64,000 nt of DNA, taken from contig NC_019869.2 in NCBI RefSeq assembly GCF_002234675.1, forward strand, positions 15,609,015-15,673,014. The letters run 5' to 3'. The translations under genes and the position numbers were made by a program. Each line of letters begins with the position of its first letter. The stretch's first letter is position 1. The stretch is from Oryzias latipes. Lineage: Eukaryota > Chordata > Actinopteri > Beloniformes > Adrianichthyidae. The notes under the pieces were generated by a model. That model did not search any database. It worked only from the letters and a program-made list of their open reading frames with translations, and was not told the origin of the DNA. Below, piece after piece: positions 1 to 64,000 of the stretch.

Positions 1-825
1 TAATCTCATACTGATGAATTTGATTTGTGCAAACATGTCATTACACACATTTTTGCCTGGTCAAAATGTTAATTATTGTCACTTTTAGAGGATTGATAAG
101 AAAGATGGTGAGGAAAGTATGAATAAAAGGAAAAGTGATTGAATTGTATGTTAAGATTCTAACATACAATAGAAAGAAATGTTAAGCATGATATGAGGTC
201 AAAGAAGAAGTTCGCAGCATGTCACAGTGAGCCATTTCTGCTGGGTCTTATCCCACATTACAGTCGGACTGTGATATCTGGTAAACCCCTTGAAAGAGTT
301 TAAGTATTAGTCCCCTATGGATCTCCCACTACCAATATAAACAAAGAGTATTTCCTACTTTGAAGTTTTTAAATATTTCATCCAATCATTAAAAGAAAAG
401 CATGCCAGAGCCCCACATGTTTTCTTTGTAAGCGTATAACTGAAACAAATGACAATCACAAAAACAAATGTTTTTTATTCAACCAGAAAAGGCTTACCGT
501 AATAATTGATAATTGTGAAAAAATTTCATTTCAAAGTAGGGCTTTAAAAAGGAAAAAAAAAACTTATTGTTTATACTCACACTACTTTCAATAATCACAT
601 GTCTTTATTGTGAAAAACCCACAGCATCTTTGTTTTTTGTGACGAGCTTGTTTTTCTTCTTTTGAGAAAGTGTCTTCCTGTGCCTTGTTTTGGTTGACTT
701 TTTTTTCAAGCATACATTTTCCTGTAGATTTGTGGTACTGCACGTCTGCATCCATCTGCATTTTTTTAAATGAATCAAAGGCCAGTTTACTTTAGCATAA
801 GGAGGTAATTTGCATGTTTCTGCAG
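1..825 (+). other. eno2 intron (5' part)
   Basis: AT-rich sequence ending in a pyrimidine-rich tract and the acceptor tgcag before the exon at 826. I searched it for the preceding enolase exons (N-terminal segments) and saw none, so they lie outside the window. Nothing else is recognised here. Confidence 0.7.
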
Positions 826-9646
<8,821 letters not shown>

Positions 9647-10580
9647 AACTGACAGACGGATGCCTCATGCACGCATGCACACAAGCGCACACACAAACTG
9701 ATGTAAACAACAACCGAGAAATGAGCCATGTACAAAGAAAGACCTTACAAATTCAGGAAAAAAAGAGCCAAGCCACATTAACGAATCAATTATGCACTGG
9801 ACTGAAGGGACGGAGGTGATTCTATATGCACCCACATTTATAGAGTAGGCAGATGAAACACCTGACAATACATATAATGTATCTATAAGCCAGACGTGCA
9901 CTGTTACTGTAGAATTAGTTCATGTACAGTTAAACCTGCCAAACGAAACATTTTGTTGTAAAAACAGAAATGAGCAGATAAGCTGTAGAATAAAGAGAAG
10001 CATGCAACTGGAGGAGAAAACACCAAACAAAAAACAGTGCAGATTCAGGGACCGAGCACACACAACACAACACAACACACAGCTTAACAGGAACACACAC
10101 ACACACCTGCACTCTGATCAACTTCACTCACTCACTCCCAGTCTCCTTTTTCTTCTCGTCGTCTGTTTCTCAGTTTCACTCCCCCTGTTTTCTCCTCGTC
10201 TCAATGTGATCCTGATTATTTGTCCTCCATGCTTGAAGACCTGCCTGTCTTGAAGTAGAAATGACTTAAACCCGAGTCCATGTGTTCCTTAACCCCCCCC
10301 AGGACTTTCCTCATGAGTGTTGCGTTGAACCTTCCATCAGGTGATCCTACAACATCTACTAAAGCTCAGACTCATTAGATCTGCGCTTCAGATCAAAGCT
10401 CCGTTTCTGTCTGTGAGGTTTACTCAGGTCAACTTTAACTTTACCAGTGACATTCAACACAGTGAGAGAAGCAGATGCTACAGTTTAGTTATTGCTCTGC
10501 ATGCAAACACACATGTTTACTGAAGGGAAAAATCATCAACAAATTCAAAGGTGATACAATAAAGAAAATCTAAAAGTGAC
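9647..10580 (+). other. eno2: eno2 3' UTR with two poly(A) signals
   Basis: The sequence after the eno2 stop codon has AATAAA at 9989-9994 and again at 10558-10563. The second is followed within 30 bases by a GT-rich stretch, as expected downstream of a cleavage site. The transcript end is therefore placed near 10.58 kb, about 260 bases from the stop codon of the opposing tpi1 gene. A short CA repeat lies at about 10088-10106. Confidence 0.55.
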
Positions 10581-10839
10581 CTAAGAGCTGTGATTTGTGT
10601 GACTTACACAGACACCAACCACATTTTCTTATAATTGTTATTCTAAATGTGGACTAGAAATGGTTTGGTTTTCTATGCAAAATAATTTAAACCAAACAGG
10701 ACAGCAAAAATTCCACCTGCTTGAAAGAAAAACTCATATTTACTTCTATTTAGCTATTGAGCCCAGATTTTTAGCCCATGCATGGGGACACCAAGAGACA
10801 GCTGAAAGTCTGCAGAGCGTTTGGCATTGATGGACAGTA

Positions 10840-16940
<6,101 letters not shown>

Positions 16941-17726
16941 TGCAGAACTCTATTTATTAGAAAGGTTCCCAGCAAACATTTTGCCTTTTTTACACAGGAG
17001 ATACACAAGTGTACAGGAACTACAAATTGCCACTGAGCTGAGTCAGGAATAAAATCAAGTTTACAGTTTATTTTACAGTATTTTTCAGTCTTTCTGCCTG
17101 GCTGCAGCAAATGTGGACCATCATTTATTTGAAAAACTCATTAGTAAATGAAACAAACTTGCTGTTTGTTAGCAGGAGATGTTTTTTACTAAATGTGTAC
17201 CAAATAAAAGACACTGTGCATCAAGCCTCCATTCTAACTGTAAAATCACAAAAACAAATGAATGTACATGTAAGCCGTTTATCTAGGTGCAGGGCTCTTT
17301 TACAGGTCAAAAAACTTAAAGACAAAAATAAAGTAATCTGTTATTCTATGAATTAAATTATTATTTACGTTTTTTTTCTTTAATTGTTAAAAATCTAAAC
17401 TTGTTTGATGATTTTAAGAAGAATTTAGTCATTTTATCCCTCATAAGTTTCAGCATTTACACTTTCTCAGTGACATTAAAGCTGGCATGTGCACAGCGGG
17501 ATGAGCTGTGCAGTTTTACCTGATGCCATTAACACAAATGGCTAATTTGCAAATGATTTGCATGCTTAGTTTTGGAAAAAGAGGAGAGAAAAACAGGAAG
17601 AGAAGAAGGGTTCATGTTGCACAATTGTCTCCGGTTTTGTTTGTTTTTCTCCTCCTTCCTGTCTTCACCCCTTCCTCCCTCCCTCTTTCTCTTGTCTTCC
17701 AGGTGTGTTCTCAATCACGTCCTGCT

Positions 17727-20700
17727 TCAGTTCCACAGTTTGAGGAAGCTGTCCCAGGATCCTGTGCAGACGCCCATGCCGTCTTCGGGGACGCCGGTGC
17801 AGCTCACCCTGTTGTCATGGCCAGACAGCACGCCTGAAGGAGGAGAGCAGAGCGTCACTGAACAAAGTTGGAAAAATGTAAAGATAAATAGGTTGAAGAT
17901 TGCAACTTGAGATCGAAAAAAAGAGAAGAAGAAAAATACATTTCAGGATAAAATAAAAAATGTGTGGTTTTAAATCATTAGACCAAAATAATAAATAAAA
18001 AATGATTGAGAGGAAGAGGACAGAAGGATGGACACAGTAAGGGATGGAAAAGATGAAAAACGATGGTAACTGCAACAATAAATAGAAAGAAAGGAAGAGA
18101 ATATAAAACTTGAAGCAGAGATCAACAGATAGGTTCAGAAAGAGTAGAAAAAAAACTGGAAAAAAAAGAACTAAGGGATAGAAAATGGATGTGAAAAAAA
18201 GGATTTTTCTGATTTCATCACCTCTCTATGCCGACTTCACCAGACACCACTCACCGACTTTCTCCCCCTTCAGGGAGTCCCAAATGTGGCAGTTGAAGTC
18301 ATCATAACCTGCGAAGATAAGGCGGCCCGAGTTGGACAGAGCCAGAGACGTGACGCCGGCGTTCAGGCTGGAGTCCGTGTAGTCCAGCACCTCCTGGTCG
18401 GCGCGCAGGTCGTACATCTTGCAGGAGCAGTCGTCAGAGCCTGTGATGACAGCATTTCCACTGGGGAAGAACTGCAAAATAAACAAAGTCCTTAGTGAGA
18501 AATTTGAACGTCAGTGATTTTACTTTTTATGAACATTAAAGATAAGCAGATAAATGAATTATTATATTTATAATTTGCATTTTTCTTCTGATTTTACAGT
18601 CTATTTTAAATACTTTTACAGGCAGTTATAAAATATATATTAAAAGAAGAACACTTTTTAACGTCTTAATGAAAACCCACAATTGTCCAGAAACCCAAAT
18701 GTAACCAGGTTATGGTATTTCTGGTGTGTGCTGTGTGTGAGGCATCATCACAGGATCCTCACAGCAATGGCATTGATGTCGCTGGTGTGTCCAGAGAAGG
18801 TCTGCTTGCAGGCTCCTTCCCTCACGTCCCACAGTTTGGCCAGAGAGTCGCAGGCTCCAGAGATGAAGTAGTTCATGTCAGGAGAAAGAGCCAGCGACAT
18901 GCAGTCTCCAATGTGGTTGGTGAAGATAATCTTCTGCTTGCCGGTCTCCAGGTCCCACAGGCAGCTGAGGATCAGGAGAAGCATAACGGATCAGTCTGAT
19001 CAAAACATGTTTAAAAAAAATGTCTGTTTTCTGTGAGAGTCAACATTTGTGTAAGAAAAAAAATACATTTTCAATCCACTGGTCAACAAGTAAACAAAGC
19101 TGCTTCTAGCTGGGGTTCAATACATGTTAGTCGTGATTTAGTTTACACTCTGTGTTTTTGTGGCAAAAAAATAACGCAGACAAATGATGAAAGAACGAGT
19201 GAAGTGTATTTTTCTGTAAAAATACAGATTACTCTTAAACTAAAGTTTTAACCCAGAAGTAGTTTCACCTAGAAATGTTGTAAATTGTATTATTTTATGG
19301 ATAGCCCATTCCTTACCTAATATTTCGGTGTCACAGTATTTTGTAATACGTTTTTTTGTTTTTTCTGGGTTCCTATCATTTCCGAAACAAAACCATTTTA
19401 GTTTTATTATTTTCCCCAAAAAATTTAAAAGCTGCTGCATATTTAAAAAGCAAATCTCTGCATTGATATAACATACATTTAGTTTGTTTAAGAAACCTTG
19501 AAGGTAACGTCTAAGTTTAAAAAAAAAAAAGAAGTTTATATTGGAAAAATGTCCCGTTTTTAAACAGACCTTTGAACCGTAAATCTGCATCCTTATTGAG
19601 TTTATTTAGGTATTCAAAGCAATATTTTAATGTGAAAAACTGAACATTTTCCAGCAGCTCCAGAGTTCACAACTGTGATCAAACCCAAAGAAATAAAAAA
19701 CTAAAAAACCCACCAGGTGGTGTCACCGGAGGCTGTCAGAATTTCTGAGTCACTAAGGAAACGGCAGCAGGACAGGTAACCTAGAGAGGTGAGAAAGACC
19801 GTTTTTCCATCATCATTTATTACATTTTCATTGATAAAAGTAGAGGAAGACATCTGAAGAGCATAACTGACCTGTGTGTGCATCCAGCTCCCTGAGGGTC
19901 TTTGGGCTGGCAGCCTTGATGTTGTAGACTGTGCAGATGTTATCCAGACCACCGCTGGCCACCAGGTTTCCTGAGGGGGCGAAGGCGACACTCATCACCC
20001 AGGCAGACTTGAGAGGAACGGCGACCAACTGAGGAGAGAAATTCCATTTATTCCCAATGTCACCTTTAGATCTATGATCATGTTTTCTAGCATATATGAA
20101 AAAGATTTGAGCCCACCCTAAATTCAAACTACTGTCTCAGTAGTTTTCTAAAGGTTTCCTAAAGCCAGAGGTGTTCTTCAAGTTCTAAACTCAGTGAGTA
20201 ACTATTTTTGATATAGAAAAAATCTTTTACAACAAAATGTTAAAAATCTTTGGTATTTCTGAAAGAAAATGGGAGGTTTTGACGTTTTTATATATAATAT
20301 ACCTTGCAATTCTTCAATCCACAAATGACTGCAAGATAAATGAGCAGATTTTCCTTTTTCTAGGTTTGATGATTCAATCGAGTCTGTTTTCTGTTTAAAC
20401 ACTCTTTGGGCGTGCAGCAATCTTTTTTGTATTTTGACATGCGAGCTGACCAATCCCAACAACAAAAAAAGGTGGTTGAAGAAAGAAACTTGAGCAAATA
20501 TGAATCTATAAGGTACTTTTTGCAGACTTCTTCTTAAAGCATAGAAAAACCACATTTTAAAATTATATATGTAAAAAAGACAATAAAGAGAAAAGAAAAA
20601 GGCCTTAGTATCACAGATAGTAGCATTATAACTCATAAAAATATTTTAAAACAAACTAACCTAAACAAGCAAAATATTTAAATCTTTTACATAAAACTGA

Positions 20701-21883
20701 AACTTTGACAGCATCTGCAGAAAAAAATGATAATTTTTAAGTAAATGGAAATACATTTGTGTATTTCTGTATCTTGTTTTACTTTTTTACTATCCAATCA
20801 TTACATGACTAATTATCCTAAGTTTTATGTATTTTTGTATGGATACATGTATTTTTTTTCTTTAAGCTTCTCTGAATGGATTACTTGAAATGAACCAATT
20901 CCAACTTGCACAGTTTGGAACCCCAGATGCATATGTTGGAAACACCTCATAGATGGAGAACTGACCTTATTCCCGGTGAAAGTATCCCAGACCAGAAGCT
21001 TGCCATCCTGTGATGCACTGACCATTGACCTTTGAAACAGAGCAGGGTGACATTATGCATGTATTTGGAGAAAGCCTTTAACACTTTATTTTTATTTGCT
21101 TTTATACAAAAAAAAAAACAAACAAACTAAAACATGCTTTAAAATCTTTTAAAAAAACTGCTGTGAGATAACTGTAAAGTGAAATGTTACCCGTTTGGTT
21201 TAGTTAAAAAAAAGTCTTGTTAAGAATAAAAAGCTTGTTTTCTATTTTGAGGGGTGACAATGCTTCATAAATGTTAGTGCAGAATTTCTGTGCTTTTCCA
21301 TTTCCTCACCTGGAATCTGCTGACCAGTGCATGGCATAGATCTTTGCCAGGTGACCCTTCAGGTTCTTCCTGAGTTTGAGTTGGACCCGACCCACTGAAG
21401 CCACTCCACCTGCAGCCGCTGACATGCTCCCATCATTTGCTGCTTTACGAGCAGCCTGGAAGTCAAAAGCATCACACAGAGTAGAGTTATGTTGTTCTGT
21501 TTTCTTATTTATCAGGAGAAATGCAATAAAAGTAAAAAAATTAAAGAACCATCAAGCCAGGTCATCTTTTAATTGTTAGAATAAAATTAGGTTTTATTTG
21601 CTAACAAGAAAAAACAACTAGTTCAGAACAAAATGAGGATTTTCCCATTTAACTAACCGACAATGTCCCCATTTGCTTTGATTTTAAGTTTCTTTTTAAC
21701 ATTAGTTTGAAGCTTGGTAAAAAAAAACTGAGTTCCATTTTAATTGAAACTAACTACAAAAAACACATAATACTTGAATGTACCCATGTACTGATGGATG
21801 AACAAACCACTCACCTCAATCTGCGTACGGAGTGCATCACACTCCTTTTTCAGTGCATCCATTTCAGCTTTCTCAGCTGCCAT
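17727..21883 (-). CDS. gnb3: G-protein subunit beta-3 (8 coding exons, complete)
   Basis: WD40 beta-propeller subunit of heterotrimeric G proteins; beta-3 partners cone transducin. Coding exons, from the start: 21883-21815, 21455-21310, 21029-20966, 20028-19872, 19780-19714, 18964-18763, 18471-18255, 17833-17727 (stop TGA 17727-17729). They sum to 1029 nt (342 aa). The N-terminal helix is followed by seven WD repeats: [85 protein letters not shown] and [11 protein letters not shown]. Length, end FLKLWN and locus favour GNB3; GNB5 is excluded by sequence. The exon of 146 bp equals the separate 39- and 107-bp exons of mammals. The WD-repeat 2 exon is 157 bp, two codons shorter than the usual 163, in the loop before RELDAHTG. 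Paralog a or b is not resolved. Confidence 0.95.
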
Positions 21884-21925
21884 GGCAACGGCTGGTCAAG
21901 GAGGTTATTGACAGACAAACCAACC
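21884..21925 (-). other. gnb3: gnb3 5' UTR, part on the first coding exon
   Basis: Minus-strand sequence between a good acceptor (tctatctccag, exon border at 21925) and the ATG at 21883. It is non-coding, so at least one further upstream exon is expected. Confidence 0.6.
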
Positions 21926-23782
21926 CTGGAGATAGAAAGAGATGGAAAGTGCTGAGTTTTTTTTTTTTGTTTTTTTTTGCACAAAGATCAAAGTAAGATC
22001 TTGTAGTTTTTGTGAAACATCTTTCTGTTAAGTCAAAGCTGCAAAGTTGGTTGATCAAAAGTACAGAACTTAAAGAAAGGACTCAAATGACGTGTGAGGT
22101 GACACCTCAAAGAGAAAGTGCAGTTGCATCCTAAAGTTTGTAGATTAGCTGCAACTAGCAACCTGTAATCTCAAAATGCTTTCTTCTTCTTATAAAGGGG
22201 GTCACGATAATCAGTTGGGATTAAAAGTGAAAAAAGACACAACCCTAAGACACACAGTGAGAGGTTTACACACAAAGGCCTACACATACGCATGGATTAC
22301 AACAGTCTAGTCCCTCTTTCCAATTCTATCTGCTGCAAAATGTTAATGTACAACATTAATAGGATAATTTTCATTATTCACTTGTTATTTTGTCAAATGT
22401 TTGGTTCTAGAGTTTGGAGTTTATGAAGCAGCTGTTTCTTTGCTAAATTCCAGTGAAATATGCTCCAAATACAAATTTCCAGATTTAATATTGTGAGTTT
22501 TAACGGCAGTCCCGGCGGCTGTCTGAAGTTTCCCAACAGCCCTGCATGCAGCACTGAAATGTATGTGCCTAATACTCTGTAATAGGATACTGACGTATAA
22601 GCAATTTATCAGCACTTTATGTCCACATTTTCCAATTATTTTGCTAAACTAAAACTGCTTTTCATTTGAGCAAAATGCCAAACAGACATTATGCAAATAA
22701 ACATGATCATTGTTATCGTAATGTTATATATTTTGTGTTAACTGAGCTTGTACACTATTGCAGTAACAACCACATTTCCCAGGATGGAATCAATAAAATA
22801 TCTTTAATGCATTGTCTCTAATTATTCCATTACTACAAAGATTGATAAAAGTATGACTTCTGCTTTACTACATAATGCAAATTAACAAAATGTTGAGTTT
22901 CTGCAGCTTTCATACACATGCTTGTTTTGCACAAACATTTGTCGAACAGTGAAGGTTCAGAATAGATAGACCTGATGAAAATCTAACTTGAATGAATTAG
23001 GGCCCGGAGGAGACGACAACCAGTAGTTTCAATGCTGAAGAGTTAGAGGATAGTTTGCTGCAAAACTTTAGGTCGTAGCAGGAGATCTTAAGAAGAGCTT
23101 TAAGGGTCCAATCTCCTGTCATCCGATTATTAACTAGCCTCTACCTCAGGATCAGGGAAAGAGGTAGGGCAGCTGATCTGGATGGCTTCACTTTTGCTGT
23201 CCTGCTTTTACAGCTAAGGTCCAAGTTAGATAAGAATGTCACCATAAAACTCACCCATTGCTGTTTTTAAAGGTCTGTTACTCTCAGAAATAAAATAAAA
23301 AAAGAAAAGGATTTTGTTGCAAATAAAAGATGCAGTTGAAACCACAAAAGCACATGCTGCTTGAGGTTAGGCCTTGTGTGAGAGATTATGGCTGCCACCT
23401 GTGGCTAAAATCCTCTTTTGCTCAAAATCCAGATATCACCTTCGAAAGATCTAAAAAAAATCACTGAATTTCACAAAGCAAAACATGGCTTTGATGAAAA
23501 GAAGATTTCAAGAATTTTTTTTAGGATTTGGGATAAAATTTGCATGGAAGTCTGCACTTGGAAAATCGAAAAATCAAATGAAGAGGTGCAGAATTAAAGC
23601 AATAATTACTGGTTCATTCACTATTGCAAGGTTGTACCGTTAAACCAAAGACCATTTTCTTATATTTTGAAGGAAAATAGTCTAAATGTCTTGTAAAATG
23701 ATGGATACCTCTTCAGTTTGTGTCTGTTTTTTTTTTTTTATAAGCAAAAGAAGCTCCTGCAGGGGAAGCATAAAGTACTCAC

Positions 23783-23960
23783 TTCTTCCACTCTCAGCAC
23801 AGATCCTTCTCCTTCCCCGCACTGCTGTAGTTCCTGGTCCCAGAAAGCTCCGTCTCTCTCCTGGCCTTGGAGCTCCTTTAGATCCCACAATCCCAAGTTA
23901 CACAGGCTGCTCACTGGCTCCTCTGATGCTCTCCCCTGGTAGACTGCTGGTGTAGCTTTA
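23783..23960 (-). other. gnb3: Candidate gnb3 non-coding first exon
   Basis: Minus-strand GC-richer block with a near-perfect splice donor (gaa|gtgagtact, exon border at 23783). It lies about 1.9 kb upstream of the gnb3 acceptor at 21925, on the same strand. The right border (transcription start) is a guess. cDNA would be needed to confirm it. Confidence 0.4.
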
Positions 23961-24420
23961 CTTGCAAAAAAAAGTCCAACAGATGAGGATTGGAGGGGAT
24001 GAAGGAGATAAGGGATGAAGGGATAAAGCTCAAAGATGGAAACAAAGAGGGAAGACAGAGGAAAAAAAAGAGGGCCAAGGAGTAAGGCAAGAAGAACCAC
24101 GTAAAGTGATTGGAAGGAGAAAACGAGGTTATGGGGTCAGAGGACATGAGCAGGAGCAGAAGTGAAAGAAGAGGATAAAAGGAAAAGGTAAATGAGAATC
24201 TTACTGAGAGCTAAACTTTTATCTGTCAAGCAAAATTCACAGCAAAAGATTGGAAAGCAAAGTTGATCGTTTATCTTGAAAACTGTAAGTCTTTCAAGCA
24301 AACAAGATATTGCAGAAAAAAAGAATAGAATAAAACAAATTTTAATCAAAAGTGTAATAAAGACATGCTTCAGTAACTTTCAAGCATCACATCACTGCAG
24401 GCATTAATGTCCTTGCCCTG

Positions 24421-24620
24421 TACTGGAGGGTTCTTGCCAGGGATGGGTTGATAGGATGGATGGTCTGGAGCACAAGTTGGCCGGGTGGGATTGGTTTGGC
24501 AGAGCTAATGAGCTGAACCCGGTTAATCATGGTTTAATTGGATATCCGGGGACAGGCAATCTGATTAGGGAATTAGAGCAGGTCTGGTTAAACGTGCGTC
24601 ACACCTGACAAACGGGAAAG
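24421..24620 (-). promoter_or_regulatory. Candidate regulatory element upstream of gnb3
   Basis: A 200-base block of higher complexity and GC content than its surroundings, without an open frame. It holds TAATC/GATTA homeodomain cores at 24524-24528 and 24563-24567, and a GGGATTGG near 24488-24495. These resemble sites for K50 homeodomain proteins (Otx/Crx type), which control photoreceptor genes. A TAATCC is also at 25371-25376 and GGATTA at 22294-22299. This is inference from motifs only. Confidence 0.3.
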
Positions 24621-27600
24621 GCAGGCAGCAACGCTGGATCAAGAATCAAACAGTTTCAAAGTGAGACAAGGCCTTGATGAGAAACAGGAATAAACTCCAG
24701 ATTTTCTGATCTTTGTTCTGTTTTAGGCATTCCATTTCTCCAGAAGGTTATGGCTCAGTTTGGAAATCAAAGATAAACCACTAGAGACTTTGGGCCAACA
24801 GGGGGCAGGATTTGTGAATAAAATGTAAAAATGCAAAGAAAAGAGAGATGAAATCAGGTAAGAAGTGAAATCAATCTAAATGCTGTGCCAACATTGCGTG
24901 AGGAATGGTCCTGTTTTATTCCCCCCTTATAATCTGAACTCGTGTGTCAGAGAGGATTTCTTTCTTCCAGGAAAAGTGGATGATGGGGAACTCCGAACGG
25001 ATCAAACAAATGATAATTAGATCACATTTCTTCTTAGAGAAAGTGGAAAAGAGTTTCACTGACTATTGCAAGTGCAGACAAATTGAATCATTTTGTTCTC
25101 TCTTTGGAGAACAAAAAGTGTTCTCTAGACACTCAAATTACAGGCAACAAGCTAATCAACTTTTATTCATCCAAATCAAACAATACTACTGTCTGTACAT
25201 TATGAAACAAATGCAGTAAGTACATTTATTCTAAACCAAACTGTTAGAAAAAAGATGCTGTCGATGGTTCAGAGCTTCACATGTTGATAGGTTTGTGTTG
25301 CACAGACAGAGCAGAGAGCCAGCAGTCTCCTTCAACCCTCTTGCCGTGTCTCTCTTTAAGTCTCCGCCAATAATCCAGGCTAATAAAGTGTGACAGAAGA
25401 GGCCTAGATGACTTCCTGGTATCTCTCTGTAATAACAAGCTCAGCAGTAAAACCCTGAATTGAAACCATCTCCTCTTTGGCATCTTCTAACATTTTGGTC
25501 ACCTTTGAGAAAAGTGATTCTAGATGACTGAGAAGGCTGAATGTAGGTTTTTTTTTAAGGTTATATTGGGGAAACTTTTGTTAAAATCTACTTTTTATGA
25601 TGAACAAGAAACTTAAAGAAAATAACAAAAAAGAAACATCTGAGAAAGGATTTTCCTTAATAATCAGAAACTGCAATTCAGTTGCTGAAGAACAGGAGTA
25701 ACAGTTCTGTTTAAACTTCTGTGTGTTAAACATTATATTCCCAGAAAAAAAGGGTAACATGATTACAAGATTTACAGGTACATAACTCTTTTAAAAACAC
25801 TTGTAAAATTTATAAATGGCTAATGGGAAAGCCATTTACACTCTACATATAAAATTGAATAAACTTGCTTTATAAGAAGATATTGAGACTAAGACAGTAT
25901 ATTTTTAAATAAATATGTCTTTTTTCAGAGTGAAGTAGGTTACAATGATTTTTCATTACATTTGGTCATCACAATTTGACTTTGTGCAGGTCATCCATGT
26001 TTGCAGCGACACCTACTGGACGATATAGTCAGTGCCAAATAAAACCAAATTGGGCCATAGTAAATAAAGTCACTGATATATTTCTTTCTTTTTTTTGGAA
26101 TGTTTGCAAGTCCAAATGTTTTAAATGATATTCATACATGAAATAATGCCCTTGAAAAAATGTATATTTGATAATAACAAATGATATGTAATTATTATTA
26201 TATAAAACTAAATATGTACATCATAATAGTCCTCTAAGAGAAAGACGTCTATTTTTAGTTGTCTAAAAAAAGGCTGTCATGTAATATTTTGGACAATATG
26301 TCACAATGCAAGAATAACAATAATAATAATTATAATAACTAAATAGTTATGATGAATCAGTTTAAAATAAAATGACCACCTTAAATATATTTAGTCTCTC
26401 CTTTTCAAGACAACACATTACAAAATTTGACTCTTAAAAATCTTTATTAAAGAAGAAAACTGGGACATTAGTCTTGTGATATTAAAGCAGATCAGTTTTT
26501 ACGATGAATTTGCTTGAAACATATTTTTACATTTATGTGAGCTAAAATTCATTAAAAAATCGTATTTATAAATGTACAATTAATCATAAAATCAATAAAA
26601 AGTAAAAGAAAACTACTTTTTTTGCCCTGATTTTGTTAAAGTAAAAATGTAAAAATATTTCCAAAAACTGAGGCAAAACTTTACGAACATGAAGGTAAAG
26701 CTTCATAGATCATTTTTTTATTAACAAAAAAGTACCGGTAGTCTGCAACAGATCTAAAATGATTCAATGTAAATGTAAGTAAAATAGTTTGTAATCCAAA
26801 ACATGCCTGAATCATAACAGAGCTTCCAGTGCATCCCAGCAGAAACAGGCAGCTGGGATGGTGCAACTCAGACATGAACATATACATGCAGTAAGTGAAT
26901 ACAAACAGATGGCAACAGAAAAAAAAAATGGACGGCTGAATAAAATTTTCTTACGTATTGCAGTTCTCTGTTGATTGGTTGCAAATTTCAGCAAAACACA
27001 ACTAATGAATTCTTTTCTGTGGCAGTTTTATGATAAGTTTTCACCACAAAACTTCAAAAAAGGTCTTCACAATGTTGGTAAATGCAGAACTGTGCATTCA
27101 CACATCCAAAAAAGCATTAAAAGGTTTTTAATAAACCTTTTATTATAAGGATTCATGTCATCACACACTTTTTGTCTTATAACACAGGGACCAATTAGTC
27201 TTTAAAATAAAATTTACTTAGCAAAATTATCCTAATAGTCTCTCACATCACAGTAGATAACTTCTTTTTTTTCCTCTTTGATTTTCCAATGTTATTCATG
27301 CAATGGGAAATGAATGGAATGCACATTTTTTCAATTAAAGTCTTTGTTTCAAAACCTATTATTGTGCAGCAGAAGATTTAAACTTGTTTCAGTTTTGAAA
27401 AAATGGCAGCTGTGGCCTTAAGGGACTGACTTTCCTGTTAACAGTAACTCCCTCTGAATAGTTTCTATGTAGTTTTTAAAAAACGTGTTCTTGGTTTTCT
27501 GAATTTCATTTTTAAACTTTCCCCCAAAGATGTCTTTATCTCAGGCATGAGTAATGATTCATGAAGGATAAAGGCTTTTTGCTGTTATGGAGTTCACTCC

Positions 27601-27700
27601 TGATGGTTGAACAGAACACCAAAAGTTACTGCTTCTAAACTGTAAATCTACTGCAAATCTACGGCTCAGATAAAGAAAGGTTACTAACATTAAAGTCACA
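24621..27700. other. Intergenic, gnb3 to lectin gene
   Basis: AT-rich sequence (about 3 kb). No open frame looks coding and no repeat family is recognised. The stretch at about 25300-25490 is more complex than the rest and contains the TAATCC noted for the gnb3 upstream region. Confidence 0.5.
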
Positions 27701-27793
27701 GTAAAAACCATTGTGGGACAACTCTGAGATTGGGAATGTAAAACCATAATAAATCCTAGAACTTGTTGTTTTTGGCAGATGGTTGGACAAAGC

Positions 27794-30700
27794 TCACTGT
27801 GTTTTCATTTCTTTCTCACAGATGAACTTTATGGACATCTCACAGGGAGCATCATACCAGCTCCGAATCGCCACGCGCTCCAGCACCTGAGTTTTCACGA
27901 TGTAACCGCAGTCCTCGTTGATGTGGTTGTTAGGCTCCCCCTCTTCCCAGAAACTACAGACAGAAAAAACAAATCAGAATAATCGTTATAGCTGTCCAGA
28001 TTTATGAACTTTGGTTTACTGTAGAGAAAAGTAATACATAAAAAATAAATTTAAATAGTATTTTTAGTAGTTCATTCATCTTCGAAACCCGTCTGTCGCT
28101 TTATCTTTTTGTAGTGCATTTGCTAAATCATACATTGGTAAAACTTTTGTTTAAGTTGGATTTATATTATTAGTGTGTAATTGGATGCCTAGAGGTTATG
28201 TGGACTTGACTTAAAAAAACAACAAAAGTTAACTTTGTCAATGTTTTAATGTTAGGCAAAAATCAAAAGAACTTAATATTAGAAAAGCTAAATTATTTGG
28301 ATGCTTTTCCGTTGTGGAGGTGAACAGGGATTGCATTAGATTTTTATGCTGTTTTGATTATCCATCCTTGATTCCATAAATATGCATTACTATTGCATTG
28401 TGAAATATGCTCGCTTCCTGATAAGATGTGCCGATGTAAGCAGCAGGCCTGTCTGTGACTCCTGGTCTCTGTTTTCTTTTTTGTGCTCGAGTGTTTATAG
28501 AACAGAGAAACCTGCGGAATGTAGACTAAACTTGCATCCTTGACTGATGCAAAAACACAGAGTCCAATGACGTATTTTGCGAGTTTACATGTTGCCTTGC
28601 TGGACAATAAAAAATAGCCTTTCTGCTTTGTAGAGAGAGAGAATGACAGAGCCTGCCTTGGTTGTGTTTTTCAACTCTTCCTTTTTGCAAAAGGTTGGTA
28701 ATGTAATGCAGACTTCTTGTGTGAATTTTCCTTTCCCAACTGCACATTACATTTTTGGTGTCCTGAACTATCCGAATCTCCGAAGGCCATACAGGGTCGC
28801 AACAACGTGATCCAAACACAAAAAGTTACTTATGTTCTCCAAAATATGAAGGGGGAAATAAAGGTCAGAAAATAGGAATGTTAACATCTTAGTCATTTAC
28901 TACTATTGTGAAAATAAGGAAGACAAGCCGCCTGACTTTTCTGAAAAAAGCTGTTGACTCAGCAGGAAAGGATGGAAAACATACTGGAGAAAAAATTAAA
29001 AAATGTTTAAAAGCATTGCATGAAGCAGAAGTGGAAAAAAAGAGTAACTTAAAAATGCAAAACAGCAAAAAGACAAAGAGGATAAAGGTCAGACTGTAAA
29101 TTCTGAGAAAACAATCTGTTCTTCAACAATGTGGGGCTCCTTAGAGTCAGTATACAAAAAACTACCACAAGCAGTCTGTGGAGAATTCACTTTTTACTAT
29201 TTTTCAAAGAAAAAGGATTACTTATTCAACAAAAACAATAAAAAATATATGTGGGACCCTCACATTTCAATAAAATTTGAGACCACTGGTTACTTGAGAA
29301 CATGTGGTTCTCAAATCTACAAAGAAACCCCCCCCCAAAAAAGGCAAATCTGCAAGGAGACTGTGCTCCAATATTTATTAAACTCTAAAAAATAAAGGGA
29401 GCAAAGAAGAACTGGATAGAGTGTTTCTAAGCAGAGTTAATGTAGTTATCAAAGCCAGACTGTGGTGTCTACATGGCATTCAACTCTTTGGTTGTCCTGT
29501 TAAACTTCATCACATGAAACTCCCTCAAATGCAGCATGTGTACGTCTTTTGTTTGTTACAACAGCACCAAGACAGCATCTGGAATATCTTTTTAAATGTA
29601 AGTAACCCTGCAACAAACAAATTTAAATGACTTCATTTTAATTGAAAAAATACACATACATTGAGCCAATAATTTCCATTTTGGCTTGATTAAAAAGTTA
29701 ATATGTGGCTATATTTGTGTAATTAACTGCAGTTTAACCCTAAAAAAAATGTTTTCTTGCCACACTCATGACATTAGTTTCTTCAATTCACATTCTCACT
29801 CCTGGCTTGCCGCTGCCTCTTTTATCTTTATTATGTCAATGATTTTACCATAGTGTGTTTAATTTTAGCAAAAGTGTATAACCAAAAATCTCCATTATTT
29901 AACAAGAATCCTACATGACATTATAAACTCATATTAGAAAACAAGAGGGAACGCTCAATCCCTACTTTGAAGTCTATTTTTTAAACTCAAATACTGCTGT
30001 TTATTTATGGTACACAAGCTCTTCAGGGCTCAGAGATCTGAAGAAAGCAGTCCACCAATAAAACTTTGCATCAGAACCCAACTGTGTGCAAAGGTTTTTG
30101 GCAGCAATGCTGCACATTGATGGAAGCAGCTTCCTAAAGATCTCAGATGTTCCCCAACATCTAGTTATAACTTGGATCTATTTTTTTTGTCTTTACTGTG
30201 TTTGGGTAAGGTAATAAACAGTTGTGACTTGTGCCTTACAGTGTCTTTAAAATGCCATGGGAATCTAAGTAACAGAAGAGTAAAGGTTCAAATTTTTGTT
30301 TCCTGAAAAAAAGTCAGAAATTGGCAGAAAACGGTCAAAGCATTGCTTTTAAAAACAAAGTGTCTTTAATTATTGTGCATTTGGGCATGTTGGCTCTAAC
30401 ATAAACAGAAAAAAATCAGGTAAATCAGGTCAACAGATCGAACCTCTTTCTAAATCTGCAGTATGCAAAGTTTAGCCAAAACAAAGGTGAAAGTCTGTTA
30501 GTGTTTAGTTTGCGTTGGCTCATTTTTTTACATCACAGTCTGACTGAAGTCGGCCCAGTGAAATGGCACCAGACGTGTCGTCGTGATTAAAGGAAGCTCG
30601 ACAGTTCAACCGTTTATTGTTATGTAACAAAATTATGATATTTATGTGTTGGTGGTAGTTAAATGTGGAATGAACTGAAATAACCTTTTCTCTACAGATG

Positions 30701-33700
30701 TTCCATCGACCCACTTCCACTCGTCTTCCTTCTGTCTGTCTGAGATTCCGAACCAGTAGGCATTCCAGTGGGCTCTGGGAAGAAGATCCCACAGGAAAGT
30801 CTGGCAGAAAGCAGATAGATAAAGGAAACAATAAATTGTATTAAACACATTTATTCATTTCATTGATCAGAAACTTCTGTCAGTGAGGTAGTTTTAAAGA
30901 TGGACACAATATTGGCTGATGTGTGTTTCTCCTTTGATGACAATTTGACTTGTCAGATCCAAAAATATGGATGAAGTCACTATCAGTATCCCCCCTTGAG
31001 TCAAAACAAAGAAAAACTGGTTTCTGAATTAGAAAGGGGGCTTTAAATAGATCAAGTGCCTGTGAAAACATTTCCAGCATCCAAAGCTTTTTATGGGTAA
31101 ATTCATTTCACCTTAATAATCAAGAGTGTGCTAACATTTTTTTGTCTTTGACAAATGCACACTTTCTTAGAAAACACAAAATTGTAAAAAAAAAACAAAA
31201 AAAACAACAATAATAAAAACATTCAAGTGAAAGATGAAGATCAGAATCGGCAGAGAAGAAAAAAAGGCAGACAGCAGGACTTTGAGGAGCACCGGTAGAG
31301 GGGCAGTGTCCTTTTTACAGACCACTTAAAGATTTGCCCAGACAAATTATATTAAATCAAATAAAAAATTCAGCTTTATTATCAATAGGCAAAAAATGGC
31401 AGAGACAAAAACTTCATCTAAAAGATCCTCTTTTAATTTCCTTTGGTTTGAAGTTTCCTACTCAAACGCTTATCTTCTTTTAGCAAGTCAATGTGTCACA
31501 TTAAAATGCTTTGTCTGCCATTTTACTTTACAAAAAATTATCTTCTGCTTCATCCTTTTTCCTGTTTTTGCTTCAAAAATGACCACCAAGCTCCCATCAT
31601 GAACATGATGTCCTGAACAAATCTAAGTCCTGCAAACCTAATGTGTGTTTGAAGTTAGATGTCAAAGCAGATAATTAAATTATATATATAAATAATAACA
31701 GATAAATTGTCAAAATGAATCAAATTGCGTCTGTATTTAATGTGTCATAAAGATAAACTTGCTTCCCTATATCTGTAGAATGTTATGAGTCAAACAAAGG
31801 ACAAAGATCAAGTTTCAACAGGTTGGAAGTTTCTCTTTTCAACAAAACTTACTAATATTTTCTTAAATGTAGAATCTGCCACCTCATCATTCTTTTCTAT
31901 ACAAAAATGCATCATAAATGAAAAAAAAAATCAAAATGTAGTAACAAACCTTGTTTGTGAGCTGGTGTTTCATAAAGAAACTAAGTGAAATGAATAGATA
32001 GAACACAGACCAACTAAAACCAACTGACCCCAGGGGTTAGCATGCTGCAGATGTTCTCAGTTTGTAAGAGCTTTAAGATTCTACAATGATTGTTTTTTTC
32101 ATGTGACACAATTTCCACATTTAAAAAGCATTAAAGTTCATTCAGTACAAGTGACTGTAATAAGCTTGTAAATTCAGTTCTTTCTTCTTTAAACACCACA
32201 GATATAGGCTTGGAATTAACACTGGCTTGAGCTACATATTCCACAGTTAGTGTAAAGTGTTCCAAAGAAACACTTTCCTTGAAGATTCCAGAGAAGACAG
32301 TAGTGGATCGTACCCAATAAAACACCCTCCTCTATGTCAATCGCATTTAAACATATTAAATCTACCTGAATGCAAATCAGTGATGTACCTGCTCCTCAGC
32401 GGTGTGGATGATGGCAAGGTGTGCTCCTTGCCTCTGACAATATGTCTGACTGTCTCTCCAAGGTTTCATCTGTGTGGAGATGAAGTAACAGCTGCTGTTG
32501 AAGAGATGCCAGTTTGTGGGACATTCGACTGGCACCCCAGTCATGCTTGGCATCAGGCTAACCACAGGAGGAGCTGATTAAGAAAAGATAAAGTGAGGCA
32601 AAACACATGTTTTTTGCTCATGATAATTCAGCTGAAACAACTGTAAAATAAAAGTGAAAACAAATCTTACAGGTGGGTACATTTATTATAAATGTAAAAA
32701 AAATAAGCACATTGGTTTACAGATTAGTATACCTTTGGTGGTTAATTTGAGATCCAGTTTGGCCAGCAGAGCCCTTTTCTCTTCCTGCAGCTGTTTATTC
32801 TCCTGCTGCAGTTTGCTGATTAAGGCTGTTAGAGCAGAGACATCTGTCTGCATCAATGTGGTTCCCTCATCACCCCTCTGAGATCTGTTCTTATCTGTGG
32901 AAATACAAAAAAAGAGATAAATCAGCGACCCATTAGATAATCCTGTCCACAAAAAATGGATTATTGGAGAAAAACTGGAGAAATCTGGGGGACTGTTTTA
33001 AGTTTTTACTGTAATTTATTGGTGCCACCAACTGATGGGTAGAGACTTCCTTCTGGTTGTCTCAGCACACCCTCTGTAAAACAGCGTCTGCTGTGCTGGT
33101 TGGAAGGACCGCTGTGTCTTAAGACCATAGTGATGCTTAAAAAAGTGATTTTTTTTGGTGTAAGGTCTGCAACATTTCATTCCAAAAAGCAAAAAAATGC
33201 AACAGTGGATGTAGTTTAGTTTTCTTGGACCTAAATACAAATTTATATGAATCTGGTTTTGTCATAAAGCTGCTTTTTAACTTTTTAACTCAACTATGTC
33301 ATTACAAGTCACATCAACTCAACCAAAATGCTCTTTTTTAGCAATTAAGTTGACACCAATAGTAATACTAAAAAATTCAAAAACAAAACAGTTGATCCAG
33401 AAGAAAAAGCAAATGTAGACTTTGGGAAAATAGCCAAAAACTATTTTTGATAATATAGTCTTATTTGTTATTGCCATGATAAAACCACGCCCTTGGGTTA
33501 ATCTAAAGGAACGGGTCGTCAAAAATTATAAAAGATCGACTTCATTAGATTGGTGTTACAACATTAACATACTTAATCTTGTATCCTGTTTGCATTTTCC
33601 ACAGATCACACTTTATCAATGAAGATGCCAAATATTTACTTTGAGATACGGATAAAATAAGCTCATGTTTGATTGTGTTGATACATGTCATGTCAAAATA

Positions 33701-35312
33701 AATTAAAAAAGGTATCTCTATGACAGAGACAAGAAAACTGATGAATTACTAGACTTAAACCATAGAAGAAAAAGAGGGATCCGACTTTGCACTTAAATGC
33801 AACTTCTGCTTCTTTTAATTCCAGAAGGCTAAAAAGTTTTTGTCTGACTCTGCCACTGTTCCTCCTTTACTGTCAGCTTTGGACTCTTTAGTGCTCCAAG
33901 AGGAACTCCACTACAGCTCTGCTGGGAGCAGGGAAATATGCTTACAGCAGGTCAGCATGGACTCGTCGTTATTAAAGCATGCTCTTATGTTCAAACCAGA
34001 AGGGGAAAAAAACAGAGGTACTCACAGTGAGCACTGACAGCTATGATGGAGATGAGCAGAATGGCACAAAGTGAAGCCAGGCAGATGGTGGCCAATCTGT
34101 AAGGACTTTGGACCAGGGAAGTCACTCTGACCGGAAACACTGCCAGATCTGGAGAAAAAACTCTGTTATGTAAAAAAAACTGTTTTTATAAAAAGAAAAA
34201 ATGTCCCACAAAGGCAAAAAAATACCAGAATGTAAGAAAAAAATGACTTACCGGTAATTAGCACTTAAATCAGAAAGAAAATTACATTAGGATTCTAACA
34301 TAGTATTAGACCTTCTGTGAGAAAGCATTTTTAACCCTTTGTGACAATTTCAAATTCTCATTCTAACTCAAATAAAATATTAAAAATCACAAGGTGTTTT
34401 GTGACAGGAAAAATTAGTTCTTTTTTCGCTCTAAACTTGTTTGTTTCTGGTGCTTAAACCTAATTGAAGTTGTACATATTACACAACTCTAGAGACTAAA
34501 CTAAATATGATCGAAAACAAAGAAATAATGGAGGTTACAGAAAGACTGTAACTAAGCTTTGTCTTTTTTCTCAGTTTTCTTCTAACCGTCCTTTATCATG
34601 CTCCATATTGTTAAGTAAACTATGAAGATTGTTTTCTCTGATGCAAATGCTGTTATCTTTCAAGGTCAGACAAAGTATATATCTGTGAGAAAGGTAATGT
34701 TTTCAGATTAAATAGAAATAATTGATCGTTATTTTAACAGTTAGTGCTCACATTGACTTTTCATACACTATTTGATAATATGATGCAACACATTTTAGCT
34801 GATTCAGCCTTTGCTGCTCAAAAGAAAATAATGGATAATCATAAATGTTGAATACACTAACAAATAAACACAAAATCTTTCAGATATGACCTTTTCTCAT
34901 TACATAATTGATGTTTTTTGTAATTAAAAAAAAAAGAATAGCAAGCAATAGTCAATCGATTGGATTAAAAATAGATTTTAAAAAAATAACCAAAATTAAA
35001 ACAAAAATAAACAAAATGTGTTACAAAAACAATGTTATAAAAATAAACTATTAAATTTAACAACTTTGTAGAACACTTGTAATGTTTAGCAGAACTGTAG
35101 GTCTAAAATATTACAACAGAAGGGGCACAGAAGGGGCACTAAAGTGTATGTTTTTATTTAGATGACAGAGATTGAACCTAGTGTTCCGCGTGAGGACGCA
35201 ACAGAACATCTGGACTGAACTCACCGCTGTGCTGCACATCAGCTCTGTGTCTTAACGTGTCCCGATTGCCTTCGTCATCCACCAGTTTGGAAAAAGCCAC
35301 GGAGTTTGACAT
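27794..35312 (-). CDS. Type II transmembrane C-type lectin receptor (6 exons, complete)
   Basis: Exons, from the start: 35312-35225, 34148-34026, 32894-32733, 32573-32389, 30800-30685, 27953-27794 (stop TGA 27794-27796). Total 834 nt, 277 aa, all phases consistent. Layout: a short cytoplasmic tail (MSNSVAFSKLVDDEG) without an obvious tyrosine signalling motif; a membrane segment near residues 48-66 (LATICLASLCAILLISIIAV); a coiled-coil neck (ISKLQQENKQLQEEKRALLAKL); and a C-type lectin domain from CPTNWHLFNSSCYF to CEMSIKFICEK with WFGISDRQKEDEWKWVDGT and the EPN motif. EPN predicts mannose-type binding, but the usual WND is WYD here (SWYDAPC). Sequons are at NRS and NSS. It resembles CD209/CLEC4- and asialoglycoprotein-receptor-type fish lectins; no one-to-one ortholog is assigned. 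Confidence 0.92.
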
Positions 35313-35394
35313 TTTAGCGGTCGGTGGAACATGTAGAAACTAGACTGACAGAAGCCTCTGAAACCTCTGGCAAAACTTCAGGTACTAGGTACTG

Positions 35395-35645
35395 ATGGTA
35401 ACTACTGACGTAGCTACAGCTGCCCTGGGGCAGACTGACAGAGGCGTGGCTGCAGGTTCGCGCCCACGGCCCCTCTGACCATCACCGGGACATTCGTACT
35501 GATTCACACAGCAGTGGAGACACTCTAGAGGCAAGGAGGGTGAAGTGTCTAGCCCAAGGACAAAACAACAGTTGGCTGGGGGGAGCGGGGATCGAACCAC
35601 TGACCCTTGGATTACCTGCTCAACCGCCTGAGCCACTGCCACCCA
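35395..35645 (-). repeat. tRNA-derived SINE
   Basis: Read on the minus strand it begins near 35645 with a tRNA-like head: A box TGGCTCAGGCGG (35624-35635) and B box GGTTCGATCC (35589-35598), separated as in RNA polymerase III promoters. The body then carries the gggctagacacttcaccc and gtgtgaatcagtacgaatg blocks typical of fish SINEs. Its 3' end lies about 80 bp upstream of the lectin start codon, in the same orientation as that gene. Exact ends and target duplications are not clear. Confidence 0.8.
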
Positions 35646-36399
35646 ATACGCAGTTACTTTATTTTTTTACAACATAAATAAATAAAGCATGTAAATGTCA
35701 CTTCAATTTTTACATTATATTCTGAAAACATTTTAATACGCATGTATTCTAACTTTTATTAAAACATTTTCTATTAAGGATTAAAGTATATAGTTATTAA
35801 ATAATATTTTTCTCAAGATAATATTTATCTAATCGTTATTTTAGAATAATAATACTCACGTAAAAAAAATAATGTAAAAAGAAAATTCAGAAACTGGAGC
35901 AGAATGTTATAAATGCAAAAGACATTAATACAAAGACAAGCTGGTCCTGATGAATGGAATGAGCTGGAAAAGTGAGAGCAAAAGTAATTCTGCTGTCGGG
36001 GAAAAGGGAGAAACCCTGACAGATAGAAAAACATTTTTGTGCTATTTTGTCATATAAAGTTTCCAATAGAAGTAGTTGTAAACAGATTTAAATTTCAATA
36101 ATTTTTTTTGATAAGTGACGTAAAACATGATTCAACAGCATAATTGTATTACATTTTACATTATTTTCTTTTATTGTATCACGGATACAATGAAAAATAA
36201 ACACAAGGAAAAAGTAAAGAATATTTAGTGCAAAATACACAATTTAAGAATTTGACTTACAAAGACTACAGCTCCACAAGAGAAACATATTTTTATCTAA
36301 CAAATATATACAATACAAAAATACGCAAACGTCATAGCTTGTAACATTTAGTTAATCGAATGGTGTTCAAATGTCATATTTGACTCTTCTTTACTGAAT
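35646..36399. other. AT-rich intergenic sequence
   Basis: Very AT-rich, with no coding frame and no recognised repeat. A small inverted repeat (ttgtatc-acg-gatacaa) is at about 36174-36190. Confidence 0.5.
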
Positions 36400-36817
36400 T
36401 GTAACCGTTTTTATACATACAGAAGTCAGAACTATGTCTCTCCCTCTGGTCATTAGTCAGACTACAGCTCCCAGCAACCCCAGCGCACACTTTCTGAATG
36501 CTGCACGCCTGACTCTCATTCATTCATCAACCACGGTATACTTAAGCACAGCACTGAGTGAAGCTCAGTGTGAAGTATTGTTTCTGTCCCTCTGACCTCT
36601 GTACTTAGTGTTATATTTGGACCTGATCTTTTGTCTCCTGACCCTGTTTTGCCAGCCCTGATTCTTGCCTGGATCTTGACTACTCCATCTCTCCTCTGAT
36701 AATCTCATGCCTGTTATTGACTACTGCCTGCCTGACCCTGATTTAGCTTTGTGGACTTTTAGTTGAGCTAATAAACCTACTGCATTTTGATCCAGTCGTC
36801 TGCTTGTTCTTGTGACA
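36400..36817 (+). mobile_element. Probable solo LTR
   Basis: A block of about 418 bases from TGTAAC to TGTGACA, i.e. TG...CA ends. It has a TATA-like gtatacttaag (about 36536-36546) and AATAAA (about 36769), in U3-R-U5 order, and the tgcctgacctgac-rich texture of fish LTRs. Flanks are tgaat and agaat, four of five bases alike, which would be a worn 5-bp target duplication. No internal region is present. The borders are tentative. Confidence 0.45.
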
Positions 36818-38146
36818 AGAATATTGTCACAAGATCATCCTGTATAAATAAAGGTTTGATAATAAAAACAAAAAGCAGGTATGACATCAAGGGTAGTCAC
36901 ATAATTAATAAGACAACTATGCACTGGTGGATTTAACGCACCCAAGGAAGCAACGGAAACAAATGCATTAAAAGAAAAACAGGAAATGCAGGAGAAAACT
37001 AAGGGATAAAACATCAATAAACTAAATATACACTTCTGAGACTATTTCTAAAAAATACATAAAATCTGTGACACTTCCATTTACACCTTTACCTCATAAC
37101 TTAGGCCATATGTGTAAATGATTGAATGCAGGTTAACCAAAGATATAAATATTATACAAGAACAATAGATGCAGGGCTCATACCCTTACAGCAAAATGTA
37201 CTAAAACTATGGGATACAATGCAGCTTTTTTGTTCTATGCACATACTTAAGTGTTGATAATGAACATTCATTATAGTATCTTTTCCAGGAAATCTGAGAA
37301 GATGATTTCAGTCCAGACTGCGGTAAAAAAAAAACTCTGGAGGTGCTATTCTTGGATCATTGACTCTTCATCCACACGGAGATCTTCTTTCCTTCTTTTA
37401 GTGACAAAAATCCAGATCTAAATGATGAACAGTGACATATTTAACAATATAACATCTGAAATTTGTTCACATTTCATTAAAGTTTACAAGGAAACATGAA
37501 AAGCTTTAGCATACAATATAATATTTTGGATTTTACAAAATCTCTGAGCTGCTACAATGAAAACAGGAAGTTATCAAGATTCTGCTGCTTTCCTGCTCAT
37601 CTGCATATACTCTCATTCTGTGCTCCTTCACCCTCTGCCAGAGATTCGTTTGCAAGTTTCCAGCCTTGTGGTTGCATGCCTGTTTGGGACCTCGTTGATA
37701 GATTTGGAGGCCTTCATTAGCGCCTGTTGATAACTGTTTCTGGATTTGTAAGACTGTCTATTTCAGTTTTGTTATAGACTAGGATGTTTGAGTGAAGAGG
37801 GCTGAGTGGTTCTGATGTCTCAGGAGGAGGATTTGCTCTCAGGCTCAATGATTTCCCAGCAAGAGACTCATCTCCTGCATCAGATCTGAGTCAGCACATT
37901 TAAAGCTCTGGATTTCATTGTATATTGCACTAATACAGAGTGAGCAGCAGCCATCAGTCTTCTTTGGATAGCTGGTCGGTTTCTCTCAACTTCTCAGTCT
38001 TGTAAAACTCCTCATTGCTGCCCTCCTCCTGTCAGGAAGGGGCTGTGCTGCGTAGCCTGTCCCGTTTTTATTCTGAGGAACAATAAACTATTTGTTTCTC
38101 CCAGTTATGAGTTATGACACTTTAAGGGTCTAAAGTTTTGGATGCA
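36818..38146. other. Intergenic sequence left of the retrotransposon
   Basis: No gene is recognised. The part from about 37580 to 38100 is less AT-rich and ends in a gaggaacaataaac poly(A)-signal-like stretch; it might be an old repeat or a transcript end, but nothing decides this. Confidence 0.4.
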
Positions 38147-38151
38147 CACTA
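38147..38151. repeat. Target-site duplication, left copy (cacta)
   Basis: Five bases cacta directly before the TGTGAC start of the 5' LTR. The same five bases follow the 3' LTR. Five bases is the usual size for Gypsy-type integrases. Confidence 0.9.
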
Positions 38152-38843
38152 TGTGACAACGAGCAGCTGTCACATTAAAGAAACAGACAGAAAAGGTTCA
38201 TTGACAGAGTTTATTGTTTTGGTGCAGTTAAAGTTAAGCAGCGGCAGCAATGTTCTTCTAGGTCAGGAGCACCTGTGAAAACACATAGATTTAAATATTT
38301 GTTTTACACCTGCTGCCTTGTCTATGCCTTGTCTGATTGTGATGACTTACCTCTGTTTTCTGTGTCAGAAATGGTCCGCCAGCAAAAGAGGTCCCTAAGG
38401 GTACAAGGACCTTATATTGGTTCCAGGGAGGGAACCAAAATCATTGTATAGTTAACAGGGGAGATTTAGATTAGTAATTTTAGTATTGGAGTGAATTATT
38501 GAAATGTTTTAGGAACAGTCTGTGTATTCTATTTTTGCATGGGGAAATTATCTATTTTTATAGGGGTTAGGGGAACTTTGAATGTACATATTTTAATATT
38601 TTGTGTAAATAGATTTTCTGTGGGAACCTGGGTGGATGGTAGCTCCCAAAGGTGAAATCCTATAAAGGTGGGAGTTGTAACCATTGGGTTTTGTTGTTGG
38701 TTGGTGGTTAGAGCTGGGCCATGACTGTGAAATGCCAACAGAAGAAATTGGAAAATAAAGTTTGAGTAAAAAATCAAGTCCTGAGACTCCGCCTGTGCTT
38801 CTACCATGAGGATGGCCTCCGAGACTACGAGCTGAACGTGACA
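38152..38843 (+). repeat. 5' LTR, 692 bp
   Basis: Begins TGTGACAAC and ends CGTGACA. Contains a TATA box TATAAAGG (38661-38668) and AATAAA (38754-38759), which place U3, R and U5 in the expected order with a start near 38690. The first 23 bases include TGTGACA and its inverted copy TGTCACA, nine bases apart. Confidence 0.95.
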
Positions 38844-38845
38844 AG

Positions 38846-38857
38846 TGGTGTCAGAAG
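38846..38857 (+). promoter_or_regulatory. Primer-binding site (tRNA-Leu type)
   Basis: TGGTGTCAGAAG, two bases after the 5' LTR, complements the 3' end of vertebrate tRNA-Leu (…CTTCTGACA plus CCA) over 12 bases. It would prime minus-strand DNA synthesis. Confidence 0.8.
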
Positions 38858-38884
38858 CAAACAATTAAATGCACAGTGCAGAAA

Positions 38885-41800
38885 ATGACAAGAGGAAAAA
38901 AGACTGAGACCCCTGATCTTCCTTTGGATGATGATAAAGCCACCTCATCTCACCAGGAAGGAGCAGCTGCTCCAGATGAACCAGATAAATTGGAGGAGTT
39001 GACTACTCTGGTGAAGACTCTCGTCCAATCTCAGGCATCCAGAGATAAACTGGTGGAAAAGGAGTCTGCACGCCAAGACCAAAGATGGAAAAACCTCCAG
39101 CATCAATTTCAGATGCTCCAAACACAAGTAAAAGAATTAAAAGATGATTTTGAGACCAGAGCGGAGCAGGAGGATGATGATGATGATGATGTTGGAGAAG
39201 GGGCTGATGACGTGCAGCTTGCTATGCCAACCAGCTGTGGACCTGTCCCACCCACACAACGGGGACCAATACTGCAAAAACAACCCAAGATCTTACCACT
39301 TTCGCCTGAAGATGACATCGAACACTATCTCATGACATTCGAAAGGATAGCTACTGTTTGCCGCTGGCCTAAAGAGGAATGGGCTATTCAGCTCATCCCA
39401 TTGCTCACAGGTAAAGCACGAAGTGCATATGTGCTTATGGATTTTGATGACTCTGAAGACTACGAGAAGGTCAAAGAAGTAATTCTGGCCAAATATGAGA
39501 TCACGGCAGAGACATACAGGAAAAGATTTCGTGCTTTGGACATCAATCCTGGAGAGACCCCACGTGAACTCTATGTGCGCCTGAGGGAACTTTTCAACAA
39601 ATGGGTGAAACCGGAAGCCTGCACTGTGAAAGAGATTTCTGAGAAGTTAATCCTGGAGCAGTTTCTTCGGATGATGAACCCAGAAATGGAAATTTGGATT
39701 CGTGAAAGAGATCCACAGTCTGCAGAAGAGGCTTCACGTCTAGCAGAAGTTTTTCTATCAGCTAGAAGCGGGAGAGGAAGACCTAACTTTGGCCGTGACA
39801 GCTACTTCTCTGGGCGGAGTAAGTCTTATGCGGGTGAAAGGGGTGGTCAAACACATAGTAGAATGCATAATAGCCCCAGGCAATTTTCAGCTAAAGCCAA
39901 GGAGAGCAGACGTTCATTTTCTAGTTCTAAGCAGAATGTCCGCTGTTATCAATGTAATGAAATAGGCCACACCCAGTATACTTGTCCTGCCACTAGACAA
40001 AATCCACCTTCCCTGCTATGTACAGTGCCTAGACCCTCTCAGCCGGTTCAGGTCCAGAAAGAAGTTGTGACAGTACCTGTATTGATTAATGGTCAGAGAA
40101 AAGAGGCTTTGCTAGACTCTGGTTGCTTTAAATCGGTTGTTCTGGAGAGTCTGGTTCCAAGAGATTTATGGAATGAAGCTACTGCTACCATCGGTTGTGT
40201 TCATGGTGATGAGAAAGCGTATCGTACTGCTGAAGTTTATCTAACTATAGATGGTCAAACTTATCTCATGCCAGTAGTCCTTGTGCCAGAGCTGCCTTTT
40301 TCTGTTATATTGGGTAGAGATGTACCTTTGCTTTTTGATTTAATACAACAAGCGCATGCAAAGATGGATGGAGGTGTTTGTGAGACATCTGTTCAGGCTC
40401 AGAGGAAGCCAGTTGGATCAGATCATCAGCATGCAGTTTCTCTTTGCAATATAGTAACAACAAGAGCAAATGCAGCTAGAAATCTACTTGAGGAGCTTCC
40501 TTTTCACAACACCGAGTTAGAAATATCTCCTGTGAAAGTGCGAAAATCTAGAGCTCAGAGAAGAAGAGAAAAGTTCTTGGCTACAGTTGAAACACAGTGT
40601 GATGATGAGAAACAACCCAGCCACGTTTTGGATTTCCAAGTTCCAGCTGATATAGCTGCTCTCCAAAGAGCTGACCCCAGACTTAAAGTATGGTTTGACA
40701 AAGTCTCAGAAATAGAAGGGCAGAAGACCGGTAGAGTAGAGTGTCTGACAGATAAGATTTATCTGATTAAAAATGGCATCCTTTACCAACGTCATGGAAC
40801 AGTTGAAGCCTTAGCACTGCCGCAATGTTTTTCAAAGAAAGTTATGGGGATTGGTCATTCCATCCCATGGGCTGGTCACTTAGCTTTCCAGAAGTCACTC
40901 AACAGAATAGCTAATAGGTTTGTTTGGCCTGCTATGTATACCCAGTTAAAGGAGTTCTGTGCTTCATGTGAAATATGTCAGTTAACAGCACCACAGGGAG
41001 TTGCCCGGGCTCCACTCCAGCCTTTACCACTTATTGAGACCCCCTTTGACAGAATAGGCATGGACATAGTGGGGCCACTTGAGAAAAGTTCATCAGGTCA
41101 TAAATACATTTTGGTTATTTGTGATTATGCCACACGTTACCCGGAAGCTTTTCCCCTGAGATCAGTTAAAGCAAGACAAATAGCAAACTGCCTTATTCAA
41201 CTGTTCTCCAGAGTGGGCATACCAAAAGAGATTCTGACAGACTGTGGCACCAACTTCCTTTCCAAACTGTTAAAACAAGTGTATAGTCTGCTAGGAGTTA
41301 AGGGCATTAAGACCACCCCATACCACCCCCAGACAGATGGACTGGTCGAAAGATTCAATCAAACCCTGAAAACCATGCTACGCAAGTTTGTGTCGGAGAC
41401 AGGCGCGGACTGGGACCAATGGCTGCCTTATCTTTTGTTTGCATACCGGGAAGTGCCACAAGCATCAACAGGTTTTTCACCTTTTGAACTTCTTTATGGT
41501 CGCCAGGTCAGAGGACCACTTGATCTCCTCAAAGATTACTGGGAGAAGCCAGTGACGGATAAAGACAATGTGGTGTCCTACGTCCTGAAGATGAGAGAGA
41601 GGCTTGAAAGGATGAGTACGTTGGCACAAGAACACATGAGGTCAGCACAAGCACAACAGAAGACGTGGTATGACAAGAAAGCCAGAGATAGAATTTTCCA
41701 GGTTGGTCAGCAGGTGCTGTTGCTCCTCCCCACCAGTGACAATAAGCTGTTGGCCAGATGGCAGGGTCCTTACAGCATCACCAAACGTTTGGGTGAGGTC

Positions 41801-43381
41801 ACCTATGAACTTTACATGCCTGAAAAATTAAAAAAACATCAGCGCTTCCATGTAAATCTGTTGAAGGAGTTTCAGCTACCAGCATCAAACAAGCAGGAGT
41901 GCAACCAGACACTCTTTATCCGGGTGGCTGATGATGATGAGGAGGAGAGGGAGAAGTTGTTTCCACATGAAGAAATGGCATCCAGCCCTGTCGATGTGTC
42001 ACATCTCCAACCGGATCGGCAGAGGGAGGTGGGGCGATTATTAGATGCAGAACTTTTCAAGGAGACACCAGGATTCACCACACTGGTTCAGCACAAGGTT
42101 CACCTGAAGGAAGATGCAGTTCCCCGTCGAAGGTACTACAGAATTCCAGAACGTTTGGTTGTAAAGCTCGAGAAGGAGATTGAACTGATGTTGAAGCTGG
42201 GCGTCATTGAGCCATCAACCAGTGAGTGGTGCAGTCCTGTTGTGTTGGTCCCAAAGAAGGATGGATCACTGAGATTTTGCATTGATTTCAGATATCTAAA
42301 TGCAGTATCAAAGATCCAGTCATACCCGATGCCACGAATAGATGAACTGTTGGAGAGGGTTGGAAAATCAAAATTCATCACTACGCTCGACTTGAGTAAA
42401 GGCTACTGGCAAGTGGCACTTGCACAAGAGACCAAGGAGCTGACAGCATTTACAACACCTTATGGCAAGTTTCAATTCAAGGTGATGCCATTTGGTCTCC
42501 AGGGGGCACCAGCGACATTTCAGAGGCTCATGGATGAGATTCTGAGAGATTTTCCCCAGTTTGCAGCGGCATATCTGGATGATGTTATAATTTTCAGCCA
42601 CTCCTGGCGGGACCACATGTCTCATCTGCGCCATGTTCTCCATCTAATAAAAGCAGCGGGACTGACGATCAACCCAGGCAAATGTGTCGTGGCCCAACAA
42701 CAGGTCGAGTATCTGGGCCATGTTGTGGGTCAGGGTCTGGTGAAACCACGTGTTGGCAAAGTGGAAGCCATTCAGGAATATCAGATACCCACAACCAAGA
42801 AGAAAGTGCGGGCCTTTGTAGGGCTGGTTGGGTGGTACAGTAAATTTATTCCCCATTTTGCAGATCGAGCAGCTGTTCTTACTGATCTCACCAGGGCTTC
42901 TGCACCTAACAAGGTTGTTTGGACTGAGGACTGTGATGCAGCGTTTCGGGATCTAAAGGGGGCCATCACAAGTGAGTCTGTTCTATACAGCCCTGACTTC
43001 ACTCGACCCTTCATCCTGCAAACAGATGCATCTGCTGTTGGACTTGGAGCAGTCTTGGTGCAAGAAGCTGAAGGGGAGAGGCATCCAGTGCTGTTCCTAA
43101 GCAGGAAACTCCTCGACCGAGAGACCCGATACTCTACAGTGGAGAAGGAGTGTTTGGCCATGAAGTGGGCGATTGACTCTCTGAGGTACTATCTGCTGGG
43201 GCGCCACTTCTGCCTAGAGACAGATCATCGTGCCCTGCAATGGCTGAGGAGAATGAAAGACTCCAATACACGTCTCACTGCATGGTACCTGTCTCTTCAA
43301 GCCTATGATTTCACAGTGCAATATCGAGCAGGAAAGACCAACTGTGTGGCAGACTGTTTGTCCCGTGTTCATGAGAATTGA
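38885..43381 (+). CDS. Gag-Pol polyprotein of the Gmr1-like retrotransposon
   Basis: One frame of 1498 codons from ATG 38885 (the frame is open from GTG 38876, but ATG is the likely start). In order, by residue: acidic Asp-run near 95-107; capsid with a SCAN-like part at about 209-294 (PRELYVRLREL, LILEQFLRMMNPEM); CCHC zinc knuckle C354-C367; aspartic protease LLDSG (D411) with ILGRD near 475; integrase zinc site H658, H665, C695, C698; integrase core D727, D786, E822 (35 residues between the last two); GPY/F module near 955-990; reverse transcriptase about 1068-1260 with YLDD 1230-1233; RNase H D1381, E1422, D1447. All key residues are present. gag and pol are joined without frameshift or stop. 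This is element protein, not a host gene. Confidence 0.96.
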   Translation: MTRGKKTETPDLPLDDDKATSSHQEGAAAPDEPDKLEELTTLVKTLVQSQASRDKLVEKESARQDQRWKNLQHQFQMLQTQVKELKDDFETRAEQEDDDDDDVGEGADDVQLAMPTSCGPVPPTQRGPILQKQPKILPLSPEDDIEHYLMTFERIATVCRWPKEEWAIQLIPLLTGKARSAYVLMDFDDSEDYEKVKEVILAKYEITAETYRKRFRALDINPGETPRELYVRLRELFNKWVKPEACTVKEISEKLILEQFLRMMNPEMEIWIRERDPQSAEEASRLAEVFLSARSGRGRPNFGRDSYFSGRSKSYAGERGGQTHSRMHNSPRQFSAKAKESRRSFSSSKQNVRCYQCNEIGHTQYTCPATRQNPPSLLCTVPRPSQPVQVQKEVVTVPVLINGQRKEALLDSGCFKSVVLESLVPRDLWNEATATIGCVHGDEKAYRTAEVYLTIDGQTYLMPVVLVPELPFSVILGRDVPLLFDLIQQAHAKMDGGVCETSVQAQRKPVGSDHQHAVSLCNIVTTRANAARNLLEELPFHNTELEISPVKVRKSRAQRRREKFLATVETQCDDEKQPSHVLDFQVPADIAALQRADPRLKVWFDKVSEIEGQKTGRVECLTDKIYLIKNGILYQRHGTVEALALPQCFSKKVMGIGHSIPWAGHLAFQKSLNRIANRFVWPAMYTQLKEFCASCEICQLTAPQGVARAPLQPLPLIETPFDRIGMDIVGPLEKSSSGHKYILVICDYATRYPEAFPLRSVKARQIANCLIQLFSRVGIPKEILTDCGTNFLSKLLKQVYSLLGVKGIKTTPYHPQTDGLVERFNQTLKTMLRKFVSETGADWDQWLPYLLFAYREVPQASTGFSPFELLYGRQVRGPLDLLKDYWEKPVTDKDNVVSYVLKMRERLERMSTLAQEHMRSAQAQQKTWYDKKARDRIFQVGQQVLLLLPTSDNKLLARWQGPYSITKRLGEVTYELYMPEKLKKHQRFHVNLLKEFQLPASNKQECNQTLFIRVADDDEEEREKLFPHEEMASSPVDVSHLQPDRQREVGRLLDAELFKETPGFTTLVQHKVHLKEDAVPRRRYYRIPERLVVKLEKEIELMLKLGVIEPSTSEWCSPVVLVPKKDGSLRFCIDFRYLNAVSKIQSYPMPRIDELLERVGKSKFITTLDLSKGYWQVALAQETKELTAFTTPYGKFQFKVMPFGLQGAPATFQRLMDEILRDFPQFAAAYLDDVIIFSHSWRDHMSHLRHVLHLIKAAGLTINPGKCVVAQQQVEYLGHVVGQGLVKPRVGKVEAIQEYQIPTTKKKVRAFVGLVGWYSKFIPHFADRAAVLTDLTRASAPNKVVWTEDCDAAFRDLKGAITSESVLYSPDFTRPFILQTDASAVGLGAVLVQEAEGERHPVLFLSRKLLDRETRYSTVEKECLAMKWAIDSLRYYLLGRHFCLETDHRALQWLRRMKDSNTRLTAWYLSLQAYDFTVQYRAGKTNCVADCLSRVHEN

Positions 43382-43395
43382 TGTACTGTAAACTT

Positions 43396-43414
43396 GGGAG
43401 AGGGGGTGAGGAAA
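43396..43414 (+). promoter_or_regulatory. Polypurine tract
   Basis: A purine run (gggagagggggtgaggaaa, one T) directly before the 3' LTR, 15 bases after the gag-pol stop codon. It would prime plus-strand DNA synthesis. Confidence 0.9.
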
Positions 43415-44106
43415 TGTGACAACGAGCAGCTGTCACATTAAAGAAACAGACAGAAAAGGTTCATTGACAGAGTTTATTGTTTTGGTGCAGTTAAAGTTAA
43501 GCAGCGGCAGCAATGTTCTTCTAGGTCAGGAGCACCTGTGAAAACACATAGATTTAAATATTTGTTTTACACCTGCTGCCTTGTCTATGCCTTGTCTGAT
43601 TGTGATGACTTACCTCTGTTTTCTGTGTCAGAAATGGTCCGCCAGCAAAAGAGGTCCCTAAGGGTACAAGGACCTTATATTGGTTCCAGGGAGGGAACCA
43701 AAATCATTGTATAGTTAACAGGGGAGATTTAGATTAGTAATTTTAGTATTGGAGTGAATTATTGAAATGTTTTAGGAACAGTCTGTGTATTCTATTTTTG
43801 CATGGGGAAATTATCTATTTTTATAGGGGTTAGGGGAACTTTGAATGTACATATTTTAATATTTTGTGTAAATAGATTTTCTGTGGGAACCTGGGTGGAT
43901 GGTAGCTCCCAAAGGTGAAATCCTATAAAGGTGGGAGTTGTAACCATTGGGTTTTGTTGTTGGTTGGTGGTTAGAGCTGGGCCATGACTGTGAAATGCCA
44001 ACAGAAGAAATTGGAAAATAAAGTTTGAGTAAAAAATCAAGTCCTGAGACTCCGCCTGTGCTTCTACCATGAGGATGGCCTCCGAGACTACGAGCTGAAC
44101 GTGACA
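43415..44106 (+). repeat. 3' LTR, 692 bp
   Basis: Same length as the 5' LTR and no difference found on reading them against each other. TATA box at 43924-43931 and AATAAA at 44017-44022. Confidence 0.95.
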
Positions 44107-44111
44107 CACTA
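44107..44111. repeat. Target-site duplication, right copy (cacta)
   Basis: Five bases cacta right after the CGTGACA end of the 3' LTR, matching 38147-38151. Confidence 0.9.
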
Positions 44112-45878
44112 AAACAGCATTTGGCTTCACAATCAGTCTAGATTTAACTAAAAACTAATTTGAGGGAGAATTTTAACATTTAAAGAAAGATGTTTAGTGT
44201 ACATCAATAATTCTGAATCATAAAAGGTGCAGAGTAATGATGTTTACAACAATCACAGCAAACCTGGAAAACCACTCCTCATGCAGCTTTAAGAAGTTTA
44301 CAACTTCAAGTGGGAAACAGCTGAAATATCAAAAAGGTTAATAATAGAAACAAATTGTTTGATTGACAGATTTAAGCAACCTAAGTACTTTAAATCTTTA
44401 TTATTAATGGAAGTCTTCAGAGCATTAAAAGACACACTCCAAAGAAAATTTTGTATGCTATTTTTAACATGTTCTTGTAGAATTTTTCTCATGATAGAGG
44501 ACATACAGTACATAAAATAAGTAAATCTTAAAACTGCGTTTCTTAGTATTCTTTAGTCAAATCACAGTGAATCAGGAGCAGATGAAAAAATGTCATTTGA
44601 AAAATGTCTCATTTGTGACGTATAAACAGCGATGGGTGAGGTAAAGTCTTACTGCTTAATTACATTCTGATACATCCACTTGTGGACAAATAGATCCATT
44701 TACGTCTTTGTTTTCCTTGTCTGAGGAACATAAACAGTACTGTAAATTAAGTAAACGTTTAAACATATTAGATCCACTTACAGCCATTGCCACCAGAATA
44801 AAGAGAGCTGTTCCAGCACCCCAGTGTCTTTTTGTAAAGGAATCTGAAATCAAAATGGGACATTGAGTCATTTACCTGAGATTTTTTTACCTGTATTTTT
44901 AAGATATGATTATTTTTTGGACCATGCTTCAATTAGAGCTAAATAGAAACATTTGTGAATTACAAAACAAATAACTTTTTGTTGACAGTCTTCATTCATT
45001 AAGGCAGTAATTTTATCTAAATTAAACAGACCTGTGTTACCAGAACACATTACATGTGTGGCATCATTAGTCCTGATCTTTGTTTTGTCCAGACTGACGG
45101 TGATGTTTTTCTGACTGCTAAATAACTGAAACACACAGCTGAATTTCTGCCAATCTGTCAGCGGTAATGAGGAAGTGTTCAGATAAATGCTCATCTGGAA
45201 GGTTTCATCGTTGTTGGGGAGGATCTCTCCTTTTTCTACATCTCCATGAAATTCTTCTCCATCCTTCATCCAGAACAGGTCGGCTATGTCAGGAAAAAAG
45301 CCAGTAGCATGGCAGCTGACTAAAGAGGAGTTAGACCTCTGGAGTAGAGATACTAATGGAAGAACTACAGAAAAAAGGAAACCTTCATTGAGATATATTT
45401 TAATTGGAAAGTTGCATGTCTCTATTGTACTTAAAAAAATACTATTTGGCAGTGAAAGCTTCTAAGTTTACCTGCTCTCTGTAGATATTCTCTTCCAAAT
45501 GTCACATATTTCTTAAGCCAATCTGGACACTGGATAGAGTAGAAGTATTCAGAGTGTTTCAAACTAACTTTATTATTTTCCCAAGTCAGTTTGGTGGCAT
45601 AAGCTTTTTCTGTTAAAGCAGTCCATTCGTGTTTCAGCAAGTCAAGTTTGAGGAAATCTTCACCATCATAGGCGTACCGATTAAAGCTTTTAGTTTCTCC
45701 AGTTTCATCATCCCATTCACAGCCAGAATGCTGCTGAAAGACATGTTTACCTGAAAGACAGAAATGTCATAGAATTGTGGTCCTTAGAAGGTGCGCTGGA
45801 ACAGAATATCATTCTGATGTAACAACAAAATGGAATGTCTACTCCATGATGTGATGTACCTCCTAAACAAACTGTTCA

Positions 45879-46016
45879 TTTTCATTCATTCATTCATTTT
45901 CTAATCTGTTTATTCCCTTTCAGGGTCACGGGGCTGCCGGAGCCCATCCTGGCCACTTCCGGGCGAAGGCATGTGACACCCTGGACAGGTTGCCAGTCTG
46001 TCTCACAAACTAAAAA
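45879..46016 (+). repeat. Common teleost interspersed repeat (5' half)
   Basis: Contains cattcattcattttctaa, tttcagggtcacggggctg, the ggagcccatcctggcc block and accctggacaggttgccag, the order seen in a very abundant fish repeat family. It sits in the alpha-1/alpha-2 intron of the MHC pseudogene. The matching 3' half of this family appears separately at 61709-61852. Confidence 0.7.
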
Positions 46017-47784
46017 TAATAAAATTATGCCTATGTGACACCCGAAACACATGAGGAAAGAGACGCATATGTGAAGATAATTTTACTTCTTTGTAATTTT
46101 AACTCATTTTTTTTCTTCTAACCTCGGCATACCTGATTGTAAAACATGGTGATGTTTAGGAGGACCCTAGTGGTGAGGAAGAGGAAGGGAACACAGGCAT
46201 AGCAGAGGACCACGTGGTGGAAGCTTAAAAAGACGAATGATGTGGTTTTTAGAAAAAAGTTGAAAAACGTTTTGAGAAATTTGAGAAAGAACTGGTAACC
46301 TGCAACTAGTCACAACTGGACAAATCTGTACGGGTTCCAGACGCTCAGCACGGAATATCAAGATCGTAGACCACTCAAGAGTACGTAGAGTAAAAGTGTT
46401 CATGCAGATTTTCTTTTACCCGCATGCAGCAGACAACAGGTTGTAGAAAATGCTTATGTAAGGGTAAGAGTGTTGCACACTCCATACTTGCAGCCTGACT
46501 GTTAGAAGTGAGAAATTGGACAATCAGAGTGTAGTTTGGGCATCCTTATGCGCTCTTTTATATCACCTGTACACCTTGCTCATGCAGCATTTGGGGATTC
46601 AGTATTAATGACAATAGTGTGTCATTGGGGCACCGTAAAACAACCTCATCCGTACGTCATAAGTGCATGTAACTTACAATATCCTTACATATTCTTAACA
46701 ATACACTTATCATTTATGACAATCATCTATTCCATTTCCATTATGTCCCTTAAGGTGGCTGCACAAGCCACAAGGGCACTGCAAGACACATCTGTGCTAG
46801 ATGTGGCTGCACCTGTCCATGACCCTCCACAGGCCCGACAACCCAAAAACTCCCACAGGTGAGTTGCATGTGACAAAAGCATAAAGTGATCGGGGAGACG
46901 GGGAGTAAGGTGAGTGATCTGGAATGAGGAAAGTAGATAAGGAGATTTAGTGGTGGAATGTACAATATTTGCGAAGACAAAGTGGGACACTGAGAGGACA
47001 GAATAAAGCAGAAATACAGGGAGATGCACCAAAAGGTGAAGGAAGAGGTGGCCAAGGCCAAACAAATGATGTAGGAAGACTTGTATGAAAGGTTGCACAT
47101 TGTTGTCTTTAGTTAGAGCAGGGAATAGGGGGAGGTTTGCTGTGGAAAGGACCAGTAAAGTTACAAAAAGCAGAAGTTAAGAAGGTGGAGGACTTTGATA
47201 CTAGGATACATATAAATGAAAAGAAACAGTAATATACAGTTCAGTTTATACTTTCATATGCAATAAATCTCAGTAACTGGACTTTTTTAAACTTAATTTG
47301 ATTTAGGGCCAAAACAACAGAAACTGTGGGAAAGAGGGGAAGAGGCATGTGTGAGCAGGTTGGAACGGATGGAAGAAGGTTTCAGGTGTATGTGTGACAA
47401 AAGAGCGTCAGCAAGAATGAAAGGAAAAGTGTAGAAGGCTGTGGTGAGAGCAGCCATGTAGCTGGTTTAGAGACAGTGGCTCTAAGCGAGAAAAAAAGGA
47501 GGCAGATTTGAAGATTTGGAGTGACGGGGATGCATCCTGGGATGCTTGTTTCACTGAAATGAAAAGAAGAGAGTATTTGCAGAGATTCTTCAATACATCA
47601 AAAGACCTGGAGGATCTTCCCTTTCAGGGTTAGAGAAGACTGATGCATATGATCTCAATGGTGTGAGCACAACTTGTCTGAAGTTTGATAATCATACAAA
47701 GCTCCTATTATAGAGTTGCTGGCACAGAATATTAGAGCAACTCCATTAAAGACATTTGATCAAACAAACTAAATACATATTTAA
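46017..47784. other. Unclassified sequence in the MHC alpha-1/alpha-2 intron
   Basis: Less AT-rich than the flanks and with several medium open frames on both strands (for example 46536-46862 plus, 46727-47098 minus). None resembles a protein I recognise. The texture suggests an old DNA transposon or other repeat, but no terminal repeats were found. Confidence 0.3.
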
Positions 47785-48123
47785 CTGTGTTCTGGTTTAG
47801 GTGTTTCTTTATTCCATCAATGATGCTGGCGTAGAATCTTTCCTTTTCCTTACACGTTGTATAATACCACCAAATTTGCTTTGAGTTTTCGTCAATAAAC
47901 TTTTTTATCACAGTACTTTTAGGCTCTGTTCTGTGGATGATCATGCTGCAGCTACCAACAAAATCTTTATCTACTGTTGCCACCCCAACAAACTCTGGAA
48001 ATTCTTTGACTCCAGAGGCAGCAGTGCAAAAATACTCCAGGGAATGTTTTGCTGTGAAAAATAAAATAAAATGTGAATGTCTAAACACTCTTTACTTTAA
48101 TTTCTGCAAGAAAATATGTGAGA

Positions 48124-48178
48124 AAGCATTCATTCATTCATTTTCTATTCATTTTTCCCTTTCGGGGTCACGGGGCTG
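48124..48178 (+). repeat. Fragment of the same teleost repeat (start only)
   Basis: cattcattcattcattttct then tttccctttcggggtcacgg, matching the start of the repeat at 45879. It lies in the leader/alpha-1 intron of the MHC pseudogene. Confidence 0.6.
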
Positions 48179-48773
48179 TGAGAAAGGAAATTTTTGTTTT
48201 TTTAGACTTATTGAAAATGTGTAAATGTGGTTTCTTCCTGAATGAAAGCCATCCTCAATTGTAGTTTCTCATTCTCTTACAGAACAACAAACATCAGACA
48301 TGCAACACTGGCCACCACAAACTCATGGAAAGTTGCTTTACATTTGCTGACACATCATTAATTTGGCTTTGCAACTCAGGCGTGCTGTGCCCCATTTATG
48401 GACAATCATGTTATTTTTACACCAACTTTTTCATCCATAAACCTTAAAATAAACAGAGTTCTAACTATGAATTTCACTTTTGTACAACTCATTAAGTTAA
48501 ACTGCTTTTTAGACTTCTGGATGTAATAGTTCAAACAAAAATCACATTTTAATAGCATACACTTCATTCATTTATAAATTCAGGTTTTAAAATTTTTTGT
48601 TTTGTTTTCAGAGCTGTCATTTGCATTAAATAAACCTGTTTGTGACATTGTTTTGTCTGTTAGAAAACCATGCCGGTTAAAAATTTATTGCAGGAGTCAA
48701 AGAAAAAAAAATCAATAGTTAAATAGAAGCTGAAAATTGTAACACAACAGCAGTGCAATCATCTTACCTGCAC

Positions 48774-48789
48774 AGTTACAGAGTTACAG
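48774..48789 (-). repeat. 8-bp tandem duplication in the MHC leader exon
   Basis: agttacag occurs twice in direct succession (48774-48781 and 48782-48789). With both copies the leader exon is 48 nt and ends in phase 0, but alpha-1 begins in phase 1. Confidence 0.9.
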
Positions 48790-48829
48790 AGGAAAAGCAG
48801 CGCAAAGAAATTCATGTTTTACGCTAAAG

Positions 48830-51800
48830 AAGAAACAATGAACGCAAGTTAAACAGCTTCTGAGTGAGGTGATCTGGTACAAACTATCCCTCTGAGCAGG
48901 TTGAGCTCGTTCTTAGCCTTTGCGTGAGAGATGACAGGTTTAAAGGAATGTGAAATCAAACTTTTTCTTTAGATAATATCAGCAAAGAGGATCTGCAGTT
49001 TTAGTGCCTTCTCATTTTTAAACACCAAGAGATTAGATAATGTAATTATTAAAGTGAACAACTATTCTTTAATTATAAAACATGATCTCTGCTTCAATGT
49101 GAACAATAGAAGACTTTACACAACAACATAGAAAATAACAAGGGAAATAAATAAATTCATGTTATTTATGATGGTGACAAAACAATGTATTCCTTTTTAT
49201 GAAAGCCACTGTCTCCTTTTTGAACTGAAGGGAGAAACAAAATTTCTCCCAAAGAGGTTGTTGTTACAAAGTGATGTTAATCAGAGCCTATTTCTACTCT
49301 GAGAACTGCAGTCAGCAATTTCCAGTTACAATACAATTATATACAGCTCAAAAGAAAGAATGAGGGAAAACTTGGAAGTGGCCACGGCCCAGATCCCAGC
49401 CACTAAAACCACTAAGGTGAGCTGAGATTTTGTCCGTTCTAAGGCCCGAGCAAGCAAATCTTCCGTCTTCTTCGCTGTGGTTTTTCCCATAACAATTTCT
49501 TACTGATTTGGATTCCCTGCACTGCTTTAGGCTCCACATATCAAAACAATTTTCTTATGTCGCTGTCATGTCTTGACAAAGGTTGTTTGTGATTCCATAA
49601 TCTCCATAGAAAACAGTTATTCCTGCAAATAAGATCAAAAACCCTATTTACCGATGTTCTGCATGTCTTTTCATGTCACAAGAGATCCATATTTCAGCAT
49701 TAAACACTAAATTTCTAAAGGATTTTCTGTATAAAAAAAATCATAACCCCCTGAAGTCCACCCCCTTGTCACTATCTAATTTCTATTTAGTTCATACAAT
49801 CAGTATCAATCCAAAGATAATTTCAGTGAAAACCAAAGAATTCAGAATATTCTCTAGAGATGAATTCCAAATTCAAGGAACATCATCATCAATAAATCTC
49901 GTTAAGCCAAAGTGAATCTCATGGGTAACAACCAAAGAAGACACCATTGATGGAGGCTGTTTTAATTGGTGTGGTGTGTTCAAGTACAAAGATGCTAAGG
50001 AACTAATAGTTGTACAGATAGTTTGAGAGCAGTTTTATGAGGTATTTTTTATTTTGCATTTGTCTTTACATTATCAGAGAGCAAAAGTGTGCTAAAGAGA
50101 ATTGATGCATGACAGACTGTTCTGCACTGCTGCTCACCTGGAAGTCTGTTCTGCAAATGAAAATGCAAAACAGTGACTTGTTTGGAAATGTGCACCCAGC
50201 ATGTGCAAACAGGACATTGACAGTTTAGGACTCCAACATCACAATGGGATGTGAGAAAAAGGTAGACCTTCTTTTAAACCATGATTTTTGTAAATATGAC
50301 CATGCAACTCTCTTTTACATGAACCTTTTTATGTTTAAGTTTAACAAACAGTTACAGCAGTGTCTCACAACATGGCAGCTGTGTAATGTGACACTGGAGA
50401 ATACAAAGTGCAGTTTTTTAAGTTTCATTTTTGGACAAAAAACTGTACAGTATTTCAAAAGTTAACAACAACATGGAAAATGTTGTCCTTTTTGATATTG
50501 CTTTTGTAACTTCAAGTAAGTGAAAGCCCAGAGAGACTCCATAATAGATCAAGAAATGAAGTAAATTTAAAAGATTGTGTTGTTACATTAAAAAAGAAAT
50601 GCATTTTCCTGGTGTCTGATCTTCATCTTTTTACCTTCTGGAAAGTCCCTTGGAAAAGGTTCACTGTAGGACATAGGGTGTATTTCGTTTTTGTTTGCAC
50701 CTTTTTGGAAAAATTAAAATCTGACTTCCGTCTCTGGTTAGAAGCAAAACAAACATTGTCTGATTTGATGAAGATATCATTGCGTGCACAGCTGAAGCAT
50801 GACAGAGACATACTTCAACATGAAAAAAAAAACAATCTGAAGCTCATCAGGGTTGGTGCTGAAATGAAGAAATGTGAAAAGTAAACATGTGTCATGTTTT
50901 TAAATCTACACCTCCACCACCATTTACAACGAGATTTATTATAATTGGGATGTGACAAAACATGATTTAATTCCACACACTGGTAAATTGTCACAGTATA
51001 AAATGGCATCAGAAAATGTTCTTGAACATCTTCTATATCTACCAACATATAGGATATTTTTGAGACTTGTGCGTTCGGATTTCACTTTTTAATTATACTA
51101 CTTTAAGTACCGGTATATCTAAAGGCCAGACATGGACTAGAGAGGCAAGAGAAGCAGGTTGTGGCTAAAGAATTACGCATACTGTTCATGCAAATTGGCT
51201 TACCCTCTTTTAAAGGTGTCCTTTAGGAAAAGCACCAAATCCCCAACTACTTTCTGTGAGTTTCACTCAAAGCTCTCCATTTCTCTTTGTTGAATTTTAC
51301 ATTATAAATATATATAAATTCATGTTTCCAGGATAGTTAAAATTGACCCAAAGACACCCTTGACCTTTGTTTATTTTAATTGTTCTGTGGTTTTAGAGAT
51401 ACGTCCTGTGGGTACATTATACAGAATGAAAAACTTTTATTGGCGGATTTACAACAGAAGTTAGTTTGGTTTTGTGTTTAACTTGAAAAAATGCCTCCAA
51501 AGTCTATACATTATGTTTGGCTTTAATATTTCAATTAAACCTGCTGCTTTTTTTTTCTTTTTCTTTTTTTTATCATCACCTCAGTTGTTTGTTGTTTCAG
51601 GTTTGTCTTTACTCATCTTCCCATAAATGTGTTCTAGGTTGTTGTCTGTCATAATTTCTTTATATTTCCTTTGTAAAAGTTATGAACATGTCCAAAGAAA
51701 GAGAATAGTAATTAATTAGTACCGGTCAAAGTTAACTTTGCAAAACATCAGCCATTATCAGATAACAATGGTGATTCTGCAAGTTTTCTATTAAAAAAGA

Positions 51801-52452
51801 ATCACAGTGATAAACCAGATAAAACCTTGAGGAAAACACAAAGGAAAGGAAATTTTAAAAAAGAAATGTTGCATTTAAACTTAAAGCCAGTCCTAGATAA
51901 ACACTTTTTTTTTATATTGTATTTTTTACTTTTGTGAAAAATGTTCTAATGCAAATTTTTTTTTTTTTTTTAAAACAGTCCCTCAACAAATTTTCTTGCA
52001 AGCAATAAGAGGAGCGCAACAACGAAATCAGTCAGCAAATGACAGAGGTCAACAAAAACCTTTGACATGGTTATAGAGCTGTGTTTTAGGTTCAGTCAAA
52101 TGGTTCCATGTCAGTCTAGATGACTTCTTTTAAGGAAGTTGCTGTTGAAAATAATTTCTATGTTTGTTTTTATTGTTAACAGTTTCACTTTTCAAATGTT
52201 CTCATTGAGGGATTCAGCTGAAATGTTTTCCAGGTACCACAAGATGTCACTAAAGATGCATACCAAAGGACACCATGTTTAACCTCAGTAGCTTATAGAG
52301 AAGTCAAAGAAAAATATATATTCATAGACCTTTGTGATACATAAAAATACTAAAACTTATTGCAAAATCATCAACATCTGCTCAAAGGAAATATGCAGCA
52401 ATGTCAAAGCTTTTTGAATGATTTAAATGCACTTCATTTTATTTGTTTTCAT
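48830..52452. other. Intergenic, nothing recognised
   Basis: AT-rich DNA with only short open frames, none with similarity I can name and none with convincing splice sites. T- and A-runs at about 51550 and 51955. Confidence 0.5.
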
Positions 52453-52655
52453 TTAACCCTTGTGCTATCTTAGATGACCCCACCCTTACATTGACATGTT
52501 CTCCCTACCATGACAAAGGTGGAAAGATTTTATGTAATCCATGGACACCAGTGAAGATCACAAATCATTGAAGAAAAAAGGTTCACAGCACTGTCTAGTG
52601 GGTCTAGATGACCCAAATCCCAATGGTAAAGTGCCTAGGATAGCACAAGGGTTAA
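52453..52655. mobile_element. piggyBac-type MITE
   Basis: Begins TTAACCCTTGTGCTATCTTAG and ends with the inverted copy (CTAGGATAGCACAAGGGTTAA), about 17 bases with one or two mismatches. TTAA at both ends is the target duplication of piggyBac elements. About 195 bases lie between, without an open frame, so it is non-autonomous. Inner sub-terminal blocks (gatgacccca, agatgacccaaat) repeat the GATGACCC motif. Confidence 0.85.
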
Positions 52656-55414
52656 TACAATTAATAAAAAATGAATACTTCATACAAAAATATTCCTGAG
52701 CTGAACCTTATGATAATACACAGCCTTTAATAGCAAAATGTACACAGAAGTATTTTTTAGTTGAAAACATGAAAAACATGTTGACAGTCTTTATGTAAAA
52801 CCAAATGCATGAAAAAAACTACAGTTTAACTTTTATACAATAATGTTACTTGAAGAGTAGCAGAATAAAATGCAAAACTAAATTATGATTCTTTAAAAAG
52901 AAAAGGACTTGATAGAAACCACTCCCTTCAGTCAAGCATTAATGCAGCAGATTTTGTTTCAGTAAATGTTAAGCTCTAAATATTTTCTTGTTCATCAAGT
53001 TTGCTTTGAAAAACTGAGTGTGAGCCAAGAGGAGGAGCAGCAGGCAGCTGTGATTATGTTTTCAAGATGATCAGGAGTTCAGCAGAAGAACATGTAAGCA
53101 TGCTCAGAGGTGGGGCATTAATGTAAATCAGGTTGAAGTGGAAAAGAATCAAACAAGGCTTCAAAGCAGATAATTAAGGATGTAGTTTACAGCTCAAAAT
53201 TATTTAAAACCCTGACAAATGTAAATAAAAGCTGAGAATATATAATATCCTCCTGACTACCAGACGAAAAAAAGTCCATTGATTTTTTTAAATCCACCAA
53301 AAACTACAATTCCCAAAAGTTCCATTAGTTCTCATTTGCTATTATTGAAAAGCTCCAAATGTCCTCTATAGATACCAAAATAATTTAAATTAATAGGATG
53401 CAGTGGTTGGGAGTTATTCAGGTTTAGAAATGCCCTCTACAGAGGACAAATTTGAGTGAGGAGGATTTTTTCACTCATATGGCCTCATGGTAAACAACTG
53501 TGTTATTTCCAGTCCAGAAGAAAGTTGCTGGTTTAATGACTTTTGGTAAAATTTGCCAGTGGTATGAACATTTTTTGTCTTCCTGGAAAACCTGCAGTCA
53601 AACTGATTAAAATTAAACGAACAAGTTGTGTTCTACTAACACAATTTTTTACCAAAATATTTATTGTTTCATTTTAAGAGTCTTCAAAGTAAAAGACTCA
53701 AATCAAACTGTGTTGCTGTGACAGCAAGTCAACATCAAAAGTCACATGACTGAGTGACAGAGGCAATACTCAATGATTCAGAAGGGTTTGACAGGTTGTC
53801 CAAGAGATGCACGGATCTCTCTCTCAAACTTAATCAATGTTTATAATTGTGGTTCAAACCAAATAAGCGGTACGATATATTTATTTAGATTGAAATTTTC
53901 CAAGGAGATACTTGCCTCATAGTTAAATAAACAAGAAATTAAAAAAAAAAAATTTGAGTTGAATGTATACTGAAATACCCAAAATGCTGAAAATTGTATA
54001 CAGTCATAAAGCTTTTCTGTCCCAAAAACACCTACAGCAGTAAAAACATAATTTTTTTTATAAGAAATAACAGAGTTTTGTGCAATGCAAGTAAACTGAT
54101 CCATAAAGCATCTGCAGATTTGTGTCTGAACGTTTAAAGAAGGTTTTATGTTGAATCAATAAGGAAATGTAAAGACTCCCCTGCTCCTTCTGTTCATTTT
54201 TTTTTATTTTTGTATTTTATATTTTTGTATTGTACATTTCTCTATTTTTGTATTTATTACTTTTTTTTACTTTTACTGTCTGTTGTCCGTGTTCAGTATG
54301 GTACACACCAGAACACAAAGCAGCACAACAGCTACTCTTCTGCCCTCTTTCTGCTCTATAGAGGTGGACAATTGAATTTTGCACAAATTGCACATTTCTT
54401 TAGTTTTTTGATGAAAGTTCACAATGTTTTTGGGCAAAAACACAGCTGAATGAGAAAAAAAAAGATTATGTACATTTATTTATTTTTTTGTCTTCAACAT
54501 CAGAACTTTACGAACTGCACATCTAAAAATTTATGATTCCACCCCAAAAAGGATTGAATTGTTCTACCACTAGAGAGCGTTGCAATTCAGATATAGAGTA
54601 GCTCTGATAAGACAGAAATAACCAGAGCAGAGCTTTTCTGAAATTCTTTGTCGGTCTTCTGATAATTTGTCAAATTACCACATTAGTTAATTAAAACAAA
54701 ACCGTGTTGTACACTAACATATATGTTAGTGTTTAGCGTTCCTCTTTATAGTAGCCAGACTGGATAAAATCATGTTATATGAAGCATTAATGCATTTCTA
54801 ATACTAATTATAAGGAACTTACTTTAAGGGACAGCTGTTTAGGCAGATGCACAAGATGCTGTAATATGAAAGATTACAGATGCAAGAATAAAAAAATTTA
54901 CAATTATCATTGCTATCACAAGCATAATCTGTCTGTTAGTGTAGTATGTATTTTATTCCTAAAATAGAACAGTTGTTTCTTCTTTGTCTCACAAATTGGA
55001 TGATAAAAAAATGTGGCTGGTTTGAATATAGTTGGCTAAAAGACAGTAAATTGTATTAAGTTCCATTCTGAAGCTATTTTTAGTGTTCTTACATTTCTTG
55101 GATTCATGTGGGATCGTGTCACTTAATCAGAGAAAAGATGAGGAAAACAAAAGTTGGGGAAGAAGAGACAAACGGGTCAAAGCCTGAGCAGCCAGAACCC
55201 TGTTTGATAATCAGTTTGCACGGAGAAAACAAAGTTTTCCATACATGTAACCTTCAAATCTACTCTCGACTTTTCTCACATGAAGGTTTTAAAATTTTGC
55301 ATTTAACATTCCCATTCTTAACACTTGAGAGAATGAGCATTTTGGTGGCAGTAAAAATATGCAATACTTTAACCTCAACTTTAGTTTGAATGTTGAAATT
55401 GTTTGTTCCTCTTT
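52656..55414. other. Intergenic, nothing recognised
   Basis: AT-rich DNA. A low-complexity T-rich run (about 54195-54275) is the source of a spurious open frame. No gene or repeat family recognised. Confidence 0.5.
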
Positions 55415-55640
55415 TGGCTTTTTTCCCATCAGGGGTCGCCACAGTGAACGAGTCGCATGGTAAGCTTGGCAATGTATTATGCTGGATGCCCTTCCTGATG
55501 CAACCTTCTCAAAGCAACCGGGCTTGGGACCGGCACAGAAGTAGAGAGGGAGCAGGGAGCAGCCCAGAGTCGAACCCTGGTTTCATGGACGGAAGGCGCC
55601 GCAAACCAGCACGTGCTAAACCGGCGCCTGTTTGAATGTT
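55415..55640 (-). repeat. tRNA-derived SINE (second family)
   Basis: On the minus strand it begins near 55640 with a tRNA-like head (gtttagcacgtgctggtttgc, B box GGTTCGACTCT at about 55568-55578). It continues with tgtgccggtcccaagcccgg, ggttgcatcaggaagggcat and ctgtggcgacccctgatggg, the 3' tail shared by many fish SINEs and LINEs. The element is distinct from the SINE at 35395-35645. Confidence 0.75.
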
Positions 55641-56289
55641 GAAACTGTCCCTCATTAAACAGTTAGTAATGAGCACAATTTTTACGTAACTGGTAAATTT
55701 TTCCTTTCTTTATAACCTTACAATGAATGTGTCTAATGAAACTTTTCAGTCATTGTCCATGTTTTTTTTTTCTCTGTAGCTGGTCAAACAGAATAAATAT
55801 GAGCTACAGATTTGTGACTTGAGAAGAGAGATACCTAAAATTTTATTTTATTACCAAAAGCTTGTCTGTGTAGTGGCTGTCTGTGAGCAGCCGGCAGGGA
55901 CGCCCTCCTGATGTGGCTGCTTGATGAAACGACTCAGACAAAGAGGAGAAAAAACAGGCTAAACTAGTTAGAAATGACAAAACTAATCAGATGAAGCCTC
56001 TTTTTTCAACTATATATTTTGAGCACACTCAGTAAAAAATACTAGAAGGGCTTAAATTACAACTGAAATCAATGATTTCAGAAATTTATAGCCATTTGGT
56101 TTTTAACTGTGGAGAAATTGCTCTCAAGGATGAAGGCCAGTAGCTGCATTTTAGCAGATATTGAACAGCAATCAGTGTTATCCCTTAAATCCTTTGAGAA
56201 ACAATATCCTAACAGAAAAAGACAGATGTCAGACGCACTCCCAGACAGACAGACATTTGAATCAATCAATATCTTTGTCAATGAGTAAA

Positions 56290-56460
56290 GTCTACTTCAA
56301 GTTCACACGTTCTCAGGGGCGTCTGCAGCCGGCTGCTCATTTTGTCCAGGGGAACTCCGTTGACCCCTAAGTCACGGCGAGGGATTGTCCTGATGCAAAT
56401 CAGGAGGGGGAACCAATTCATGGCCTCACAATTCGATTAGACATCTGCATATTGAGCATC
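56290..56460. promoter_or_regulatory. Candidate conserved non-coding element
   Basis: Balanced base composition in AT-rich surroundings, with no repeat signature. Contains the octamer ATGCAAAT (56393-56400) inside the near-palindrome cctgatgcaaatcagg, and a cgattag homeodomain core with tgcatatt nearby. It is directly upstream of the candidate exon at 56519. Confidence 0.3.
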
Positions 56461-56518
56461 TGCACCCCACAAAAATCTGCCAATATCTACCCCTCCTCCC
56501 CCCTCTGGCCCCCAGCAG

Positions 56519-56665
56519 GGTAAGCACCCCATGACCTCGAGGGCAGCCCCTGTCCCTGCTCCTTCCACACCTCCCCTTGTCTCCCCCTCCAGTCCCTTCA
56601 TGACCCTGTCAGACCTCGCTACAATACCTGACCCCGCCCCAGAGACGAGACAAGTGGAGTTCAAG
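56519..56665 (+). CDS. Candidate internal exon of an unrecognised proline/serine-rich protein
   Basis: A 147-base open segment in phase 0 between a strong acceptor (long pyrimidine tract then cccccagcag, border at 56518) and a donor ttcaag|gtaaac. The 49 residues are Pro-, Ser- and Ala-rich with PVPAPSTPPLVSPSSPFMTL followed by DLATIPDPAPETRQVEFK. G+C content is well above the flanks. I do not recognise the protein and found no partner exon in the window, so this may instead be part of a conserved non-coding block. It could be one exon of a gene extending to the right of the window. Confidence 0.3.
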
Positions 56666-56679
56666 GTAAACCTCCCTTT

Positions 56680-59600
56680 CTGTGCGTCCGTCTGGTTGGC
56701 CTGGCCCCTGTCCAGGCCTTATCCAGTAATCACATGCACCGCTCTTTTTTCACACAAACTGCTTTTTTACTCCAACCATTTTGTAGGACGTATTTTAATG
56801 ACCTGCCTTGAAAATGAAGATTTTCCTTTCTCTGGAACGTTTTCATTGTAAGACCCTTTCATTCAGGCATTTCTGCCACTCAGACCATTTCCCTCCTTTT
56901 TTGTTGCTCACATTGATTCCCTAGGATCTCATTTAGTGTTTTTGAGAGCAACTACATAAACCCTTAAGCACAACATGTGCTGTTTATTCAATCAAAATAA
57001 TTAAAGCAAGTAAATGGTTTTTGATCCAAATGGCATTGATGCTCGAAAAAAGATTCATAAAATTGCACACTGCAGGAGGAGACTTTGCCACAGCTGCAGG
57101 AAGTCTTATGTAACCTGCTCAACAGAGTCAGGGTGTTGCAGGTATATCGTAAATCTCCCAGCAACCACAATGGTGTCTTCTTACTTAAAAAATCTTCATT
57201 GACTCAAATTAACTAACTACACAAAGGAAGATTTCTGTCACGGGTGACTGTGTGTCAAGTTCTTGTGACAGAAGAAACAGTGATGTAATTTAAAGAAAAA
57301 ACTGGAAAACCTAAAAAAAAAAAAAGAGAGAGATAAAGTAACTTGTCAAATGTTTTTCAAACTAATGTAAAAATAGAATTAAATGTTATCTCCTACTTGA
57401 ACTTCTGGCTTCACATTTCAAACTTCTCTTGAAGCAGAAACCTCACATCTGGACATTACAAAAAATACCCTCTTTCTGCACTGTGGTTTTAATTTCTTCT
57501 TACAAGATGATACAAAATTGTAATTATTGTTGGTGTTGGTCCATTGTGTTTTGTTAGGCCCTATTTCAGTGCAGCTGTCTATTGTGGATTTCAGTGCACT
57601 TTATAGATCTCTGATCTGTCATTGATTTCATTTTTTCTACAGGACTTGGCATCCTCCCACATTTCCTTAAATACCAATTTCTGATTTAGAGCTCATTTAT
57701 CTTTGTAATACAGTAAAGAAGAAGATACAGAACATCAAACCTAACAAAACAGAACACCAATAAAATATCCTGAACACACTTCCTCAGAAAAGCTACACAC
57801 TCATCACATCCATGCCACACAACATAACAGCAGAAATGAATGGACACACCAATTAGTTATTGAATTATACATGTGGACCATTAGTGCTAAAAAATATATT
57901 TTTTATTTAGTCTTAAGCAATACAATCATTTTCTGGAACATAGACTTTTCAGGTTTTTGTATTTTTGTACTTGATGCTAACATTTAAATAAAAGTCGCTT
58001 TTTTAACTGAAAACGAATTTAAAATGTCACTTTTAGCGTTTCCATTTATTGAAAAAGTTTACCTGGCAGCAGAAACATTACACATCATTTTTTGTTTACT
58101 TTGTTTTTTATTAGTTTTTCGTGTTTCCTTGGTTTTTGACTCACACTAGGTTTAAAATTGTTATTATCCTCTTAATTCCTGTTAAAGATCTGCAGTGTGT
58201 GTAAGAGTCTGGTTTACAGTTGATCCTTGTTGGATCACCTGTTCTGTCACACTCCTTATTTCTCCCTTGTTTTACAGTGCACTCAGGTTAGATATGGATA
58301 TAAAATAGCTTTCTTACCTATATGTGACTTGTTTTAATATGTTATGATATGTTTTGTTCATGATGAAAAGTCAGCAGTGTCTTTTTGAAAATGCCTCTCA
58401 GAGTTGGTTGCTTCCTTTGTGATCAATACATTCACACTTGTCTCCTCCAAAAATCATTTGCATTTTCAAGGTTCAATTTAAAATCATTAAAGTCAAATAA
58501 CAAATATTCAGTTTGGTCGTGTAAATGCACCCAACTCTACATCTTAAAACACGGGCAGAGTGTGCACGTGTGTCTTCTTGCTTTTCCATCAGTGACTGCT
58601 ACTGCAGGACTTTTAACCTTGTCTTTCTTAATCTTGGCAGGAAATGAGTGTCAGCAGCTCTGGGTCGTAAAACTACTTTTGGTTGCTGTCCCAGAGTACT
58701 CTGGCAGACGAGAGGACAGAGAATCTCTGTGTCACATCTCCATGGCATGGGTTGTGAAACGATCACTGAGAATGCCAATAATCGCTCAGACTGAGATGAG
58801 ATCCTTGCTTCGGATGCAACAGCATGACCTAATTATCAAAATAAGAGAAACCAACATTAAAACTGATTATTCCTGCTTGTTTATATCTAAAGTGGAGCAG
58901 TGGGGAACTTAGTTCAAAATGAGTCCAACAGACAAAAAAATTAAAAGCATTAGGAAATCAATAAAAGAAATGAATCAAATTTTCTTGTCAAATAATGATA
59001 CAGAAAGATGTGTCGGCACACAAACTAAGAGACTAAGAAAATTTCTAAGGATTTATCCAAAAAAAAGTTTTTGTCTCAATAAAAATAAGGTTTGATTTGA
59101 TTTGAGAATTGTGTGTTTAGAACACACCAATGCATGGAAAAAGGACAGGATATTTACTCCCTGACCGATTTTATGGGTTCCTTTTTCTATTCAGAGGTTT
59201 GACTTCCTCCTGCCTCTTATAGTTGCCCTATTTTATGTGGCATAGATTCAACAAAGTAAAGACTCATTTAGGCAACTTCATGACTGCCATTGTAGACCTG
59301 ACAGGTGAATTTTCAATTCCACCACATGTGGAAGGTTCTTCAGTTGACTGGTGACTCCTCTGGCAGCCTCTGGAGTTAACTCATGTTAATGTCATGTTTT
59401 GGAAATTACGGTCCTGTAAGATTAAATTCTCCTTGTGACCCCATCAGAAGATGGCTAAAATGTCAGTGCTATTGCGGTTTTCCAAAAAAAAAACATTAAC
59501 CCCAAATCATTACACCACCACTGAGGTTATTGAAGCCATAAAAATCCTACTCTAACATTTGAATATTGCTGCTGACATTAGGACTCATCACACAAGGCAT

Positions 59601-60395
59601 GTTCTTCAGTCTTCTGTTTCTTGTGAGTCTATTTGAGCTGTGGACTCAGTTTCCTGTTTTTAGTGGACAGAAGTGACACCTGGTGATGTCTTACGTAGCT
59701 GCAGCTTCGAGGATTGAAATGTTGCAGAGCCAGAAATAATGTTCTGCACACCTCAGTTATAGTTAATTCAGGTATGACAGTTTTCATCCACAAAAATTAC
59801 ACTCGTCATATTCTACCTTGTTTGGATCATTGTCTGAAACTCTGGAAAGATCTCTGTTTAGATCAGCAGTTTCTAAACTACTCTGAACTACTTTTGTCCC
59901 TTAAATGATGTGTCGCTCAAACTATACCAAGTTAGCATCTCTATTTCTAAATTACTGAGCTACTGCTGAGTGTCCTCCTTTCTAAGAATCTGTGATGGCA
60001 AGCAGTTTTGTGTGTCCATTCTTGGAGGATTGTGAGACTGTGAGTCTCCAATTTTTATTTTGCAAAAGATATAATAAACGTGAATAAAAAACTAAAAGAG
60101 TTTCACAGACATTCACAGTTCATACAGACAATCACACTTAAAGTGAAATTCATGTTGAAGAATACAGTGAAAGTTTTAAAAAGCAAGTTGGTATGCTAGT
60201 TTCTGATTGTGAAGTGTTTGAAAAGTTGTGCTTAATTCTTGGAGCATAAATATGAAACAGCTTGTCAGAAAGACTAAAGCACTGTCATTTTAACTGCTGA
60301 ATACCTGCTGTCTAAATGTTTATCGTTTGCAATAACTGCTCTGATCTTTCTGACAAATCTGATTGAGCTGTCAAATTAACTGTCTCCTTTTATGT
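56680..60395. other. Intergenic or intronic, nothing recognised
   Basis: AT-rich DNA. The longest open frame (58385-58912, 175 codons) has no recognisable domain. If the segment at 56519 is a real exon, this would be intron. Confidence 0.45.
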
Positions 60396-60399
60396 GCAG

Positions 60400-60720
60400 T
60401 GGATCCTGAGGCTCAACGTTCCCCCATCGGGATATATTTGTAGCTACAACAAAATGTTCAAAAGCTTTTGTCCCTCATCCTATTGCCGTGAACTGCGTCT
60501 CAGGGCTCATGGACAAAAGGTGTCAAACGGAGCATTGGACTTGTCCTGCTACGTCCTCCTGAGGCTGCTCCTAATCCTATTATAATATGGGCTGTAAAGG
60601 GGTATGGATCTTACGCTCCCTTCATCCCTATAAAAATCTGACCGTATTTACTCTGTTCATGTGTGTGTTCTCATGGGTGTAATTGCATTGTAAGACCCTT
60701 CTTATCCATGTTGTCATAAT
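60400..60720. promoter_or_regulatory. Candidate conserved non-coding element
   Basis: About 300 bases of balanced composition without coding potential or repeat signature. CTTTTGTCC (about 60463-60471) recurs inverted as GGACAAAAG (about 60511-60519); the core ACAAAAG/CTTTTGT resembles SOX-type HMG sites, and aacaaaatg is close to the left copy. Motif reading only. Confidence 0.3.
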
Positions 60721-61708
60721 GTGTTATCCACTGATGCAGCTCAGCATTTTGCCATCCCTTCGTCTTGCCATGGGGCAGGTTTCAATTGCACCTATTCACT
60801 GCTGCTGCGTTCATTACTACTTTTTGTTTTTTCCCTCATTCTCAATCTTTTAATTCTCAGAATTGTGGCGGCTCATGGTGACATGCTTGTGCTTAATAGT
60901 AAAATCTATAATGGTTATTTGCTTTATAGGCTTTCTTTCTCCCAGATTGTGATTTTTGTGTGACACCATCTACAGGTCCACACCCTAATTTGAGCAAATA
61001 TTTATTTAATAAATGCATCCTACAACTGCCTAAATGAATTATTTTAACATTGTTAGAGAAATGTTATTGTTGCATAAGTTCTTGTGTCTCAGATTCTTGT
61101 AAATAGATTTAAAGTGTTGTAATTCAAGTTTTTGAAAAGTAACGTCAACAAGAAGCTGCAAATATATGACACTTTTGTGAGTGTTGAAGGAATTTTTCCT
61201 GTAAGGAAAACCAAATCCATTTTAGGAAATGTAACAGTTTCATAGGATCACAGAGTGTAGTGTGCAACAAAAACAAAAAAAATAAAAACTGTCCTGTACT
61301 AATTTAAGATCTAATACATGTTACATGATCTAATTCATGTTCCATTTTGGAAGATTATTTTTTGCACCAACAAAATAAAATGTAATGTCAAAATGCAGCA
61401 ATGCACCAACAAAGTAATGGACTCTGTTATTTGATAAAAATGCACCATTGCAAGGTAAAAACGAATTTTCCAAACGTCAGTTAAGTTTATGTTTAGGGTT
61501 TCAGTTCTCAACGTATCTCAGGGTCTCAAACAAAATGTGAGAAAAACAGCAAACCAAGAAAGGACAAATGTATTGTTTCCTTTACAGTTTGATCCAAATA
61601 GATATCAATAAACTGAATTTTCTTATATAGGCCTCAATATTGATCCATATGAGTAACCAACAGAATATGTCAAAGGGCTTCAGTTACTAAAGTACTTCAT
61701 TCACTTAT

Positions 61709-61852
61709 GAAGCATGTTTTTGGAGAATGGGAGGAAAAACTGGTTAAATGAACCTTCAAGCTCCACACAGAGGGGTCCCACGTAGGGCAGGAGCCAGGCC
61801 CTTCTTACTGGAGGGTAAAGGTGCTAGCTACTGCCCCACCATGCAGCCCAAG
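61709..61852 (+). repeat. Common teleost interspersed repeat (3' half)
   Basis: gcatgtttttggagaatggg, aagctccacacagagg, gccaggcccttcttactgga and gtgctagctactgccccacc occur in the order of the 3' half of the abundant fish repeat whose 5' half is at 45879-46016. Confidence 0.7.
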
Positions 61853-61859
61853 GAGTCTG

Positions 61860-64000
61860 AAGTTCATGAAGGCTTCATGCGGGTTCCTCTTCTTCTTCTT
61901 CTGAATAAGAAGAAGAGATCATTTTCCCGCTTAGCACCATCTAATGGTTGCAAATTGAAAGGGCCAAAAGAAGATTGTACTTAAAATGTTAAATCAACTG
62001 AACGTAAAATCTCATATTAAGAAATTTTGTTTAGTTGAGTCATATTTGACTCAAATTTTTAATTTACAGGAACAACATGTCCAAGAGCTTAGTCAGTTGA
62101 GCTTGAATTACACATGAGAACAACAAAATGTCTAAATGCAATTTACAGTGCAGGCAGAGGAAAATAATTCAGTTAGAAAGTGAGGAAAGATGTCCAGCAC
62201 ATCCTGAAGCTCCCTTGGGCATTTTAGGTCACTGGCAGCATGAATACAGGTATTTTATTAACAGAAGTAAGAAGTCTGTTCCACAAATGAGAAGTCTGAT
62301 AGCTGAAGACTCTGTTTCCTTTCTAGAAATGTTTTGTTGCTTTCACACTGGAACAGCCTTGGATGCAGTATGTTTCACATATTCACCTGCTTTGGTTTGT
62401 TTTCACACACAGCATTCTTTGGAGTGAACTCAAGACTCAACCATTTACAAATCATCGCAGTTCCAACAGCTGCTCATCTGTGGACACTTGAAGAAAACAA
62501 GCAATGATCAATAAGGAACAAGAATCATGAAAGCAAAATGTAGCCCTCCACTCCCCTGACTAACATGTATATATAAATACCTGCTCCTCTTCATCATATT
62601 TATCGATGTTATGTCTTCAGACTTGTTTTTTCACACTTATTAGTATTTCCACTGGGTTTCGATTTTTCTATGCTGCTGGTAATGCCCGTGTGTGAGTTTA
62701 AACAGTACAAGTGTATATAAAAGGAAGTCAGATGCTTATTTTCAAGCTGACCAGAATTCATTTAGTTAACCAGTTCACCAGTGTTCAGAAGGGCTTTCAT
62801 ATCTGCCAAATGAGATAACCATTAGAGGAATCTGAATCTGAATCTAAATCAGTACAGTGCATATCCAAGGAAATTAGCTTCGGTGTCTTGGGCTCTTGTG
62901 CAAACCAAGCAAGGTATAGAATGGTGTAAAAAGGTAGAGACAAAAAGAGAAGAAGAAAAAAAGATGAAGAAAAGATAAAGATAAATAAAAATACAAAAGT
63001 AGTTCAGGTGTGATGGTTCTCATGCTTCTGTTCCTTACTGGTCAAGAGTTCATCAGAGTGATGCCTCAGGGGAAAATAAAACCCTAGTTGAGATCAAACC
63101 TCCTAAATTATGTGAACAAATGCAATTTCTCACTGGAATAATTGCCAGTTTCATGCAAAGCTGCACTCTTAAAGGATTTTTGCCTCATTATTATGTATTC
63201 ACCCTTCATTGATATGTAGATCAGCATTCCCTAATCCTGGTATTAGACCTCCCTGCCCTGCATGTTTACATTCTCTCTCGTTTCAACAAACCTGTCAGCC
63301 AGGTTTGTGGGGGGAAAAAGCATTTTCTTTGATTAGATACATTTTTCTTTTTTGGGGGAAAAAGATATTATACAGCATTTCATATTTAAAAAAAACGGGA
63401 GGGGAAGAAGACACATAAATGTAATTGTGTTTTTGGACTGGGGATTGTGCAGTTTGGGTCTTAAATCACTGCCCTGTGATGCATAAACACCTAAACTAAT
63501 CAAAACCTTTTCCCCCTTTTGTTAATAACGGAAAAACCCACATTGATCACAGGAACAATTTAAAGATGACAGCAATATTAATAAATAAGTGTACACATAT
63601 GTGTAGACACAAATATGTCTAAAACATTAAAAACCAGACAATGCTTGAGAATAAATGTATAACATAAATACTTAAAATACAAAATATTGAAAGAGGTGCC
63701 TCTTAAAAAGCTTAAAAATAAATTGATCACAGGGAACTGATGGTGTGCTCTTAGTAACAAGTGTCTTCACTCTTGTAATCAGACAGTCTGCCAATTTAGA
63801 AGTTAACTATTAGTCACTATGCTGTTGTGGTGGGTAACACACTAAATGTGCACCAAAAGAGGAGGAGACCAGGAAAGAAAAAGTCTCAAGAGATTAGAAT
63901 GGAAGTAACAAACAAGTTTGTTAAATCTGTGAGCAAGCAGCTTGATGTTTTTGTGACCACAGCTGCACTTATTTGTTGTTTAAAGTCCAGAGAACTATAG
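61860..64000. other. Right end of window, nothing recognised
   Basis: AT-rich DNA with no gene recognised. TATATAAAAGG at 62714-62724 and tatatataaatacc near 62568-62581 are good TATA-box matches, but no following exon is visible. Confidence 0.45.

Follow-up and report, generated by a model that had tools for sequence, protein, structure and literature searches.

A young Gmr1-like Ty3/Gypsy retrotransposon of Oryzias latipes with integrase ahead of reverse transcriptase

Anatomy of the element

The window (the whole stretch of 64,000 nucleotides of Oryzias latipes DNA analyzed here) contains a complete LTR retrotransposon of 5955 bp at 38152-44106, in which paired LTRs, a target-site duplication, a primer-binding site and a polypurine tract were all found. 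The span 38885..43381 proposed by the first-pass annotation holds for the coding frame, but the element itself is larger. Its features are as follows (window positions; PR, protease; IN, integrase; RT, reverse transcriptase).

38147..38151, unstranded: target-site duplication CACTA, left copy; the same five bases recur at 44107-44111
38152..38843, + strand: 5' LTR, 692 bp, TG...CA; 0/692 mismatches against the 3' LTR
38846..38857, + strand: primer-binding site TGGTGTCAGAAG, presumably fitting the 3' end of tRNA-Leu; identical in 4/4 copies compared
38885..43381, + strand: single open frame, 1498 aa, Gag(SCAN)-PR-IN-RT-RNase H; ATG at 38885, stop ending at 43381
39509..39769, + strand: SCAN domain, C-terminal part of the capsid in Gag (Pfam PF02023, E 3.7e-25)
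39944..39985, + strand: CCHC zinc-knuckle pattern of Gag, residues 354-367 (pattern match)
40088..40324, + strand: aspartic protease, D411 at 40115 (Pfam RVP, E 1.4e-7; residue check)
40442..40474, + strand: stretch LCNIVTTRANA in the PR-IN spacer; similar stretch in other swapped-order elements (pattern picked after looking)
40820..40993, + strand: integrase zinc-binding domain, H2C2 (Pfam PF17921, E 1e-13)
41042..41350, + strand: integrase core, D727/D786/E822 (Pfam rve, E 3.3e-10; residue check)
41732..41872, + strand: SH3/GPY-F-like C-terminal part of integrase (SH3_Tf2-1, E 4.8e-11; Integrase_p58_C, E 2.7e-9)
42248..42724, + strand: reverse transcriptase, YLDD at 42572-42583 (Pfam RVT_1, E 4.7e-38; residue check)
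42920..43306, + strand: RNase H, D1381/E1422/D1447 (RT_RNaseH, E 2.6e-37; RT_RNaseH_2, E 4.4e-35; residue check)
43397..43414, + strand: polypurine tract with one T inside, adjoining the 3' LTR (from the sequence)
43415..44106, + strand: 3' LTR, 692 bp, identical to the 5' LTR
44107..44111, unstranded: target-site duplication CACTA, right copy, outside the 3' LTR

The 1498-aa frame was searched against Pfam in four pieces, with each of the named models scoring above its cut-off, and along the frame the matches fall in the order SCAN, RVP, Integrase_H2C2, rve, integrase C-terminal models, RVT_1 and RT_RNaseH. All of the residues that the first-pass annotation had assigned to one frame (protease D411, integrase D727/D786/E822, YLDD at 1230-1233 and RNase H D1381/E1422/D1447) are present as stated, D411 within the motif LLDSG and D786 separated from E822 by 35 residues. 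The order of Pfam matches and the order of catalytic residues within this frame both place IN ahead of RT. The description of the copy as intact also holds: it has identical LTRs, CACTA duplications and a single open frame. Against NCBIfam, the only matches were to transposases and to group II intron RT, all of them below cut-off. A GTG lies 9 bases upstream of the ATG at 38885. The Pfam match to rve stops at 41329, and the codon for E822 is at 41348.

Related copies and the history of the domain order

Three more near-identical, full-length copies lie at other sites, flanked by 5-bp duplications of their own (AGGGG, AATGT and GGTGC). The two LTRs of each copy differ at 0/691, 4/692 and 1/692 positions, respectively, and their open frames (1497, 1498 and 1497 aa) begin at the same ATG. 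Among 35 chosen host loci, IN precedes RT in 23 and RT precedes IN in 11, while L023 is without an RT match; two of the 23 calls, those for L012 and L022, are in doubt, as their RT matches are far away (in L012 at 43% identity). The search of the host genome for related copies of the same order, put forward as a check in the first-pass annotation, yielded both full-length copies and other IN-first loci. L012 was excluded from the trees described below, and L022 had no sufficiently complete domain. The IN-before-RT order was found, too, on a contig of one unrelated assembly. A scan of viral contigs with the window IN as query gave no matches; with an IN alignment as query, the scan gave 12 loci at 25 to 50% identity that covered parts of IN.

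Swapped-order and canonical-order elements are split by one branch in the trees of RT (17 versus 11 rows, support 100/99), IN (13 versus 10 rows, 100/97) and, with lower support, RNase H (13 versus 11 rows, 91/89). The split was kept in 15/15 quick trees from which long or whole groups had been dropped, and its SH-aLRT value in the RNase H tree without L036 was 81. When rooted on Ty3, the swapped elements are nested within canonical-order Gypsy (RT 98/99; IN 100/98, in a tree that is weakly rooted because the Ty3 branch is very long, at 2.72), which fits a single change of order. The sister of the swapped clade differs between trees, being L032 for RT (82/87) and a group of L030, L031, L036 and L039 for IN (82/80).

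An alternative hypothesis is that the order was invented more than once, with the lineage of the window element and that of L029, L033, L038 and L043 having arrived at it separately. The two lineages are only about 39 to 47% identical in IN and RT, and with a canonical comparison set of Ty3 and 11 elements from a single genome, some canonical lineage outside the sample could lie between them. We nevertheless consider repeated invention improbable, as the single branch uniting the swapped elements appears in 100% (RT), 100% (IN) and 90% (RNase H) of 200 bootstrap trees, and both lineages have SCAN in Gag as well as a [VI]TR[AS] stretch in the PR-IN spacer. L056, on a contig that may start inside Gag, gave no SCAN match in its upstream part.

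It is very unlikely that the element is a chimera, be it an element of Ty1/copia type or one in which a Gypsy RT has been combined with integrase from another lineage. The order is the same as in copia, but Ty3 is the nearest solved relative of both enzymes (PDB 7q5b for IN; 7q5b and 4ol8, the latter nearly identical in sequence to Ty3, for RT), and the trees of RT, IN and RNase H all divide swapped from canonical elements in the same way. Membership of Ty1/copia was rejected on the RVT_1 match at 4.7e-38 and on the Pfam matches listed to E 10 (from which filters drop most above about 0.1), among which there was no copia-type RT model, which we take to be RVT_2. Misassembly, or the fusion of two neighboring elements, is a priori possible for repeats and found no specific support here; we put its chance as negligible against a frame that runs unbroken between identical LTRs flanked by a duplication, and regard chance or misassembly as in effect excluded, and the swapped order as genuine, because three independent copies with different duplications lie elsewhere and the order is kept in relatives as distant as about 40% identity and on the contig of another assembly.

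Placement among Gmr1-like elements

The Gmr1 group of Ty3/Gypsy elements was reportedly described by Goodwin and Poulter in 2002, with Gmr1 itself coming from Atlantic cod. The window element shares several traits with this group: Gypsy-type RT, RNase H and IN (from Pfam models and closest solved relatives), an integrase that lies upstream of RT-RNase H within pol, a SCAN-like capsid in Gag (PF02023), and Gag and Pol in one frame, a trait shared with Mag. The SCAN domain of Gag also matches zinc finger protein 24 (3lhr_A; phmmer, E 1.7e-13). The RT, RNase H and IN of yeast Ty3 and other canonical Gypsy elements are homologous to those of the window element, but in these elements RT-RNase H precedes IN (in Ty3, PDB 7q5b_A, the RT match covers 584-1009 and the IN match 1089-1445). 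Ty1/copia elements, in contrast, have IN before RT-RNase H as here, with enzymes of another family.

Integrase upstream of RT is the published definition of Gmr1 in three sources (PMC6238403, PMC3587641, PMC2774666), and another (PMC4131045) reports a SCAN-like capsid from more than half of the Gmr elements of frogs and from none of the other types in frogs. Compared by published description, the Gmr1-like clade, to which Gmr1 of Atlantic cod belongs, showed no difference from the window element, sharing IN before RT, Gypsy-type enzymes, a SCAN-type capsid and a fish host. Pufferfish Gmr1 to Gmr4, as given in PMC11117352, likewise have Gag and Pol fused (1506-1634 aa, compared to 1498 aa here), but differ in their LTRs (337-518 bp, compared to 692 bp) and consensus length (6058-6465 bp, compared to 5955 bp). 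Olat_gypsy_158 of medaka, described in PMC8550402, resembles the window element in domain content, carrying SCAN, retropepsin, integrase, RT and RNase domains in a single frame. Membership of the Gmr1-like group, as proposed in the first-pass annotation, is supported by the Gypsy-type Pfam models, Ty3 as nearest solved relative, the SCAN domain and the grouping of swapped rows. Its restriction of that group to deuterostomes does not stand, since PMC3587641 and PMC8220671 include crustacean and annelid members.

The element is young. Read jointly, and with Gmr1 known by description, the evidence makes it highly likely that the window holds a recent, complete Gmr1-like Ty3/Gypsy insertion with an ordinary LTR-retrotransposon cycle and an order that was swapped once. 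Order, SCAN capsid and single frame have all been published for the Gmr1-like group already, to which this element adds another member.

Proposed mechanism and origin of the swap

We propose that LTR-driven RNA would yield one Gag-Pol polyprotein, putatively cleaved by the protease, and that reverse transcription would be primed by a tRNA. Integrase would then insert the copy with a 5-bp duplication, and the family may be mobile at present. Because the protease presumably releases the enzymes, their order need not alter enzyme chemistry. The order most likely changed once, in an ancestor of the sampled swapped-order elements, when a block of RT leader, RT and RNase H would have traded places with a block of integrase N-terminal extension and integrase (edges drawn by eye). 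Also judged by eye, swapped elements resemble several canonical ones in both the RT leader and the extension ahead of IN, and in 7/8 swapped rows that reach there the frame stops 0 to 20 codons past RNase H; L043 has no stop within 40 codons after RNase H.

An initial regular expression written for this stretch of the spacer, LCNIVTTRANA in the window element, matched 7/13 swapped and 0/11 canonical rows. A wider one, written after looking, matched 11/11 swapped rows, in a set omitting L019, L020 and L025 (no match the first time) and adding L018, and 0/11 canonical. A Pfam search of the PR-IN spacer gave no family match. We tentatively speculate that one ancient event carried a precise block, starting with the RT leader and closing with RNase H, past integrase, and that the shared [VI]TR[AS] stretch, not found in the canonical elements compared, might be a processing site or a signal tied to the new order.

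The element adds an annotated young family to the known Gmr1-like clade. SCAN in its Gag is in keeping with published work that ties the capsid of this clade to the SCAN domain found in vertebrate transcription factors. One fish genome carries both Gypsy pol orders in many long open copies, so that comparison alone can address the cut points of the block and the question of whether the order changed once or several times.

Anatomy of the window element

The complete Ty3/Gypsy retrotransposon in the window, assigned to the Gmr1-like group, carries a single open frame between identical long terminal repeats (LTRs), with the following features:

38152-38843: 5' LTR, 692 bases, 0 mismatches against the 3' LTR
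3' of the 5' LTR: primer site, TGGTGTCAGAAG
38885-43381: single open frame, 1498 aa
5' of the 3' LTR: polypurine tract
43415-44106: 3' LTR, 692 bases, 0 mismatches against the 5' LTR
Flanking both LTRs: target-site duplications, CACTA

The exact repeat found for the LTRs measures 693 bp because the base preceding both is identical by chance. We take the primer site to fit tRNA-Leu. Searched piecewise, the frame matched the Pfam models SCAN, RVP, Integrase_H2C2, rve, integrase C-terminal models, RVT_1 and RT_RNaseH in that order, which bears out the first-pass annotation's placement of integrase (IN) before reverse transcriptase (RT); the catalytic residues it had named were all found. Ty3, the closest solved relative of the window IN, has the opposite order (RT matched at 584-1009, IN at 1089-1445), and the closest solved relative of the window RT is 4ol8, nearly identical to Ty3, followed by Ty3 itself. 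Adjoining the element, a 119-aa frame on the minus strand (44910-45269) matched the immunoglobulin C1-set model below threshold (17.7 bits against a cut-off of 21); it may be an exon from an MHC-like gene, which it resembles. Elsewhere, the window holds pentanucleotide tandem repeats, TTCTA and TATTC, at 3126-3297 and 6540-6602.

When 401 bases of IN were searched against the host genome (734,051,031 bases, 25 contigs), 40 of 70 candidates were scored and 40 matches resulted. Among these, four copies are ~100% identical to the window IN, one broken copy survives as pieces 96 and 98% identical, and more distant relatives are 68-76% identical. In the three other full-length copies the two LTRs differ at 0/691, 4/692 and 1/692 positions; their duplications are AGGGG, AATGT and GGTGC, and their frames, which begin at the same ATG, are 1497, 1498 and 1497 aa long. 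With the LTR as query, 40 of 68 candidates were scored and 41 matches obtained; eight are the LTRs of the four full copies, and the remaining 33, candidate solo LTRs or older copies, are 82-97% identical to the query. The absence of differences over 692 bases, for which we calculated by hand an upper bound of ~0.4% divergence (3/692), implies that either the window copy inserted recently or its LTRs underwent recent gene conversion; we consider gene conversion the less likely and favor recent insertion.

Two further arrangements were observed in the host genome. At C22:18729491-18732485, three LTRs of this family, the third partial, lie in a row spaced by 541 and 543 bases, as a repeated LTR-insert unit. 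At C10:21564892-21579491, four integrase-domain matches follow one another at intervals of 4806-4807 bases, every one within an open frame of 1190 aa; this is either a Gypsy-type element in tandem array or an artefact of assembly.

Domain order in the medaka genome and its apparent single origin

Relatives sharing the swapped order (IN before RT-RNase H) do occur in the host, as the first-pass annotation had proposed checking. Among 35 fetched loci (L009-L043), order was readable in 34, with IN before RT in 23 and the canonical RT before IN in 11; in L023, RT gave no match. In two of the 23 (L012 and L022) the RT match sits kilobases off, which makes the call doubtful. The loci were selected, so these counts give no genome-wide share: L009-L028 were chosen because they resemble the window IN, L029-L042 to cover a broad range of the 150 integrase-domain candidates scored (of 2716), and L043 from a SCAN list, with its order not yet read. 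Among the ten loci from L029 to L038, the swapped order was seen in three (L029, L033, L038) and the canonical one in seven; L043 also turned out swapped.

Swapped rows formed one side of a branch in the RT (17 v 11 rows, 100/99), IN (13 v 10, 100/97) and RNase H (13 v 11, 91/89) trees, which omitted L012, L009-L011 as near-duplicates of the window element, and any row whose domain was incomplete or contained a stop. The tree program flagged meeting long branches, in RT including the L029 group against canonical rows, and quick trees were therefore rerun without, in turn, L032, L036, both, the L029 lineage and the L034 group. Swapped rows stayed on one side in 15/15 of these (SH-aLRT 99-100 for RT, 97-99 for IN, 81-99 for RNase H). 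With Ty3 (PDB 7q5b) as outgroup, they nested among canonical rows (RT 98/99, IN 100/98), with long branches flagged for Ty3, L036 and L032 in both trees and for L033 and L024 in RT. The two trees disagreed on the sister group of the swapped clade. The swapped order in this genome apparently had one origin.

Apparent edges of the presumed moved block, and the accessory domains

By eye, the window stretch preceding RT, from VSHLQ to the YRIPERL motif, resembles that of canonical L030, L031 and L039 and, more weakly, L034 and L040, while the stretch preceding IN, DIAALQRADPRLKVW, resembles that of L030, L031 and L032. The frame ends 0-20 codons past RNase H in 7/8 swapped rows extending that far; L043 showed no stop within the 40 codons printed. 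As read by eye from these likenesses and frame ends, the moved unit looks like leader, RT and RNase H together.

A motif, [VI][TV]?TR[AS], lies within 110 aa before IN in 11/11 swapped rows (window 40442-40474, between protease and integrase) and before RT in 0/11 canonical rows, against shuffling expectations of 0.08 and 0.06, respectively, for a pattern devised post hoc after inspecting the sequences. An earlier, narrower pattern matched 7/13 swapped and 0/11 canonical rows; the 11 swapped rows for the wider one exclude L019, L020 and L025, which the narrower had not matched, and add L018.

The window Gag matched Pfam SCAN at 3.7e-25 and five SCAN proteins of solved structure (zinc fingers 24, 42 and 174, PEG3, ZSCAN10) at 6.6e-7 or better. 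In the second swapped lineage (L029, L033, L038, L043), SCAN exceeded the cut-off of 27 in L033 (49.3 bits) and L038 (38.1 bits). By eye, none of the 11 canonical loci appeared among the 150 of 289 genomic SCAN candidates scored and listed, although their Gag may fall partly outside the fetched stretches. A chromodomain was found in one of four canonical integrases scanned (L034) and, with Pfam, not in the window IN.

Relation to a prokaryote-filed contig and to the published group

When the IN alignment was run against contigs of prokaryote genomes, one of 48 stretches was a relative: L056, an entire contig (NJBF01000101.1, 1-5472, 5472 bases) filed under a Candidatus Heimdallarchaeota MAG. 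A single 1244-aa frame contains its domains:

1104-2045: IN
2529-3158: RT
3273-3728: RNase H

Both trees place L056 with the second swapped lineage, at 60% and 61% identity to L043. Its upstream part has zinc-knuckle and protease matches, both under cut-off, and no SCAN match, and the contig may start within Gag. L056 is probably a stray animal contig within the Heimdallarchaeota bin.

In earlier work, Gmr1 is described by IN upstream of RT (PMC6238403, PMC3587641, PMC8220671, PMC2774666). Other papers report SCAN in more than half of the Gmr elements of frogs and in no other frog type (PMC4131045), derivation of SCAN from Gmr1-like Gag (PMC3424704) and homology between the two (PMC4592553), fused Gag-Pol and young insertions in pufferfish Gmr (PMC11117352), and a Gypsy family of medaka whose single frame holds SCAN, retropepsin, integrase, RT and RNase domains (PMC8550402).

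The first-pass finding is real and was read correctly; the striking feature of the window element, its swapped order, is the already-published definition of the Gmr1 group. The interest that remains lies in the comparative setting: the two orders side by side in one genome, with numerous open copies and what seems a single origin.
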